Shown one piece after another: positions 1-64,000 of a stretch of DNA of 64,000 nt. The translations under genes were made by a program, and so were the position numbers. Source of the DNA: Chitinophaga pinensis (GTDB lineage: Bacteria; Bacteroidota; Bacteroidia; UBA4408); the NCBI GenBank assembly GCA_945861665.1, contig CAMAVS010000010.1, positions 1-64,000 of the forward strand. The letters run 5' to 3'. The notes below the pieces were generated by a model that saw only the letters and a list, made by a program, of their open reading frames with translations, made no database searches and was not told the DNA's origin. Every line of letters starts with the position of its first letter. Within the stretch, counting starts at the first letter, position 1.

Positions 1-192
1 GAAACAAGCAACGTAACATTACAGGTGCTTGATATACAGGGTAAACTTGTTAAATCGGTTAATTTAGGAACAAGAACAGCAGGTAACAATACCTATAAGT
101 TTATTAATTTGGATTTACAACAAGGAACTTACTTTATCAGTATGTTAGCTGGAACTCAAAAAGCTGTTGCTAAATTTATTGTGTTAGAATAA
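1..192 (+). CDS. C-terminal end of a T9SS type A sorting-domain protein (partial)
   Basis: Open from the left edge to a TAA stop, giving 63 residues. They show the alternating hydrophobic pattern and key phrases of the T9SS type A (Por secretion) C-terminal sorting domain: a VLDIQGK strand, an LQQGTYF turn and a final KFIVLE. In this family the domain directs a periplasmic cargo through the type IX secretion system and is usually cleaved off or used for surface attachment. The cargo part lies outside the window, so its function is unknown. A strong hairpin terminator follows at once, so this is the last gene of its transcript. Confidence 0.8.
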   Translation, partial: ETSNVTLQVLDIQGKLVKSVNLGTRTAGNNTYKFINLDLQQGTYFISMLAGTQKAVAKFIVLE

Positions 193-213
193 AGGGTAAT
201 TAAATATATTTTT

Positions 214-242
214 AAAAGCCCTACAAAATGTAGGGCTTTTTT
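214..242 (+). terminator. Rho-independent terminator after the T9SS protein
   Basis: A 12-base perfect stem (AAAAGCCCTACA paired with TGTAGGGCTTTT) closes a three-base loop and runs into a T tract, 21 bases after the upstream stop codon. The A tract on the 5' side means it could also work on the other strand. Confidence 0.85.
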
Positions 243-256
243 ATTGTGAATTTAGT

Positions 257-568
257 TTGTGCCTCCCTCGGTTCTCAACTCCGCTCGATAATGGATATGA
301 ATTTCAATCAAAATTTCATTGGCATGTTCAAGATTTGGGAATGAAGCATCGATTTATAAAAGCTGGGATACCACAATTAAATGGTAAAGTAGAAAGGTCG
401 CATTTAACAGACAAAAAAGAGTTCTATCAACTTTTGACTTACACATATGATGTAAATTTAAATGAAAAATTAAACGAATGGGAACATTTTTATAATTTCA
501 ACAGACCACATGGATCTTTTAAAGGAAAAACACCATATGAAATTTTTAAAACTAAACTAAATAATTAA
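257..568 (+). pseudogene. IS481-family transposase, C-terminal remnant
   Basis: About 100 residues match the end of an IS481-type DDE integrase core. The LDNGYEF block carries the second catalytic Asp, NGKVERSH carries the catalytic Glu, and they are followed by the family's tail (TDKKEFYQLL, FYNFNRPHG, KTPYEIF). The first catalytic Asp, the N-terminal helix-turn-helix and both terminal inverted repeats are missing; a full IS481 transposase is roughly 300 residues or more. The apparent TTG start is only the edge of the remnant. It lies directly beside a truncated permease, which suggests that insertion or recombination broke the locus. It cannot be active alone. Confidence 0.85.
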
Positions 569-597
569 CTTTGAAGTCCACGAAGCGAAGAAGTACG

Positions 598-797
598 ACA
601 AGTACTGCCACTTTTATTGCTTTTATTGGATTGAGTTATTAGGAAATTATAATTGGTTTAATTATAGGGTCGGTGATTGCTGCCCCTCTTTCTATAAAAA
701 TATCCACCAAAATTACAAAAAATGGGGGCTTATCATTTTAGGTATGCTTGTAATAATAATTAGTATGCGAATAATTATCTTTGCATTTTTAAAGTAA
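598..797 (+). pseudogene. TauE/SafE (TSUP) sulfite exporter family, decayed C-terminal fragment
   Basis: Reading from 598 gives TSTATFIAFIGLSY, a TAG stop, then a stretch containing EIIIGLIIGSVIAAPLS. A one-base slip in the A6 run near 717-722 restores KKWGLIILGMLVIIISMRII and the final FAFLK before TAA at 797. The membrane pattern and the GLIIGSVIAAP motif match the last two helices of TSUP permeases, which move sulfite, sulfate or organosulfur anions. The N-terminal three quarters are gone and an IS481 remnant abuts it. Its place just before cysH fits a former sulfate or sulfite transporter of this operon. No function is expected now. Confidence 0.7.
776..783 (+). promoter_or_regulatory. 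Possible -7 promoter element for the cys operon
   Basis: TATCTTTG matches the Bacteroidota -7 consensus TAnnTTTG and lies 32 bases before the cysH ATG, inside the decayed permease tail. No good -33 TTTG box is seen at the usual distance, so this is tentative. Confidence 0.35.
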
Positions 798-815
798 TAA
801 AATTTTAAGGACAAA

Positions 816-1520
816 ATGGATTCTGAAATTCAGAAAATAAAAAGTGAAATAGCTAATTTGTCGATTGAAAAAGCATTGAACAAGGTTGTCTTTTTATTTC
901 CTGAAAAAGTAATTTTCTCAACCAGTTTTGGATATGAAGACCAATTATTAACACATTTAATTGCTTCCAATAGTTTGCCGATAGAGATATTTACTTTGGA
1001 CACCGGTAGATTGTTTCAAGAAACATATTCAGTGCTTAATATTACTCTGGATAGATATAAAAAGAAGATTTCTGTTTTTTATCCGAATACAAGCAATACT
1101 GAAACATTACTCACAGAAAAGGGGGCTTTTAGTTTTTACGAATCTATAGAAAACAGAAAAGAATGTTGTTTTATTCGTAAAGTGGAGCCCTTGAAAAGAG
1201 CCTTGAGTGGTTATTCTGTTTGGATAACAGGAATACGTTCCGAGCAATCCGGAAATAGAACAGCTATGCAAGAGTTAGAGTGGGATGAGGGCAATAAAAT
1301 TATTAAATATCACCCCTTATTGAATTGGAGTTTTGAACAAGTAAAGGCTTATGTCAATCAACACAATATTCCATATAATTCATTGCACGACAAAGGGTTT
1401 GTTAGTATTGGTTGTGCACCTTGCACACGTGCAATAAAGGATGGGGGCGACTTTAGGTCGGGAAGATGGTGGTGGGAAGATACAAGTAAAAAAGAATGTG
1501 GTTTACACCAGTCAACATAA
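816..1520 (+). CDS. cysH: Assimilatory adenylylsulfate (APS) reductase, CysH family
   Basis: A 234-residue cytoplasmic enzyme reducing activated sulfate (APS, possibly PAPS) to sulfite with thioredoxin. The catalytic ECGLH motif sits at residues 227-231. Two cysteine pairs, Cys117-Cys118 and Cys200-Cys203 (GCAPC), are the ligands of the [4Fe-4S] cluster that marks the APS-reducing bacterial and plant-type enzymes rather than the cluster-free PAPS type. The length is normal. It heads the operon cysH-cysD-cysN, with 6 bases to cysD. AAGG stands 8 bases before the ATG as a plausible ribosome site. The absence of cysC beside it agrees with APS being the substrate. Confidence 0.93.
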   Translation: MDSEIQKIKSEIANLSIEKALNKVVFLFPEKVIFSTSFGYEDQLLTHLIASNSLPIEIFTLDTGRLFQETYSVLNITLDRYKKKISVFYPNTSNTETLLTEKGAFSFYESIENRKECCFIRKVEPLKRALSGYSVWITGIRSEQSGNRTAMQELEWDEGNKIIKYHPLLNWSFEQVKAYVNQHNIPYNSLHDKGFVSIGCAPCTRAIKDGGDFRSGRWWWEDTSKKECGLHQST

Positions 1521-1526
1521 AAAATT

Positions 1527-2438
1527 ATGGATAAATACCGTTTAGATTATTTGGAGCAACTAGAGTCGGAAGCAATTTATATTATGCGGGAAGTTGCTGC
1601 ACAATTTGAAAAACCTGCCTTGTTGTTTTCAGGTGGCAAAGATTCTATAACTTTGGTAAGGCTTGCAGAGAAAGCGTTTCGTCCAGGTAAATTCCCATTT
1701 CCATTAGTACATATTGATACAGGACATAATTTTCCGGAGACAATTAAATATCGAGATAATTATGTAAAGAGCATTGGCGAAACACTTATTGTTAGATATG
1801 TTGAAGATACTATCAAATCAAAAAAAATGACCGAACCAAAAGGTAAATTTGCCAGTAGAAATGGACTTCAAACATATACTTTATTGGATACGATAGAGGA
1901 ATTTAAATTTGATGCTTGCATTGGTGGTGCAAGAAGAGACGAGGAAAAGGCAAGGGCTAAAGAACGCATTTTTTCTGTTCGAGACGAATTTGGACAGTGG
2001 GATCCTAAACGTCAACGCCCCGAATTGTGGAATATTTACAATGGCAAAATTCACAAGGGAGAAAATGTACGTGTTTTTCCTATTAGTAACTGGACAGAAT
2101 TGGATGTGTGGACTTACATTCAAAAAGAAAATATTCCACTACCTGGAATATATTTTTCACACGACAGGAAATGTGTTCTTACAAAAGAGAATCAACTGGT
2201 GGCTGTATCAGATTTTATTCAGATTGATGAAAGTGACACCATTATAACAAAAAGAGTAAGGTATCGTACCGTAGGTGATATGACCTGTACTGCTGCTGTT
2301 GAGTCGGAAGCTTCAACAATAGACGATATTGTGAAGGAAATAAAAATTTCACGCATCAGTGAAAGGGGCGAAACGCGTATTGACGATAAAGTATCGGAAG
2401 CCGCAATGGAGGATAGAAAAAAAGGTGGTTACTTTTAA
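1527..2438 (+). CDS. cysD: Sulfate adenylyltransferase subunit 2 (ATP sulfurylase small subunit)
   Basis: A 303-residue protein of the PP-loop ATP pyrophosphatase family. The SGGKDS loop at residues 35-40 binds ATP. With CysN it forms APS from ATP and sulfate, driven by GTP hydrolysis. The full-length sequence ends in the conserved DRKKGGYF tail. It follows cysH by 6 bases and precedes cysN by 17, so the three are very likely cotranscribed and supply APS directly to the reductase encoded upstream. Confidence 0.96.
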   Translation: MDKYRLDYLEQLESEAIYIMREVAAQFEKPALLFSGGKDSITLVRLAEKAFRPGKFPFPLVHIDTGHNFPETIKYRDNYVKSIGETLIVRYVEDTIKSKKMTEPKGKFASRNGLQTYTLLDTIEEFKFDACIGGARRDEEKARAKERIFSVRDEFGQWDPKRQRPELWNIYNGKIHKGENVRVFPISNWTELDVWTYIQKENIPLPGIYFSHDRKCVLTKENQLVAVSDFIQIDESDTIITKRVRYRTVGDMTCTAAVESEASTIDDIVKEIKISRISERGETRIDDKVSEAAMEDRKKGGYF

Positions 2439-2455
2439 CAAGTTATTGAAATAAA

Positions 2456-3697
2456 ATGCATATACTTAAATTTATTACTGCAGGTAGTGTTGATGATGGG
2501 AAAAGCACCTTGATTGGCAGATTACTCTATGACAGCAAATCAATTTTAGCCGATCAATTGGAAGCCATTGAGAAGCAAAGTAAAAATGTTGCCGAAGGGG
2601 AAATTGATTTAGCCATACTTACAGATGGACTTCGGGCTGAGCGTGAACAAGGAATTACGATTGATGTTGCTCATAAATATTTTTCTACTGATAAGCGAAA
2701 ATTTATTATTGCCGATACACCCGGGCACATTCAGTACACACGTAATATGGTTACTGGTGCATCCAATTCGGATTTAGCTATTATACTTATTGATGCTCGA
2801 AAAGGTGTTTCTGAACAAACAAGGAGGCATTCTATCATTATATCTTTATTGAAAATTCCTTATGTTTTGGTTGCTATAAACAAAATGGATTTGGTGAATT
2901 TTTCAAAAGAAGTGTATGACAATATAGTTGAAGAGTATAAAACAGTTCAACAGCAATTGGATTTAAAGCAAATTTTATTTGTACCGATATCGGCATTGGC
3001 AGGAGATAACATTGTAGATAAGTCTAATCAAATGCCCTGGTATAAGGGTGAGCCTTTATTGCACATATTGGAAAATGTGCCAGTAAATTCGGATGTTAAC
3101 ATTACGCACGGACGTTTTCCTGTGCAGTGGGTAATTCGACCACAAACAGAGGAGTTGCACGATTACAGAGGTTATGCAGGACGAATTACAAGCGGTATAT
3201 TTAAGAAGGGGGATGTAGTAACCATTGCTCCATCAGGTTTATCAACTACCATCAAAGCAATTGAAACAAATAATACAGAAGTAGAGGAGGCTTTTTCGCC
3301 TCAAAGTGTGGTAATACATTTAACAGATGATATAGATGTAAGCAGAGGTGATACAATTGTAAACAAAGAAAATCCTCCCATTATTACGCAAGATATTGAA
3401 ATGATACTTTGCTGGATGGATTCTAAACCATTGGAAGTGGGATCAAAATATATCATTCAGCATTATGCACGACAAACAAGGTGTGTAATAAAAGATATTG
3501 AATATAGGTTGAACGTAAATACTTTTGAGAAGGAACAAAATGTTCAATCCATTCAATTAAACGATGTGTGTAAAGTTACTGTTAAAACTGCTGCACCTAT
3601 GGTAGTAGACTCTTATGCGAAATTGCGGACCAATGGAGGAGCTATTTTAATTGATGAAACAAGTTATGTAACAGTAGGTGCTTGTATTATTCAATAG
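2456..3697 (+). CDS. cysN: Sulfate adenylyltransferase subunit 1 (GTPase)
   Basis: A 413-residue translation-factor-type GTPase. The P-loop GSVDDGKST starts at residue 10, followed by a switch region with REQGITIDVAH, the G3 motif DTPGH and the G4 motif NKMD, then two beta-barrel domains. It pairs with CysD and couples GTP hydrolysis to APS synthesis. No APS-kinase (CysC) domain is fused at the C terminus, unlike many bifunctional CysNC proteins. It is the last gene of the cys operon; no clear terminator is seen in the 250 bases that follow. Confidence 0.95.
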   Translation: MHILKFITAGSVDDGKSTLIGRLLYDSKSILADQLEAIEKQSKNVAEGEIDLAILTDGLRAEREQGITIDVAHKYFSTDKRKFIIADTPGHIQYTRNMVTGASNSDLAIILIDARKGVSEQTRRHSIIISLLKIPYVLVAINKMDLVNFSKEVYDNIVEEYKTVQQQLDLKQILFVPISALAGDNIVDKSNQMPWYKGEPLLHILENVPVNSDVNITHGRFPVQWVIRPQTEELHDYRGYAGRITSGIFKKGDVVTIAPSGLSTTIKAIETNNTEVEEAFSPQSVVIHLTDDIDVSRGDTIVNKENPPIITQDIEMILCWMDSKPLEVGSKYIIQHYARQTRCVIKDIEYRLNVNTFEKEQNVQSIQLNDVCKVTVKTAAPMVVDSYAKLRTNGGAILIDETSYVTVGACIIQ

Positions 3698-3949
3698 TTA
3701 ATTGAAAATAATTTTTTCACATAAAATACTTTTTTATTATTGTCCGTTAACTAAATAAATTGGAACAATTTATTTAGTTAACAATCGTAAAATTGTCTGT
3801 AAAGCTTTGCTAGTATTGATATCTGCAAGTTTTGTTTTTTTCAAGTTAAGAATTTGTTAAGTATATTTAAGCAATGGAATTTTTGAAGTTCAAATTTTAA
3901 ACCATACATTAGTCGAATAATTGGTATCAAGCCATTTAAATCTAATAAA

Positions 3950-5731
3950 ATGAAAATAAAAAACGTATTACTTTTTGTTCTTGCTATATCAGTTTTTCAG
4001 ATTGCTACTGCCCAACATCAAGCCCATAAACATTTCAGAGATTTACCTGTAAGTTTATTGATTGGTTTCGATGAAAAAGCAGCCATTCAAACAATGATTG
4101 ATAAAAAAATTCCAGAATCTGATAAAGCGGGATATATGAGTTATTTAAAAAATGCTTATGTTATTCAACAGCATCCTGATTATAAGTTTGGTGTTGATAA
4201 ACCTACCTATAAGAAGAATGGTGGTTTAAGCATATTGGGTAATCCTGAATGTAACAATATGAGCTTTGAAGATACTAATTTTGTTGGTTGGGTTGGGCAA
4301 ACTGGTTCAGGTCCGCAAGTTCCAACTTGGAATGGTGGGATAATGAATATATTGAATGCGGATGAATATAATCCACTTTCACGCCAAACAATGCTAACTA
4401 CACCTCCCGGGAATAATGATCCAGCAAATGGTGCTTTGGTTGGTTGGGATTCAGTTGCAATAAACCCAATAACATTAAAGTCTGATATTCCTTATTTATG
4501 TCCAGCAGGTGGTGGAGTTTCGGTACGTTTAGGAAATGCAGTAAATGGAGCAGAGGTTGAAAGGCTTTCTTATTCTTTGTTTGTTTCTCCTTCAAATACT
4601 GGATTTACTTTTCTTTATGCCGTGGTTTTGGAGAATCCTTCAGGGCATCCGACCAACGCTCAGCCTTATTTGAGAATAAGTGTTACTGATTCACTAAATC
4701 AACCTGCAGGTGGCCCTTGTGGGATATACTCTGTAACAGGAGATTCGGCTGCTTTTGATACTGCTTTTGTTCAAAGTCAGGGAGGTGCAATTGTATACAA
4801 AAAATGGACTTTAGGCGGGATTGATTTATCCCCCTATGTAGGTCAAGTAATAACATTAACATTTCAAACAGGTGATTGTGATTATGGCGGTCATTTTGGA
4901 TATTCTTACATTGATGCAAGTTGTTTTAACTTGAAAGGTGATGTAGTGAAAACTTTATGTCCGGGCGATACTACCGCTTTATTGGTCGGGACTCCAGGGT
5001 TTAACAATTATCAATGGAAAGATCCTAGTGGAAATAATATTCCGGCTCCAGAAGGCACAAATGATTCATTGCGTTTATCTCAGCCTATAGAAAATACAGT
5101 TTATACACTTGTAATGACTTCTACTGCGGGCTGTGCTTCAACGGTGACTATTACAATACCTCCTTATCCATTGGATACCTTGGAAATAACAACCACTTTT
5201 TGTGATGGTGACACAGCAACAGTTCTTCATGCGCCAAAAGGATTAAGTGGATACCAATGGAATATGAATGAAATAGATTTGGGAGGAGAAAATGCTGATT
5301 CTATTACCATTTACGACATTAAAAAAATGAAAGATTATACCGTTGTTTTTTTGGTCAACGGTTGTCGTAGAAAGGCAAGAACCATAATTCGTAAAATTAC
5401 TGATGAGTTGTTTAATCCTAAAGCCTTAACAAACATATTTACTCCTAATGGAGATTCTAAAAATGATCGCTTTTACCCATACAACCATTTGTTGATTACA
5501 CAAAAACAAATTGACTATTATGCTGAAGCGTTTAGTGTAAAAATATTTGATAGATGGGGTAATATTGTATACGAAACAAGCGCTAGTTATATAGACGGTT
5601 GGAATGGTAAAAACAAAAATGGGAAAGATATGCCGGATGGAGTTTACTATTGGATGTCAGATTATAAGCCTCGCTGTCCGATTGACGCAACATTGGTTGA
5701 ACATAAAGGTTTTGTTCATTTAGTGAGATAA
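3950..5731 (+). CDS. Secreted protein with T9SS type B (gliding motility-associated) C-terminal domain
   Basis: 593 residues. A signal peptide of about 21 residues ends at ATAQ. The middle holds a cysteine-containing jelly-roll-like region and two Ig-like segments with the repeated YQW pattern. The last 90 or so residues are a CHU_C/type B sorting domain: NIFTPNGDSKNDRF, IFDRWGNIVYE, GWNGKNKNGK, DGVYYW and a final HKGFVHLVR. In this family the domain sends the protein across the outer membrane via T9SS. The ligand or substrate is unknown. It has its own 252-base leader after cysN and is closed by a strong terminator. Confidence 0.88.
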   Translation: MKIKNVLLFVLAISVFQIATAQHQAHKHFRDLPVSLLIGFDEKAAIQTMIDKKIPESDKAGYMSYLKNAYVIQQHPDYKFGVDKPTYKKNGGLSILGNPECNNMSFEDTNFVGWVGQTGSGPQVPTWNGGIMNILNADEYNPLSRQTMLTTPPGNNDPANGALVGWDSVAINPITLKSDIPYLCPAGGGVSVRLGNAVNGAEVERLSYSLFVSPSNTGFTFLYAVVLENPSGHPTNAQPYLRISVTDSLNQPAGGPCGIYSVTGDSAAFDTAFVQSQGGAIVYKKWTLGGIDLSPYVGQVITLTFQTGDCDYGGHFGYSYIDASCFNLKGDVVKTLCPGDTTALLVGTPGFNNYQWKDPSGNNIPAPEGTNDSLRLSQPIENTVYTLVMTSTAGCASTVTITIPPYPLDTLEITTTFCDGDTATVLHAPKGLSGYQWNMNEIDLGGENADSITIYDIKKMKDYTVVFLVNGCRRKARTIIRKITDELFNPKALTNIFTPNGDSKNDRFYPYNHLLITQKQIDYYAEAFSVKIFDRWGNIVYETSASYIDGWNGKNKNGKDMPDGVYYWMSDYKPRCPIDATLVEHKGFVHLVR

Positions 5732-5751
5732 AATATCTAGTTTATAAAATG

Positions 5752-5788
5752 AAAAATCGCCCCACAAATTGTGGGGCGATTTTTTTAT
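5752..5788. terminator. Bidirectional hairpin terminator between convergent genes
   Basis: A 15-base stem (AAAAATCGCCCCACA paired with TGTGGGGCGATTTTT) with an AAT loop and T runs on both strands. It lies between the plus-strand T9SS gene and the minus-strand gene ending at 5799, so it can stop both transcripts. Its apex CCACAAATTGTGG recurs in the terminator after dnaK. Confidence 0.9.
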
Positions 5789-5798
5789 AACACAATTC

Positions 5799-6935
5799 TT
5801 ACTTGTTTTTTCCATTGAAACCGAAAGAGGTTCCAAAGCGTATTCCATCTTTTCCAGGAATAACGTATATATTAACAGGAATATTTAATTTGCCCGACTT
5901 AAATGATTTTCCAGCAGCCAATACAAATGAGCTGTTTAAATAAGTGCGACCTCTGCTATCTAACCTTGTTATGAAGACTGGTTCAGGTTTATTATAAGGA
6001 TTTCTTTGATTCCATTCTTCGGATAGTTGCCAGTCGTTGTTTGAATCATAATACCCCTTCGCTTTTTTAACAAGACTAAATGATGGCCCAAAGGCAAGCT
6101 CCCAGCCACTTTTGTTCGACCTTATTCCGTGCATAAACGTAAACGAAGGAATAAAAAGCCCTTGATCTAATCCTGTTACCATTGGAATGAATTCGAATAA
6201 TGCTTGTATATTAGCACTATTCAAATATTGTTTTTCAAATTGATAACCAAATTGAAACATAACTGGTACAGCTCCATATCCACCTTGTGTAGTAGGAGAT
6301 TGAAGTATTTTTGCGGTAGTTCCTGTAAATACAGTTGCTCCCATTCTTGGTCCATCCAAACGTAGACGGTTTTTTGAAGGGTTGTTAACAGCATTATCGA
6401 AACTGTTTTTTATCGTTAAGGAAGCAACTGTTGCTTCTTGATTAGGCAATGAAAACATTTGGTTAATCGTAACTGATATCATAGACTGTATTTCTTTCTG
6501 CAAGTTTAAAAATTCTGTTACCTGAGACTTTTCAATTGTTTCAGTTTTTACATCTATAAGCCTAAGTGAAACAACTATCTTTTCTCCCAATAGTTCAACA
6601 TTTCCTGTGAACATTTTTTCTGAATTAATAATCTTGCCAATTTCCACAAGGCATATTTTACCATAGCAATTATTTATTGTAAGCTTGTTTTTTTCTACCA
6701 CATTCGCAACATCGTATTTGTCCATTACTTCAAATTGTTGAAGTTTATCCAATTCTATTCTCACTAAATTTCCCATTTGTACCTGATCCATTGTAAGACC
6801 CTTCATATCAATATTCAGTACAGTGAGTCTTGGTTTTGAACCTGCATTTTTTTCTTGTGCAAAAGCAGTAGGGCAAAATACTGCAGTTACCATAAGTATC
6901 AATGATAAGACAATGGTTTTGGTTTTTGTTTTCAT
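5799..6935 (-). CDS. Exported protein of unknown function with a CsgG/LpoB/TolB-like N-terminal region
   Basis: 378 residues from the ATG at 6935. An in-frame start at 7007 would overlap the upstream gene and push the signal peptide (TKTKTIVLSLILM to PTAFAQ) inward, so I chose the later Met. Residues of about 35-170 (PRLTVLNID, ELDKLQQFEVMDKYDV, a Cys pair in NNCYGKICLVEIGK, VVSLRLIDVKT) resemble the fold in CsgG, LpoB or TolB N-terminal domains, in which an oligomeric protein senses or helps assemble envelope parts. The rest is strand-rich and ends in a FGTSFGFNGK-like segment. Probably cotranscribed with the gene at 6964. Function not recognised. Confidence 0.6.
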   Translation of the reverse strand: MKTKTKTIVLSLILMVTAVFCPTAFAQEKNAGSKPRLTVLNIDMKGLTMDQVQMGNLVRIELDKLQQFEVMDKYDVANVVEKNKLTINNCYGKICLVEIGKIINSEKMFTGNVELLGEKIVVSLRLIDVKTETIEKSQVTEFLNLQKEIQSMISVTINQMFSLPNQEATVASLTIKNSFDNAVNNPSKNRLRLDGPRMGATVFTGTTAKILQSPTTQGGYGAVPVMFQFGYQFEKQYLNSANIQALFEFIPMVTGLDQGLFIPSFTFMHGIRSNKSGWELAFGPSFSLVKKAKGYYDSNNDWQLSEEWNQRNPYNKPEPVFITRLDSRGRTYLNSSFVLAAGKSFKSGKLNIPVNIYVIPGKDGIRFGTSFGFNGKNK

Positions 6936-6963
6936 TTGTTTTGTTTTTGGTTTATTTATTTGA

Positions 6964-7485
6964 TTAATTATTTTTTCTAATTCGATAGGATACTCCAGCA
7001 GATGCAAAATAAGGGTAACCTAAACCCGCTTCAAGGTTAAGGGAGATTGATTCGTTAAGGTAGTAACGTGAGCCTATCAATCCCTGCAGTTGGTATTTTG
7101 CAAAATCAAACTCTTCACTATCATAAGTAAATCCTGCAGCTAAACAGGAATAGATATTTATTGAAGGCTTATTGATCCAATTAACCAACAAACGAACACG
7201 AGCATTTGCATAATTTTTTCCATAATAATGTGCTTCTGTACGATTACGGTAGTTTTCGAACTCTTGGTACATAAAGCCCAAGCCAATCAAAGTGCGCTTT
7301 GACAGATGACGATCTACATTTATATTATAGCCCCAATAATCTGGGATGTCATAGTGTACCGTTTGTGAAATAGATTTTGCATTAATTCCCCAGCCCCCGG
7401 TTATGATTAAATCATTTTTTTTGTTTTGAGCATCAACCCAATTTATTGTAAAAAAGAGAATTATAGGAAGAAGTGTTTTTTTCAT
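6964..7485 (-). CDS. Small outer-membrane beta-barrel-like protein, unknown function
   Basis: 173 residues with a signal peptide (MKKTLLPIILFFTINWVDAQ) and then alternating strands rich in aromatic residues (GWGINAKS, YWGYNINVD, LIGLGFMYQEF, LNLEAGLGYPYFASAGVSYR), the pattern of a small porin-type or OmpW-like barrel. It lies 28 bases upstream of the 5799 gene on the same strand, so the two likely form a unit. A 219-base region with a repeat array and a promoter for the divergent regulator separates it from the 7705 gene, so a shared regulatory region is plausible. Confidence 0.6.
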   Translation of the reverse strand: MKKTLLPIILFFTINWVDAQNKKNDLIITGGWGINAKSISQTVHYDIPDYWGYNINVDRHLSKRTLIGLGFMYQEFENYRNRTEAHYYGKNYANARVRLLVNWINKPSINIYSCLAAGFTYDSEEFDFAKYQLQGLIGSRYYLNESISLNLEAGLGYPYFASAGVSYRIRKNN

Positions 7486-7563
7486 TGTTTTATTATTGAT
7501 GAAGCAAAAGTAGTTCGGCTTAAACTATTACTAAAACGGATAAATGCAAGCCTATTTATTTTT

Positions 7564-7640
7564 TTTGCAGGATTTGCAATTTTGAAAATAAAACAGTGAA
7601 AAAAGTGTTGTATTTGCATTTTTTGCAACTGCAATTTGCA
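7564..7640. repeat. Cluster of five TTTGCA hexamers in a divergent promoter region
   Basis: TTTGCA occurs at 7564, 7573, 7613, 7622 and 7635, all on the plus strand, within 77 bases. The last copy overlaps the -33 TTTG box of the promoter for the 7705 regulator. Paired spacings of 9 and 9 bases (7564/7573 and 7613/7622) suggest an operator. The role is inferred; only the repetition is seen. Confidence 0.5.
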
Positions 7641-7665
7641 TTAGGTGCATTTTTTACTTAATTTG
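7635..7665 (+). promoter_or_regulatory. Promoter of the helix-turn-helix regulator gene
   Basis: TTTG at 7635 and TTAATTTG at 7658 are separated by exactly 19 bases, matching the Bacteroidota sigma-A pattern (TTTG, 19 bases, TAnnTTTG) with one mismatch. The ATG lies 39 bases downstream. Confidence 0.5.
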
Positions 7666-7704
7666 TATGCACAATTATTATTTAATCATTAATTTTTACT
7701 GCTT

Positions 7705-8724
7705 ATGGCAAATAATTCGAATAAGAACGGAATTCAAATGCGGTTTATTGAACACCTAAAAAAGGTAGCCCCTTCAAATATATCATTGGTCGATGAAATT
7801 GCCGACTTGCTTAAAGTAAGTAATGACAGTGCTTATAGGAGAATAAGGGGAGAGACGGCACTTAGTATTGATGAAACATTAGAATTGTGTCGACATTTTA
7901 AAATACCCTTGGATGTAATATCTGCTAGTTCACAAGACAGTGTTACTTTTAGTTATAAATCATTAGGGAAGGATGATATGGATTTGGATCTCTATTTTAA
8001 GGGCATTGAAAAGGATCTTGAAATGGTTAACTCCTTTAAAGAAAAACATATTTATTTTGCTGCAGAGGATATACCTGTGTTCCATCATTTTTACTCAGAC
8101 AGCCTAGGGGCTTTTAAATTTTATTATTGGAAAAAATCTATTCTGAATGACCCGGCATTGGATGGAGAGAAATTTGATAAAAACTTTTTACACAAAGAAA
8201 CAAAGGCAATTTCAAAAAAAATATTTGAAGAGTATACTAAGGTTTCTTCTACTGAAGTGTGGACTGAAGATACGTTTTTGAGCACCTTAAGGCAATTGAC
8301 TTTTTATTGGGAATCGGGAGAGTTTAAACAAAAGCAGGATGCCTTGGATGTTTGCAGCGATTTTCATCAAATGCTCAATCACCTTGAGAAACAGGCAGAA
8401 TTAGGTTTTAAATTTTTACCGGGTCAAAAACCTGAATCCAACCAGGAAGCAAATTTCAATTTATATATTAGTGAATTAATGATTGGTAATAATACTGTGC
8501 TTATTGCTACCGAAGGGATAAGATTGGCAAGATTGTCTTTTAATACCTTTAATTCACTTTCCACTAACAATAAAAATTATTATGAAGTGAACGAAGGCTG
8601 GATGAAAAACCTCATCAAAAAGTCTGCGTTAATTAGCGGAGTCTCTGAAAAACAGCGCTTTCAGTTTTTCAAAAAAATGCACGATGCAATTAATAAGGTG
8701 CAGCAAAGTATCGAAACTGAATAA
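7705..8724 (+). CDS. Helix-turn-helix DNA-binding protein, probable transcriptional regulator
   Basis: 339 residues. Residues of about 10-75 form a Cro/XRE-like helix-turn-helix (FIEHLKKVAP, IADLLKVSNDSAYRRIRGET, DETLELCRHFKIPLDVI). The remaining 260 residues are mostly helical, with no known ligand-binding or receiver domain that I recognise. Proteins of this make-up are common as orphan regulators in Bacteroidota. The gene diverges from the envelope pair 5799/6964, and the shared spacer contains repeated hexamers, so autoregulation or control of that pair is a reasonable guess. dnaK follows with its own leader. Target unknown. Confidence 0.65.
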   Translation: MANNSNKNGIQMRFIEHLKKVAPSNISLVDEIADLLKVSNDSAYRRIRGETALSIDETLELCRHFKIPLDVISASSQDSVTFSYKSLGKDDMDLDLYFKGIEKDLEMVNSFKEKHIYFAAEDIPVFHHFYSDSLGAFKFYYWKKSILNDPALDGEKFDKNFLHKETKAISKKIFEEYTKVSSTEVWTEDTFLSTLRQLTFYWESGEFKQKQDALDVCSDFHQMLNHLEKQAELGFKFLPGQKPESNQEANFNLYISELMIGNNTVLIATEGIRLARLSFNTFNSLSTNNKNYYEVNEGWMKNLIKKSALISGVSEKQRFQFFKKMHDAINKVQQSIETE

Positions 8725-8860
8725 TAACTGCCAAAAAAGCAGATATTTATTCCTTCAATTGCCAAAAAATACAATGATATGTGTCACATTTACCTAAATT
8801 GTGCTGGTAAAAGCAGTGGCACAAACATTGTCATAGCTTATAAAACAAAAATTAATAAAA

Positions 8861-10777
8861 ATGGGAAAAATAATAGGAATTGACTTAGGAACAACCAACT
8901 CTTGCGTTTCAGTAATGGAAGGTAACGAACCGGTTGTAATAGCTAACAGTGAGGGTAAAAGAACTACGCCTTCAATAGTTGCTTTTGTAAATGGTGGCGA
9001 ACGTAAAGTAGGAGATCCTGCAAAGCGTCAAGCTATCACGAATCCAACAAAAACAATATTCTCTATAAAGCGATTTATGGGTGAAACTTACGATAAAGTG
9101 GCAAAAGAAATTGCTAGAGTGCCTTATTCAGTAAAAAAGGGAGATAATAATACCCCCCGTGTAGATATTGATGGAAGGTTGTATACTCCACAAGAAATTT
9201 CTGCGATTATTTTGCAGAAGATGAAAAAAACAGCAGAGGATTATTTGGGAACTGAAGTAACTGACGCTGTTATTACTGTACCGGCATATTTTAACGATGC
9301 TCAACGTCAAGCAACGAAAGAGGCTGGGGAAATTGCAGGATTGACTGTTAAACGTATTATAAATGAACCTACGGCTGCGGCTTTAGCTTATGGTATGGAT
9401 AAAAAAAATAGGGATATTAAAATAGTTGTGTTTGATTGCGGAGGCGGAACACATGATGTGAGTGTTTTGGAACTTGGTGATGGGGTATTTGAAGTAAAGT
9501 CAACTGACGGTGACACACACTTGGGTGGAGACGATTTTGATCACAAGATTATTGATTGGTTAGTGGCAGAGTTTAAATCAGAAAATGGAGGTTTAGATTT
9601 AACAAAAGACCCAATGGCTTTACAGCGATTGAAGGATGCTGCTGAAAAAGCGAAGATAGAGTTATCAAGCACTACAAGCACAGAAATAAATTTACCATAT
9701 ATAATGCCGGTGGATGGTATCCCAAAGCACTTAGTAAGAACATTAACACGCTCTAAGTTTGAACAATTGGTTGATGATTTAATCAAGCGAACGATAGAAC
9801 CTTGTAAATCGGCAATGAAAAATGCAAACTATACCATTGCTGACATCGATGAAATAATTTTAGTGGGGGGCTCAACTCGTATTCCTGCTATACAGGAAGC
9901 CGTTGAGAAATTTTTCGGTAAAGCTCCTTCAAAAGGTGTAAACCCTGATGAGGTGGTTGCAATTGGTGCTGCTATACAAGGTGGTGTACTTACGGGTGAA
10001 GTTAAAGACGTATTGTTATTAGATGTTACTCCACTTTCGTTGGGTATTGAAACAATGGGGGGTGTTATGACTAAACTGATTGAGTCTAACACAACAATTC
10101 CGACTAAAAAATCAGAAACCTTTTCTACTGCATCGGATAATCAACCTTCAGTTGAAATACACATTATACAGGGTGAACGACCAATGGCAGCCCAAAACAG
10201 AACCATAGGTAAGTTTCACTTAGATGGATTGCCACCCGCACAACGTGGCATACCTCAAATTGAAGTAACTTTTGATATTGATGCGAATGGTATTTTAAAT
10301 GTTTCAGCTAAAGATAAGGCCACTGGTAAATCACAGAACATTCGTATTGAAGCATCTTCGGGATTGTCAGACGCTGAAATAGAGAAGATGAAAAAGGATG
10401 CAGAAGCAAATGCTGAATCAGATAAAAAAACAAAAGAAGAAGCAGACAAAATTAATCAAGCTGATTCAATGATTTTTCAAACAGAAAAACAATTAAAAGA
10501 ATACGGTGATAAATTACCTGTTGAAAAGAAAGAGCCAATTGAAACTGCATTTGTGGAGTTAAAAACAGCTCACGGAGCTAAGGATATAGCAGGAATTGAC
10601 AGTGCTCTTGAAAAAATTAATGCAGCTTGGGCCGTTGCATCTGAAGAAATGTATAAGGCTAGCCAAGGTGGTGCACAAGCAGAACCTGATGCAACAGCAG
10701 GAGGGCAACAATCAGCAAGCAGTAATACAGAAGCTACCGATGTTGATTTTGAAGAGGTGAAGGAAGATAAAAAGTAA
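8861..10777 (+). CDS. dnaK: Hsp70 chaperone DnaK
   Basis: 638 residues, normal for the family. The N-terminal ATPase begins GIDLGTTNS (residues 5-13) and contains [26 protein letters not shown] and the phosphate-binding GGGT. The substrate domain follows ([14 protein letters not shown], then strands and a helical lid). The C terminus ends in an acidic [13 protein letters not shown] tail that can dock co-chaperones. The usual DLGGGT is DCGGGT here, a mild change. grpE and dnaJ are not adjacent; the gene is single and is closed by a terminator. No CIRCE-type inverted repeat was seen in the 136-base leader. Confidence 0.98.
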
Positions 10778-10801
10778 GATTTAGGTTAGGTTAATAATGG
10801 C

Positions 10802-10838
10802 AAAACGTTCCACAAATTGTGGGACGTTTTGTTTTTTT
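10802..10838. terminator. Hairpin terminator after dnaK
   Basis: A 13-base stem with one G-U pair (AAAACGTTCCACA with TGTGGGACGTTTT) and a T run, 24 bases after the dnaK stop. It has the same apical CCACAAATTGTGG as the hairpin at 5752. Confidence 0.85.
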
Positions 10839-11037
10839 AGCCCAGTTCTTTAAAAAGTTACGAATGTGTCGGCAGGTTAATGAATTATAAATTATTTTAA
10901 TGGGAAAAGCCATATTTAGCAATAACAATAATTGACAGTTTGCTGTTTGCTTTTTGAACTGCTGTTGTTTAATCCACACTAAACCATAGTATCAGGATCA
11001 CACGACTTCATTTAATTGTAATAATTTATTATTAACA

Positions 11038-11976
11038 CTACTGCGACTTGTCTTTTTTAGGGTCCATCAGTGTGCTCATAGCCATCATTTGCTTCATAGT
11101 TTGTTGCATACCTTCGCTTGAACCGTCAAGGAAAATAACATTGCCTTTACCGTATTCTGCAAAATTTTTGATGGCTTCTGTCCACATTGAGAAAAGTATC
11201 ACTGAAGTATCCAAGTTGGCTTGCTCCATTTCTTTTGCAGCCTGGCTCATACCTTTGGCTACTTCCTCACGGAACAAAGCAACACCTTGTCCACGTAATT
11301 GTGCAGCCAAACGCTCTGCTTCCGCAGCAATTTTTGTTGCATTACCATCCGCTTCTGCAGCTTTTGTTTTTGTAATAAGCAGTGCTTGCCCTTCATTTTC
11401 AGCCGCAGCTTTTAAGTTATTGGATGCAACAACCTGCGACATTGAACGCATAATTGCTTCATCAAAAGTAATGTCGTTTAATTGCAAATCAATAAGGTGG
11501 TATCCCCAACTTTCAAGAGACTGATCAATTTGTTCCTTCACATCGCCTACTATTTCATTACGCAAAGAAAGTACCTCTGATTGTTTTTTAGTGGCCACAA
11601 ATCCCCTAATAGAACCTTCGATGGTACGTATAAGGGCTTGCATTAAATTTTTATCGTCAATAAATTTAAACGCTACATTTTTAATTGTTTCTTCATGATG
11701 GTCAACAACAGCGTACAGTAGCATTGCTTTAAAATATACGTTTGCTTGGTCAAGTGTGGTTGCTTGAAACTCCAGCTCTACCGAACGATTCTGTATAGAA
11801 ATCTTTTTATATATTTTTTCAATAAAAGGAATTTTAACACTTAATCCAGGTGTAAGTATTCTTCTATACTTACCAAAAATTGTAATTACAGCTATGTTAC
11901 CTTGCTGAACTGTTACAAATAAACCTAAAATTATTGTTATGGTTATTAATACAACTGGAATGTAAATATATTGCAT
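11038..11976 (-). CDS. SPFH/band 7 (stomatin/HflK-like) membrane protein
   Basis: 312 residues. One N-terminal membrane segment (about 3-22) is followed by the band 7 domain: VQQGNIAVITIFGKY, LTPGLSVKIPF, QNRSVELEFQATTLD, a VDH segment and LRNEIVGDVKEQID. A long helical region rich in Ala, Glu and Lys (about 195-270) is the coiled coil typical of SPFH oligomers. Members form ring-like scaffolds in the inner membrane and are tied to protease control or membrane microdomains. No NfeD-like partner lies next to it. The start is set by the membrane segment; a weak promoter match sits upstream. Confidence 0.88.
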   Translation of the reverse strand: MQYIYIPVVLITITIILGLFVTVQQGNIAVITIFGKYRRILTPGLSVKIPFIEKIYKKISIQNRSVELEFQATTLDQANVYFKAMLLYAVVDHHEETIKNVAFKFIDDKNLMQALIRTIEGSIRGFVATKKQSEVLSLRNEIVGDVKEQIDQSLESWGYHLIDLQLNDITFDEAIMRSMSQVVASNNLKAAAENEGQALLITKTKAAEADGNATKIAAEAERLAAQLRGQGVALFREEVAKGMSQAAKEMEQANLDTSVILFSMWTEAIKNFAEYGKGNVIFLDGSSEGMQQTMKQMMAMSTLMDPKKDKSQ

Positions 11977-12001
11977 AATGATGTTTTTTTTATTGTTTCG
12001 A

Positions 12002-12033
12002 TAAAGTTAACAGTATTAATAGTGGAAAACAAA
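12002..12033 (-). promoter_or_regulatory. Possible promoter of the SPFH gene
   Basis: On the minus strand TTTG (12033-12030) is followed after 20 bases by TAACTTTA (12009-12002), one mismatch from TAnnTTTG. Confidence 0.3.
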
Positions 12034-12067
12034 TAAGAGTAAAAATGTGTTGTTTAAAATCACTCAT

Positions 12068-12799
12068 CTAATGATTTTCTTTGTGGGAATTGCTTCTCAT
12101 TTTTATATTAAGCAACTCAACTCCCATTGAAAATATTAAGGCAGAATAGATGTATGCTTTTTCAACGTGACAATGAAGTGATTCCAGCACTAGTGCAATA
12201 CCAATAACTACTAGAAAGGAAAGTGCCAACATTTTAACTGTTGGATGTTTGAAAATAAATCCGCTTACTTTTTCTGAAAAAGCTAGCATCACTAACATTG
12301 CTATTATTACAGCGAATACCATTAAAGTAACATTACTTACCAAACCTACCGCAGTCAGTATAGAGTCGAATGAAAAGATAATATCAATAAAAACAATTTG
12401 AAGAATTGCGCTTTTTACCGTTAAGGATTTAATTGTGGGACCGAATGATTCTTTGTGTTTTATTTTTTCAACAATTTCCATTGTTGTTTTTACAATAAGA
12501 AACACTCCTCCTGCAAATAATATCAAGTCTCTACCGGTGCAACCAAATGCGCCAATGTAGAACAGTGGCTCTTTCAACCCAATTATCCAGGTAATTCCAA
12601 ACAATAATGAAATTCTAACTACTAAGGCTAAGAGTAATCCAATGGATCTGGCTTTTTTACGTTGCGAGTTTAATTCAAGTTTGCCTGCAATAAGTGAGAT
12701 GAAGATAATGTTATCTATTCCTAATACTATTTCTAATAAAGAAAGAGTTAAAAGACTAACCCATCCATCGGCAGTAAGAAATGCACTAAAATCAATCAT
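12068..12799 (-). CDS. TerC-family integral membrane protein
   Basis: 243 residues with about seven hydrophobic segments. The family motifs are present: LEIVLGIDNIIFI near the N terminus and DIIFSFDSILTAVG in the middle, each with acidic residues inside the membrane that are thought to bind metal ions. TerC proteins have been linked to tellurite resistance and, more recently, to manganese export and metal loading of secreted proteins. Which applies here is unknown; no ter cluster is nearby. A good promoter precedes it inside the end of the neighbouring kinase gene, so it is probably transcribed independently. Confidence 0.88.
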   Translation of the reverse strand: MIDFSAFLTADGWVSLLTLSLLEIVLGIDNIIFISLIAGKLELNSQRKKARSIGLLLALVVRISLLFGITWIIGLKEPLFYIGAFGCTGRDLILFAGGVFLIVKTTMEIVEKIKHKESFGPTIKSLTVKSAILQIVFIDIIFSFDSILTAVGLVSNVTLMVFAVIIAMLVMLAFSEKVSGFIFKHPTVKMLALSFLVVIGIALVLESLHCHVEKAYIYSALIFSMGVELLNIKMRSNSHKENH

Positions 12800-12819
12800 A
12801 CGTTAAAAAAATATGAAGG

Positions 12820-12850
12820 CAAAAGTAATCAGAATTTGCGACATCATAAA
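12820..12850 (-). promoter_or_regulatory. Promoter of terC-family gene
   Basis: On the minus strand TTTA (12850-12847), 19 bases, then TACTTTTG (12827-12820), which fits the Bacteroidota consensus. It overlaps the last codons of the upstream kinase gene. Confidence 0.5.
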
Positions 12851-13386
12851 CTAATTATTTTATCTACTTCTATTATTGAATTTTTTAGTCGTTCGGTCCC
12901 TGTACCATTAATAACAGTATAGGGAGTAAGTGCCTTTTCGAGTTCTTTTTTATAACTTAAAAACAATTGTTCTCTGTCAATTAGATTTTGATGCTCCCTT
13001 TGGCTATCCGCTTGCCATTTTATATCAATATCCGTTAACAAATGCAATTTATATGTGCAAGGTTTGTAGTTTTTATTAATGGTTTCAGAATACTCTTTCA
13101 GTGTGTATTCACACCATATTTTAGTTACCAATAAATTTGTGTCACAAAATAAAAGTCGGTTTGCTTTTTGCGCTGCAATTTCCTCTTGTATCAGTTGTTG
13201 CTGAGCAATTATTTCAATGTCTTTTATAGTATACTTGCGTTTTAAATTACCAATGTACTCTCTTGCATATTCATCTACACACGTGGTATTGTAATAATTT
13301 GCCAACTCATTTGTAAGGGTTGTTTTTCCAGTGCTTTCCGGACCAACTAATGCAATACGAATTATGCTGTTAATTTTTTTTTCCAT
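12844..13386 (-). CDS. NadR-like AAA-type kinase (probable ribosylnicotinamide kinase)
   Basis: 180 residues. The Walker A motif GPESTGKTTL starts at residue 15, followed by EYAREY and a Walker B-like LLFCDTN segment, the layout of the C-terminal kinase domain of NadR. That domain phosphorylates nicotinamide riboside to NMN. The regulatory and adenylyltransferase domains of full NadR are absent. The first 25 bases overlap the end of the pnuC gene, so translation is probably coupled and the pair makes a take-up-and-trap salvage route for a nicotinamide riboside-type substrate. A different nucleoside substrate cannot be excluded. Confidence 0.8.
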   Translation of the reverse strand: MEKKINSIIRIALVGPESTGKTTLTNELANYYNTTCVDEYAREYIGNLKRKYTIKDIEIIAQQQLIQEEIAAQKANRLLFCDTNLLVTKIWCEYTLKEYSETINKNYKPCTYKLHLLTDIDIKWQADSQREHQNLIDREQLFLSYKKELEKALTPYTVINGTGTERLKNSIIEVDKIISL

Positions 13387-13919
13387 TCAAAATAACCTAT
13401 AAATGCTATAATAACATATAATCCGTATAGAATTGCTGTTAGGTTTAAACCTTTTGAAGCGTATAACAATATGCACCCAATATTAATAAATACCCAAAAA
13501 ATCCAATTTTGAATAATTTTTTTTGAAACCATATAGGTGGCGAGTAAACTGAAAATGGTTATTGGTGCATCTAAATAGGGCATTGAAGTTGGAGTATAGG
13601 TAGAGAATAAATACCCAACGATTATTGAGACAAGAGATGCTGAAATAATAGTGTAGATTAGCATTTCATTACTCCAAGTACTTATATGCAGTGATTCGTT
13701 TTTTTTGTCTTTTTTTTTCCATTGTAAATATCCATAAACAGCCATTATTAAATAAAAAATCTGCAAAATTGTTTCCAAGTATAATTTACTTTGGTAGCAA
13801 ATAAAAACATAAATAGCTACGCTGACAAATGCTGCATACCAACACCAACTATTTTCTTTAATAGCGAAAATTACATATACCAATGCTAGTGCAACTGCTA
13901 TTGTTTCTTCAATACTCAT
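13362..13919 (-). CDS. pnuC: PnuC-family nicotinamide riboside/mononucleotide transporter
   Basis: 185 residues and about seven membrane helices. PnuC features include the ENSWCWY segment near the N terminus, QIFYLIMAVYGYLQW and the C-terminal FIGYFEWKKK. PnuC proteins carry vitamin-like nucleosides by facilitated diffusion and depend on a kinase to trap them. The overlapping NadR-like kinase gene points to nicotinamide riboside rather than thiamine, which other family members carry. No thiamine riboswitch-like leader is seen; only 10 bases separate it from hemF. Confidence 0.85.
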   Translation of the reverse strand: MSIEETIAVALALVYVIFAIKENSWCWYAAFVSVAIYVFICYQSKLYLETILQIFYLIMAVYGYLQWKKKDKKNESLHISTWSNEMLIYTIISASLVSIIVGYLFSTYTPTSMPYLDAPITIFSLLATYMVSKKIIQNWIFWVFINIGCILLYASKGLNLTAILYGLYVIIAFIGYFEWKKKLTA

Positions 13920-13929
13920 TTTGCTAATG

Positions 13930-14832
13930 TTATTGTGCCCAATTTATACCTTTTTTAAGGTAGGCCAATGTTTTTTCTTCTTTCGAATTTTTTTCAGGAA
14001 TAAAATCATACAACCAAGATGCCATTTTTGGTAGGCTAATCAAAATTGACTCTACGCGCCCGTTTGTTTCTAAGCCAAATTTAGTTCCTCTATCGTAAAT
14101 TAAGTTAAATTCAACGTAGCGTCCACGTCTTATTAATTGCCACTTTTTTTCCCTTTCATTAAAAGGAGTATTTTTATTTTTTTCTACCAAATGCATGTAT
14201 ATTGGTACAAATACTTTAGCAAGTGCTGTAATAAATTCAAGTAGCTTATCCATACTGCAATCCGGCGATTCCATCAACTTATCAAAAAATATTCCTCCTA
14301 TCCCTCGCGTTTCATTTCTGTGTTTTATGAAAAAATAATCATCCGCATTTTTTGAAAATGCAGGATAATATTCTAATGAGAATGTGTCACATAATTTTTT
14401 TATTTCTGTATGAAAGTAGCTTGCATCTATTACGTTTACAAAGTGAGGAGTTAGGTCAATTCCACCACCAACCCATTTTATTTTGTCGTCAATTTCAAAA
14501 TAGCGTACATTCATATGAATAATTGGAACCATTGGGCTTTGAGGGTGTATTACAATAGATAGCCCGGTTGCTAAAAACTGATTTGATTTACTTTTTCCTT
14601 CCAATTCTTTTTTTAGAAATTCAGGAATAGGGCCGTAAACAGTAGAAAAGTTTACCCCACCTTTTTCAAACACTTTTCCATCTTGTATTATTCTACTTAT
14701 ACCACCACCACCTTCTTCTCGTATCCATTTATCTTCAATAAAGCGAGCTTTACCATCAATGTTTTCGAGTGCAGAACAAATTTCGTTTTGTATTTTTTTT
14801 AGACGTTCTTGAATATCTTCTTTGTGCGCCAT
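13930..14832 (-). CDS. hemF: Oxygen-dependent coproporphyrinogen III oxidase
   Basis: 300 residues, full length. Converts coproporphyrinogen III to protoporphyrinogen IX in haem synthesis using O2. Family blocks are clear: GGGGISRIIQDG, FEKGGVNFSTVYG, HMNVRYFE, WVGGGIDLTPHF, RNETRGIGGIFFD and RRGRYVEFNLIYDRGT. It implies aerobic or microaerobic haem synthesis. The gene sits 11 bases below a LysM protein gene and 10 above pnuC in a compact minus-strand run beginning at guaA. Confidence 0.96.
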   Translation of the reverse strand: MAHKEDIQERLKKIQNEICSALENIDGKARFIEDKWIREEGGGGISRIIQDGKVFEKGGVNFSTVYGPIPEFLKKELEGKSKSNQFLATGLSIVIHPQSPMVPIIHMNVRYFEIDDKIKWVGGGIDLTPHFVNVIDASYFHTEIKKLCDTFSLEYYPAFSKNADDYFFIKHRNETRGIGGIFFDKLMESPDCSMDKLLEFITALAKVFVPIYMHLVEKNKNTPFNEREKKWQLIRRGRYVEFNLIYDRGTKFGLETNGRVESILISLPKMASWLYDFIPEKNSKEEKTLAYLKKGINWAQ

Positions 14833-14843
14833 CTATTGCTTAA

Positions 14844-16448
14844 CTAATTAGCGGGGGTTAAACTAAAATCTTGATATTTTAAAATAAATACTTTTTGGTT
14901 TTCGTAACCACTTTCTTCTCCAGTTTTAAAATAATTGAACTGCGTATTTATTCCATTGCTTTTAATTTCAATTGATTTTTCCATAAAGCTAATCCCATAA
15001 TTTTTTAATGCTAAAAGGTGGTACATAGCAATATCGTACCCTTCATAGGCAAATTTGTTTGGTTCCGTTTTGTATGTTTCACGAAATCGTTGAATAAATT
15101 TTTTCGTTTCAGGATTTTCGTAATTAACAAAGTTATTGGAGGGGATATGCAATTGGGTATTTTGAATGGTATTTATTTCCAAATTTTCATAGCCAATCCA
15201 ACTTTCCATACCAACTATGATAATTTTATAATCTTTTGTAAGTGTATTCATTTTATTTAAAAAATCGGTAACAAAAGCTTGATCGTTAGATGGAACAAAA
15301 ATGATGTTGTTCTTTGTAGTTGATAGTTTTGCTGTTAACCCTTTTAACCCGATGGTTTTATATACTAGTAAAATTACAGAGTCGGTTCCAAGTATTTTAT
15401 TCGCTTTGTTTTTGAAGATTTCTGCAGATGTTTTTTCTTTGCTCAAATTATTATGAGCAACAATGATATTGCTTCCTCTATTATTAAAGGATATATAGTT
15501 CGCCAATTGTTCAACTTGGGTTGAGCTAGAGGGTGAAGCCTTGCACAGATAATGGTTTCCCAATAACGGTTTACTTGCTTGAGAGAAAGGTGCTATCATT
15601 GTTATTTTGTTGCGTTTGCAAAAAGCGGTAACAATGCTTACATCATCCGAGTGAAAAGGTCCAATAATTAAATTTAACTCTTTTAATTCTGGCTTTTTAA
15701 GAAAATTTTCAATTTGTATTGAGTCGCTTGGAATGTCGTATACCAATATATTGCAATGAATGCCTAATTTTTTTAGTGAATCAAATGCCAATGAAAATCC
15801 TTCATAAAATTCAACTGCGGGAACTGATTTAGGGTAAATTGTTTTTTGCTCATTTTTATTTTCATAGATAAATGCACTGTCATTTTTTGTGAGGTAAAGA
15901 GGTAAAAATAATCCAACATTATAAATCTCATTGCCTGTTATCTTTTTTTTAGTTCCTGCTAATGGCAGAGGAGTAGGAGAAATTACCTTGTCTAAGTTAG
16001 CTTTAGATAATATTATTTTATCTCCCTTTGTAATTGTTCCATTGAAGGCGGCATTATTCTTTTGGAGTGTATCAACTGATAAATTATATTTTTTTGAAAT
16101 GGAGTAGAAAGTTTCTCCTTTTTCAACGGTATGATAATTGGCGTTGTTTGAGTTGTTGTCGTTTATTACTGTGGAAGTTTCTTTTGCATCTTTCGTTTTA
16201 ATAGGTATTTTTAAATTTCGACTTGGTTTTAATCCGCTTATTAGTTCAGGATTTTCAAACACTAAATCATTCTGACTTATTTCATACAACTTGCAAATCG
16301 AATAAAGCGTTTGTCCTTTTTCAACAGTATGTATGTAGCACTTTTTACCATCAATATGTTCAATTGTTGTTGATTTTCTTAACTCTTGGCTAAATGAAGT
16401 TTGTGTGAAAAACATAAGGCAAAAAATAAGAAACACAGATGAATGCAT
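14844..16448 (-). CDS. Exported LysM protein with periplasmic binding-protein-like domain
   Basis: 534 residues from the ATG at 16448, which gives a clean signal peptide (HSSVFLIFCLMFFTQTSFSQ). An in-frame ATG at 16490 adds 14 residues and overlaps the guaA stop; it cannot be excluded. Two LysM modules follow (HTVEKGQTLYSICKLYEIS and HTVEKGETFYSISKKYNLS), so the protein should bind peptidoglycan. Residues of about 170-530 resemble the type 1 periplasmic binding fold of LpoA or leucine-binding proteins (EFYEGFSLAFDSLKKLG, IIGPFHSDD, KFAYEGYDIAMY). In Bacteroidota such fusions are usually left as unknown. A role in monitoring or supporting cell-wall synthesis is an inference from the domains. 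Confidence 0.75.
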   Translation of the reverse strand: MHSSVFLIFCLMFFTQTSFSQELRKSTTIEHIDGKKCYIHTVEKGQTLYSICKLYEISQNDLVFENPELISGLKPSRNLKIPIKTKDAKETSTVINDNNSNNANYHTVEKGETFYSISKKYNLSVDTLQKNNAAFNGTITKGDKIILSKANLDKVISPTPLPLAGTKKKITGNEIYNVGLFLPLYLTKNDSAFIYENKNEQKTIYPKSVPAVEFYEGFSLAFDSLKKLGIHCNILVYDIPSDSIQIENFLKKPELKELNLIIGPFHSDDVSIVTAFCKRNKITMIAPFSQASKPLLGNHYLCKASPSSSTQVEQLANYISFNNRGSNIIVAHNNLSKEKTSAEIFKNKANKILGTDSVILLVYKTIGLKGLTAKLSTTKNNIIFVPSNDQAFVTDFLNKMNTLTKDYKIIIVGMESWIGYENLEINTIQNTQLHIPSNNFVNYENPETKKFIQRFRETYKTEPNKFAYEGYDIAMYHLLALKNYGISFMEKSIEIKSNGINTQFNYFKTGEESGYENQKVFILKYQDFSLTPAN

Positions 16449-16480
16449 TTTAATTTTTGATTTATATGATATGTTTTTTG

Positions 16481-18010
16481 TTATTCCCATTCAATAGTAG
16501 CGGGTGGTTTAGAGCTAATGTCGTAAACTACCCTGTTTATACCTTTTACTTTATTAATAATTTCATTCGAAACTTTTCCTAAAAATTCATAGGGTAAATG
16601 ACACCAATCTGCAGTCATGCCATCGGTACTACTTACTGCACGTAATGCAATTGCATTTTCATAAGTGCGCTCATCGCCCATTACTCCTACAGACTGAATA
16701 GGTAAAAAAATAGCACCTGCTTGCCAAACATCTTTATATAGGTTAGAGGATTTTAAATTGTCGATAAAAATGGCATCTACCTCTTGTAATATTTTTACTT
16801 TTTCTAATGTGATGTCACCGAGAATTCGAATTGCTAAGCCTGGTCCTGGAAAGGGATGTCGATTTAAAATAGCGTCATCAATTTGTAATGCTTTTCCAAC
16901 TTTTCGTACTTCATCTTTAAATAAGGTATTAAGTGGTTCAACTACTTTTAGTTTCATATAGTTGGGCAATCCCCCCACATTATGATGCGATTTAATGGTT
17001 GCAGATGGGCCATTTACAGATATCGACTCTATCACATCAGGATAAATGGTACCTTGCGCTAACCATGTTACATCTTTAATTTGCTTCGACTCTTCGTCAA
17101 ATACATCAATGAAAACTTTGCCGATGGCCTTGCGTTTTTGCTCCGGGTCAATGATTCCGGCCAAAGCGCTGTAAAATAATTCTTTTGCATTTACACCTTT
17201 TACGTTTAAGCCCATATATTTATATGAGTTAAGGACGTTTTCAAATTCATTTTTTCGCAATAAGCCGTTGTCTACGAAAATGCAATAAAGATTTTCCCCA
17301 ATAGCCTTGTGTAATAATACTGCTGCAACACTGGAATCAACACCTCCACTTAGTCCCAGTACAACTTTATCATTTCCTATTTTGGTTTTTAAGTTTGCAA
17401 TTGTTGTTTCAACAAATGAGTTGGCTGTCCAGTTTTGAGAGCAGCCACAAATTGCTACCACAAAGTTTTTCAATAAAATACTTCCTTCACTACTGTGGTA
17501 TACCTCTGGATGAAATTGTATTCCGAATGTTTGTTCCCCTTTAATTTCATAGCCTGCAAATTTTACATCGCTTGTACTGGCTATTATGGAATAGTTTTCA
17601 GGGATTTTAGTAATCGTATCAGCATGACTCATCCAAACCTGCGAGTTGTTACTGATGCCTTTAAATAAAATATTTTCTTTTTGTATGTAGGACAAGTTAG
17701 CTCTGCCATATTCACGGTGTTGAGAAGCATTTACTTCTCCTCCAAATTTTTGTGCCATTAGTTGAGCACCATAACAAACTCCCAATAAAGGTAATTTAAC
17801 TTTAAAAGCAGATAAGTCCGGATTTGGGGATAGTGAATCGCGTACCGAAAAAGGGCTACCCGAAAGTATAACGCCTTTAATGTTTTTTGTTATTTCCGGA
17901 ATTTTATTGTATTGATGAATTTCACAGTAAACATTTAGCTCCCTTACTCTTCTTGCTATTAGTTGTGTGTATTGTGAGCCAAAATCTAAAATTAAAATAG
18001 TCTCTTGCAT
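16481..18010 (-). CDS. guaA: GMP synthase (glutamine-hydrolysing)
   Basis: 509 residues. The N-terminal class I glutamine amidotransferase has its nucleophile in GVCYGAQ (about residue 78) and FHPEVYHS later. The ATP-pyrophosphatase domain carries LSGGVDSS near residue 220. The C-terminal dimerisation domain ends in KPPATIEWE. It converts XMP to GMP. This is the first gene of the compact minus-strand run guaA-LysM protein-hemF-pnuC-kinase. A TATCTTTG promoter box lies just upstream of the ATG, leaving a leader of only a few bases. Confidence 0.97.
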
Positions 18011-18018
18011 AATTCAAG

Positions 18019-18026
18019 CAAAGATA
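18019..18026 (-). promoter_or_regulatory. -7 promoter element of guaA
   Basis: TATCTTTG on the minus strand ends 8 bases before the guaA ATG. No convincing -33 box is seen. The short distance implies a very short 5' leader. Confidence 0.4.
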
Positions 18027-18201
18027 ATGGATATTGACCGAATTGCCTACTTCAAAAATAGAAAAACAATAAATACTTGACTTCTTTTTTCTTAGAATTG
18101 ATTTCAATTCTATTAGACTTCTTACCGTAAGCTAAATAAAGTGGAATAGAATTATTTCAAACCCCATTTTTAATTATATTTATACGATAAAATAGTATCA
18201 C

Positions 18202-20853
18202 TTGAAATTAAGGTTAGTCATATTGTTTGCATTTTTCTCCTTGCGTCTTTTTGCTACGCATATTGTTGGGGGCGAAATATACTATGATTGTCTAGGAAAT
18301 AATAACTATCGAATTACCTTAAAGGTATACAGGGATTGCTTTAATGGTCAAGCCCCATTCGATCCCCAAGCTCCGGTCGGTATTTTTGATACCAATGGAA
18401 ATTTGATACAAACCTTGTTAATTCCTTTGCCCGGCTTTACTCAATTACCAGTAATAATGCCTTATCCTTGTTTGATTGCTCCTCAAAATGTGTGTGTTGA
18501 AGAAGCCATTTATATTTCAAATCCCGTGAATTTACCACCTATACCAGGTGGATACGATATTTTGTATCAACGTTGTTGTAGAAATGGGACAATAATAAAT
18601 TTACAAAATCCGGGTGCAACGGGTGCAACTTATATGGCACATATACCCGATCCCAATTTAGCTGTTTGTAATAGCAGTGCTCGTTATGTTCAATTCCCCC
18701 CGCTTTTTTTATGTACCAATACGCCCATTAATTTTAATCACGCAGCAACAGACCCCGATGGAGATGTGCTTGTTTATTCTTTGTGCGATGCTTTTGAAGG
18801 GGCATCACAAAATAATCCGGCACCCAATCCTCCGGCAGCACCACCCATTAATTTAGTTCAATACGTTGCAGGTTATAATGCACAATACCCGCTCAACTCT
18901 GCTCCGGCTATTGCAATTAATCCAAATACAGGTTTTATAACTGGTGTCCCAACTCAAATGGGACAATATGTAGTAGCAGTGTGTGTATCGGAATACAGAA
19001 ACGGGCAATTAATCAGTGTAAATAAACGCGACTTTCAATTCAATGTGCTAAACTGTTCCAATGCTATTGCTGCTTTAGCAATTCCTAACTTAAGTATTTT
19101 TTGCGATAGCTTATCGGTTTATTTTGCCAACAACAGTGTAAATGCTACTGGGTATCATTGGGATTTTGGTGTGAATAATATCAACAACGATACTTCCAAT
19201 CAAGCGACACCAACGTATACTTATCCCGATACAGGTTGTTATACTGCTATGCTTGTAGCATTTAACCAAAACAATAATTGTTTCGATACCGTTTACACTA
19301 CGTTTTGTTTATATCCTAAATTAGATCCGGCATTTTTTTCACCACCTCCTCAATGTTTAAATGGAAATAGCTTCAATTTTACTGCTGGTGGAGTATTTGA
19401 TCCAACAGCAACATTTTTATGGGACTTTGGTCCCAATGCTAATCCTGTTACAACTATACAAAGAGATCCTTTGGGCGTTACATTTAATGCTCCTGGAAAT
19501 TATATGGTGATACTAACTATTTCGCAATTTGGTTGTGTAAAAGCAGACACTCAGTATGTTGATGTGTATGTCTCTCCTGCTTCAATCATTGGTCCACAAA
19601 CTCAATTTTGCACAGGCTATACCATCAATTTTACTAACCAGAGTTTAAATGGGCAAAATTATTTTTGGAATTTCGGTGACCCACTTTCATTGGGTGATAC
19701 CTCGCATCTTTTCCAACCTTCCTTTACATACTCCGACAGTGGGGTTTATACAGTAATGTTGGTAGTTGAAAACCAAGGGATTTGTATTGATACTTCTTAT
19801 CTTACATTTTATATTTATCCTTTACTCGATCCGCAAATTGTGCCCTTTGGTCCTCAGTGTATTTTAGGCAACACTTTTGATTTTTTTGCTGGTGGAACGT
19901 ATACTGTCTCTACAATTTTTTCTTGGAGTTTTGGTCCGAATGCCAATCCTTCCGTATCTAATTTAGAGAATCCTACAGGCATTGTATTTAATTCAGTTGG
20001 CGATTTTATTATTACTTTAACAATGTCGGAAAATGGATGTGTGAAAACTATAACTGATACGGTTCATCTATTCCCAATGCCCACTATTAATTTTGGTGCT
20101 ATTCCAAGGGAAGGTTGTGAGCTACTTACTGTTCAGTTTTTGGATAGCTCATTCGCAGCTACTGCTATTATTTATCATTGGGATTTTGGCGATGGCGATA
20201 CTTCTAATATTCAAAATCCGGAACATATATATATTAAAATTGGCACCTATTCTGTTACACTAACAATTCGTACTATTAGCGGCTGCGTTCAAACTTTAAC
20301 ACTGAATAAGCCAAACTTTATTACTGTGTATCCTTTACCAATGGCCGGCATTGATATTAATCCTACTGAGGCATCTATTTTTGAACCTTTCATTTCGTTT
20401 ACAGATAAAGGACTGAATCACACCGATTGCTTTTTAATGTTTGGTGACGGAACATCTTCCGATACCTGCGATGTTACACATACCTATAGAGACACAGGAT
20501 TATTCAATGTAAAGCAAATAGTATACAATGAATTTGGTTGTTCTGATACGCTATATAGTACTGTTTATATAAGTTCTGAATACCGTTTTTGGGTTCCAAA
20601 TGCATTTACACCGAATAGTGATGGTAATAATGATGTCTTTTTACCAGTTATGCTTGGAGTAAAAGAGTTTAATATGAAAATTTATGATCGTTGGGGAGAG
20701 TTGATTTTTGAAACAAACGATAAGAACTTCGGTTGGAATGGTACCTTCAAAGGGGAAAAGGTTCAGATGGAAGTATATGTTTACAAAATAGAGTTAACTA
20801 ACGTTTTTGATAAAAAATTCAATCTTGTTCGAACTGTAACCTTAGTGCGCTAA
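18202..20853 (+). CDS. Large PKD-repeat surface protein with T9SS type B sorting domain
   Basis: 883 residues from a TTG start; no ATG gives the signal peptide (KLRLVILFAFFSLRLFA). The mature end THIVGGEIYYDCLG is a well-known opening of Bacteroidota surface proteins. Several PKD domains follow (HWDFG, LWDFGPNANP, FWNFGD, SWSFGPNANP, HWDFGDGD). A unit of about 169 residues holding two PKD domains is duplicated in tandem (roughly residues 300-447 and 469-615). The C terminus is a CHU_C/type B sorting domain (WVPNAFTPNSDGNNDVF, IYDRWGELIFE, VRTVTLVR). Probably a T9SS-exported adhesin or matrix protein. Its stop abuts the stop of the minus-strand gene at 20854. Confidence 0.87.
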   Translation: MKLRLVILFAFFSLRLFATHIVGGEIYYDCLGNNNYRITLKVYRDCFNGQAPFDPQAPVGIFDTNGNLIQTLLIPLPGFTQLPVIMPYPCLIAPQNVCVEEAIYISNPVNLPPIPGGYDILYQRCCRNGTIINLQNPGATGATYMAHIPDPNLAVCNSSARYVQFPPLFLCTNTPINFNHAATDPDGDVLVYSLCDAFEGASQNNPAPNPPAAPPINLVQYVAGYNAQYPLNSAPAIAINPNTGFITGVPTQMGQYVVAVCVSEYRNGQLISVNKRDFQFNVLNCSNAIAALAIPNLSIFCDSLSVYFANNSVNATGYHWDFGVNNINNDTSNQATPTYTYPDTGCYTAMLVAFNQNNNCFDTVYTTFCLYPKLDPAFFSPPPQCLNGNSFNFTAGGVFDPTATFLWDFGPNANPVTTIQRDPLGVTFNAPGNYMVILTISQFGCVKADTQYVDVYVSPASIIGPQTQFCTGYTINFTNQSLNGQNYFWNFGDPLSLGDTSHLFQPSFTYSDSGVYTVMLVVENQGICIDTSYLTFYIYPLLDPQIVPFGPQCILGNTFDFFAGGTYTVSTIFSWSFGPNANPSVSNLENPTGIVFNSVGDFIITLTMSENGCVKTITDTVHLFPMPTINFGAIPREGCELLTVQFLDSSFAATAIIYHWDFGDGDTSNIQNPEHIYIKIGTYSVTLTIRTISGCVQTLTLNKPNFITVYPLPMAGIDINPTEASIFEPFISFTDKGLNHTDCFLMFGDGTSSDTCDVTHTYRDTGLFNVKQIVYNEFGCSDTLYSTVYISSEYRFWVPNAFTPNSDGNNDVFLPVMLGVKEFNMKIYDRWGELIFETNDKNFGWNGTFKGEKVQMEVYVYKIELTNVFDKKFNLVRTVTLVR

Positions 20854-21099
20854 TCAATAGTCCTTTAGTGCTTCATTAAATTGCTCATTCATTTCTTGAA
20901 ATCGTATGTTTACTTTTTCAATGAATAGGGTATCTACAATCGTTTTTATATCCTCTATACTTTTTATTAAAAAGTCGAATTCGCTTATTTTATATGATTG
21001 CTCAAAGTTTCCCTTCTCAAATTTCACAATGTATTTTTGATTTATATAAAAAATGGATATTTTACAGTCGGGGTGTGGTATTTCGCCAATTATTCGCAT
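20854..21099 (-). CDS. Small conserved-type hypothetical protein
   Basis: 81 residues, no signal peptide or membrane segment. It starts MRIIGEIPHPDCK, with strand-like segments (ISIFYINQKYIVKFEKGN) and then an acidic helical tail (FLIKSIEDIKTIVDTLFIEK, FQEMNEQFNEALKDY). It looks like a compact cytoplasmic alpha/beta protein. The stop codon sits immediately after the stop of the convergent PKD gene. Codon use and an ATG start suggest a real gene. Function not recognised. Confidence 0.55.
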   Translation of the reverse strand: MRIIGEIPHPDCKISIFYINQKYIVKFEKGNFEQSYKISEFDFLIKSIEDIKTIVDTLFIEKVNIRFQEMNEQFNEALKDY

Positions 21100-21177
21100 A
21101 AATTTTTAAATAGTTATTAACTTGTAAATGTATTAATTTTTTAAAAGACTGATATTTACGAAATATTAATTGTGAAT

Positions 21178-21636
21178 ATGAAAAAAGGAATATCAATTTC
21201 ATTACTTATTGTTGTTGTTTCTTTGTATGCTTGTAAAACGTCAAAGTCAAATAAAAAAAATGAAACAATATCGGCCAAGTCAACGGAATCACTCGTAACT
21301 GATTCCGTTGTTATTAAAGATACTGTAGCAAAAAAGGACCAAGGTCCAATGTATGACTTGATTGTTTCCTTTATAAGTATAGGTTCAGGCATTGACGGTA
21401 AGTCGGTAAAAATTTTAGATAATTTTATCATTGCTTTTCAGCAAGATAAGAATGTAATAATAACTTACAAGAGAATTGCTTGGGGTAGAGAAGGTGAAAC
21501 TGAATACTGTTTTAGCCTTGCTAATTTATCAAAAGAAATGAAGGAAAAATTTACAGTAAATGTTAAAAGTTATTTTTTAGATAATCAATTAATTGCACTG
21601 TATGAAAATGAATATTTTACCCATAAAATGAAGTAG
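21178..21636 (+). CDS. Small lipoprotein, unknown function
   Basis: 152 residues. I take the ATG at 21178 (MKKGISISLLIVVVSLYAC) rather than a GTG two codons earlier. A lipobox ends at Cys18 (SLYAC), so the protein is expected to be lipid-anchored. After a Lys/Ser-rich linker the 100-residue body (GPMYDLIVSFISIGSGIDG, IIAFQQDKNVIITYKRIAWGREGETEYCFSL) looks like a single mixed domain. No family recognised. It stands alone before pckA, which has its own promoter. Confidence 0.65.
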   Translation: MKKGISISLLIVVVSLYACKTSKSNKKNETISAKSTESLVTDSVVIKDTVAKKDQGPMYDLIVSFISIGSGIDGKSVKILDNFIIAFQQDKNVIITYKRIAWGREGETEYCFSLANLSKEMKEKFTVNVKSYFLDNQLIALYENEYFTHKMK

Positions 21637-21644
21637 GCTAATGG

Positions 21645-21675
21645 TTTACATCGCAATTATTTTTAATTACCTTTG
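21645..21675 (+). promoter_or_regulatory. Promoter of pckA
   Basis: TTTA at 21645, a 19-base spacer, then TACCTTTG at 21668, a near-ideal Bacteroidota sigma-A promoter. The ATG of pckA is 40 bases beyond it. Confidence 0.6.
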
Positions 21676-21714
21676 CACCTTTAATAATAAAAAAGTTAAA
21701 CTAAATTTTTAAAA

Positions 21715-23331
21715 ATGAACGAATTCGGAATCAAAGCTAAGGATGCTACTATAGCAGATTTAGGCTTAGAAAATGTATCGGTTGCATATTGGAATTTGAA
21801 TGGGGCTGAATTAGTTGAAGAAACGTTGATAAGAGGCGAGGGCGTACTCACAGATACAGGTGCGTTGGCAGTTGATACAGGGGAGTTTACAGGTCGCTCC
21901 CCTAAGGACAAGTTTGTAGTGTTGGACGAGAAAACAAAAGAAACTATTTGGTGGGGAGATGTAAATTTTAAATTTGATGCTGGCAAATTTGATGTGTTAT
22001 ACAATCGAATTTGTGCTTATTTGGCAGGTAAAGAAGTATATGTAAGAGATTCGTATGCTTGTGCTGACCCAGCCTACCGTTTGAATATTCGCGTTGTAAC
22101 GGAATACCCTTGGTCGAACTTATTTGCAAATAACTTATTTTTAAGACCTACACAAGAAGAAATAATGAATTTTAGTCCGGAATGGACCATAATTTGTGCT
22201 CCCGGTTTTAGGGCAACACCTGAAATTGATGGTACTCGTCAGCATAATTTTACTGTATTAAATATGACCAAAAAGGTTATTTTAATTGGTGGTTCTGGTT
22301 ATACAGGTGAAATTAAAAAAGGAATTTTTTCATTATTGAATTATATTTTGCCGCACGAAAAAGGAGTGCTTTCTATGCATTGCTCTGCAAATATTGGCAA
22401 GGATGGCGATACTGCAATTTTCTTTGGTTTATCTGGAACGGGAAAAACAACATTGTCAGCCGATCCTAATAGGGGATTAATTGGTGACGATGAGCACGGA
22501 TGGAGTAACAATGGTGTTTTTAATTTTGAAGGAGGATGTTATGCTAAATGTGTTGATTTAACGAAAGAAAAGGAACCGGAAATTTTTGGTGCGGTTAAGT
22601 TTGGTTCATTATTGGAGAACATAAATTTTTATGAAAACACATCTAAGGTAGATTTTTCAAATATTTCAAAAACGGAAAATACACGCGTTAGCTATCCTAT
22701 TCATTACATTGACAATGCTATAGATCCGTCAATGGGCAATATTCCAAAGAATATATTTTTCCTTACCTGTGATGCTTATGGGGTGTTACCGCCAATATCT
22801 AAATTAACGACAGGACAAGCGATGTACCATTTTATTTCGGGCTATACGGCAAAAGTTGCAGGTACCGAAATGGGTATTACAGAACCTACACTTACTTTTT
22901 CGGCTTGCTTTGGAAAAGTTTTTTTACCGCTTCACCCAACAAAATATGCTGAATTGTTAGGTAAAAAATTAAAAGAGAATAAAGTAAATGTTTGGTTGAT
23001 AAATACTGGTTGGTCAGGGGGGGCTTATGGTGTTGGAAGTCGTATGAAATTATCATATACCCGCTCAATGATAACGGCTGCCTTAACTGGAAAACTTGAC
23101 AGTGTGAAATACGAAATATTACCTATATTTGGTTTACAGACGCCCATTGAGTGCGCAGATGTACCATCTGATATTTTAAATCCTCGTAATACATGGAGGG
23201 ACAGGGATGCGTATGATGCTACTGCAAACAAATTAGCCGCATCATTTGTTAAGAATTTTGAGCAATATGCAAATGCTGCTAACGATGAAATAATGGCAGC
23301 AGCACCTAAAACGGATGCTGTTAATGCTTAA
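21715..23331 (+). CDS. pckA: Phosphoenolpyruvate carboxykinase (ATP)
   Basis: 538 residues. Interconverts oxaloacetate and phosphoenolpyruvate with ATP. Visible motifs: GEFTGRSPKDKF near residue 60, the kinase-1a loop GLSGTGKTTL near 240 and the kinase-2/metal site GDDEHGW shortly after, and a GWSGGAYGVGSRMKL substrate region. Full length. It is monocistronic, with a good promoter upstream and a hairpin downstream. It serves gluconeogenesis, or anaplerotic CO2 fixation in fermenting relatives. Confidence 0.97.
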   Translation: MNEFGIKAKDATIADLGLENVSVAYWNLNGAELVEETLIRGEGVLTDTGALAVDTGEFTGRSPKDKFVVLDEKTKETIWWGDVNFKFDAGKFDVLYNRICAYLAGKEVYVRDSYACADPAYRLNIRVVTEYPWSNLFANNLFLRPTQEEIMNFSPEWTIICAPGFRATPEIDGTRQHNFTVLNMTKKVILIGGSGYTGEIKKGIFSLLNYILPHEKGVLSMHCSANIGKDGDTAIFFGLSGTGKTTLSADPNRGLIGDDEHGWSNNGVFNFEGGCYAKCVDLTKEKEPEIFGAVKFGSLLENINFYENTSKVDFSNISKTENTRVSYPIHYIDNAIDPSMGNIPKNIFFLTCDAYGVLPPISKLTTGQAMYHFISGYTAKVAGTEMGITEPTLTFSACFGKVFLPLHPTKYAELLGKKLKENKVNVWLINTGWSGGAYGVGSRMKLSYTRSMITAALTGKLDSVKYEILPIFGLQTPIECADVPSDILNPRNTWRDRDAYDATANKLAASFVKNFEQYANAANDEIMAAAPKTDAVNA

Positions 23332-23353
23332 AAAAAACTATTTTTCATGAGTT

Positions 23354-23386
23354 AAACACTCTCGTTTATCTGGGTGTTTTATTTTA
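23354..23386 (+). terminator. Hairpin terminator after pckA
   Basis: AAACACTC pairs with GGGTGTTT (one G-U pair) around a 10-base loop and runs into TTATTTTAT, 22 bases after the pckA stop. Confidence 0.6.
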
Positions 23387-23410
23387 TGAATTATGCTAAA
23401 TAGGAATACC

Positions 23411-24322
23411 CTACCTTAATAAGGTGACAAACCCTTTTTTAGTTATAAATTCGTTATTTGTGCAAAATGATTTATACTTTAGTATTATATAATACGTGCC
23501 GATGTCGGCCAGTTTGTCTTTTATTTTGCCATCCCAATTATTATTTTCATCCGTAGTTTGGAATACAAGATTACCCCACCTACTATAAATTTTAACATCG
23601 TGTTCATCGGCAGCAAAAGTGCCTAAATCTAAAAGGTCGTTAATCCCATCTCCGTTGGGCGTGAATATGTTCTGTAAGCTTGGGAATGTTTTATAATCTT
23701 TTATAGTAATTTCTACCTTACTGTTCTTTTTACATAAACCATTGTCGATTGTTACTGAATAGGAACCACTTTTGCATACACTGACTGTTTGTGCACTGTC
23801 ACCGGTATTCCAAAGATATTTTGTCCCCATATTTTTTGCATCTAATAAAACAGGGCCATTGCAATAAGTACTGTCGTTACCCAAATTAATAATGGGTTCC
23901 GGTAAAATGGATACATAAACAGTATCTGACCCTATACAATTTTCTTTTGTAACACTAACCCAATATACACCTTCATTTGAAACACTTAGTGTCTGAGTTG
24001 TATCACCTGTATTCCATAAATAATTGTCTTTCCCTCCTCCTGCATCAATGGTGTAGGTTTCTCCTGGGCAGAAAGAAACTTGGTTAACGAGATTCAATAC
24101 AATGCTGTTAAAATTTGAAAAATACCCATACCTGCATCCCGAACTTGCACCTCCGTGAATAATACCCATATGGAAAAGTTCGGTTGCATTAGTAATGCAG
24201 ACTGGCAGCACCAACCGGTACATCAGTTGTATTGAATTGTAATTGAGCTGCTACCCAAACGCCACTTGTTCCCGGTACGGTTGTATATGAAGGTGCAGTA
24301 ACAAGAGCTGCATTTTCATTTT
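23411..24322 (-). pseudogene. T9SS type B protein with IgGFc-binding-like domain, 5'-truncated and frameshifted
   Basis: The open part (from 24223 down) has the end of an IgGFc-binding-like domain (ITNATELFHMGIIHGGASSG, RYGYFSNF), two Ig-like modules with a repeated YLWNTGD core, and a C-terminal type B sorting domain (NIFTPNGDGINDLLD, IYSRWGNLVFQ, KKGFVTLLR). Upstream, 24224-24322 read in another frame gives NENAALVTAPSYTTV and VAAQLQFNTTDVPVGAAS, clearly the preceding part of the same domain. A one-base frameshift near 24205-24215 therefore breaks it. Further upstream the homologous signal stops, so the signal peptide and first domain part are deleted. Not expected to be exported or functional. 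Confidence 0.8.
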
Positions 24323-24394
24323 AGAATGATTAGTTTTTTTCAAAGTTAAACTTTTAAAGTGTACTTTATTTTCTAATTCTTACAAAATAAGGGT

Positions 24395-24598
24395 TTGCTG
24401 CATATTTGTATTGAGAACAAAAATATTATATTTAATAGTAGTTTTATTATGAATAAGGTGTGGGGTAATGGCGATTTTTTTATTGCGAAAAGCATGGCTT
24501 TTTATATCGCTCGATTAAGAAAGGTATTAAAAGTCGAGGAGAATATTGATGTATATAATTTGTATGGAACAAGATTCCAATTTATAATAAAAGAGTAA
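24395..24598 (+). pseudogene. OmpR-type response regulator, C-terminal DNA-binding remnant
   Basis: 67 residues matching the winged-helix output domain of OmpR/PhoB response regulators: FIMNKVWGNGDFFIAKSMAF, YIARLRKVLKVEENIDVYNL, then YGTRF and FIIKE. That is recognition helix and wing, with the usual NLYGTGF altered to NLYGTRF. The whole receiver domain and the front of the winged helix are missing, and there is no start codon context. The remnant faces away from the truncated T9SS gene, and the two broken ends are only about 70 bases apart, as a single deletion would leave. Confidence 0.75.
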
Positions 24599-24611
24599 TT
24601 ACCGAAATAGC

Positions 24612-25868
24612 TTAATCGAAAATTGTAAGTTGTACTTGATCTATTTTATTGGCACTTACAGTCAATACTTTTAATTTAAAACCATCTAATTCAATTTCTT
24701 CATTTCGTTCGGGAATACTCTGGTGGTATTGAATAATTAATCCGGCTAAGGTTTTGTAATCATCAGAGGTTGGTAAATTGAGTTTATATGCTTCGTTCAA
24801 ATAATCTACTTCTAATCTGCCGGAAAAAACATATTCAGAATCAGATACTTTTTTTTCAGTCAAATCATCCTTGTCGTGTTCATCATCAATGTCCCCAAAT
24901 ATTTCTTCCATAACATCCTCTATGGTAACCATTCCCGATGTTCCTCCGAATTCATCTACTATCACAGCGATACTCTTACGTTGATCAATAAGTAAATTAA
25001 GGATGTCTTTTGCAGGTTTTGTTTCTGGAACAATAGCTACAGGCAATAAAACTGATCGAATATTTTTTGGTTTTTTAAATAATTCATAGGAGTGTGTGTA
25101 ACCAATAATGTGGTCTATACTATCTTCATAAATAAGAATTCTTGATAAATGAGTTTCAATAAATTTACTCTTTAACTCTTCCATAGTTGACAATACATCC
25201 AAGGCAACAATTTCATTACGAGGAACCATACAATCCCTGATTTTTACACCCGAGAAATCGAGCGCATTCTGAAATATTTTTATTTCATTGTCTAATTCCT
25301 GCTGGTGCTCACCTGAAGAAAATGTAAATTGTTTCACATAGTTATCCAAATCAATTCTACCGAATGCAATTTTATCACTTTCAAGATTTACTCTCAGTAC
25401 TTTTTTAAGTAAAAATTCTGCTAGTCCAATAGTTAAAAAAACAATTGGGTAAAACAGGTAGTATACTATAATGAAAGGGATGGATAGCAAATTAAGTACA
25501 CGGTTTGGATTAATCCGAAACAGTGCTTTGGGTAAAAATTCGGCTGTTACCAAAACTATCAATGTTGATACTATTGTTTGCAAAATTACAATCCCAACTT
25601 TTGATTGAATATATTGAGCAATAAAGGGCTCAAGTATTTGAGCCATATAAATACCGTAAATAACTAAACCTACATTGTTTCCAACAAGTGTTGTGGCAAT
25701 AAACTTAGAAGGGTTTTTTACAAAATAGGACAAGATTCGTGCGGGTAAATACTGTTGCTTGTTTTCAAGCTCTATCCGTAATTTGTTGGCAGTTAAAAAG
25801 GCAATTTCTATTCCAGCAAAAAAGGAACAGGCAACAAGGGTAATAAGTATGATTATCCAGTTATCCAT
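24612..25868 (-). CDS. gldE: GldE-like protein (DUF21, CBS pair, CorC/HlyC domain)
   Basis: 418 residues. Order: a DUF21/CNNM membrane domain with three to four helices (about 1-190), two CBS modules (around DCMVPRNEIVALDV and SIAVIVDEFGGTSGMVTIED, about 205-330), then a C-terminal CorC_HlyC domain (FSGRLEVDYLNEAY, DDYKTLAGLI). The overall family is linked to Mg2+/Co2+ transport. The Bacteroidota branch beside lptC and coaX is known as GldE and is associated with gliding motility and T9SS function. Assignment to GldE is from context and family; gldD is not in the window. Confidence 0.78.
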   Translation of the reverse strand: MDNWIIILITLVACSFFAGIEIAFLTANKLRIELENKQQYLPARILSYFVKNPSKFIATTLVGNNVGLVIYGIYMAQILEPFIAQYIQSKVGIVILQTIVSTLIVLVTAEFLPKALFRINPNRVLNLLSIPFIIVYYLFYPIVFLTIGLAEFLLKKVLRVNLESDKIAFGRIDLDNYVKQFTFSSGEHQQELDNEIKIFQNALDFSGVKIRDCMVPRNEIVALDVLSTMEELKSKFIETHLSRILIYEDSIDHIIGYTHSYELFKKPKNIRSVLLPVAIVPETKPAKDILNLLIDQRKSIAVIVDEFGGTSGMVTIEDVMEEIFGDIDDEHDKDDLTEKKVSDSEYVFSGRLEVDYLNEAYKLNLPTSDDYKTLAGLIIQYHQSIPERNEEIELDGFKLKVLTVSANKIDQVQLTIFD

Positions 25869-25869
25869 T

Positions 25870-26073
25870 TTATTTTTCCTTGTTTCCTTGTCGGTCTATT
25901 TTTTTATTGTTTTTTATAGTTGAAAGATATATTAAAGTTCCAATACCCGCAATCACAAAAAAATATATGCTACTGTAATAATCACCAAACATTATTTTGT
26001 AAATGCCTATAGATAAAGCAATAGCAGAAATGCAAAGCCATATATACTCAAGTGTTTTTATTGTTCTAAGCAT
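25870..26073 (-). CDS. Small two-helix membrane protein
   Basis: 67 residues from the ATG at 26073, one base beyond the lptC stop codon. A longer open frame back to 26148 overlaps lptC and is less likely. It has two hydrophobic segments (LEYIWLCISAIALSIGIY and YFFVIAGIGTLIYLSTI) and a basic tail (NNKKIDRQGNKEK). It ends one base before gldE, so the three genes are tightly coupled. No function recognised. Confidence 0.6.
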   Translation of the reverse strand: MLRTIKTLEYIWLCISAIALSIGIYKIMFGDYYSSIYFFVIAGIGTLIYLSTIKNNKKIDRQGNKEK

Positions 26074-26074
26074 C

Positions 26075-26623
26075 TTATATAGGTATGGTTCCTCTAATTT
26101 TTTTAATTCGGTATTTTGTGAACGATTGATTAGATTCAAGACCTTCACCCATTAAAATCTCATTGGCTGTAGTAATTTTCACAAAGGCATCGGAAGAAAT
26201 TTTATCACCTTCTTCTTCCCATATTAAATGTTCCGTATTTAACTTATCCCCTTTCTCGTTTATTACTACAACATTTCCCTTTGCCTCCATTATTTTCGAA
26301 TTCTGTTTGTGTATAGCGTAGTTAGCTGTAATTCTACTGGTAAGTCCTTTCCCATCTTCAAAAAATGAAACATCAATCCCTTTCACAAATTCTTGATAGG
26401 GTTCATCGCCTTCGTAATAATCTATTTGTGGTGCTTTTAGTTTTATTTTTATCTGTGCCGAATCACTGATAAATATTTCGGAATTGCGTGAAGAAATAGC
26501 GGGTGAATTTTTTTTGCGTGTAAGTGATTTTACTTTTTCTATATCATTTTCGCAGGATGTAAATAGGGCAGCTATAGAGAAGAATAGTATGAATAATGTT
26601 TTTGTTTTTGTTGAGTCGCGCAT
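26075..26623 (-). CDS. lptC: LPS export system periplasmic protein LptC
   Basis: 182 residues. The N terminus is a signal/lipobox-like segment ending ALFTSCEN. The OstA/LptC-type fold follows: IKLKAPQIDYYEG, FEDGKGLTSRITANYAIH, MEAKGNVVVINEKGDKLNTE and SDAFVKITTANEILMGEGLE. LptC bridges LptBFG in the inner membrane to LptA in LPS transport. The Cys after the hydrophobic stretch suggests lipid anchoring, common in this phylum. Part of the minus-strand run coaX-OMP-lptC-small protein-gldE. Confidence 0.85.
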   Translation of the reverse strand: MRDSTKTKTLFILFFSIAALFTSCENDIEKVKSLTRKKNSPAISSRNSEIFISDSAQIKIKLKAPQIDYYEGDEPYQEFVKGIDVSFFEDGKGLTSRITANYAIHKQNSKIMEAKGNVVVINEKGDKLNTEHLIWEEEGDKISSDAFVKITTANEILMGEGLESNQSFTKYRIKKIRGTIPI

Positions 26624-26633
26624 TTTAAATTGA

Positions 26634-27899
26634 TTAATCTATTTTGCGCCTAATAAACCACTTGTCGTTTATAACTAAACCTAAACTAAATTTTAAGTAT
26701 TTTTCTTCGATTAAATTATTCTGAACGGTTCCTCTTTTGCCCAATTCAATAGCTACATTGCCTGTTGAAAAGCTTCTTTTTAATGGGAAACCAAATCCTA
26801 GCGAAAAAGCATAATCAGACAACTGTGTGTTGTTTATTTTTAAATAGGTATTGCTGTAATGAAATCCGGCTCTGTATTGTGTTTTTTTGAAAAAACTTTT
26901 TAATGAATTTGGGTCGGGTATGTACTGAAACCCAATACCAATTATATTAGAATTTGTAAGTGAGTCGTCTTTTCCATTTAGTTTAAAATCTTTCCAATTC
27001 TGAGAAGTATAATCAAGTCCGACAAAGTATTTTTCCGATTTTTTTAATACAATTCCCCCACCAATTTTTTGCGGAATAATAATGTTGTTTTTAATATCAG
27101 TAATGTATTGGAGTGTGTCTTTTACTGAAATGGTTTCATTCACTTCAGTGTATGTTTGCACAATACTATTGTTTGATGTGCTTAAGATGCTTTTTAAACC
27201 ATAAGTAAGACCAATTGCTATAGACCAGACTTTGTTTAACTGAAGATTGTATTGTGTACCAAAATTATATTCCAACCCTTTAATGTTAGATACTGTTTGT
27301 TCACGAACATTGAATAGTCTGCCATCAGAATAATAGGCACGTCTTTCTTTTGTGAAATTTCCGAAGAGAAAATTCGCGTTTGCGCCGATGGAAAAATTTT
27401 TAAACAGAGTAAATCCATTTCCCCAATAAAAAAGATTGAGGCCACCGCTTCCTTTGTATAAATAGGATAATGTACTGCCTGAAATATTAGATGGCGATGC
27501 CGTTGTAATTTTATATCCTATTGCGCTGTATGGTAGCAGCCCGACACTTGTTCCCCACCATTTTTTAACAGGGAATGCTGCCGTAAAATAAGAGAAATTG
27601 GTATTGTTTATTTTTTGTTTTGTAGCCAAAGTCTTTTGTTCGTAAGTATTAGTGCTAACGCCAATTTGGATAGCCGTAAGTTTAAGAGAAGAATAACTGG
27701 CAGGATTATTATAATTGATAATATATGAACTTTGATAGCCTTTAGACACTCCTCCAAATCCTTTGTTTGCTGTAAAAGATGAGAATTGTAAATCACCAAT
27801 TCCGTATCTTGAATAAGCGGAGTTAGTAAGTGTTTGAGCTGAAGCGAAGAAGGAACATGAAAATGCTAAAAAAAACAGAACGCTATATTTATTGATCAC
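26634..27899 (-). CDS. Outer membrane beta-barrel protein (FadL/PorV-like appearance), unknown substrate
   Basis: 421 residues. A signal peptide (INKYSVLFFLAFSCSFFASAQ) is followed by NSAYSRYGIGDLQFSS, a typical opening of Bacteroidota barrel proteins. Alternating strands with aromatic girdles run to the C terminus, which ends in a strand-like FSLGLVINDKWFIRR. The first 11 bases overlap the end of coaX. The place between coaX and lptC recurs in Bacteroidota genomes in my knowledge, which hints at a role in envelope biogenesis. The substrate is not known. Confidence 0.7.
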   Translation of the reverse strand: MINKYSVLFFLAFSCSFFASAQTLTNSAYSRYGIGDLQFSSFTANKGFGGVSKGYQSSYIINYNNPASYSSLKLTAIQIGVSTNTYEQKTLATKQKINNTNFSYFTAAFPVKKWWGTSVGLLPYSAIGYKITTASPSNISGSTLSYLYKGSGGLNLFYWGNGFTLFKNFSIGANANFLFGNFTKERRAYYSDGRLFNVREQTVSNIKGLEYNFGTQYNLQLNKVWSIAIGLTYGLKSILSTSNNSIVQTYTEVNETISVKDTLQYITDIKNNIIIPQKIGGGIVLKKSEKYFVGLDYTSQNWKDFKLNGKDDSLTNSNIIGIGFQYIPDPNSLKSFFKKTQYRAGFHYSNTYLKINNTQLSDYAFSLGFGFPLKRSFSTGNVAIELGKRGTVQNNLIEEKYLKFSLGLVINDKWFIRRKID

Positions 27900-28632
27900 T
27901 TTTTTTTGTGTTACGATTGTAAAGTAGTATTTCGTTTAAGCCTTTTAATACTAAAAAAGGCTCTGCAAAGATGCTCATTTTTAGTGCTTGTTCCAAAAAA
28001 GTAGAATCGCCACCGGTTAAAAAAATGTTAATGCCGGGGTATTTTTTTTCGTATTCTAAAATAAATCCTTTAATCTCCATCACACTTCCAAGCTGAACGC
28101 CATTCAATATAGATTCTTCGGTGTTTTCTCCAACTAATTTTGTAATTTTTTGATTAAATCGTATTAACGGTAATTTAGAGGTGAAATTGTTTAATGCTTT
28201 AAAACGCATTGAGATGCCTGGTGATATAGCCCCTCCAATATATTCGTTATTACGATTAATAAAATTGTATTTTATACAAGTACCTACATCTATCACCAGA
28301 GCATTAATATTGGGTGAGATAGAGTAGGCCCCAATTGCGGCAGCAATCCTGTCGCTACCCAATGTTGGTAGGCTTTTGTATGTATTTTTTATTGGGATGG
28401 GAGTTGTACTTGAGAAAATAATAAGTGAGCATTGTGATTCAATATATTTAGCAATTGCTTGAAAATCATCAACCACTGATGCAATGATTGCGGATTTAAT
28501 TTTATGGTTTGAGAAAAGGGTGCTTTGTTTTAACTCCTGTAAGCTTTCGAAATGTTGAAAATTAACTAAAATTTTCCCATTAAACACCCCTGTTTTAATG
28601 AGAGTATTCCCTATGTCAATAGCTAATTGCAT
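27889..28632 (-). CDS. coaX: Type III pantothenate kinase
   Basis: 247 residues of the ASKHA fold. The phosphate-1 motif DIGNT is at residues 6-10; LGSDRIAAAIGAY, then VIDVGTCIKYNFI, GGAISPGISMRFKAL and TGGDS follow. Catalyses the first step of coenzyme A synthesis and needs a monovalent cation. It opens the coaX-OMP-lptC-gldE unit. TACCTTTG stands only 4 bases before the ATG, so the mRNA may be leaderless. Confidence 0.95.
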   Translation of the reverse strand: MQLAIDIGNTLIKTGVFNGKILVNFQHFESLQELKQSTLFSNHKIKSAIIASVVDDFQAIAKYIESQCSLIIFSSTTPIPIKNTYKSLPTLGSDRIAAAIGAYSISPNINALVIDVGTCIKYNFINRNNEYIGGAISPGISMRFKALNNFTSKLPLIRFNQKITKLVGENTEESILNGVQLGSVMEIKGFILEYEKKYPGINIFLTGGDSTFLEQALKMSIFAEPFLVLKGLNEILLYNRNTKKSDQ

Positions 28633-28636
28633 CCTA

Positions 28637-28644
28637 CAAAGGTA
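28637..28644 (-). promoter_or_regulatory. -7 promoter element of coaX
   Basis: TACCTTTG on the minus strand, 4 bases before the coaX ATG; the -33 box is weak. Confidence 0.4.
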
Positions 28645-28718
28645 TAAAATATGGTGCTCGAGGGGTAAAAATTTTTTTAGATTAAAAAAAATGTTAATTT
28701 TGGACTCCCATTTGAGTA

Positions 28719-28791
28719 GGTACCCTAGCTCAGTTGGTAGAGCAAAGGACTGAAAATCCTTGTGTCACTGGTTCGATCCCAGTGGGTACCA
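28719..28791 (+). tRNA. tRNA-Phe (anticodon GAA)
   Basis: Full cloverleaf of 73 bases. The acceptor stem GGTACCC pairs with GGGTACC, and the D loop contains AGCTCAGTTGGTAGAGC. The anticodon stem AAGGA/TCCTT holds loop CTGAAAA with anticodon GAA. The T arm is CACTGGTTCGATCCCAGTG. The discriminator is A; CCA is not encoded. A hairpin terminator follows after two bases. Confidence 0.97.
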
Positions 28792-28793
28792 CT

Positions 28794-28834
28794 AAAGTGG
28801 GATACTCAAGTCCAAAACTTGGTATCCCACTTTT
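28794..28834 (+). terminator. Long hairpin terminator after tRNA-Phe
   Basis: A 12-base perfect stem AAAGTGGGATAC with GTATCCCACTTT, plus an inner stem CAAGT with ACTTG, then TTTTG. It begins two bases after the tRNA. Confidence 0.75.
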
Positions 28835-29050
28835 GTATTGCCTAAATCCTGAAAGAGAATATTGGCTTTTTTATAACAATCAAAGTTTACAATAAAAACC
28901 ATTTTAGTCGGTAAATATTGTATTTCTTTTTCTTAAATCGATAAACAGTTCATTTTATAGGGCATAATGGCTTTTTTAAGGACTATGATGAAAATCATAA
29001 AGCAGATTGTAAAAATCTTTTTACTTTTAACCTGATAAATAAAAATAAAT
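28835..29050. other. Intergenic stretch, nothing clear
   Basis: AT-rich leader before the dioxygenase gene. No promoter of the phylum type, no repeat and no credible gene is seen; a 22-codon frame from 28967 has no support. Confidence 0.5.
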
Positions 29051-30055
29051 ATGGACCTAAGACCCGAAATAGTAGAGCGAATAAAGCTCTTGGATGAAAA
29101 ATATAAATTGATGGGACAAAGTCTCGAAAATTATTTGGACGGTTTGTTGCTTTCCAACTATCTTACATACTGGGACTATACAAACGTAGATAAGTTATTG
29201 ATGCTTCAAACTCCTAAAACAGATTTTCCTGACGAGCTTATTTTTATTGTTTACCACCAAATAACGGAATTGTATTTTAAGTTATCGCTTCACGAAATGG
29301 AGCAAATAGCGAACAATGGTCGCAATGTGTTGAAGAATGGTGAAGACAAAGGGTGGAAAGATAAATTGGATAAAGATTTTTTTGTTGCTCGCGTAACCCG
29401 AATCAACCGTTATTTTGAATCGCTTACAAAATCTTTTTCCATTATGATAGATGGGATGGAAAAGGAACAATTTTTATCCTACCGTATGGCATTGCTTCCC
29501 GCTAGCGGTTTTCAATCGGCACAATACCGAAAGGTTGAAATATGCAGCACCGATATGTTTAACTTGGTTGACAAAGATGCAAGAGCAAAATTTGAGGGAA
29601 AAGAGGCAAGCATAGAAGAAATGTATGAGCATATTTATTGGAAGCAAGGTGCCACAGAATTAGCAACAGGCAAAAAAACATTGACCTTGATGCAATTCGA
29701 AAAAAAGTACTCTAGCGATTTAATTGCTTTAGCAAAAGAACATCAAAACAAAAATTTGTGGGCAAAATATAAGTCATTAAGTAAGGAGGATCAACAGGAT
29801 GATAAAGTATTACAAGCATTAAGGCAGTTGGATGTGAACGTAAATGTGAAATGGCCTTTGGTGCATTATAAATCGGCAGCACGTTATTTGGGTAATGATA
29901 ATTCAGATGTTCCTGCAACAGGTGGTACCAATTGGCAAAAGTATTTGCCTCCTCGTTTTCAAAAACGAATTTTTTATCCCGCATTGTGGAGCAAGCAAGA
30001 AATAGAAGAATGGGGTAAAGCTTGGGTAGAAGAAGTGAGGGCAAAAAAATTCTAA
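29051..30055 (+). CDS. Tryptophan 2,3-dioxygenase family protein
   Basis: 334 residues, all helical. TDO-family signatures: LTYWDYTNVDKLLMLQ, then FIVYHQITELYFKLSLHEM, whose His is a candidate haem or substrate contact, RINRYFESLTKSF, and SGFQSAQYRKVEI in the substrate pocket. TDO opens the indole ring of tryptophan to N-formylkynurenine using haem and O2. The protein is longer than the classic bacterial enzyme of about 280 residues, and the Bacteroidota form has a variant C-terminal half. No other kynurenine-pathway gene is adjacent, so the exact reaction is not proven. Confidence 0.82.
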   Translation: MDLRPEIVERIKLLDEKYKLMGQSLENYLDGLLLSNYLTYWDYTNVDKLLMLQTPKTDFPDELIFIVYHQITELYFKLSLHEMEQIANNGRNVLKNGEDKGWKDKLDKDFFVARVTRINRYFESLTKSFSIMIDGMEKEQFLSYRMALLPASGFQSAQYRKVEICSTDMFNLVDKDARAKFEGKEASIEEMYEHIYWKQGATELATGKKTLTLMQFEKKYSSDLIALAKEHQNKNLWAKYKSLSKEDQQDDKVLQALRQLDVNVNVKWPLVHYKSAARYLGNDNSDVPATGGTNWQKYLPPRFQKRIFYPALWSKQEIEEWGKAWVEEVRAKKF

Positions 30056-30064
30056 AAACTTATT

Positions 30065-30469
30065 CTATTTAGGTATTAGGTAATAATGTTTTGCAACATT
30101 GCCTGTTTCTTCTAATTCCAAGGAACGACTTTTAATTTTTACAACATTAAAATAACGTACATCACTATTGGGTGATGTGTTTGTTAGCTTAAGTTGAGAT
30201 TTACCGCTTTCGAAAGAGTAATTACCATTAACGGCAATCGTGAAAAATAATACCGTGGCAATTTCTGTAAAGGTATGACTGCTTTTCGAAAAACTTATTG
30301 TGTAATTAGGCAGTGCTGTTTTAAAATCAGCAGTTTTGTCGGTACCATTTTCAGTATACTTTGAAACTACCCAGCTACCATCTAAATTTCTTTCATAGGC
30401 CATTTTCCCACAGGAAAACAATGCAATACTTGTTACTAAAAACAGGACAGATAAAATAATTTTTTTCAT
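30065..30469 (-). CDS. Lipocalin-like lipoprotein (tandem paralogue 2)
   Basis: 134 residues. A lipoprotein signal (KKIILSVLFLVTSIALFSC) leads to LDGSWVVSKYTENGTDKT, then strands with IVKIKSRSLELEE-like spacing. This is the small lipocalin/DUF4923-like layout of many Bacteroidota lipoproteins, in which a beta barrel may bind a hydrophobic ligand. It is clearly related to the next gene upstream (same signal, same WxxxKxTENGxD motif). The two lie 19 bases apart and 6 bases below lepA. Function unknown. Confidence 0.7.
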   Translation of the reverse strand: MKKIILSVLFLVTSIALFSCGKMAYERNLDGSWVVSKYTENGTDKTADFKTALPNYTISFSKSSHTFTEIATVLFFTIAVNGNYSFESGKSQLKLTNTSPNSDVRYFNVVKIKSRSLELEETGNVAKHYYLIPK

Positions 30470-30488
30470 TGTATTTTGTTTTAAGGAT

Positions 30489-30890
30489 TTATCGTTTCAA
30501 AAAATATTCTTGTTTGTTTGCGCTTTGTACCAGCTTTCCATAAAACTCCGTAGCCGTTAATTTTTTCATGTCAAAACTTCGGGTGCTGCTGGTTGGCAAT
30601 GTTGTTTTTAAAACAAGTTTGTCGCTCATTCCTTTTATTTTCCAAGTACCCGAAACATTTATTTTCAATCCCAATATAGTAGTATGCTCACTAAAACTAT
30701 GGTCCTTATTAAAAGTAACAGAATAATTTGGGAAATTGGTATTGAAGAAATTAGTTCGGTCACTTCCGTTTTCAGTAAATTTATCCATATACCAAACTCC
30801 TATAAGTGCTTTGCTGTATTCTACTTTTTTACAAGATGAAATTGTTAAAAGCAAAAAGGTGAGTGATAAAAGAGAAATAATTTTTTTCAT
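30489..30890 (-). CDS. Lipocalin-like lipoprotein (tandem paralogue 1)
   Basis: 133 residues. The lipoprotein signal ends LLLTISSC. The body opens with LIGVWYMDKFTENGSDRT, followed by SVTFNKDHSFSEHTTI, SGTWKIKGMSDKLVLKT and RSFDMKKLTATEFYG, eight or so strands as in small lipocalin-like domains. It starts 6 bases after lepA and precedes its paralogue, so it may share the lepA transcript. Anchoring to a membrane is expected from the Cys. Ligand unknown. Confidence 0.7.
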   Translation of the reverse strand: MKKIISLLSLTFLLLTISSCKKVEYSKALIGVWYMDKFTENGSDRTNFFNTNFPNYSVTFNKDHSFSEHTTILGLKINVSGTWKIKGMSDKLVLKTTLPTSSTRSFDMKKLTATEFYGKLVQSANKQEYFLKR

Positions 30891-30896
30891 CTTTTT

Positions 30897-32684
30897 TTAA
30901 TCTAATTTCAATACTGCCATAAATGCCGATTGTGGTATCTCTACATTACCCACCGAACGCATACGCTTCTTTCCTTCTTTTTGTTTTTCGAGTAATTTAC
31001 GTTTACGAGAAATGTCACCACCGTAACACTTTGCAGTAACATCTTTACGAAGTGCACGTATTGTTTCGCGAGAAATAATTTTTGCTCCAATAGCAGCTTG
31101 TATCGGAATTTCAAATTGTTGACGCGGGATTAATTCCTTTAATTTTTCGCATATTTTTTTTCCAAAATTATGTGCATTGTCTCTGTGTATTAATGCAGAT
31201 AGTGCATCAACCGGTTCTGAGTTAAGCAGTATGTCAAGTTTTACTAAGTGAGAAGCTCTGTACTCTAATGGTTGATAATCAAAAGAAGCATAGCCTTTTG
31301 ATATGGTTTTTAATTTGTCGTAAAAATCGAAAACAATTTCTCCCAAAGGCATTTCAAACATTAATTCTACCCTATCCGTAGTGAGGTAAACTTGATTGGT
31401 TAGTATTCCTCGTTTACCAATACACAATGACATAATAGCACCTGTAAATTCCGATTTGGTAATTATTTGAGCGCGTATATAAGGCTCTTCCACTTTTTCT
31501 AAAAAGTTGGCATCCGGTAAGTCGGAAGGATTATTTACAGTTAATTTTACTCCTTTGGTGGTATACGCAAAATAAGATACGTTGGGAACAGTTGTTATCA
31601 CTGTCATATTAAATTCCCTCTCCAATCTTTCCTGAATAATCTCCATATGCAACATTCCTAAAAATCCACAGCGAAAACCAAAACCTAGGGCTGCAGATGC
31701 TTCAGGTTCCCAAGTGAGGGACGCATCATTCAACTGAAGTTTTTCCATCGAGTAACGCAATTCTTCAAAGTCGTCTGTATCAACAGGGTAAATGCCTGCA
31801 AAAACCATAGGTTTAACATCTTCAAAACCTTGTATTCCTTTTTCGCAAGGGTTTAAAAAAGTGGTAATTGTATCGCCTACTTTTACCTCTCTTGCATCTT
31901 TTATTCCCGAAATAATATACCCTACATCTCCTGTTTTAACTTCATTGCGGGGTTCCTGTTTTAAACGTAGCACACCTATTTCATCGGCATTGTATTCTTT
32001 TCCGGTTGCTAAAAATTTCACCTTCTCACCTTTTTTAATTGTTCCATTCACAATTTTAAAATAGGCAATAATTCCTCTGAATGAATTATAAACAGAGTCG
32101 AAAATTAGTGCTTGTAAAGGTGCTTTTGGATCGCCTTTTGGTGCAGGAACTCTGTCTACAATAGCCGCCAAGATTTCGTGTACACCCATTCCAGTTTTTC
32201 CGGATGCTGCAAGAATATCTTCTCGTTTGCAACCCAACAATTCAACAATTTGATCTTTTACTGCCTCGGGTTCTGCACTGGGCAAATCAATTTTATTTAA
32301 AATCGGAATAATTTCTAAGTCATTGCCTAATGCCAAATATAAATTAGAAATAGTTTGTGCCTGAATACCCTGTGCTGCATCAACAATTAACAATGCTCCT
32401 TCGCAAGCCGCAATGGAACGTGAAACTTCGTACGAAAAATCAACGTGACCGGGGGTATCAATTAAATTCAATACATATTTTTTACCATTCAGCTCGTAAT
32501 CCATTTGAATGGCGTGACTTTTTATTGTAATACCTCGCTCCTTTTCAAGATCCATATCATCCAACACTTGCGCTTGCATATCGCGTTTGCTGATAGTGTT
32601 TGTATACTCCAGTAAACGATCGGCAAGTGTGCTTTTTCCGTGGTCGATGTGTGCTATGATGCAAAAATTCCTAATATTTTCCAT
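30897..32684 (-). CDS. lepA: Elongation factor 4 (LepA), ribosome back-translocase GTPase
   Basis: 595 residues, the normal size. GTPase motifs: [10 protein letters not shown] at the N terminus, [19 protein letters not shown] and NKIDLP. Domain II and EF-G-like domains III and V follow, and the C terminus [20 protein letters not shown] is the LepA-specific region. It assists ribosome assembly or translation under ionic stress. A promoter (TTGA, 19 bases, TACCTTCG) precedes it. Two small lipoprotein genes follow at once. Confidence 0.97.
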
Positions 32685-32691
32685 TTGTTTG

Positions 32692-32722
32692 CGAAGGTAA
32701 GAATTAATCCGAACAAGGTCAA
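32692..32722 (-). promoter_or_regulatory. Promoter of lepA
   Basis: On the minus strand TTGA (32722-32719), 19 bases, then TACCTTCG (32699-32692), one mismatch from TAnnTTTG, 7 bases before the ATG. Confidence 0.45.
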
Positions 32723-32881
32723 TGTATATATTGAACAGAATTGAAAGTAGCCAAACTAGTCAATGAAATGTGTTTTAGAAAGGAAAAACAATTAAACAAA
32801 AAGCACCCAAAATTATTTGTGGCACAATTTTGGTTAAAACGAGGTTGAATTGACGTATAAAAAACTATTAAAGAAAATCAA

Positions 32882-33178
32882 ATGAAGTTAAGAATATTCT
32901 ATTTGGTATTTATAGGTATAACACTTTTAAATAATGTGTCGGCACAAACAGTTAAACCGAAACCGGAAAATATACAAGCTGCAATTAATCAGGCATTAAA
33001 AAGCGGAAAATTAACTCCGCAACAAACGACAAAATTAAAAGCTCGATCGGCAATGTTGCAAAAGAGTAAAAACATTAACAAAGTTTTGACTCCTGCAGAA
33101 AAAGCCAAATTGGTGGCACTGGCTAAACAGAGAAATAATGCGAATAAAAAACAATTATTTTTTATTCGTTTACGTTAA
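32882..33178 (+). CDS. Small exported basic protein (paralogue A)
   Basis: 98 residues. The signal peptide is KLRIFYLVFIGITLLNNVSAQ. The mature part is Lys- and Gln-rich and helical: AAINQALKSGKLTPQQTTKL, KARSAMLQ, LTPAEKAKLVALAKQ. The same SGxLTxxxxxxLxAR and LTPAExAKL core occurs in the next gene, so the two are paralogues. Compared with that one, the C terminus lacks the charged NxKHD tail and ends FFIRLR, possibly a worn end. Periplasmic or secreted; function unknown. Confidence 0.6.
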   Translation: MKLRIFYLVFIGITLLNNVSAQTVKPKPENIQAAINQALKSGKLTPQQTTKLKARSAMLQKSKNINKVLTPAEKAKLVALAKQRNNANKKQLFFIRLR

Positions 33179-33229
33179 ACTTTTTGTATTCTTCTTTATC
33201 AAAACATAAAAATTGTAAAACTATATTTT

Positions 33230-33547
33230 ATGAAAACTAAATTCTTTTTGTTCTTATTTAACGGAATGTTAATTACAGGAATAGCATTTGCTCAAACTGC
33301 CACACCTAAAGTTGCAAAAAAGCAAGCCAATCAACATGCACGTATCAATGAGGGGGTGAAAAGTGGCGAACTTACCAAAAAAGAAGCTGCAGCATTGCGC
33401 GCACGTGAAGCAAAATTACAAAGAGATAAGAAAATAGCTAAATTAGACGGTAAAGTGACTCCAGCCGAAAGGGCAAAATTAAATAGGGAGGCAAACCGCA
33501 ATAGCAAGGCAATCCACAATCAGAAACACGATGCGCAGCATAGATAA
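33230..33547 (+). CDS. Small exported basic protein (paralogue B)
   Basis: 105 residues. A signal peptide ends at AFAQ. Then come INEGVKSGELTKKEAAALRA and KLDGKVTPAERAKLNREANR, ending IHNQKHDAQH. This GVxSGxLTxxEAxxL...DGKVTPxE pattern is found in small periplasmic proteins of several phyla and somewhat resembles EF-hand-type loops (DGKVT), though the full calcium ligands are not all present. It forms a tandem pair with 32882. Function unknown. Confidence 0.65.
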   Translation: MKTKFFLFLFNGMLITGIAFAQTATPKVAKKQANQHARINEGVKSGELTKKEAAALRAREAKLQRDKKIAKLDGKVTPAERAKLNREANRNSKAIHNQKHDAQHR

Positions 33548-33602
33548 AAAGTAGATTTTTGTCACTTTTTTGCTATGTAATGAATTCGTAACTTTATTTT
33601 AT

Positions 33603-33610
33603 TAGATTTG
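33603..33610 (+). promoter_or_regulatory. Possible -7 element of ilvE
   Basis: TAGATTTG fits TAnnTTTG and lies 13 bases before the ATG. No clear -33 box. Confidence 0.3.
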
Positions 33611-33623
33611 TGCGCTATCAAAC

Positions 33624-34685
33624 ATGGATTTAATGAATATTCAAATAAATAAAGTTGCTCAATCAAGGGTTTCTCAGGTTGATTTTGACAAGTTGGTTTT
33701 CGGAAAATATTTTTCCGATCATATGTATATTGTCGATTTTGTAGATGGTGTTTGGCAGCAACCACAAATATTGCCTTATGGCGATATGCTTATAAAGCCC
33801 TCTTTATCGGCATTTCATCACGCTCAATCCATTTTTGAAGGAATGAAGGTGTTTAAGAACAAAGAAGGGGATATAATGTTTTTTCGTTTGTATGATAATT
33901 TTAATCGTATGAATCGTTCTGCCGAAAGAATGTGTATGCCTCCCATACCTGAAAATATTTTTATTGAGGGATTAAAAAAATTGATTGAGATTGATAAAGA
34001 TTGGATACCTACCCAAGAGGGGAAAGCATTATATGTTCGCCCTGTTTACTTTTCAATTGATGAAGTTATTGGCGTAAAGCCTGCAGAAAATTACAGGTTG
34101 GTAATTATTACCACACCAACCGGTGCTTATTATTCCGAACCTTTAAAAGTATTGGTCGAAAAAACCTATTCTCGCTCCAGTGAAGGAGGAACCGGATACG
34201 CAAAAGCTGCTGGAAACTATGGTGGCGCAATGTATCCAACAAAGTTGGCTATGGAAAAGGGCTACCACCAGTTAATTTGGACTGATGCCATCGAAAATAA
34301 ATACATTGAGGAGTCGGGAAGTATGAATGTGATGTTTGTTATAAACGATGTTTTAGTTACACCTTCATTAAGTAACAGCAAACTTGCAGGAATAACACGC
34401 GATAGTATTTTAAAACTTGCGATTGATATGGGAATTAAGGTAGAAGAAAGAAACATTACTGTAGATGAGGTAATTGAGGCGCACGAAAAGGGACAATTGC
34501 AAGAAGCATTTGGCGTTGGAACAGCAGCGAATGTTGCACCCATAGCACTCATTGGAGCAAATGGAAAAGATTATGTTTTACCAAACCCTGCCAATTTTGT
34601 TGTTGCGAACAAAATAGGAAAAGCACTTACCGAAATTAAAATGGGTAAAGCCGAAGATAAATTTGGTTGGGTAATTAAACTATAA
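33624..34685 (+). CDS. ilvE: Branched-chain amino acid aminotransferase
   Basis: 353 residues, fold-type IV PLP enzyme of the longer BCAT group. Visible: FHHAQSIFEGMKVFKN, the PLP-Lys region GTGYAKAAGNYGGAMYP, the ESGSMNVMFV motif and the phosphate-binding GVGTAANVAP. Transfers the amino group between glutamate and Leu/Ile/Val keto acids. A second Met four codons in is possible, but the first gives the usual N-terminal length. It is monocistronic; lysS converges from the other side with one base between the stops. Confidence 0.95.
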   Translation: MDLMNIQINKVAQSRVSQVDFDKLVFGKYFSDHMYIVDFVDGVWQQPQILPYGDMLIKPSLSAFHHAQSIFEGMKVFKNKEGDIMFFRLYDNFNRMNRSAERMCMPPIPENIFIEGLKKLIEIDKDWIPTQEGKALYVRPVYFSIDEVIGVKPAENYRLVIITTPTGAYYSEPLKVLVEKTYSRSSEGGTGYAKAAGNYGGAMYPTKLAMEKGYHQLIWTDAIENKYIEESGSMNVMFVINDVLVTPSLSNSKLAGITRDSILKLAIDMGIKVEERNITVDEVIEAHEKGQLQEAFGVGTAANVAPIALIGANGKDYVLPNPANFVVANKIGKALTEIKMGKAEDKFGWVIKL

Positions 34686-34686
34686 T

Positions 34687-36201
34687 TTAAATATTCTCAG
34701 GTCGCATTTGCGGAAAGAACAATACATCTTGAATAGAATGCGAATTGGTCATTAGCATAGCCAATCTGTCAATTCCAATACCCATGCCTGAAGTAGGTGG
34801 CATACCGTATTCCAAAGCACGAATAAAATCATAGTCGATAAACATTGCTTCATCATCACCTTTTTCGGATAAGCGAAGTTGCTCTTCAAAGCGCGCTCGT
34901 TGATCAATGGGGTCATTTAATTCCGAATAAGCATTTGCCAACTCTTTTCCATTCACCATTAATTCAAAGCGTTCTACCAAGCCTATTTTGCTACGGTGTT
35001 TTTTGCATAAGGGTGACATTTCAATTGGGTAGTCGGTAATAAATGTTGGTTGTATATAATTACCTTCGCATTTCTCCCCAAAAATTTCATCAATAAGTTT
35101 TCCTTTCCCCATTGATTTTTCGGTATGAATTCCTAAGTCTTTGCATACATTTCTAAGTGCACCCTCATCCATTTCCGAAATATCAATTCCTGTATGCTCC
35201 TTAATGGAATCATACATTGTAATTCGCTTAAAAGGGCGTTGAAAATCAATTTCTTTATCACCCATTTTTATCTTCGTTTCTCTATGTAAATCAAGGGCTA
35301 CTTTTTCAATCATTTCTTCTGTAAAATCCATCATCCAATTGTAGTCCTTATAAGCCACATATATTTCCATTACAGTAAATTCGGGATTGTGTGTTCTATC
35401 CATTCCTTCGTTGCGGAAATCTTTTGCAAACTCATAAACACCATCAAAACCACCTACGATGAGTCTCTTTAGATAAAGCTCATTGGCAATACGAAGGTAT
35501 AAAGGCATATCCAAGGTATTGTGATGCGTTTTAAACGGACGTGCCGCAGCGCCTCCCGGAATAGGCTGTAGGATAGGTGTTTCAACCTCAATATATCCTT
35601 TTGCATTAAAAGTATTACGCAACGATTGAATAATTTCAGTTCTTTTTTTAAAGGTTTCTCTCACTTCGGGATTAATTATTAAATCAACGTAACGCTGACG
35701 GTAACGGAATTCAGGATCTGTAACCTCGTCAAATGCATTGCCTTCATCGTCTCTTTTTACAATAGGCAAAGGTTTTAAGGCTTTGCTTAACATTTTAAAG
35801 GAAGTTGCGTGTATAGATATTTCACCTACTTTTGTAGTAAATACATATCCTGTAATCCCAACTATATCACCAATGTAGGTATGTTTTTTAAATACAATAT
35901 CGTACAATGTTTTATCTTCTCCAGGACAAATATCATCGCGTCTTATATATAACTGTATTCTACCACTCGAATCTTGTAAACTCAAAAAACATGCCTTTCC
36001 CATATCACGCACACTCATTACACGCCCTGCAATACTTACATTTGTATAGGATTGATTCTCCGCAGTATACTTCTCCAGTATTTCTTTGGCAGAAACATTT
36101 ATTTCAAATAGGTCGGCAGGATAGGCGTTGACGCCCATATTAGTAAGCTCTTCCAGCGATTTTCTTCTTACTATTTCTTGTTCACTTAATTCAGGTGTCA
36201 T
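34687..36201 (-). CDS. lysS: Lysyl-tRNA synthetase, class II
   Basis: 504 residues. The N-terminal OB-fold anticodon domain (SIAGRVMSVRDMGKACFL) comes first. The class II core has motif 2 (FRNEGMDRTHNPEFTVME) and motif 3 (GMGIGIDRLAML). It charges tRNA-Lys. Full length. A TATATTTG box stands 16 bases upstream of the ATG. Independent of its neighbours, being convergent with ilvE and divergent from the isomerase gene. Confidence 0.97.
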   Translation of the reverse strand: MTPELSEQEIVRRKSLEELTNMGVNAYPADLFEINVSAKEILEKYTAENQSYTNVSIAGRVMSVRDMGKACFLSLQDSSGRIQLYIRRDDICPGEDKTLYDIVFKKHTYIGDIVGITGYVFTTKVGEISIHATSFKMLSKALKPLPIVKRDDEGNAFDEVTDPEFRYRQRYVDLIINPEVRETFKKRTEIIQSLRNTFNAKGYIEVETPILQPIPGGAAARPFKTHHNTLDMPLYLRIANELYLKRLIVGGFDGVYEFAKDFRNEGMDRTHNPEFTVMEIYVAYKDYNWMMDFTEEMIEKVALDLHRETKIKMGDKEIDFQRPFKRITMYDSIKEHTGIDISEMDEGALRNVCKDLGIHTEKSMGKGKLIDEIFGEKCEGNYIQPTFITDYPIEMSPLCKKHRSKIGLVERFELMVNGKELANAYSELNDPIDQRARFEEQLRLSEKGDDEAMFIDYDFIRALEYGMPPTSGMGIGIDRLAMLMTNSHSIQDVLFFPQMRPENI

Positions 36202-36217
36202 ACAATTGTATTTTTTA

Positions 36218-36225
36218 CAAATATA
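36218..36225 (-). promoter_or_regulatory. -7 promoter element of lysS
   Basis: TATATTTG on the minus strand, 16 bases before the ATG; no good -33 box at the usual spacing. Confidence 0.35.
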
Positions 36226-36321
36226 AAATTAAGGTGTCAAATTATGGTGGTATTGGGTATTTAAATACAACCAATTAAGTTTTTTATTAAATTTACTTTC
36301 TTTTTTAAGACCAAAAAGATT

Positions 36322-37308
36322 ATGAAAAATTTAATTGCCGATTTTGCTCACCAATTGGAGCAGGCGATAAAAATTGGTAACAGTAGTAAATTTACACAAG
36401 CAAATTGTACAATTTGCAATGTACTTATTTCTGGACTTGGTGGTTCCGGGATAGGTGGAAGTATTGTTTCTGAATTGGTATCAAAAGATGCCTCAGTGCC
36501 TATAATGGTGAATAAAGATTACTTTATTCCTGCATTTGTAGGGCCATCAACACTTGTCATTATTTCATCTTATTCAGGAAATACCGAAGAAACAATTCAA
36601 TCTATGAAGTTTGCTATTCAAAGAGGAGCAAAAATAGTTTGTATCTCTTCCGGAGGAAAAATAAGAGAAATAGCGTTAAAAAACAAGTTCGATTATATTG
36701 AAATACCTTCCGGAATGCCTCCAAGAGCATGTTTAGGTTACTCCCTTACTCAACTTTTTTTTATTTTGAATGCTTTTGGAATAATTTCAGATGGATATAA
36801 AGGTCAGCTAAAGGATGCAATAAAAAACATTGTAGAAAATGAAAGGTACATTATAGATGAAGCTAAAAAAATGGCAGAACTTATTCATTTAAAAACTCCG
36901 ATTATATATACAACCGTTGGTTACGAAGGAATTGCAATAAGGCTTCGTCAGCAGTTAAATGAAAATTCTAAAATATTAGGTTGGCATCACATTTTCCCCG
37001 AATTAAATCATAATGAATTGGTTGGTTGGAGAAAAGAAAATAATCATTTAGCTGTAATTATACTTCGTAATCAATCAGATTATGTTCGTACACAAGAACG
37101 AATTCGTATTAGCAAAGAAGTTTTTAGTAAGTATACCAGTTCGGTTATTGATGTTTATTCAATAGGAAATTCACCTATTGAAAATGCAATTTATTTTATC
37201 CATTTGGGCGATTGGACTTCCTATTTCCTTGCCGAAAAGGGCGATTACGATGCCAATGAAATTCAGGTAATCAATCACTTAAAAAATGAACTTTCAAAGT
37301 TAGATTAG
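36322..37308 (+). CDS. Bifunctional phosphoglucose/phosphomannose isomerase-type SIS protein
   Basis: 328 residues with two SIS folds. The first opens with ISGLGGSGIGGSIVSELV and SSYSGNTEETIQSMK; SGMPPRACLGYSL is the PGI/PMI-specific region and ENSKILGWHHIFPELNHNEL contains the catalytic His/Glu area. Family members interconvert glucose-6-P or mannose-6-P with fructose-6-P. It is shorter than classic GPI, as normal for this family. It leads a plus-strand run with lipB, a serine hydrolase and an amidohydrolase. Confidence 0.85.
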   Translation: MKNLIADFAHQLEQAIKIGNSSKFTQANCTICNVLISGLGGSGIGGSIVSELVSKDASVPIMVNKDYFIPAFVGPSTLVIISSYSGNTEETIQSMKFAIQRGAKIVCISSGGKIREIALKNKFDYIEIPSGMPPRACLGYSLTQLFFILNAFGIISDGYKGQLKDAIKNIVENERYIIDEAKKMAELIHLKTPIIYTTVGYEGIAIRLRQQLNENSKILGWHHIFPELNHNELVGWRKENNHLAVIILRNQSDYVRTQERIRISKEVFSKYTSSVIDVYSIGNSPIENAIYFIHLGDWTSYFLAEKGDYDANEIQVINHLKNELSKLD

Positions 37309-37345
37309 TTTCAAAATTGAATAGCTTTCCTTATATATTATTACA

Positions 37346-38056
37346 ATGCAGCAAGTAGTTTTTCGTAACCTTGGCTCAGTTGATTATAAAGAAGCTTGGG
37401 ATTATCAAGAAAAATTATTTCAAACTATAATCGCACAAAAGTTAGCAAATAGAGTTGGAGGAAATGTCATAGAAACAACAAAGAGTTATTTGCTGTTTTG
37501 CGAACACCCACACGTATATACACTAGGTAAAAGTGGCTCGCAAGATAATTTACTTGTGAATAAAAATCAGTTACAGGATGCGAATGCTTCTTTTTATAAA
37601 ATTAATCGTGGTGGCGATATAACATATCACGGCCCCGGACAGTTAGTTGTTTACCCGATTTTAGATTTAGATAATTTCTTCACAGATATTCATAAATATT
37701 TGCGCTTTTTGGAAGAGGCTATTATTCTTACTCTCGCAGATTATGGAATACACGGTGAGAGTTTTAAGGGATTTACCGGTGTATGGCTCGATGTAACCAT
37801 TCCTGAAAAAACTCGTAAAATATGTGCAATGGGAGTAAGGTGTAGTCGTTGGGTAACAATGCACGGATTAGCGTTTAATGTAAATACGGAACTGGATTAT
37901 TTTAAAAACATTGTCCCTTGTGGTATTAATGACAAGGCAGTGACTTCTATTGAAAAGGAATTAGGAAGAAAAATTGAAATGAGAGAAGTGGAAGGGATAC
38001 TGAAAAAGCATTTATCAGATTTGTTCGAAATGGAATTAATCGCTGAATTAAATTAA
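37346..38056 (+). CDS. lipB: Octanoyl-[acyl-carrier-protein]:protein transferase LipB
   Basis: 236 residues. The BPL/LipB fold shows GGDITYHGPGQLVVYPI, VWLDV followed by KICAMGVRCSRWVTMHGLAF, and the catalytic Cys in IVPCGI. Transfers octanoate from ACP to lipoyl domains before LipA adds sulfur. The common Lys of the KICAMG motif is present. The stop overlaps the start of the following hydrolase gene (TAATG), so translation is likely coupled. Confidence 0.95.
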   Translation: MQQVVFRNLGSVDYKEAWDYQEKLFQTIIAQKLANRVGGNVIETTKSYLLFCEHPHVYTLGKSGSQDNLLVNKNQLQDANASFYKINRGGDITYHGPGQLVVYPILDLDNFFTDIHKYLRFLEEAIILTLADYGIHGESFKGFTGVWLDVTIPEKTRKICAMGVRCSRWVTMHGLAFNVNTELDYFKNIVPCGINDKAVTSIEKELGRKIEMREVEGILKKHLSDLFEMELIAELN

Positions 38057-39213
38057 TGAAAGTCCTGAAGAGGATAGGTATGTATTTGTTAGCGGTAATT
38101 TTGTTACTGAATGTATGTATTTTGTTTTCAGGTAATCTTTACATATACAAGACAGTTTCAAATACCATTTTGAAGGGACGGTTAGGGCCATCATCCGATG
38201 AATATGCTATATTTAGTAATCGTGAAATAAAAACGGCTACCGAGCAAAAATGGTCGATTGCTAAGAGCTATAATAAGTATAATATCCCTGCCAATACAAA
38301 GACACAATTTGAATTGTATAAGCCAATTGCTTTTCTTGTGATTCAAAATGATAGTATACAATACGAAGAATATTGGGACACTTATTCTGAACATTCAGTG
38401 ACCAATTCTTTTTCAATGGCAAAAAGTTTTGTAAGCATATTGGTTGGTTGCGCTATTGATGAAGGAAAAATAAAAAGTGTTGATCAGGCAGTTGGAGATT
38501 TTATTCCTCAGTACAATGAAGGCAATAATAAAAAAGTTACTATTCAGCACTTACTCAATATGAGTTCAGGAATTAATTTTGACGAAGATTATATAAATCC
38601 ACTGGCATACCCTACAAGGGGTTTATACGGGGACGACATTACAACACTTACTTTGGCTTATAAACTCACCACAGAGCCAGGAAAGAAATTTGAATACTTA
38701 AGTGGGAATACTGAACTGTTGGCATTTGTATTGAAAAAAGCAACTGGTAAGACACTAAGTGATTATGCTTCCGAAAAATTATGGAAACCTATGGGGGCAA
38801 GCAGTAATGCACTTTGGAGTTTAGATCACGAAAATGGAACAGAAAAGGCCTATTGTTGTATTAACTCAAATGCTCGTGATTTTGCACGGGTTGCTAAATT
38901 ATATTTAGATTCCGGTCGCTGGAACGGAAAACAATTAGTGAATGAGCAATATGTTCTTAATTCTATTAAACCTGCTGATTTAATAAATAAAGAAGGAAAT
39001 AAAATAGACTACTACGGCTATAGTTGGTGGCTGCTGAATTACAAAGGTAATTCTATTTTTTATGCACGCGGAATATTAGGTCAGTATGTTATTGCAATAC
39101 CCGATAGGAATATGATAATAGTGCGTTTGGGTCATAAGCGTTCGAAAGAAAAAATAGGAGAACACCCCAAAGATTTATATCTATACATTGACGAAGCATT
39201 AAATATGAATTAA
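38056..39213 (+). CDS. Serine hydrolase of the beta-lactamase/class C (AmpC-like) family
   Basis: 385 residues. A hydrophobic N terminus (about 8-27) is a membrane anchor or uncleaved signal. The nucleophile motif SMAK has Ser120 and Lys123 in SFSMAKSFVSILVG. LLNMSSGINFDEDY and FEYLSGNTELLAFVLKKATG are typical of this family, which includes esterases, D-aminopeptidases and penicillin-binding proteins. YSWW replaces the usual third motif near the C terminus. The substrate is unknown, so I would not call it a beta-lactamase. Coupled to lipB by a one-base overlap. Confidence 0.85.
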   Translation: MKVLKRIGMYLLAVILLLNVCILFSGNLYIYKTVSNTILKGRLGPSSDEYAIFSNREIKTATEQKWSIAKSYNKYNIPANTKTQFELYKPIAFLVIQNDSIQYEEYWDTYSEHSVTNSFSMAKSFVSILVGCAIDEGKIKSVDQAVGDFIPQYNEGNNKKVTIQHLLNMSSGINFDEDYINPLAYPTRGLYGDDITTLTLAYKLTTEPGKKFEYLSGNTELLAFVLKKATGKTLSDYASEKLWKPMGASSNALWSLDHENGTEKAYCCINSNARDFARVAKLYLDSGRWNGKQLVNEQYVLNSIKPADLINKEGNKIDYYGYSWWLLNYKGNSIFYARGILGQYVIAIPDRNMIIVRLGHKRSKEKIGEHPKDLYLYIDEALNMN

Positions 39214-39216
39214 TAT

Positions 39217-40383
39217 ATGCTGTTTTCTGCTGATTATATTTTTCCTGTATCAACCCCACCCATTAAAAATGGTATTGTAGAAGTTGATGAGGAAGGCATA
39301 ATTTTAGCAATTTACTCTCCCGAAAATTTCAAGGGTAATAAAACACATATTCAATTTTACAAGGGAATTATTTGTCCGGGTTTTGTAAATGTTCATTGCC
39401 ATTTGGAACTTTCTCATTTAAAAGGAAAGTTAACGGAAGGAACAGGTCTTGATAATTTCATAAAACAAATAGAAGAGAGCAGGGGCGCAACAGAAAAGGA
39501 AATTTTTTCTGCTATTGAGGAAGCGGAGGTAGAGATGATAAAAAACGGCATTGTGGCAGTTGGCGACATTTCCAACACTGCTCATTCATTTAAACAAAAA
39601 GAGAAAAAAAATATATACTACCATACCTTTATTGAATTATTGGGTTTTCATCCCGATAAAGCTGATAAAGCACTTGAAATTGGTTTGAGTTTATACAAAC
39701 AATTGCAAGGGCTAGGTTCAATTACCTTGCATGCACCGTATTCGGCATCAACAAAATTGCTTTCGAAAATTAATAACTGGTCTGGAGAACATAAAAGTAT
39801 TATCTCAATGCACAATCAGGAGAGCGAGGATGAGAATTTATTATTTGTAGAAAAAAAAGGAAAAATTCTTGAACGGTTAAAGCAATTTGGAATTGACACT
39901 GATTTTTTTGAACCTAGCGGTTTTAGTTCATTGCAATCGGCATTGATACATCTTACAAAATGCGATAAAATATTATTGGTACACAATACTTTTACAAGGC
40001 AGGAAGATATTGAATGGGCGCAACAATTCAACACACATATTTTTTGGTGCTTTTGTCCGAATGCCAATTTATATATTGAAAACAGATTGCCCAATATTCC
40101 GCTTTTTGTAAAAAATAATTGTACCATTTGTATTGGAACGGATAGTTTAGCTTCCAATTGGGGCTTGTCTATTTTAGACGAACTAAAGAGTATACAAAAA
40201 TCCTATCCCCAGATTTCTTTAGCGGAATTAATTACCTGGTCAACGCTCAATGGAGCTGCTTTTTTAGGCATTGAAAATGAAATAGGTTCTATTGAAGTAG
40301 GGAAAAAACCGGGCTTAAATTTAATTTCAAATTTGGATGGTCTGAAATTGAATGATGTTTCAAATGTGTTGAAGCTAGTATAA
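39217..40383 (+). CDS. Metal-dependent amidohydrolase (chlorohydrolase/deaminase type)
   Basis: 388 residues. Amidohydrolase superfamily marks: the metal-binding H60-C-H62 in NVHCHLELSHLKG, LHAPYSAST, SMHNQESEDE with a metal His, LVHNTF and the catalytic Asp in GTDSLASNW, flanked by the small beta sandwich (residues 1-50 and the last 40). The E in HCHLELSH and the HNQES pattern resemble aminohydrolases acting on purine-like or futalosine-type substrates. Substrate not set. It follows the serine hydrolase by 3 bases and ends the run. Confidence 0.82.
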   Translation: MLFSADYIFPVSTPPIKNGIVEVDEEGIILAIYSPENFKGNKTHIQFYKGIICPGFVNVHCHLELSHLKGKLTEGTGLDNFIKQIEESRGATEKEIFSAIEEAEVEMIKNGIVAVGDISNTAHSFKQKEKKNIYYHTFIELLGFHPDKADKALEIGLSLYKQLQGLGSITLHAPYSASTKLLSKINNWSGEHKSIISMHNQESEDENLLFVEKKGKILERLKQFGIDTDFFEPSGFSSLQSALIHLTKCDKILLVHNTFTRQEDIEWAQQFNTHIFWCFCPNANLYIENRLPNIPLFVKNNCTICIGTDSLASNWGLSILDELKSIQKSYPQISLAELITWSTLNGAAFLGIENEIGSIEVGKKPGLNLISNLDGLKLNDVSNVLKLV

Positions 40384-40426
40384 TTTTTTATCGAACATTT
40401 AGCATCCAACATCTAAAATATCTAAC

Positions 40427-41488
40427 CTATTTATATACTGGTTTTTGTACCGCTTTGTTTTTATTTGCCAATTGTCCGCAAGCAGCATCAATGTCTTTGC
40501 CACGACTTCTTCTAACGTTAACAATCACATTTCTACTTTCCAAATAGTTTGTAAACGCTTTTAAACGAGGCTCGGTAGTTTGTTGGAATTCACTGTCATC
40601 AATGGGGTTGTATTCAATTACATTCACCTTACACGGCACGTGCATACAAAAATCAGCCAACTCTTTTGCATCAAATAGAGTGTCATTAAAGTCTTTAAAA
40701 ATAATGTATTCGTATGTTACACGGCACTCTGTTTTTTCATAAAAATAAACCAATGCTTCTGCTAAAGCCTGTAATGAGTTTTGTTCATTGATGGGCATAA
40801 TATGGCTTCTTTTCTCATCGTTGGCTGCGTGTAAAGAAACAGCGAGATTGAATTTTACTTTGTCATCGCCTAACTTTTTTATCATTTTTGCTATTCCGGC
40901 AGTGGATATCGTAATACGCTGTGGCGACATATTCAAACCTTCAGGTGAAGTAATTTTTTCAACCGATTTTATAACATTGCTGTAGTTGAGCAAGGGTTCG
41001 CCCATTCCCATATACACAATGTTTGTGAGTGGTGTTTCGTAATTATTTTCAGCTTGTTTTTTGAGCAAAACTACTTGGTCGTATATTTCATCGGCATTCA
41101 AATTACGTAAACGTTGTAACTTACCTGTAGCGCAAAATTTACAAGTTAAGCTACAACCCACTTGTGATGATATACAAGCTGTCATCCTATTAGTAGTAGG
41201 AATTAAAACACCTTCAACAACGTGTTGGTCGAACAGTTTAAAGGCATTTTTAATGGTGCGGTCGCTGCTTATTTGTTGGTCGTTAATTGTGACTGCATTT
41301 ATTACAAAATTGTTTTCCAATAAGCCGCGTGTGGTAATGGAGAGGTTTGTCATTTCATCAAAACGTATTGCCGACTTTTTCCAAAGCCATTCGTATACCT
41401 GTTTTGCACGAAAGGTTTTTTCGTTATTGGTATTGAAAAAATCGGTGATTTCTTCCAACGATAAAGCCCTTATATCTCTTTTGTTCAT
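40427..41488 (-). CDS. rlmN: Dual-specificity RNA methyltransferase RlmN
   Basis: 353 residues. Radical SAM enzyme with the CxxxCxxC cluster motif (SLTCKFCATG, about residue 115-122) and the second catalytic Cys near the C terminus in IDAACGQL. MGMGEPLLNY and NLAVSLHA are family blocks. Methylates C2 of A2503 in 23S rRNA and of A37 in some tRNAs. TACCTTTG lies 6 bases before the ATG. A further ATG four bases upstream is out of frame. Confidence 0.96.
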   Translation of the reverse strand: MNKRDIRALSLEEITDFFNTNNEKTFRAKQVYEWLWKKSAIRFDEMTNLSITTRGLLENNFVINAVTINDQQISSDRTIKNAFKLFDQHVVEGVLIPTTNRMTACISSQVGCSLTCKFCATGKLQRLRNLNADEIYDQVVLLKKQAENNYETPLTNIVYMGMGEPLLNYSNVIKSVEKITSPEGLNMSPQRITISTAGIAKMIKKLGDDKVKFNLAVSLHAANDEKRSHIMPINEQNSLQALAEALVYFYEKTECRVTYEYIIFKDFNDTLFDAKELADFCMHVPCKVNVIEYNPIDDSEFQQTTEPRLKAFTNYLESRNVIVNVRRSRGKDIDAACGQLANKNKAVQKPVYK

Positions 41489-41494
41489 TCATTG

Positions 41495-41502
41495 CAAAGG
41501 TA
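41495..41502 (-). promoter_or_regulatory. -7 promoter element of rlmN
   Basis: TACCTTTG on the minus strand, 6 bases before the ATG; implies a leader of nearly zero length. Confidence 0.4.
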
Positions 41503-41537
41503 AGATAAAAGGGCTTTACTTTTTTGCCTACTATGTA

Positions 41538-42596
41538 TTATTTCTGCTCCATACTTCGCATTTGCATTTTCACTTTTTCATTGTCCTGTATGCGTTGTTG
41601 AAGAACATTTGCAAAGCCTCTTGCTTTTTTATTTCCAAATTTAGTGTAAGAATCTTGTGCCCATTTTACTGCAATATCTAATTTTCCTTCCACTTCCGAT
41701 GCAACCGCCATATTGTAGCAAGCTCTACCCGCAATTGTTTTGTCGGTATTCAGAGCCTCTTTTTTCCACATTTCAGCTGCTCCTTTCCAATCTCTTGTTT
41801 CTGCTTTACGTGCGGCTTGTTCCATCCAACCATTTCCTTTTTTATAATACATCCGTGAAACATTTATCCACATCGGACTAATTCTTCTACCATAACGTTG
41901 TCCAGCATGGTATCCTACTTTTGAAAGAGCCTCCATTCTGCTAGGTATTTTTGATACAGCTTGGGCCTGATTATCTCCGCTTCCTCCAAAATTTAAAAAA
42001 TCATCCGAACGGTTTTCATCTATAATTTGTTTTGTTTTAGGATCGTATATTCTCCAACCATTTGTAATATTCATACGCATATTTGCATTTACAATAGGTA
42101 CTTCAATGTTTGTTCCCTCTGGAGTTCTGGCAGTTCTTGTTCCGGGAGTAAAATCAAGACGTGAGTCGGAATCAAACGCTTCCAATAATATCAAGGCATC
42201 CGCTTGTTGCAAGTTGCACAAGTTTTCAATAACTCCCCATTGTAAAGGTGTTGGGAATTGTCCAGTACCTGTTCCTTCCATATTTTTTAATGGTGGGCGA
42301 ACCAATTGAAAGCGAGGAGATTGTTTCATTATGTCAACCAAGCCCGACAAGCAATCTTCGGAAGCCCTTCTGTCTGTTCCAATACCTTCTCCCGTTAGTA
42401 TCCCTTCCATAATATTCCAACCCTTACTCCCTTTTTCGGGATAGGTGCGGTTCATAATCACTACTTTTTGAATGTGGTCGGGAAGGGTAATGTCGGCAGG
42501 TTGTAGCACTTGTATAGAAGTGGATGATTTACCGCACCCGGCTACAACAATACAAAGTCCGATAAACAGTTTGCTAGGTAAGTTAAATAGTGTCAT
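41538..42596 (-). CDS. DUF6340-like lipoprotein
   Basis: 352 residues. A lipoprotein signal ends at VVAGC (Cys21). The body has KVVIMNRTYPEKGSKGWNIM, QADALILLEAFDSDS, NITNGWRIYDPKTKQIIDE, then a helical C-terminal half with TPR-like segments (WMEQAARKAETRDWKGAAEM, GRACYNMAVASEVEGKLDIA). I recognise the family as one of the Bacteroidota lipoproteins labelled DUF6340. An envelope location is expected; the role is unknown. It is monocistronic, upstream of rlmN on the same strand. Confidence 0.65.
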   Translation of the reverse strand: MTLFNLPSKLFIGLCIVVAGCGKSSTSIQVLQPADITLPDHIQKVVIMNRTYPEKGSKGWNIMEGILTGEGIGTDRRASEDCLSGLVDIMKQSPRFQLVRPPLKNMEGTGTGQFPTPLQWGVIENLCNLQQADALILLEAFDSDSRLDFTPGTRTARTPEGTNIEVPIVNANMRMNITNGWRIYDPKTKQIIDENRSDDFLNFGGSGDNQAQAVSKIPSRMEALSKVGYHAGQRYGRRISPMWINVSRMYYKKGNGWMEQAARKAETRDWKGAAEMWKKEALNTDKTIAGRACYNMAVASEVEGKLDIAVKWAQDSYTKFGNKKARGFANVLQQRIQDNEKVKMQMRSMEQK

Positions 42597-42690
42597 AATG
42601 AGTGTTTTTCTGTTTTTGATTTCAAATATAATGCCAAAAATAAGTTTTCCTTAGATATCAACAAGTATAATCGCTAAATAATTCCTTTTT

Positions 42691-42698
42691 TACTTTTG
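42691..42698 (+). promoter_or_regulatory. -7 promoter element of rsmE
   Basis: TACTTTTG, 4 bases before the ATG at 42703; implies a leaderless or near-leaderless message. Confidence 0.35.
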
Positions 42699-42702
42699 AT
42701 TG

Positions 42703-43407
42703 ATGCATTTATTCTTTACACCTACTATACAAAATTCAACCTTTACCTTAGATGAGGAAGAGAGCAAGCATGCAATAAGGGTATTGCGTTTGACAGTAGG
42801 AGATGTAATTTATTTGATAGATGGAAAAGGGGGAATGTATGAAACAAACATTACAGATGCCAATCCTAAAAAATGTACCGTTAGCATTGTAAAGAAAGAG
42901 CAAACGGAAAAGAGCAAAAATAGTTTGCACCTTGCTGTTGCACCCACAAAAAATATGGACAGGATGGAGTGGTTGGTTGAAAAGGTTACAGAGATAGGCA
43001 TAGATGAGATATCAATGTTACTATCGGCTAATTCAGAACGGGCAGTAATTAAAATTGAACGATTGGAAAAAATTGCAGTTTCTGCCATAAAGCAATCATT
43101 AAAAACATATTTGCCTCTTATCAATGAGATTATTCCTTACAAAAAGTTTATTGAGAAAAATAAAATGTTTGTGGGTAAAAAATGTATTGCGTATTGTGGG
43201 GATGGTGAAAAACAAGCATTCAAAAACACAATTAACCTCAACTCAAATACACTTATTTTAATTGGTCCTGAAGGCGATTTTACAAAAGAGGAAGTTGCCT
43301 TTGCAATCCAAAACGGATTTGAAACCGTAAGTTTAGGAAATAGCCGATTAAGAACTGAGACAGCAGCCTTGGTTGCTTGCCATACTTTTAATTTAATACA
43401 AGAATAA
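42703..43407 (+). CDS. rsmE: 16S rRNA (uracil(1498)-N(3))-methyltransferase RsmE
   Basis: 234 residues. The ATG at 42703 is preferred over a TTG one codon earlier. An N-terminal PUA-like domain (HAIRVLRLTVGDVIYLIDG) is followed by a SPOUT knot with LIGPEGDFTKEEV and LGNSRLRTETAAL, which bind SAM. MEWLVEKVTEIGIDEI is the other family block. Methylates U1498 of 16S rRNA. One base separates it from the YqgE-family gene, so the two are cotranscribed. Confidence 0.95.
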   Translation: MHLFFTPTIQNSTFTLDEEESKHAIRVLRLTVGDVIYLIDGKGGMYETNITDANPKKCTVSIVKKEQTEKSKNSLHLAVAPTKNMDRMEWLVEKVTEIGIDEISMLLSANSERAVIKIERLEKIAVSAIKQSLKTYLPLINEIIPYKKFIEKNKMFVGKKCIAYCGDGEKQAFKNTINLNSNTLILIGPEGDFTKEEVAFAIQNGFETVSLGNSRLRTETAALVACHTFNLIQE

Positions 43408-43408
43408 T

Positions 43409-43972
43409 ATGTCTACACAAAATGTAAAACTACACAAGGGCAGTTTGCTAGTATCGGAACCAATGATGGTTGATAATTATTTTAAGCGATCAGTAGTGAT
43501 TATCACCGAAAAAAGCGAAACAGGCTTTGTTGGATTTATTTTAAATAAGGTAGTAGACATGAAAATAAATGAGGCCTTAAATCATTTTGAAAATTTTAAT
43601 CATCACCTTTATTTTGGAGGCCCAGTGCAGCGCGATAATATATTTTATATTCACACTAAAGGGGAAGTAATTTCGGGAAGTACTAAAATACAAAATGGGT
43701 TGTATTGGGGAGGCGATTTTGAAAAGGTTGCTGAGATGGTAAAAAATAATTTGTTACAGGAGAGTGATATTAAGTTTTTTATCGGCTATTCAGGTTGGGA
43801 ACCAGGACAATTAGAAGGCGAACTGGAAAGTGAATCGTGGATAGTGAGTGAAGCAAATGTGGACAATGTTATGTCGGATAATTATAAAAATTTGTGGGGT
43901 AATGTATTGAAAACAATGGGCAACGAATTTGCTTTATTGTCAAATTTTCCGGAGCATCCACAACTCAATTAG
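43409..43972 (+). CDS. YqgE/AlgH family protein
   Basis: 187 residues. Family blocks: GSLLVSEPMM, YFKRSVVIITE, GFVGFILNK, YFGGPVQRDNIFYIH, GLYWGGDF and FIGYSGWEPGQLEGELESESW. YqgE/AlgH proteins are small cytoplasmic proteins of debated function, linked to regulation of alginate in Pseudomonas and often found beside RNA-modifying enzymes. It is directly downstream of rsmE. Its last 8 bases overlap the end of the convergent aminotransferase gene. Confidence 0.93.
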   Translation: MSTQNVKLHKGSLLVSEPMMVDNYFKRSVVIITEKSETGFVGFILNKVVDMKINEALNHFENFNHHLYFGGPVQRDNIFYIHTKGEVISGSTKIQNGLYWGGDFEKVAEMVKNNLLQESDIKFFIGYSGWEPGQLEGELESESWIVSEANVDNVMSDNYKNLWGNVLKTMGNEFALLSNFPEHPQLN

Positions 43973-44807
43973 TTGACATTGAATTTAAAATATCAATTAG
44001 TTTCTTAGATACGTTATTAAAATAACGCCTGTTTTTATAAAAACCTACCCAGTTAATACCCCTAACCGTACTCGTAATAAAAAGCTCATCGGCTCCTAAA
44101 AGGTCACTGGGTCTGAGTTCTTTTTCGTATACGTTTATGCCATTTTTCTTAGCATTTTCCAAAAGCACTTTTCGCATAACACCGTTTAAGCAGCCCTCCG
44201 ATAAGGTAGGCGTGTATAATGTTCCATTTACTACAATGAATAAATTGGAGCTTATGGCTTCAGTAATATTCCCTTTGTCGTTAAGCAATATACAATCGTC
44301 TAACTGCTTATTGTTTTTATATATGCTAGCTAATACATAGGTCAAACAATTATTCGTTTTAATATTAGAAAGCCCGTTCAATGATTTTTTAAAATCAGTA
44401 TATAAGTCTACTAGCAATCCTTTTTTGTTTAGCTCAAATAGATTTTTTTCCAAAGGATATGCCTCTATAATGTAGTTTGCATTATTGATTTGTGGGGCAT
44501 ACATTCCTTCTCCTTCTCTATAAAAAGTAATCCTAGCCCTTCCGCCAGCGGATATATTCTTTTTAGAAATGAGTGTTTTTAGTTGTTCTTCTAAGGCTGA
44601 CAGTGAATCAGTGTCAATATGCAGTTGAAGTATATTGAGTGAGCTCAATAACCTTTCGTAATGTTTGTCCCAAAATAACACCTTTCCATTTAGAATTCGT
44701 ATCGATTCAAAAAAACCATCTCCATACCTAAAGGAACGGTTGTGAATAGTAAATACAGGGTTTTGAGAATTTTCGTGTAAATTTTTATTTAAATAAAAGG
44801 ATTCCAT
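43965..44807 (-). CDS. Class IV aminotransferase-fold PLP enzyme (possible aminodeoxychorismate lyase)
   Basis: 280 residues. FRYGDGFFESIRI near the N terminus, LSNIKTNNCLTYVLAS with the likely PLP Lys, GNITEAISSNLFIV and FITSTVRGINWV define fold-type IV. The size and the NITEAISSNLF motif fit PabC-type lyases and D-amino-acid aminotransferases better than IlvE, which is present elsewhere in the window. No pabA/B is adjacent, so the substrate is open. It is followed upstream by the gmhB-like gene on the same strand, 4 bases away. Confidence 0.8.
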   Translation of the reverse strand: MESFYLNKNLHENSQNPVFTIHNRSFRYGDGFFESIRILNGKVLFWDKHYERLLSSLNILQLHIDTDSLSALEEQLKTLISKKNISAGGRARITFYREGEGMYAPQINNANYIIEAYPLEKNLFELNKKGLLVDLYTDFKKSLNGLSNIKTNNCLTYVLASIYKNNKQLDDCILLNDKGNITEAISSNLFIVVNGTLYTPTLSEGCLNGVMRKVLLENAKKNGINVYEKELRPSDLLGADELFITSTVRGINWVGFYKNRRYFNNVSKKLIDILNSMSTN

Positions 44808-44811
44808 TGTT

Positions 44812-45294
44812 TTAGTTAATAGTATCTATTATGCTTAATAATGATTGGTTGGAATTAACCAATATCCTATTAAGCCCAACCTTTGCAGCTGCTTCTATAT
44901 CTCTTTCTCTGTCACCAATAAAATAACTTTTAGTCACATCAATATCAAAACGGCCTATAGCTTTTTCAAGTAGCAAGGAGTCGGGTTTTCTGCTTATACT
45001 TTTTCCTTTTTCGGGATGATGAGGAGAATAATATACTTCCAATACTGCGATCTTGTTTTTTATGAATTCATCAAGCATAAAGGTATGCAAGTCATCCACA
45101 TCCTTATGAGTATAAATACCTTTGTCAATACCACTTTGATTGGTGATAATAATAAAAACAAAACCTTTGTTTTGTAAAACCGTTAAAGCCTTGAAAATAT
45201 CCGTAACAAATTTAAAATCATCTTTTTTAAAAGTGTATTCTCCCCGCTCTTCGTTTATTACACCATCACGGTCCAAAAAAATAACCTTTTTCAT
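44812..45294 (-). CDS. D-glycero-D-manno-heptose-1,7-bisphosphate 7-phosphatase-like HAD enzyme
   Basis: 160 residues. HAD motif I FLDRDGVIN has Asp8 and Asp10, motif II is IIITNQSGIDKG, and FIGDRERDIEAA gives the motif IV acids. GmhB/histidinol-phosphatase subfamily features are ERGEYTFKKDDFKF and the YYSPHHPEKG segment. GmhB removes the 7-phosphate in ADP-heptose synthesis for LPS core. The usual CxH...CxC zinc site is reduced here to YYSPHHP with no Cys. The start overlaps the rhomboid stop by 4 bases. Confidence 0.85.
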   Translation of the reverse strand: MKKVIFLDRDGVINEERGEYTFKKDDFKFVTDIFKALTVLQNKGFVFIIITNQSGIDKGIYTHKDVDDLHTFMLDEFIKNKIAVLEVYYSPHHPEKGKSISRKPDSLLLEKAIGRFDIDVTKSYFIGDRERDIEAAAKVGLNRILVNSNQSLLSIIDTIN

Positions 45295-45914
45295 GTGTTG
45301 AAATGCAGTCTAATTTGTTTTATAAATTCAACTGCAATATGTCTGTCAAGAAGTATAGTAAACATAATACCGAAAAGTGCACCAAAAAAATGCGCATCGT
45401 GTCCAATGTTATCACTGTTCTTTTTTGCCATATAAAAAGAGTATCCAAGGTACAATAAACCAAACACAATAGCGGGCATATGAAAAGGAATAAAAATGAA
45501 TCCCATTGAAGCCATTGGATTCAAAAGTATACAAGTAAACACTACTGCTGATGTTGCTCCTGAAGCACCAACAGCGCTGTACCAAAGATGTGTTTTGTTT
45601 TTTTTATAAGCCGGAATTACCGAAGTTACTGTTCCACCAACGTATAAGAGTATGAAATAAAGTAAGGATTTTGAGCCAAAGTAGTCAGAGTAAAAATGAT
45701 CCACCACTTCTCCAAAAGAGTAAAGTACAAACATGTTGATACACAAGTGAGGTATATCAGCGTGTACTAAAGCGTATGTGAAAAACCTATGCCACTCTTT
45801 GTTGCTTTGAATAACAGTAGGAATAAATTTAAGCTTGTACATTGCATCTTTGCGTTGAAAAGCAGCTAGCGAAACGGTACAAGTAATTAATACAATTATA
45901 ATGGTAATTGACAC
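45291..45914 (-). CDS. Rhomboid-family intramembrane serine protease
   Basis: 207 residues and about six membrane helices. The catalytic dyad is intact: Ser118 in GASGA and His175 in HDAHFFGALFG. HADIPHLCINMFVLYSFG is the conserved loop/helix with the His and Asn that form the oxyanion region. Cleaves membrane proteins within or next to their helices. In this phylum substrates are mostly unknown. It overlaps the phosphatase gene by 4 bases. Confidence 0.92.
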   Translation of the reverse strand: MSITIIIVLITCTVSLAAFQRKDAMYKLKFIPTVIQSNKEWHRFFTYALVHADIPHLCINMFVLYSFGEVVDHFYSDYFGSKSLLYFILLYVGGTVTSVIPAYKKNKTHLWYSAVGASGATSAVVFTCILLNPMASMGFIFIPFHMPAIVFGLLYLGYSFYMAKKNSDNIGHDAHFFGALFGIMFTILLDRHIAVEFIKQIRLHFNT

Positions 45915-46040
45915 AGTGCGAAATTACAATTTAAAGCAATAGGATTGCATATTCTTCAACAAATTAGTATTCTATAGCATATTGTTTTTGAAAGAGTACA
46001 TTGAAGTTTTTTAGTATCTTTATCAAGTAAAATTATCCCT

Positions 46041-47669
46041 ATGAGAACAAAATACTTTTCAATAACAGCCATTGTTGGTTTATTTTTTAGCATAAACTTG
46101 AATGCACAAGTATTAACATCTTCCAATCTTCCAATCATTATAATAAATACAAATGGTTTAACCATTGTAGATGAACCCAAAATTGTAGCCGATATGGGTA
46201 TTATATATAACGGTGTGGGAGTGCGTAACAACTTAACAGATAGTTTTAATAACTATAATGGTAAAATTGGTATTGAGTACCGAGGGTCAAGTTCCCAATG
46301 GATGCCACAAAAGCCATACGGTATTCGTACGCAAGATTTGCAGGGTCTTGCTTTAAACGTTTCATTATTGGGTATGCCTGCCGATAATGATTGGGCGCTG
46401 TATGCTCCTTACGATGATAAAACCTGTATCAGAAATATATTAACCTTTAAAATTGGTCGCGAAATGGGACAATGGGCCCCACGCACCGTGCTGTGTGAGT
46501 TGGTAGTGAATGGCAGCTATGAAGGAATTTATGTGTTGATGGAAAAAGTAAAGAAAGGGAATAATCGTGTAAATATTTCGAAATTAGATTTGGATGATAA
46601 TGCTGGAGATTCACTTACAGGAGGCTACATTATTAAAGTAGACAAAACAACAGGGAATTTTGGCGGAAGTTTTCCTTCAGCTTATTACAATAATTACAAC
46701 TATCAGTATCATTATCCGGATGGATCTGATATGACAGTGCAGCAAAAGGTATATATCAAGCAGTTTGTTGACTCCTTTGAAAATGCGATGTATGGCGTTA
46801 ATTTTGCCGATACACTTGTTGGATACAAAAAGTATATTAAAGTAGGTTCTTTTATTGATTTTATGATTGTAAATGAGATAAGCAGGAACGTTGACGGCTA
46901 TAGAATAAGTAGTTATTTGCACAAAGATAAGTACAGCAAAGGCGGTAACTTGGTTGCTGGTCCACTTTGGGACTTTAATTTGGCGTGGTGGAATGCCGAT
47001 TATTGCAGGGGGTTTATGGTGGATGGTTGGATGTATGATTTCAATGCCTATTGTGGTGGAGGTTTGGATGTGCCTGCTTTTTGGCCTAAGTTAATGACCG
47101 ATTCAAATTATAACAACCGTTTACGTTGTCGTTGGGATTGGCTTAGAACAAAAACACTTGATTTAAATTATTTAGATACTTACATTGATTCATTGGGTAA
47201 TTATTTGAACGAAGCACAGCAACGTCATTTTCAACGCTGGCCGATAATTGGAATTTATACTTGGCCGAATCCAAGTCCAATACCAACCAGCTATCAGGGA
47301 GAATTGGATGCACTTAAAACCTGGAATCACAACCGTTTCCCTTGGCTTGACGATAATTGGCCGGGAACCTGTTACAGTGTTGGATTAGATGGGGACGACA
47401 AGGCCTTAGAATCTTCCTTAAGTGTATACCCCAATCCTAGCAATAGTACCATCAGTATGAATTACTTTTTATCTGCAAAATCAAAGGTTTCTATTCAATT
47501 GGTAAATGCACTAGGTGAAACTATTAAAACAATTGATTTAGGTGAACAGCAACCGGGTAGTTACCAAAAAAATATAGATGGATTGGATAAAATTTCGAAC
47601 GGAGTGTATTTGTTAAAATTATCTACCAACCAATCTGTTATTACAAAATCAATCGTAAAGTCTGAATAA
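46041..47669 (+). CDS. CotH kinase family protein with T9SS type A sorting domain
   Basis: 542 residues. A signal peptide (YFSITAIVGLFFSINLNAQ) leads into a CotH-type fold: YRGSSSQWMPQKPYGIR, DNDWALYAPYDDKTCIRN, VNGSYEGIYVLMEKVK, GGYIIKVDK and GPLWDFNLAWWNADY. CotH proteins are atypical protein kinases first known from spore coats; the Asp of GPLWDFNLA is the expected metal ligand. About 85 C-terminal residues (LSVYPNPSNSTISMNYF, VNALGETIKTIDL, GVYLLKLSTNQSV) are a T9SS type A sorting domain, so it should be surface-exposed or released. Whether it phosphorylates other exported proteins is unknown. Confidence 0.88.
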   Translation: MRTKYFSITAIVGLFFSINLNAQVLTSSNLPIIIINTNGLTIVDEPKIVADMGIIYNGVGVRNNLTDSFNNYNGKIGIEYRGSSSQWMPQKPYGIRTQDLQGLALNVSLLGMPADNDWALYAPYDDKTCIRNILTFKIGREMGQWAPRTVLCELVVNGSYEGIYVLMEKVKKGNNRVNISKLDLDDNAGDSLTGGYIIKVDKTTGNFGGSFPSAYYNNYNYQYHYPDGSDMTVQQKVYIKQFVDSFENAMYGVNFADTLVGYKKYIKVGSFIDFMIVNEISRNVDGYRISSYLHKDKYSKGGNLVAGPLWDFNLAWWNADYCRGFMVDGWMYDFNAYCGGGLDVPAFWPKLMTDSNYNNRLRCRWDWLRTKTLDLNYLDTYIDSLGNYLNEAQQRHFQRWPIIGIYTWPNPSPIPTSYQGELDALKTWNHNRFPWLDDNWPGTCYSVGLDGDDKALESSLSVYPNPSNSTISMNYFLSAKSKVSIQLVNALGETIKTIDLGEQQPGSYQKNIDGLDKISNGVYLLKLSTNQSVITKSIVKSE

Positions 47670-47675
47670 AAAATT

Positions 47676-49046
47676 ATGCAACCACTTCCATACATTGAAA
47701 AAAATAAAGATCGTTTTATAAGCGAGTTGTTCGAATTATTAAGAATCCCATCTGTTAGTGCCGACAGTAAATACAAGGCTGATGTGTTAAAGACCGCAGA
47801 AGCAGTAAAAGAAAAAATAAAAACAGCAGGTGCCGATACGGTAGAAATTTGCCCTACTGCAGGCTATCCTATTGTGTATGGAGAAAAAATAATCGACCCT
47901 TCACTACCAACTGTATTGGTGTATGGGCATTACGATGTTCAACCTGCCGACCCAATTAATTTATGGACATCACCTCCTTTTGAGCCTGTTTTGAAAGATG
48001 GGAATATATACGCTCGCGGTGCTTGTGACGATAAGGGGCAAATGTATATGCACGTAAAAGCATTTGAGTTTATGATGCAAACAAATTCTTTGCCATGTAA
48101 CATTAAATTTATGATTGAAGGGGAGGAAGAAATTGGTTCTGATAATCTTGGGATTTTTGTTGCCAACAACAAAGAGAAACTAAAAGCAGATATCATTTTA
48201 ATTTCCGATACCGGTATTATTGCAAACGATATTCCTTCTCTAACGGTAGGTTTGCGTGGCTTGAGTTATTTAGAAGTTGAAGTAACAGGTCCTAACCGCG
48301 ATTTGCACTCCGGATTGTATGGAGGAGCTGTTGCGAATCCCATCAATGTGTTGTGTGAAATGATAGCAGGAATGAAAGATGAAAATAATCACATCACCAT
48401 TCCCGGGTTTTACGATGATGTTGAAGTGTTAAGTACAGAAGAAAGAGCAGAAATGGCAAAAGCTCCTTTTAGTTTAGATGAATATAAAAAGGCACTTGAC
48501 TTGAGTGATATTAACGGAGAAAAAGGATACAGCACAAATGAACGTATTTCCATTCGACCAACATTGGATGTAAATGGTATTTGGGGCGGATATACCGGAG
48601 AAGGTGCTAAAACGGTCATTGCGTCAAAAGCCTATGCAAAAATTTCTATGCGTTTGGTTCCAAACCAAATAAGCGATAAAATGACAAAACTGTTTACTGC
48701 CTATTTCGAAAAGGCTGCTCCACCCTCTGTGAAAGTAAAAGTTACTCCGCATCATGGAGGCGAGGCTGTGGTAACCCCTTCCAATTCTGTTGCCTATAAA
48801 GCAGCAAGTATGGCGATGGAAAAAACATTTGGTAAAAAACCTATTCCATTTCGTTCAGGCGGAAGTATTCCTATTGTAGCAATGTTTAAATCTGAATTAG
48901 GATTAGACAGTGTGTTAATGGGCTTCGGATTAGACTCCGATGCGATACATTCACCCAACGAGCACTTCGGTGTTTTTAACTACTTAAAAGGAATTGAAAC
49001 CATCCCTTATTTTTATCAGTACTTCGCTGAGCTAAGTAAAAAATAA
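47676..49046 (+). CDS. M20-family dipeptidase
   Basis: 456 residues. Two-zinc peptidase marks: VYGHYDVQPADP with metal His/Asp, YARGACDDKGQMYMH, MIEGEEEIGSDNL with the catalytic Glu and its metal partner, LRGLSYLEVEVTG at the lid domain, and a final DSDAIHSPNEHFGVF metal His. Such proteins cut dipeptides or beta-Ala-His-like peptides in the cytosol; no signal peptide is seen. It starts 6 bases after the CotH gene and overlaps the following Tat-signal gene by one base (TAATG). Confidence 0.92.
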   Translation: MQPLPYIEKNKDRFISELFELLRIPSVSADSKYKADVLKTAEAVKEKIKTAGADTVEICPTAGYPIVYGEKIIDPSLPTVLVYGHYDVQPADPINLWTSPPFEPVLKDGNIYARGACDDKGQMYMHVKAFEFMMQTNSLPCNIKFMIEGEEEIGSDNLGIFVANNKEKLKADIILISDTGIIANDIPSLTVGLRGLSYLEVEVTGPNRDLHSGLYGGAVANPINVLCEMIAGMKDENNHITIPGFYDDVEVLSTEERAEMAKAPFSLDEYKKALDLSDINGEKGYSTNERISIRPTLDVNGIWGGYTGEGAKTVIASKAYAKISMRLVPNQISDKMTKLFTAYFEKAAPPSVKVKVTPHHGGEAVVTPSNSVAYKAASMAMEKTFGKKPIPFRSGGSIPIVAMFKSELGLDSVLMGFGLDSDAIHSPNEHFGVFNYLKGIETIPYFYQYFAELSKK

Positions 49047-50059
49047 TGCGAATGACAAACAGTCGTAGAAGTTTTTTGAAAAAAAGCGGAACAGGATTGA
49101 TGGCTGCTATTGCTGCTCCTGCTATTCTACCTGCGGGAAGTTTATTTGCCGCATCCGGCAATCAAAAAATAAAACACATAGTATTGTGTATAATGGGAGG
49201 CGGTTTGCGTAACAGCGAAACAATTGGGATGCAGTATGGAAACTTAATGCCGAATATTTTTTCCACATTAAAACAGCAAGGAACTTTCTTCAAAGGTTTT
49301 ACCTACGCTAATGGACCAACAGGTCATTATAACGCACATACCGCACTCTTAACAGGTATTTATACAAAGGAAGATTTAAACGTAAAGAAAAATCCCGATT
49401 ACCCAACGCTGTTTGAATACTATAAAAAGCACAGCAAAAATAAACAAAATGCTTGGTGGGTTTCCAATATACTAGGACCGTACCCATCGCTCACACACAG
49501 CAGCGATTGGGCTTATGGTAAAGAGTTTGCTTCACAATTTCATTTGCCTCAAGAAAAATTTCACCTCTACAGCAATGATATCAGTAATGTATTGCACGCC
49601 TGTAACATCATTGAAAAATACCGACCTGAATTGCTGGTGGTAAATATGCAGGATGCGGACATTGCACACTCTAACTTTACAGCTTATTGCGAAAGTATTA
49701 AAAATGCGGATTATGCTTTAAATAGCTTGTGGAATAAAATACAAAGCACCCCGGGAATGGCAAACAATACGGTGCTTATAAGCTTGCCCGAACACGGCAG
49801 AAATGAAAAGGGGAACAGTATTATTGATGTAAATGGTTTTGAAGGATTGGATCATACAGGCGATACTGCTTCGCGCGAATTGTTTTGTTTGATGTTGGGA
49901 CCCGATAATGTAATAAAGCAAAATCGCAGCATTGAAAAGCAAAGTGGCGAAAGCATAGATGTACTTCCTACCATTGCTAATTTGTTAGGATTTTACGAAA
50001 ATATTCCGGCAGTGTACCGCAAAAAAATGGGTAAAATATTGGATAACGCATTTGTATGA
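49046..50059 (+). CDS. Tat-exported protein, alkaline phosphatase/sulfatase superfamily-like
   Basis: 337 residues. The N terminus has a near-perfect twin-arginine signal (NSRRSFLKKSGTGLMAAIAA, then ILPAGSLFAA). The body has features of the alkaline-phosphatase/sulfatase fold: HIVLCIMGGGL at the start, NGPTGHYNAHTALLTGIYT like the sulfatase ALLTG region, LLVVNMQDADIAH, PEHGRNEKG, LDHTGD and ESIDVLPTIANLLGF. The usual CxPSR sulfatase nucleophile motif is not present; a Thr or His in GPTGHYNAH could take that place. Substrate unknown. Translationally coupled to the M20 peptidase gene. Confidence 0.62.
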   Translation: MRMTNSRRSFLKKSGTGLMAAIAAPAILPAGSLFAASGNQKIKHIVLCIMGGGLRNSETIGMQYGNLMPNIFSTLKQQGTFFKGFTYANGPTGHYNAHTALLTGIYTKEDLNVKKNPDYPTLFEYYKKHSKNKQNAWWVSNILGPYPSLTHSSDWAYGKEFASQFHLPQEKFHLYSNDISNVLHACNIIEKYRPELLVVNMQDADIAHSNFTAYCESIKNADYALNSLWNKIQSTPGMANNTVLISLPEHGRNEKGNSIIDVNGFEGLDHTGDTASRELFCLMLGPDNVIKQNRSIEKQSGESIDVLPTIANLLGFYENIPAVYRKKMGKILDNAFV

Positions 50060-50520
50060 AAAAAATAATTTCATTTTTATTTCTTGTTACGCTTGCATTG
50101 TTTGCAACATCATGTAAAGAGTTACAACCGGTAGAAATTGTCGGCATTGAATCGGCTAAAATTATTACAATGGATGCCAAGGGAATAGAAATTGAGTTGA
50201 TGATGAAATTGAAAAATCCAAACAGTATGGGCTTTACTGTTACAGGGGGCGACTTGGATGTTCAATTAGGAAAAATAAATATGGGCAAGGCACACTTAAA
50301 AGGTAAAGTGAAAGTTCCTGCCAATTCCGAAAAATCACATACTTTTCGTATAGTTTCCTCGGCAAGTGATTTATTGTCGGGAGGATTGTCGTCACTTTTA
50401 TCCATTGCTACCAATGGCACTTCCAATGTTAATGTAAAAGGATTTATTAAAGTACGCGCCTTTGGTATTAGTAAAAATTTCCCCATTGACGAAAAGGCAA
50501 AAGTGCCGATGATGAAGTAG
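50056..50520 (+). CDS. LEA type 2 / WHy-domain lipoprotein
   Basis: 154 residues. A lipoprotein signal ends FATSCKEL. The domain pattern IEIELMMKLKNPNSMGFTVT, DLDVQLGKINMG, then KVKVPANSEKSHTFRI is the water-stress and hypersensitive-response (WHy) or LEA14 fold, a small beta sandwich. Such bacterial lipoproteins are common and largely uncharacterised. The start overlaps the previous gene by 4 bases. On the other strand a decayed gene ends right at this stop codon. Confidence 0.8.
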   Translation: MKKIISFLFLVTLALFATSCKELQPVEIVGIESAKIITMDAKGIEIELMMKLKNPNSMGFTVTGGDLDVQLGKINMGKAHLKGKVKVPANSEKSHTFRIVSSASDLLSGGLSSLLSIATNGTSNVNVKGFIKVRAFGISKNFPIDEKAKVPMMK

Positions 50521-50993
50521 GGGAATGTTAATTTTTTGTTTAATTTTTCAATGAGTATTACATAATAATAATCTGCAACGGGCAATGGTTGTCCATTAAA
50601 GTTAACATCTCAAGATTTTATATTCGATTGAGCAGAAAATAACTCTTGACCCCACCTATTAAATATTTTAACTGTTGCGTCCGAATAATTGTTTAAACAA
50701 GGGGTTTCCCAATAGTCATTATATCCATCATTATTAGGAGAAAATCCATTTGGTATTACACAATCCTCATCAATAACTTCAATTTCATAATCTGGTTGCT
50801 GAAAACCTTAAGTAATTAAATCACTATTTATATTAACCGTTTCTACCAAACACATTTCTCCAATAGAATATGAATTAGAAAAAGTAGAGTTTGAAAAATA
50901 AAATCCTGAACTGCAAATTACATTAGGAGAATTTAATTGCCCTTTTGCTATTGAAAATGTGATCAAAAAAAATAAAAGGTAAAGTAATCTCAT
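50521..50993 (-). pseudogene. Small T9SS type B protein, two in-frame stops
   Basis: Starts with a clean signal peptide (RLLYLLFFLITFSIAKGQ) and reads to a TAA at 50808-50810 (SDLIT, stop, GFQQPDYE). Relatives have TQGFQQP here, so CAA became TAA. The frame then continues with IPNGFSPNNDGYNDYWE, IFNRWGQELFSAQ, a TGA at 50610-50612 where Trp is expected (KS, stop, DVNFNGQPLPVADYYYV), and fades at KLNKKLT where the end should be. It is a small secreted protein of about 155 residues with a type B sorting domain, now inactive by two transitions and a lost tail beside the LEA gene. Confidence 0.82.
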
Positions 50994-51190
50994 TATTGTT
51001 TATTTGTTATTTGAACTTATAGGTAAATGGTGTTATAACTTTAATTTAAATTAATTTATTTTTCAATTTTCAAAATTAATATACGTCAGTGAATTGGGGC
51101 TGCAGTGATGTAATTGTTTGTTTTTTTAATGTAATAATCTCAATTTAAAATATTAATATAAAACGGGAAAATTTATTATTTTTCGATCAA

Positions 51191-51710
51191 TTAAAGTTTA
51201 TGATCTCTTACAGCTCTTACACCATAAACAGAAAATAACTCTTGATCACTTTGCAACATTACAACTTCGCCATTGATGATAGATATTCTAAGGAACATTT
51301 TCACATCCCCATTTTCGTTGTAAGCATCAGGTTCATATCCCAATCCTAAATAATAATTAGTTTTAAACGTGCCTAACTTATCATTTTGTTCGTATATCAC
51401 ATTCAATTCAGCTTCAGATGGTAATCAGCCAACCATCACCAAGTTTTTGACATGCTATATCAGCTTGTTTTGAATCAAAAAAGCCAAGATCTTTTGTGGT
51501 AACATCGAGGTTATCAATTGTAATAAATTCAATGGATTTATTTTCCTTTAAAGCTATTGTTTCCGATTTATTCTTTGCAACGGTATCCATAAATTTACCA
51601 ACTGTTTTAACCTCATCAGATAAAACAGTTGGAGATTTATTTGTATCATTATTTGTGTTACATGCGAATAACAAAAAACTAATATTAATTAGAAGAGCAA
51701 AATGTTTCAC
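51191..51710 (-). pseudogene. DUF1566-like lipoprotein, broken by a one-base frameshift
   Basis: The first part (from 51710) has a lipoprotein signal ending LLFAC, a spacer and DIACQKLGDGW, then drops out of frame (LITI, stop). One base later the next frame gives LPSEAELNVIYEQNDKLGTF, then MFLRISIINGEVVMLQ and VYGVRAVRDHKL. Joined, it reads GDGWRLPSEAELNVIYEQ, the usual DUF1566-type core (WRLPTxxEL) with the VRAVR end. A single extra T near 51417-51420 explains the break. About 172 residues if restored. It belongs to the same decaying minus-strand patch as 50521 and 51720. Confidence 0.78.
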
Positions 51711-51719
51711 AAGTTTAAA

Positions 51720-52758
51720 TTAATAGTAACCTGAGCCACCGATATAATCTGTCGATTTATCTCTGTTTAAATAACTATTTATTGCCGATTTAACATCCAA
51801 TTGTTCACCTGTTCTATTTAATAACTCCAGTTTAGGTGGTGGTAATTTTGTAATGTTATTTATCTTATCTATTGTAATAGCCTTACCTTCATAAATACCA
51901 GAAAAACCAGATGCTTTAGATAAACACATTGTTTTTCCGAATACATTATCTAAATTTGATGCTTGGTTTTGAAATTCCTTTGTATCTCCTCCATCCATAT
52001 TTAAATTCCCAACCCTATAATATCGACCACTTTTTAAATCTGAAATAAAATTATTAAAGCCTGCAACATTTTCAATTTCATTGAATGCATTTACACTGCC
52101 AGTTATTCCGCCGATAGAACCTTCGTTCCAATTGAAAGCATGGATTGTGTTTGCGGCAATATCTAATTTACTACTATCTAATAAGAAATTATGTGATTTT
52201 GTATCTACTAGCAAATAAAACTCATCAATCATAATGCCTTTGAAGAAAAGATTTTCTTTCATTACAGAGTCCAAAGTAATATAAATGTTCGCTTTTTTAT
52301 TAGAAGATGAAAAAGCTGTGTTTTGTCTGTATACATCATGATTTCCTAAATAAACTACTTCGTTTATTGTAATATGAGTTCTAAAAAACTTATATTGGCC
52401 ACCCTTTTTAAATCTTTCTTCGTTGAATTCACTAATCGTATTGTAAGTATAGGTAGGTAAGACTGGTAAATCTTCACCCTCAATTTTTATTAACTCTTTA
52501 TTTTTTAAACTTTCAAATACCTTTTCACCTGCTGAAAGAATTATTGCACGTGCTGCAGCATCTTCTTTAAAATGATCTAATAAATCTTTAAAAGGCTCTC
52601 TTAAATCATCTATTGATTCAATATTAACACCTTGAACCATAAAATCGTTTGCGGCTTTTTGAATACAACCACATGCGTCTTCTGGTTTTTTAGAACAACT
52701 TTGCTAAAAGAATTATTGCAATGAAAATTGCACTAATATTTATTGTTAATTTTTTCAT
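51720..52758 (-). pseudogene. Lipoprotein of unknown family, frameshifted inside the signal peptide
   Basis: The ATG at 52758 starts KKLTINISAIFIAIILLA, then KLF and a stop. One base earlier the other frame gives SCSKKPEDACGCIQKAANDF and runs openly for 300 residues to 51720. Restored, LLASCSKKP is a proper lipobox, so one extra A near 52700 broke it. An internal Met at 52640 leaves 306 residues without any export signal. The body is acidic and mixed (FKDLLDHFKEDAAARAIILS, FFRTHITINEVVYLGNHDVY, ending STDYIGGSGYY). No family recognised. About 345 residues if repaired. A sequencing error or phase variation is possible. Confidence 0.68.
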
Positions 52759-53014
52759 TTTTTAATTGGTTTAGTTTGCTCTTACTCATTGGCTTTTCAG
52801 ATTACGCCCCGTTTTTTTGTGCTTCTGGCTGCACATTTATTATTTTATAAATAAAAACAATACAACTAAAGTGAGGTTGCAGTTTGCGTATTTATTTATT
52901 TTTCTTGCCATGTAAAATTGATGTCTCCATTGTTTTGGTAAGTATAAGATTTTTTAATGGCGTTCCATTTAATTGGCGCTCTTAATGTTTTTTAAATTGT
53001 TTAATATTTTTTAC
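52759..53014. other. Intergenic stretch, nothing clear
   Basis: Between the decayed lipoprotein gene and the end of the large T9SS gene. It is AT-rich; no promoter of the phylum type, terminator or reading frame of note is seen. Confidence 0.5.
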
Positions 53015-55996
53015 TTATTTAATCAGTGTTAAAAATCCGCTAAACTTGTATTCATTTTCTTGGTACATTCCATAAGCAACCCAATAGTAGGTTCCATCAG
53101 AACAAATTTTACCATTTTTGTTGGTTCCGTCCCATTCAAAATAAGCATCGGTTGAAGTGTATACTTCATTACCCCATCTGTTGTAAATTTTTACATAAAA
53201 CTCATCAAACTTACCTTTTACAAATGCATGGTATTTATCGTTCGCCCCATCTCCTTGCGGTGTAAATACGTTAGGGAATTCAATAGACGGCTCACAAATA
53301 ATATTGTCGATATTGAAGTTTAACATTTTAGGACAAGCTTGACCCGGTAAATAGACGAATACTGTATATATTCCGGAATCGCCTACCTCTCTAGTTTGTG
53401 CAGTAGAACCATCTCCCCATAAGTAAGTAGCACCTTGTCCTTCGTATCCTGCATCAAGTATAGCTTTCTTATCAGGACAAATACTATCTTTCTTTTCAAG
53501 CATATCTTTGTGTTGAACAGTTACAGTTACAGTATCTGTTTTTTTACAACCTCCAGTAGATGTAACCGATAAATAAAAGGTATATGTTTCATTTGCTGTA
53601 ATACTAATATTATTAATGTTTGAAAATGCAACACCGCCATCGCTCCAACTATACAGGTAGTTAACGCCCGTATTGGCAGCAAAATTTACCGTTTCACCTT
53701 CACATATAGTTGTATCACGCAATGGGATCATTGTGGGATATGGCCTAACAGTTACGTTTTTAACACCCGAACCTGTACCACAATGATTAATCGCTGTAAC
53801 CTTAATTTGATAGGTTCCAACTTGATTAAAGGTTGCATCAATTTCGTTTGCAGCAGTATCCACAATAGTTCCATTGTTCGGTACCGTCCAACCATAATAG
53901 GTGTTTACTCCAAAAGGTACTTTATAATGGTTTGTATCGCCCAAGCATACTGTTGAAGGCCCCGTTATGTTAACAGAAGGTGGCCCGTCAACTACAATAG
54001 TTTTAACAGGCGACCAAGGCCCTAAGCAACCAAAATTATTTTCCTGAACAGAGAATGTTAAGTTTCCTTGTCCACCGAGGTTTACATATAAACTGTTATA
54101 TCCTGATGGCGAAGCAAATGGTTGACCACCACCAATTCCGTTACAAGTCCACATATATTTAGAATCAGAATTGTAAGGCTGGAAGAACAAGGCGGCAATA
54201 TCACCAACACAGAAAGTGTCTTCTTGCATGTACGAAGGTAAAATGTACGATTCGATTAGTACACCTGCATCGGCAGGTGCTCCAATGGTTAAACGTATTA
54301 ATGTCCCCAATGTATTATCTGGGTCAGTTGCCTTGGTAGCAACTACTCTCGCATAGTATCCTTTTGGCGCAATACCAAGTGCTATTAGACCGGCTAAATT
54401 TGGAATAACAATGTGTAATAAGGTATCGTTCACAGCAGTTACCGAACCCAATGCCCCCAATGCACCAACAGGTGCAAAAGTTAATTTTGACAGCAATTCC
54501 AATTTAAATTCATTGCCAGGTAAGTATTGTTGAACACCGTTTACAAAATGATCAACATCTATCGTTACAAGCGTATCCCAACCTTGACCATTAGGAATTA
54601 AACAAACGTGTATGTCTTGCGTTAAATTTGTTTCCGCGTCACATTCACGAATACAGAATGGACCATATAAACTACCAATTACATTTGGACTGGTAGAAAC
54701 AATTCTTAAATAATACTTACAGCCAGGAGGTACAATTGGAATTTTTCCTGAAACATTTCCCGGAGGGATTCCTAAAGCAGGGTCATATGCTGTATTATCT
54801 ACTGATGTTCCAACAACCGTTGGGTTCACTCCAAAATTTCCGTTTACATCTGACAACTGTGCTATGTAAACATTATTTGTATAAATACCTGTTGAGGTAA
54901 ATGGGATGTCTATAACACTATTAATACATATAGCATTGGTATCGTTTAATACTACCGGCTTTTTCGTGACTATTACGTTAGGGCAGTCAACGATAGTGAA
55001 ACAAACACTGGCAATACCAACTAACACCGGAGCAGGAGAAATTCTATTTATTCGTACTTTGTAGCAATTGCCTGCAGGAATAGGAATATTTATAGGAATG
55101 TGAACCGTAACGCCACTGGTTGTTGTAGGGTAGTAAATACTAAAAACACCTAAGTTAGTAGGATTATTAAAGTTGCCCATAGGGTCAGATAACTCAACCT
55201 CGTAAGTACCGTCACAAAGTGTATCGCTTAACTGAAAAAATATAGATAAATAATGGTCGCGACAAACAGTATCGGAAGATAAGTTCGTGATCGTAATGTC
55301 AACTGGTGCGTGGTTGATTGGGTCATAATCACCAATTACGTTAATATCGTCAACTGAAAAAGCGGATTCAAATCCGGGAGCAGGAGGCGTTCCTGCATCA
55401 TTCACCCATCTAAATCCAAAACGTATATCATTTACATTGTCGAAAGCAGGGTTGGAAAGTGCCTCGTATTTCCACATATATCTGCCACTGTACTTTTGCT
55501 GCCCGCATTGTATCCAGGGACCATTGTTTTTGCTGTAATAAATTTCACCAAATGCGTTAGCAGTTCCGTCACACATATAAAAGAAAGAAAAAACCACGTT
55601 GGTAATACCCATGGTACAAAACCCCGAATTCATTAATGCAATTCGGTCTGAGGCATTGTTTGGGTTGTAATTGGAATTGTCAATGCCTTGCCCTTGTGCC
55701 GTAACCTCATCATGAATATGCAAGTAGTTACTATTTGGAGCAAAGCTTATTTGACCTCCGTATGTTTGGGATTGATCGGAGTTGTTAGGGTAAGCGGGTA
55801 AACCCAAATAACTGTTGTTTACAATAAATTTGTTTGGACCTGCCGGTGAGCCTATTCCGTTTCCATTTAGTGTCCAAGCGCCAGAACCAAACTCCCAGTT
55901 TTCGTTAAATAACTGAATTTGTTGAATTTGCGCTGATGCGTTTAATGAAAATATCATTAAAAAAAACAAACTAACTAAATGGATTTTAAATTTCAT
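53015..55996 (-). CDS. Large T9SS type B surface protein with jelly-roll and PKD/Ig-like domains
   Basis: 993 residues from the ATG at 55996; a TTG two codons earlier is less likely. A signal peptide ends NASAQ. Residues of about 25-225 form a MAM/jelly-roll-like region (NENWEFGSGAWTLNG, FCTMGITNVVFSFFYM, AFSVDDINVIGDY). Several Ig-like modules follow, and a PKD-type domain (YYGWTVPNNGTIVD, NQVGTYQIKVTAINHCGTG). Near the C terminus come TYLWGDGSTAQTREV and the type B sorting domain (FPNVFTPQGDGANDKYH, IYNRWGNEVYTS, GTYYWVAYG, FSGFLTLIK). Export through T9SS is expected; the ligand is unknown. It is intact although it lies beside three decayed genes. Confidence 0.87.
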   Translation of the reverse strand: MKFKIHLVSLFFLMIFSLNASAQIQQIQLFNENWEFGSGAWTLNGNGIGSPAGPNKFIVNNSYLGLPAYPNNSDQSQTYGGQISFAPNSNYLHIHDEVTAQGQGIDNSNYNPNNASDRIALMNSGFCTMGITNVVFSFFYMCDGTANAFGEIYYSKNNGPWIQCGQQKYSGRYMWKYEALSNPAFDNVNDIRFGFRWVNDAGTPPAPGFESAFSVDDINVIGDYDPINHAPVDITITNLSSDTVCRDHYLSIFFQLSDTLCDGTYEVELSDPMGNFNNPTNLGVFSIYYPTTTSGVTVHIPINIPIPAGNCYKVRINRISPAPVLVGIASVCFTIVDCPNVIVTKKPVVLNDTNAICINSVIDIPFTSTGIYTNNVYIAQLSDVNGNFGVNPTVVGTSVDNTAYDPALGIPPGNVSGKIPIVPPGCKYYLRIVSTSPNVIGSLYGPFCIRECDAETNLTQDIHVCLIPNGQGWDTLVTIDVDHFVNGVQQYLPGNEFKLELLSKLTFAPVGALGALGSVTAVNDTLLHIVIPNLAGLIALGIAPKGYYARVVATKATDPDNTLGTLIRLTIGAPADAGVLIESYILPSYMQEDTFCVGDIAALFFQPYNSDSKYMWTCNGIGGGQPFASPSGYNSLYVNLGGQGNLTFSVQENNFGCLGPWSPVKTIVVDGPPSVNITGPSTVCLGDTNHYKVPFGVNTYYGWTVPNNGTIVDTAANEIDATFNQVGTYQIKVTAINHCGTGSGVKNVTVRPYPTMIPLRDTTICEGETVNFAANTGVNYLYSWSDGGVAFSNINNISITANETYTFYLSVTSTGGCKKTDTVTVTVQHKDMLEKKDSICPDKKAILDAGYEGQGATYLWGDGSTAQTREVGDSGIYTVFVYLPGQACPKMLNFNIDNIICEPSIEFPNVFTPQGDGANDKYHAFVKGKFDEFYVKIYNRWGNEVYTSTDAYFEWDGTNKNGKICSDGTYYWVAYGMYQENEYKFSGFLTLIK

Positions 55997-56156
55997 TATC
56001 AATAATTTTATATAATTGTTAATTCTAAGTTTTGTATAAAAATAGTGAAAAATATTATTATAACAAGCATTGGTTACAGCTTATTGAGTTATGTAATTGT
56101 TTGCGAAATGATCCTTTCGTTGAATTTTTCAACAAAATTAAGCAAGTATTAAGGAT

Positions 56157-56768
56157 TTATTTTTTGTAATTTTCTATAAAAAGGGTGTCAGTACAAAATT
56201 CATACTCATCTTTTTGGTTATTAGAACAAACGAGAATAATTCTATTGGAGGAGTAATCCGTAATCATGTTTTTATACCATTCAACACCATTTTTATCGAT
56301 GTTTGATAGTGGTTCGTCCAATAATAAAATAGGGCTTTTTGAAAGTATTGCCAATGCTAGTTTTACTCGTTGTTTCATACCTGAAGAGTAATATTTAATA
56401 GCTTTATTTTTTGCTTTTTCAAGTTGCATAATTTCGACTATGTTTTTTTCTTTAAAAGGTTTAAACCTTGCTTGGTAGTCGATTATTTCTTGCAGCGTAA
56501 AATCTTCAATTAGTTCCAAATAAGGTGAGGCAATGCTTATGTGTTTGAAAATATTTTCCACGGAAACGTCAGTCCCATTAATAGTATATTGTACGGTACC
56601 TAAACTTGGAATTTGAAATCCCGAAATTGTTTGAAGCAGGGTAGATTTTCCCGAACCATTTCCTCCAAGTATTACGCAGTGATTGCCTAAAGAGAATTCG
56701 AGTGTTATATCTTTAAATATCCACTCGTTGTTGTATTTTTTTCCTAGCTGCCTGAGATTAATTTTCAT
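56157..56768 (-). CDS. ABC transporter ATP-binding protein (orphan)
   Basis: 203 residues. Walker A GGNGSGKST at 35-43, the ABC signature YSSGMKQRVKLALAI, and Walker B LLLDEPLSNID. It is short and of the exporter/CcmA-like type, without extra domains. No membrane subunit is adjacent. It sits 9 bases below lpxA in the lpxC/fabZ-lpxA run, so it may serve envelope lipid traffic, but the partner is not seen. The start ATG directly follows the lpxA stop region. Confidence 0.9.
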   Translation of the reverse strand: MKINLRQLGKKYNNEWIFKDITLEFSLGNHCVILGGNGSGKSTLLQTISGFQIPSLGTVQYTINGTDVSVENIFKHISIASPYLELIEDFTLQEIIDYQARFKPFKEKNIVEIMQLEKAKNKAIKYYSSGMKQRVKLALAILSKSPILLLDEPLSNIDKNGVEWYKNMITDYSSNRIILVCSNNQKDEYEFCTDTLFIENYKK

Positions 56769-56777
56769 GAAGGGTTG

Positions 56778-57554
56778 TTACATTGTTCCTCTCATAATGC
56801 CGTTTGTAGATTCTCGTATAAATTTCATGATTAGTTCTTTTTCTGGTGATGAAGGAGCTTCGTGTTCAACAATATTAACGGCATTGGTAACATTGTATCC
56901 TTTTACATAAATGGTACGGTAAATATCTTCAATTTGCAGAATAGATTCATTGCTGTATCCTTTTCTTCTAAGTCCTACGGAGTTAATTCCTACATAGGAT
57001 AATGGCTCACGAGCAGCTTTTACAAAAGGTGGCACATTTTTGCGAACCAAGGAGCCTCCTGTAATAAATGAATGAGCACCAATTTTAACAAATTGTTGTA
57101 CAGCAACAATTCCTTCTAAAATGGCAAAATCTTCAATTTCAACGTGTCCGGCTAAGTTTACACCGTTTGCTAAAATAATGTTGTTTCCCAATAAACAATC
57201 ATGTGCAACGTGAACATAGGCCATAATAAGGCAATTACTACCTATAACTGTTTTGTGACGATCAATTGTTCCCTTGTTTACGGTAACACACTCTCTTATT
57301 GTTGTATTGTCACCAATTTCTGCGGTTGTGTCTTCTCCTTCATATTTTAAATCTTGGGGATTACCGGCAATTACAGCTCCCGGGTATATTTTACAGTTTT
57401 TGCCAATCCTGGAACCTTCCATAATACTAACATTCGGACCAATCCATGTTCCTTCTCCAATGGTTGCATTTTTAGCTACGGTGGTGAAGGGTTCTATGGT
57501 AACGCCTTCAGCAATTTTTGTATCAGGGTGAATGTAGGCAAGTGGACTTATCAT
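56778..57554 (-). CDS. lpxA: UDP-N-acetylglucosamine acyltransferase
   Basis: 258 residues of left-handed beta-helix hexapeptides: YIHPDTKIAEGVTIEPFTTV, IGEGTWIGPNVSIMEGSRIG, then the catalytic-His region MAYVHVAHDCLLGNN and GGSLVRKNVPPFVKAAREPL. A helical C-terminal domain follows. First step of lipid A synthesis, transferring a hydroxyacyl chain from ACP to UDP-GlcNAc. Five bases separate it from lpxC/fabZ. Confidence 0.97.
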   Translation of the reverse strand: MISPLAYIHPDTKIAEGVTIEPFTTVAKNATIGEGTWIGPNVSIMEGSRIGKNCKIYPGAVIAGNPQDLKYEGEDTTAEIGDNTTIRECVTVNKGTIDRHKTVIGSNCLIMAYVHVAHDCLLGNNIILANGVNLAGHVEIEDFAILEGIVAVQQFVKIGAHSFITGGSLVRKNVPPFVKAAREPLSYVGINSVGLRRKGYSNESILQIEDIYRTIYVKGYNVTNAVNIVEHEAPSSPEKELIMKFIRESTNGIMRGTM

Positions 57555-57559
57555 ACAGT

Positions 57560-58960
57560 TTATTTTACTTTAACAATTTGAGCTAACATTTCAGCTTCAA
57601 TGGAAATTTTATTGCCTACATAACCCACTCCGTACATATGGCATAAACCTCTGCGAATTGGGCTTAAAAGTTCTAATTTAAATACAATAGTATCGCCTGG
57701 CAACACCATATTTTTAAACCTTACATTTTCTATCTTCATAAAATAAGTAAGATAATTTTCGGGGTCAGGAACCGTTTTTAATACTAAAATCCCACCGGTT
57801 TGTGCCATCGCTTCTATTTGTAATACTCCAGGCATTACAGGGTTTCCAGGGAAATGTCCTGCAAAAAAAGCTTCATTCATAGTAACGTTTTTTACTCCTA
57901 CAACGTGCGTTGCTGAAAGCTCAATTATTTTATCGATGAATAAAAAGGGTGGACGATGGGGTAATATTTTAAGAATATCATTTATGTTAAGTAATGGAGG
58001 TGCGTTTAAATCAAATTTAGGAATCACATTTTTTTTGGAAGTTTTTTGTTTTTTAGCAAACTCCTTTAACTTTTTTGCAAAGGTTACATTGCCTTCGTGA
58101 CCTGGTCTTGCAGCAAGAATGTGTCCTTTTATGGGAATGCCCACTAAAGCTAAATCACCTACAATATCCAGTAATTTGTGACGAGCGGGTTCATTTTGAA
58201 ACTGTAAGTCAACATTGTTCAACACCCCTTTCTCTTTTATTTTTACACTTGGTTTTTTAAATAAAGTTGCCAGTTCATCCAGTTTTTGTTGGGTAACATC
58301 TTGGTCGACAATTACAATAGCATTGCTTAAATCGCCACCCTTGATAAGATTGTGTTCAAGTAATTGTTCCAATTCGTGTAAAAAACAAAATGTTCGGTTG
58401 GGTGAAATATCTGTATTGAACTCCCCAATATTATACATAGAAGCGTGTTGAGTTCCTAATACCGGAGAATTATAATCAACCATAACAGTAAGGCGGTATT
58501 CATCAGAAGGTACGGCTAACATCTCTACTTTTTTAGCTTTGTCTTCGTATGTAATATTAGTGTCTAAGATAAGATATTCTCGTATAGCATTTTGTGTTTC
58601 TTTTCCTGCATTTTTTATGGCATCTGTAAAGGGTTTAGCACTGCCATCCATAATAGGAATTTCGGGCCCATCAAGTTCAATTAAGGCATTGTCAATGTCG
58701 CATCCAACCAATGCTGCAAGAATGTGTTCAACAGTATGAACAGTAGCATCATTTTTTCCTAAGGTTGTTCCACGTGATGTATCCACAACAAAATCAACAT
58801 CTGCCTCTATGATTGGGGAATCCGGCAAATCAATGCGTTGAAATTTGAAACCATAATTTTCAGGTGCCGGCTTAATGGTTAAGTTAGTAGTATTGCCGGT
58901 ATGTAGTCCAACACCCGACATAGAAACACTTGTTTTTAAAGTATGTTGTTTATCGCTCAT
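57560..58960 (-). CDS. lpxC/fabZ: Bifunctional LpxC deacetylase / FabZ hydroxyacyl-ACP dehydratase
   Basis: 466 residues. Residues of about 1-310 are LpxC, with metal ligand TVEHILAAL (His) and HKLLDIVGDLALVG (His and Asp). Residues of about 325-466 are FabZ, with LPHRPPFLFIDKI and the catalytic His in AGHFPGNPVMPGVLQIEAMA and its Glu. The fusion is characteristic of Bacteroidota. LpxC commits UDP-acyl-GlcNAc to lipid A, while FabZ makes chains for phospholipids, so the fusion keeps the two activities at equal dose. The linker of about 15 residues (KKQKTSKKNVIPK) is basic. First gene of the lpx run; its leader shares a 240-base divergent spacer with the acetyltransferase gene. Confidence 0.97.
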   Translation of the reverse strand: MSDKQHTLKTSVSMSGVGLHTGNTTNLTIKPAPENYGFKFQRIDLPDSPIIEADVDFVVDTSRGTTLGKNDATVHTVEHILAALVGCDIDNALIELDGPEIPIMDGSAKPFTDAIKNAGKETQNAIREYLILDTNITYEDKAKKVEMLAVPSDEYRLTVMVDYNSPVLGTQHASMYNIGEFNTDISPNRTFCFLHELEQLLEHNLIKGGDLSNAIVIVDQDVTQQKLDELATLFKKPSVKIKEKGVLNNVDLQFQNEPARHKLLDIVGDLALVGIPIKGHILAARPGHEGNVTFAKKLKEFAKKQKTSKKNVIPKFDLNAPPLLNINDILKILPHRPPFLFIDKIIELSATHVVGVKNVTMNEAFFAGHFPGNPVMPGVLQIEAMAQTGGILVLKTVPDPENYLTYFMKIENVRFKNMVLPGDTIVFKLELLSPIRRGLCHMYGVGYVGNKISIEAEMLAQIVKVK

Positions 58961-59183
58961 ATGGTTTTAAAAAGAACTTTAATTATTTTTGAAATATATC
59001 ATTTTAGTTTGACGCTTAGCAATTTACTAAACGTATCTAAGAATACGTTGTAGCATTCTATACACCAAAAGTATTAAAAAAAATGATTTTTTATTTTTTT
59101 AGATTCTGCATTTATCAAAAGCGGCTTGTTTAAAACATTTAAGGTATAGCTCAATCAAAGCGGATTAAGTACAAACATTGTTT

Positions 59184-59191
59184 TAATTTTG
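59184..59191 (+). promoter_or_regulatory. Possible -7 element of the acetyltransferase gene
   Basis: TAATTTTG fits TAnnTTTG; 18 bases before the ATG. No -33 box identified. Confidence 0.3.
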
Positions 59192-59209
59192 CCTTAAATT
59201 AACTTGGTT

Positions 59210-59677
59210 ATGCTTATACGGAAAGGTGAAAAAAATGACATAGAACCACTTTTGGAGTTAATAAAAGAGTTAGCAATGTATGAAAAAGCTCCTGATGAAG
59301 TAGTGGTTACTGCTGATGAGTTGAAGAGCGATTGTTTTGGAGACACGCCCGTTTTTTATTTTTTTGTAGCTGAGTATGAAAAAAAAATAATTGGAATAGC
59401 ATTGTACTATATCAAGTATTCTACTTGGAAAGGGAAATGTGTTTTTTTGGAAGATATTATTGTGTATGAACCTTATAGGCAAATGGGAGCCGGCAAAAAA
59501 TTATTTGACGCAGTAGTATTCACTGCAAAGCAATTAAAAGTAAAGAGACTGGAATGGCAAGTGCTGGATTGGAATAAACCGGCTATCGCTTTTTATAAAA
59601 AGTTAAATGCTAACTTTGATGATGAATGGATAAACTGTAAATTAACGAAAGAGCAGATTGAGAAATATTTTGATTAA
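59210..59677 (+). CDS. GNAT-family N-acetyltransferase
   Basis: 155 residues from the ATG at 59210; a TTG two codons earlier is less likely. The acetyl-CoA loop is VYEPYRQMGAGKKLFDAV; LEDIIVYE precedes it and EWQVLDWNKPAIAFYKKLNA is the usual fourth motif. The DWNKPAIAFYKKL pattern is that of diamine or thialysine acetyltransferase-like GNATs. The substrate is uncertain. It lies 32 bases before aspartate kinase on the same strand. Confidence 0.88.
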   Translation: MLIRKGEKNDIEPLLELIKELAMYEKAPDEVVVTADELKSDCFGDTPVFYFFVAEYEKKIIGIALYYIKYSTWKGKCVFLEDIIVYEPYRQMGAGKKLFDAVVFTAKQLKVKRLEWQVLDWNKPAIAFYKKLNANFDDEWINCKLTKEQIEKYFD

Positions 59678-59709
59678 TTCCCTATTCTTATTAGTTGCAT
59701 CTAAGAAAA

Positions 59710-60978
59710 ATGAAAGTATTTAAATTTGGAGGCGCATCCTTAAAAGATGCAGCATCGATAAAAAATGTATCAACAGTTCTTTGGCATTATCAAAAGCAGA
59801 AATTAGCAATTGTTGTTTCAGCAATGGGGAAAACAACCAATGCGCTCGAAAATTTATGCGATGCGTATTATTTTCAAAAAGGTAATGCCAATCAAATTTT
59901 GAATGAAATAAAGAGTTTTCATTTTGATATAATCAGTCAATTATTTGTTGATAAACAACATCCTATTTATAATGAAATAATTAATTCATTTGTTGAATTA
60001 GACTGGATTATTGAAGAAACACCAATTCATAGCTACGACCACGATTACGATCAAATTGTTTCGCTGGGTGAAATTGTCTCTTCCAAAATTCTTAGTTTTT
60101 ATTTGGATGAAGTAGGGGTAAAAAATAATTGGATGGATGTTCGCGATGTTCTTCAAACAGACAATACGTATCGTGAAGGAAAAGTAGATTGGAAAACAAC
60201 ACAGGAAAACGCAGTAAAAAAATTATTGCCTGTGCTTATTCATGAAAATATTATTATTACGCAAGGTTTTATTGGGGGAACGTCCGAAAATTACACTACT
60301 ACCTTGGGCCGCGAAGGGTCCGATTTTACTGCTGCTATTTTAGCGTATTGTATCAATGCTGAAGAGGTAATAATTTGGAAAGATGTGCCAGGAGTTTTGA
60401 ATGCCGATCCGAAATGGTTTAACGACACGGTTCTTATTCCACAACTTTCGTATCAGGATGCGATAGAGTTAGCATACTATGGTGCAACGGTTATACATCC
60501 CAAAACGATAAAACCTTTACAGAATAAAAACATTTCACTTTGTGTAAAGTCTTTTGTTTCGCCTTTAGAAAATGGAACACTTATAAATAATGAACAAACA
60601 GGATTGCCCACACCTTGTTTTATTTTTAAAGTAAATCAAGTACTAATTTCCATTGCTCCAAAGGATTTTTCATTTATAGCAGAAGAGAGTCTTAGCGGCA
60701 TTTTTGGATTGCTTGCAAGCTTAAATGTGAAAATAAATTTAATGCAACAATCTGCTATTAGTTTTTCGGTGTGTATCGATTACGATGAAGAGAAAATACT
60801 GAGAGTTATTGAATTGTTGCAAAAGGAATTTAGGGTTTTATACAACAAGGATGTAGAATTGGCAACTGTACGTTATTACGACAAAGCCACAATAGACCGT
60901 GTAAGTATTAAGAAAGAAGTATTATTGGAACAACGAAGCCGTTATACGATTCAAATGGTGATGCGTAATAAAAAATAA
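59710..60978 (+). CDS. Aspartate kinase
   Basis: 422 residues. The ATG at 59710 places KFGGAS at residues 5-10, as is normal for the family (KFGGTS); an upstream TTG is unlikely. Blocks: IVVSAMGKTTNALE, VSLGEIVSSKILSFYL, TQGFIGGTSENYTTTLGREGSDFTAAI and WKDVPGVLNADPKWF. A C-terminal ACT region (VLISIAPKDFSFIAEESL) allows feedback control. First step toward Lys, Thr and Met. Two bases separate it from the next gene. The monofunctional form is not fused to homoserine dehydrogenase. Confidence 0.93.
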   Translation: MKVFKFGGASLKDAASIKNVSTVLWHYQKQKLAIVVSAMGKTTNALENLCDAYYFQKGNANQILNEIKSFHFDIISQLFVDKQHPIYNEIINSFVELDWIIEETPIHSYDHDYDQIVSLGEIVSSKILSFYLDEVGVKNNWMDVRDVLQTDNTYREGKVDWKTTQENAVKKLLPVLIHENIIITQGFIGGTSENYTTTLGREGSDFTAAILAYCINAEEVIIWKDVPGVLNADPKWFNDTVLIPQLSYQDAIELAYYGATVIHPKTIKPLQNKNISLCVKSFVSPLENGTLINNEQTGLPTPCFIFKVNQVLISIAPKDFSFIAEESLSGIFGLLASLNVKINLMQQSAISFSVCIDYDEEKILRVIELLQKEFRVLYNKDVELATVRYYDKATIDRVSIKKEVLLEQRSRYTIQMVMRNKK

Positions 60979-60980
60979 AA

Positions 60981-62396
60981 ATGAGTAATCCGACACCTCG
61001 TTCATTTTTATATCCCTTCTTAATGTTGTTAGTTTCTATTGTTGTACTAATAGGCATATCACTCATAAATATGGAATATGAAAGAGGTGAGATTAGTATA
61101 AAAAATTTCAGCTTATTCGCAGATATTGTTAAATCAAAATCGAAAAAGCACTTAACAGTCGTTAACGATACAGTATTTTTAAAGGATACTACATTGGTAA
61201 ACTCTTTATCAATTTTAGCAATTGATTCAATGGCGATAGAAGACTTTGGAAAAGGTACAGGTATAGGACTTGCACACTTTTTTGAGATGTTAATAAGCCA
61301 TAAGGGAGCACATAAAAAAATACGAGTAGCCTATTTTGGCGACTCAATGATTGAAGGTGATTTACTTACTCAAGATCTTCGTAAATTATTGCAACAACGA
61401 TATGGTGGAAAGGGTGTAGGGGTAGTTCCTATAACGAGTAATAATGCAGGATTTAGGCAAAGTATACGACATTCGTTTTCTGAAAATTGGCAAATGTATT
61501 CTTTGCTCGACAAAATAAGTTCAGATAAACCATTGGGACTAACAGGTTTTGGTTTTATTCCACAACAAAACAATGGTGATTCAATAAGTCTTCCTGAAAA
61601 TAATAGTTGGATAAAATACACAGCTGTTCAACGTGTAGGTTTAGATAAATTTCATACCATAAAATTGTATTACGGAAAATCAAAAGAAGGAAATTATTTA
61701 GAATACAATAACGGTTATGGAAACAAAACAGCAAAACTAAACGGCACTAACAGCGTGAATGAAGCAATACTTAATGAAAAAGTTCCTACTCAAAGTTTTT
61801 ACGGAAGTTTTAATTGTAAGGAATCGACTCCCGTTTTTGCAATGAGCTTTGAAAGCGATAGTGGTGCTTTTGTCGACAATTTCGCATTTCGGGGAAATTC
61901 CGGGATGCCACTTACAAAAATACCATACAGCGTTTTGAGCGGCTTCAACAATTACTTAAACTACGATCTTATTATTTTACATTACGGATTAAATGCAACG
62001 AACCCGAAAGTAACTGACTATAGTTGGTATGAAAAAGGCTTAAACAATATGGTGGCGCATTTAAAAAATGCTTTTCCAAATACAAGCATTTTAGTAGTTA
62101 GTGTAAACGATAAGAGTTATAAAAAGGACGGTGAGTATATAACCGATCCAAGTGTGCCGCTTATTGTAGATGTTGAAAAAAGAGTGGCTGAAAAAAATAA
62201 AGTTGCTTTTTGGAATTTATACGAAGCAATGGGTGGATATAATTCGATGGTTACGTGGGTAACAGCCGATACCGCACTTGCAAACAAAGATTATACACAT
62301 CCCAATTATAAGGGAGCAACAAAAATAGCTACTATGTTGTATAACGAATTAAACAAAGAGTTGGATGAATATAAGAAAAACAAAGAGGGTATTTAG
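60981..62396 (+). CDS. Membrane-anchored SGNH/GDSL-type hydrolase (1)
   Basis: 471 residues. An N-terminal membrane helix (LYPFLMLLVSIVVLIGIS) is followed by a linker of about 90 residues. The SGNH core begins YFGDSMIEGDLL (Gly120-Asp121-Ser122) and has ILHYGLNAT as the third block and Asp437/His440 in DYTHPNYKG. The bulk should be periplasmic. SGNH enzymes in this context (as AlgX/AlgJ- or PatB-like) transfer or remove acyl groups on glycans. It starts 2 bases after aspartate kinase and overlaps the next gene by 32 bases. Confidence 0.8.
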   Translation: MSNPTPRSFLYPFLMLLVSIVVLIGISLINMEYERGEISIKNFSLFADIVKSKSKKHLTVVNDTVFLKDTTLVNSLSILAIDSMAIEDFGKGTGIGLAHFFEMLISHKGAHKKIRVAYFGDSMIEGDLLTQDLRKLLQQRYGGKGVGVVPITSNNAGFRQSIRHSFSENWQMYSLLDKISSDKPLGLTGFGFIPQQNNGDSISLPENNSWIKYTAVQRVGLDKFHTIKLYYGKSKEGNYLEYNNGYGNKTAKLNGTNSVNEAILNEKVPTQSFYGSFNCKESTPVFAMSFESDSGAFVDNFAFRGNSGMPLTKIPYSVLSGFNNYLNYDLIILHYGLNATNPKVTDYSWYEKGLNNMVAHLKNAFPNTSILVVSVNDKSYKKDGEYITDPSVPLIVDVEKRVAEKNKVAFWNLYEAMGGYNSMVTWVTADTALANKDYTHPNYKGATKIATMLYNELNKELDEYKKNKEGI

Positions 62397-63627
62397 TTTT
62401 TCCTTTCTATTGTTGATAGCTGTACTGCGTGTAAATGCACAACAGACTTTTAACGATTCCATCGAAAAAGAATACCCATTTGTGTGTACCGAATTTAATG
62501 AGATTGAAAATGATTCAGTAGGATTGATTCGTTTTTATTCCAAGTTACTACAATTAGAAACGTCAAACATTCCTAGGGTATGTGTTGTACATATAGGCGA
62601 TTCACACATACAGGCCGATTTTTTTTCTGGTAAAGTAAGACAAGATTTGCAATTGCAATTTGGAAATGCAGGTCGCGGACTGGTTATTCCATATCACGTT
62701 GCACGAACCAATGAACCTAATTCATACCAAACTTCTACCAACAGTAAATGGCAGGTAAGAAGAAATGTAGTGAAGAACGATACTATTCCGATTGGCTTAA
62801 GTGGAGTAACCATTAAGAGTATGGATACTTCAGCAATTTTACGAATAAAAGTATTGGATCAGCCGGGATTGGATTATTCCTTTACAAAGGTGACGCTCTT
62901 TCATGATAAAAGTATCAACGCATTCGATTTTATTGTGTGTGACGATGAGAATTGCGTGTTGGGTTACATTAATTCAAGTACCCAAACAGGCAGTAATTTT
63001 ACATCAAGCGAGCATTTATTAAAACCAATGAGAGAAATTTATTTTAAAAATTATCAACGTGATTCAGTGTTGCAAAAATATTCACAGGTATATGGAATTT
63101 TACTGGAAAATGGCAAACCTGGACTTTTGTACAATACCGTAGGCGTGAATGGTGCTGAGTTCCGACACTTCAATTCATCGGAATATTTTAATGAGCAAAT
63201 GGCATACTTAAAGCCTGATTTGATAATTATTTCGATGGGAACCAATGAGGCCTATTCGACCAAATTCGATAATTTTAAATTTTATAAACAAATTGATTCT
63301 TTGGTATCGACTTTAAAAAAAATGAATCCTACAGCCGACTTTTTGCTCACAACTCCTGCAGATTCCTACAGGAAAAGAAAATTAAAAAACCCGGATATGC
63401 GAATTGCAAGAGCAACTATACAAGATTATTGTTATCACCACAGTTTAGCATATTGGGATTTGTACTATATTATGGGTGGTTATGGATCTATGTTAGTATG
63501 GTTTAAAAAAGGACTTACTGCCAAGGATAAATTACATTTCAGTAGTAAGGGTTACGCATTACAAGGTGAATTATTATACCGTGCACTAAAAAATGGATAC
63601 CTCGATTATAAGGAACATACACATTGA
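62365..63627 (+). CDS. Exported SGNH/GDSL-type hydrolase (2), paralogue of the preceding gene
   Basis: 420 residues. A signal peptide follows a basic start (NIRKTKRVFSFSFLLLIAVL, RVNAQ). The catalytic pieces are VHIGDSHIQADF (Gly78-Asp79-Ser80-His81), IISMGTNEAYS, and Asp388/His391 in DKLHFSSKGY. The order and many spacings repeat those of the upstream protein (both have YxxMGGYxSMxxWF-like segments near the end: AMGGYNSMVTW and IMGGYGSMLVWF), so they are tandem paralogues. It overlaps the MBOAT start by 35 bases. Probably acts on a surface glycan with the MBOAT partner. Confidence 0.82.
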   Translation: MNIRKTKRVFSFSFLLLIAVLRVNAQQTFNDSIEKEYPFVCTEFNEIENDSVGLIRFYSKLLQLETSNIPRVCVVHIGDSHIQADFFSGKVRQDLQLQFGNAGRGLVIPYHVARTNEPNSYQTSTNSKWQVRRNVVKNDTIPIGLSGVTIKSMDTSAILRIKVLDQPGLDYSFTKVTLFHDKSINAFDFIVCDDENCVLGYINSSTQTGSNFTSSEHLLKPMREIYFKNYQRDSVLQKYSQVYGILLENGKPGLLYNTVGVNGAEFRHFNSSEYFNEQMAYLKPDLIIISMGTNEAYSTKFDNFKFYKQIDSLVSTLKKMNPTADFLLTTPADSYRKRKLKNPDMRIARATIQDYCYHHSLAYWDLYYIMGGYGSMLVWFKKGLTAKDKLHFSSKGYALQGELLYRALKNGYLDYKEHTH

Positions 63628-64000
63628 TAAAATAGTAGAACAATTTTTGTACAACGAGAAGAACCCTTTGTTGTTCAATAGCGGTTTTTTTCTGTTTACC
63701 TTTTTGTTTTTTTTATTGATTTATTCACTTATTCAGAACCGTATAAGGGCACGAATTTTTTTCATTGTAGCATTTTCTGTTTATTTTTATTACAAGTCGA
63801 GCGGATGGTATTTTTTGTTGATGATAATTTCTTCTCTTGTGGCACATTATTTAGCCCAATACATTTACCTCACTCGTAATTACCGTAAACGAAAAGCCTT
63901 GATGGTATTTTCTGTAATTATTTTTGTGTCAATGTTGGGTTATTTTAAGTACACTAATTTCATCATTGGTATCGTTAATAATTTTCGAACACAACCCGTA
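63593..64000 (+). CDS. MBOAT-family O-acyltransferase, N-terminal part (runs off the window)
   Basis: 136 residues visible from the ATG at 63593. They begin DTSIIRNIHIDKIVEQFLYN, then LLFNSGFFLFTFLFFLLIYS, YFYYKSSGWYFLLMIISSLV and MLGYFKYTNFIIG. This is the opening of AlgI/DltB-type MBOAT proteins, which bring acetyl or acyl groups across the membrane for polysaccharide acylation. The catalytic His lies beyond the window edge. The start overlaps the second SGNH gene, a tight coupling that supports a shared job. Confidence 0.82.
   Translation, partial: MDTSIIRNIHIDKIVEQFLYNEKNPLLFNSGFFLFTFLFFLLIYSLIQNRIRARIFFIVAFSVYFYYKSSGWYFLLMIISSLVAHYLAQYIYLTRNYRKRKALMVFSVIIFVSMLGYFKYTNFIIGIVNNFRTQPV

Follow-up and report, generated by a model that had tools for sequence, protein, structure and literature searches.

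A conserved inverted repeat as the candidate operator of a Bacteroidota regulator with a Cro/CI-type helix-turn-helix and a PLD-like domain

Introduction

The FAM83 proteins are human proteins in which the PLD domain is degenerate, and they are not known to contain a helix-turn-helix (HTH). Promoters of Bacteroidota have a -33 box, and class I activators such as CRP bind farther upstream without overlapping the -33 and -7 boxes, which is the usual place of an activator. The -7 box occupies positions -12 to -5, as given in excerpts of one study (PMC9723704). Among regulators with an effector domain, the TrmB proteins are archaeal and sugar responsive; in excerpts of their description (PMC4158304), they are linked to palindromic promoter sites and to repression, activation, and autoregulation.

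Here we describe a bacterial locus in which a gene for an HTH protein with a PLD-like domain is separated by a short spacer from two genes on the opposite strand. It lies in the window, i.e., the whole stretch of 64,000 nucleotides of Chitinophaga pinensis that was analyzed. A sequence-only reading of the window had proposed that direct TTTGCA repeats in this spacer form an autoregulatory operator that also reaches the divergent pair. We compared the spacer, the regulator, and the neighboring genes across genomes of the class.

Results

TTTGCA hexamers are clustered in the regulator's spacer

The 219-base spacer (7486 to 7704) was found to hold TTTGCA on the plus strand at 7564, 7573, 7613, 7622, and 7635, so that the five copies in 77 bases and the two pairs at a spacing of 9 were seen exactly as the sequence-only reading had described them. 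The hexamer was not enriched in the window as a whole (93 occurrences versus 96.7 expected), and the spacer was the sole place in the 64 kb where any hexamer with at least three different letters started five times within 77 bases. At least five TTTGCA copies were present in 12 of 5,000 dinucleotide shuffles of the spacer, and some hexamer with at least three different letters reached that number in 41 of 5,000. TTTGCA is thus unusually clustered in this spacer. The 2.49-Mb genome contains five occurrences of TTTGCANNNTTTGCA, two of them inside the spacer, and no occurrence of the same pattern read backwards; two of the other three places were checked and both were in open reading frames (ORFs), the third being locus L047. 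The features of the locus are collected in Table 1.

Table 1. Features of the regulator locus and the divergent operon (window coordinates)
Feature	Coordinates	Strand	Remarks
Second divergent gene, 378 aa, exported FlgO/LpoB-like	5799..6935	-	Read from ATG at 6935
First divergent gene, 173 aa, outer-membrane beta-barrel-like	6964..7485	-	PF13505 E 0.002, below cut-off
Divergent operon -7 box TACTTTTG	7505..7512	-	Exact TAnnTTTG, conserved in relatives
CCGTTT element	7534..7539	-	21 bp upstream of divergent -7 box; conserved spacing
Dyad D1, TTTGC-N7-GCAAt, two reported hexamers	7564..7580		51 bp to divergent -7 box
Dyad D2, TTTGC-N7-GCAAc, two reported hexamers	7613..7629		Relatives' conserved place
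Weak third dyad D3, right arm GCATT, contains fifth hexamer	7635..7651		Two mismatches
Regulator's candidate -7 box TTAATTTG	7658..7665	+	One mismatch to TAnnTTTG; weak
Regulator gene, 339 aa	7705..8724	+	Cro/CI-type HTH (about 9-73) and PLD-like domain (about 79-322), no HKD

An inverted repeat of one spacing recurs upstream of regulator orthologues

Relatives of the regulator (E up to 1e-20) were detected in 139 of the 395 genomes of the class. Among the matches listed, 148 places were used and three were left out; 146 gave upstream regions, and after removal of one for its insufficient length, the set comprised 145 regions (at most 250 bases each) from 37 families. The inverted repeat TTTGC-N7-GCAA was present in 47 of the 145 regions and in 20 of the 37 families, compared with a mean of 0.8 and a maximum of 2 in shuffles, while every other spacing (N3 to N6 and N8 to N12) was present in 0 to 2 regions. 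Counting both orientations raised the number to 52 of 145. A second set consisted of 59 loci from titled contigs from which repeats of the first set had been removed; 30 of these had the dyad in either orientation (shuffles, mean 0.64 and maximum 3), and other spacings were again found in 0 to 2, with the reservation that both sets sample similar bacteria, so that they are not independent in phylogenetic terms. Among the 38 sites listed, 28 preceded the inferred start codon by 82 to 98 bp; D2 is 92 bp ahead of the regulator ATG. Checking spacers across relatives for conserved sites did not refute the proposed operator, though the dyad was present in neither orientation in 93 of the 145 regions, so that many members of the family have lost or altered either the site or the autoregulation.

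These results also bear on the possibility that the cluster arose by chance in an A+T-rich spacer, as might be supposed from the shuffles in which some hexamer appeared five times or more. One spacing was kept over 20 families and was found again in the further loci, which refutes this explanation and leaves it practically no weight.

With these loci in hand, the repeated unit appears better described as the inverted repeat TTTGC-N7-GCAA, each 9-bp hexamer pair corresponding to one dyad with a T-rich spacer. An operator of direct TTTGCA repeats at a spacing of 9 could claim that TTTGCA-N3-TTTGCA (either strand) was present in 27 of 145 loci versus 0.02 in shuffles and that, once both patterns were given as many fixed bases, the direct form was about as frequent as the inverted one (37 versus 33 of 145 loci and 20 versus 25 of 59). 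That equality arises because the spacer is T-rich, which is also why a direct hexamer pair is visible at all. The dyad was present without the pair at 26 of 145 and 13 of 59 loci, whereas the pair was present without the dyad at only 1 of 145 and 0 of 59. Since the pair was almost never seen without the dyad, the direct-repeat model was set aside and is regarded as unlikely. In terms of the inverted repeat, D1 and D2 are separated by 49 bp, and D3 found no support of its own among the relatives.

The site is associated with genomes that carry the regulator

The 16-base form of the dyad, TTTGCRWTTTTTGCAA, occurred 142 times in the 395 genomes. Thirty-one of these 16-mers, from 14 families, preceded the beginning of an orthologue match by 56 to 201 bp; the other 111 were not at a regulator gene, and 35 of these came from genomes in which no regulator was detected. 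Such a large share of sites away from the regulator gene, along with the presence of several intergenic sites in some regulator-bearing genomes, would be expected if the dyad were recognized by a different transcription factor of broader function, with the regulator gene as only one among its targets. However, the 16-mer was present in 66 of the 139 genomes with the regulator versus 31 of the 256 without it. The 111 other 16-mers gave 104 loci for examination (three pairs share a locus, and four were not fetched), and the intergenic share was 56 of 73 loci in regulator-bearing genomes versus 9 of 31 in the others (Fisher P = 7e-6, which is optimistic because the genomes are related). Sites inside ORFs made up most of those in genomes without the regulator (22 of 31, versus 17 of 73 in genomes with it), and the sole site at a FlgO/LpoB-like gene in a genome without a detected regulator came from an assembly that is 74% complete. 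A general factor is accordingly considered improbable, and these distributions point to the regulator itself as the protein that would recognize the dyad.

A search of the organism's own genome with up to 3 mismatches gave 309 matches, compared with 125 for the backwards pattern. Thirty loci were fetched and 28 were judged; 25 were in ORFs, one of which (L214) was 17 bases after the first possible start of its ORF, and the three intergenic loci were D2 of the window, a place upstream of a SixA-like ORF, and a place in front of an ORF of 497 aa. The 28 loci judged in this loose-match regulon search thus gave no second target that was convincing.

A FlgO/LpoB-like gene recurs next to the regulator and its site

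A homologue of the first divergent gene was present in only 1 of the 145 upstreams, i.e., its own. Homologues of the second gene were divergent to the regulator at 42 of 145 loci, in 19 families, a count that is rough because many upstreams reach only about 730 bases and because one case (G119) rests on 21 residues; the best second-gene match was in the opposite orientation at 0 of 145 loci. The gene was divergent at only 23 of the 52 dyad-bearing loci versus 19 of the 93 without the dyad. Away from the regulator, 14 of the 56 intergenic 16-mer loci in regulator-bearing genomes preceded second-gene homologues (families f11, f12, f38, f41, f44, f53, and f60); six of the 14 came from f12 alone, and three from f41 were weak (E about 1e-21 to 1e-26). 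One further such target was in the incomplete assembly mentioned above. The 14 loci and this additional case indicated that the site tends to follow the target gene. The comparison thus gives good support to the gene for the FlgO/LpoB-like exported protein as the regulator's recurrent partner and candidate target, so that the regulator family, earlier remarked to have no assigned ligand or target, now has a candidate for the latter.

The name FlgO/LpoB-like reflects weak matches of some second-gene homologues to FlgO or LpoB, all under the cut-offs (best FlgO E value, 0.0011, at L274). No CsgG/LpoB/FlgO-type Pfam model was matched above its cut-off, the window protein had no Pfam match, and a profile search of solved structures with the divergent protein found nothing.

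Other genes were seen near the site in particular lineages. Dyads were located upstream of AMP-binding enzymes in three f11 genomes (L246, L251, and L255; two of the three proteins were scanned) and upstream of CDP-alcohol phosphatidyltransferases in two f37 genomes (L300 and L301), and at L020 a CDP-alcohol phosphatidyltransferase is the regulator's divergent neighbor. These neighbors are hints of a connection with lipid metabolism. An MFS protein recurs near the 16-mer in three f41 genomes, one protein having been scanned. In the window itself, the gene at 3950-5731 encodes a protein in which a type IX secretion signal domain of the CHU_C type (PF13585) was identified, and a dnaK-like gene (judged by eye; 8861-10777) starts 136 bases past the regulator stop on the same strand.

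The site lies at recurring distances from the target's promoter

The divergent promoter of the window has the form CCGTTT-N21-TAnnTTTG, which was found at 22 of 145 loci in 8 families and in 0 of 30 shuffle sets; spacings of N15 to N20 and N22 to N26 were not found among these loci. The CCGTTT element may belong to a second factor's site rather than to a -33 box. In many relatives, at the place of window positions 7534-7547, a GC is conserved at a distance of six bases from CCGTTT (plus strand, AAACGG-N6-GC).

Forty-three loci were selected by this promoter element (22 from the first set and 21 from the second), and 37 of them held 41 dyads with at most 1 mismatch. Thirty of the dyads were 100 to 104 bp from the -7 box, 6 were at 131 to 134 bp, 2 at 162 to 165 bp, 2 at 51 bp (D1 included), and 1 at 42 bp. 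The window has two of these distances, D1 being 51 bp and D2 100 bp from the divergent -7 box. The shorter of the two was also found at homologous genes elsewhere. Twelve FlgO/LpoB-like genes were examined, 11 from the 14 described above and one from a genome without a detected regulator, and at 11 of them a TTTG box was located 51 or 52 bp from the dyad, which matches the gap of D1; the full TAnnTTTG was at this distance in only 3 of the 12, and the three f41 targets, which are outside the 12, had no TTTG at 51 or 52 bp. Among all 56 intergenic loci, TTTG was present at gaps 51/52 in 23, the next best adjacent pair of gaps reaching 15; a peak at gaps 18/19 comprised 15 loci. With the FlgO/LpoB-like targets removed, gaps 51 and 52 (6 and 7 loci) did not exceed gap 19, which was seen at 8 loci. 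The gaps between dyad and TAnnTTTG were also examined for helical phasing (28 family-gap pairs). At 9.9 bp, R was 0.63, and at 10.3 bp, P was about 0.008, but this is only suggestive, because a range of periods was scanned for the best one and a control box reached 0.58 at 9.1 bp.

With the -7 box at -12 to -5, a dyad 51 bp away would have its center near -72, a usual place for an activator. On the other side, a TAnnTTT box followed the start of the regulator-side dyad by 24 to 26 bp in 15 cases among the relatives, so that this dyad overlaps the regulator's own promoter, the usual place of a repressor. For the window, the claim that the last hexamer is also the -33 box was not confirmed; the plus strand of the spacer has no exact TAnnTTTG for the regulator and offers only TTAATTTG, 19 bp after the TTTG of that hexamer.

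The same distances could be read differently, with the protein as a pure repressor of the divergent operon as well as of its own gene and the upstream sites acting by looping. D1 and D2 lie 49 bp apart and the distances to the divergent -7 box form steps (51, about 102, 132, and 163 bp), which would suit looping and activation alike; yet elsewhere the dyad often precedes a TTTG box by 51 to 52 bp and so stays outside the -33/-7 region. Pure repression is thus a possible but less likely account, and activation of the divergent operon from D1 is preferred.

The regulator combines a Cro/CI-type HTH with a degenerate PLD-like domain

The AF2 model of the regulator (pLDDT, 90.5) has an N-terminal five-helix HTH (helices 9-21, 28-36, 40-47, 55-65, and 69-73), the fold of which matched 1lli (Z = 8.3; 3.7 Å; 76 aligned), ClgR (Z = 7.7), and PrgX (Z = 7.4) in VIA. 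The window protein matched HTH_3 with an E value of 0.045, below the cut-off; at E 0.01, HTH_3 was matched by 22 and BetR by 35 of 46 members. Foldseek ranked Rgg2 and PlcR first (E 0.04 to 0.05; TM about 0.16), and most VIA rows for RRNPP proteins (Rgg, PlcR, and PrgX) span about 65 residues, which is the HTH. None of these was among the best 50 rows shown for the C-terminal domain, and an RRNPP receptor, with its TPR-type C-terminal domain, was set aside as less likely since the C-terminal domain alone matches PLD folds.

Modeled alone, the C-terminal domain reached a pLDDT of 93.0 and a pTM of 0.89. Its best 50 VIA-align rows were all PLD-superfamily or PLD-like chains, a group to which PPK, TrmB, and F13 belong; the best alignment had a Z of 9.6 (rmsd, 3.6 Å; 146 aligned), on a scale where Z under 8 means a possible common arrangement, and Foldseek alone was weak (best E, 0.016). 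No Pfam match was obtained with three C-terminal domains up to E 10. Of 46 full-length proteins, only the G195 member contained the HKD motif (HxKx4D), and there it was at residue 81, far from its expected place near 252-258 (by eye). A PLD fold with the HKD missing, as in TrmB-type regulators, makes the degenerate PLD-like domain the likely sensor of a ligand, as judged from the models.

Two genomes have the regulator gene in neighboring copies on one strand (G114:C1:3789312-3791268 and G216:C1:764348-766289). In family f12 (e.g., L128, L131, and L133), the regulator gene follows the end of an mnmG-looking gene (by eye), and the upstreams also hold sequences like TGTTCCACGTGGAACA, which resemble parS.

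Discussion

Comparison of the sequences gives good support to the dyad as a conserved site that is connected with the regulator. It likewise supports a target that recurs and a distance between dyad and -7 box that is repeated at this target. We consider it probable that the array is the operator of the regulator, a putative dimer that would repress itself, activate the divergent envelope operon, and sense a ligand. The operator region would consist of two good inverted repeats, D1 and D2, and the weak D3. The regulator, probably as a dimer with its Cro/CI-type HTH, would bind TTTGC-N7-GCAA; at D2, in its own promoter region, it would repress its own gene, and from D1 it would activate an operon encoding first the beta-barrel protein and then the FlgO/LpoB-like exported protein, in response to a ligand sensed by the PLD-like domain without HKD. 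We infer the division between repression and activation from the position of the sites alone. The autoregulatory operator reaching the divergent pair, as first proposed, is thus favored by the dyad at orthologues and by the second-gene homologues, with its unit corrected from the hexamer to the dyad.

A wider and rather doubtful proposal concerns envelope homeostasis. The regulator would represent a Bacteroidota one-component family that activates envelope genes and represses itself, its degenerate PLD-like domain responding to a ligand related to lipids or phospholipids. If so, sites at fixed helical steps would stand upstream of activated envelope genes, namely, the FlgO/LpoB-like genes and, in some lineages, genes for CDP-alcohol phosphatidyltransferases or AMP-binding, acyl-CoA-synthetase-like enzymes. 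For a widespread, unannotated Bacteroidota regulator, the analysis thus proposes where it would bind, which gene recurs as its target, and what fold its putative sensor has.

Searches of open-licence papers, judged by titles and abstract starts, turned up neither this regulator nor a protein that pairs an HTH of the Cro/CI type and a PLD-like domain. As far as these searches reach, a one-component regulator with its operator is of a known kind, and the domain pairing, the site, and the target are new. The regulator resembles FAM83 DUF1669 and other pseudo-PLDs in having a PLD fold (FAM83B, Z = 8.7; 3.7 Å; 141 residues) without a full HKD, but, unlike the human proteins, it bears an HTH. Like TrmB, it joins a DNA-binding domain to a C-terminal effector domain, with a PLD-like fold that matches TrmB/TrmBL2 chains at Z 7.3 to 8.1, and, as far as the TrmB excerpts go, palindromic sites are found at promoters in both. 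Unlike TrmB, which has a winged HTH and PF11495, the regulator has a Cro/CI-type HTH and no C-terminal Pfam match and is from Bacteroidota. The winged TrmB HTH (PF01978) was absent from the 8 Pfam families matched by the 46 members at E 0.01, and the effector PF11495 was not matched by three C-terminal domains up to E 10, the likeness being one of fold only. The sites differ as well, TrmB having TACT-N3-AGTA in those excerpts versus TTTGC-N7-GCAA here. With the Cro/CI (XRE) repressors, the regulator shares an HTH fold that matches lambda repressor, PrgX, ClgR, and 3op9, a dyad site, and its own gene as a putative target; it differs from them in its PLD-like C-terminal domain and in upstream, activator-like sites at other genes.
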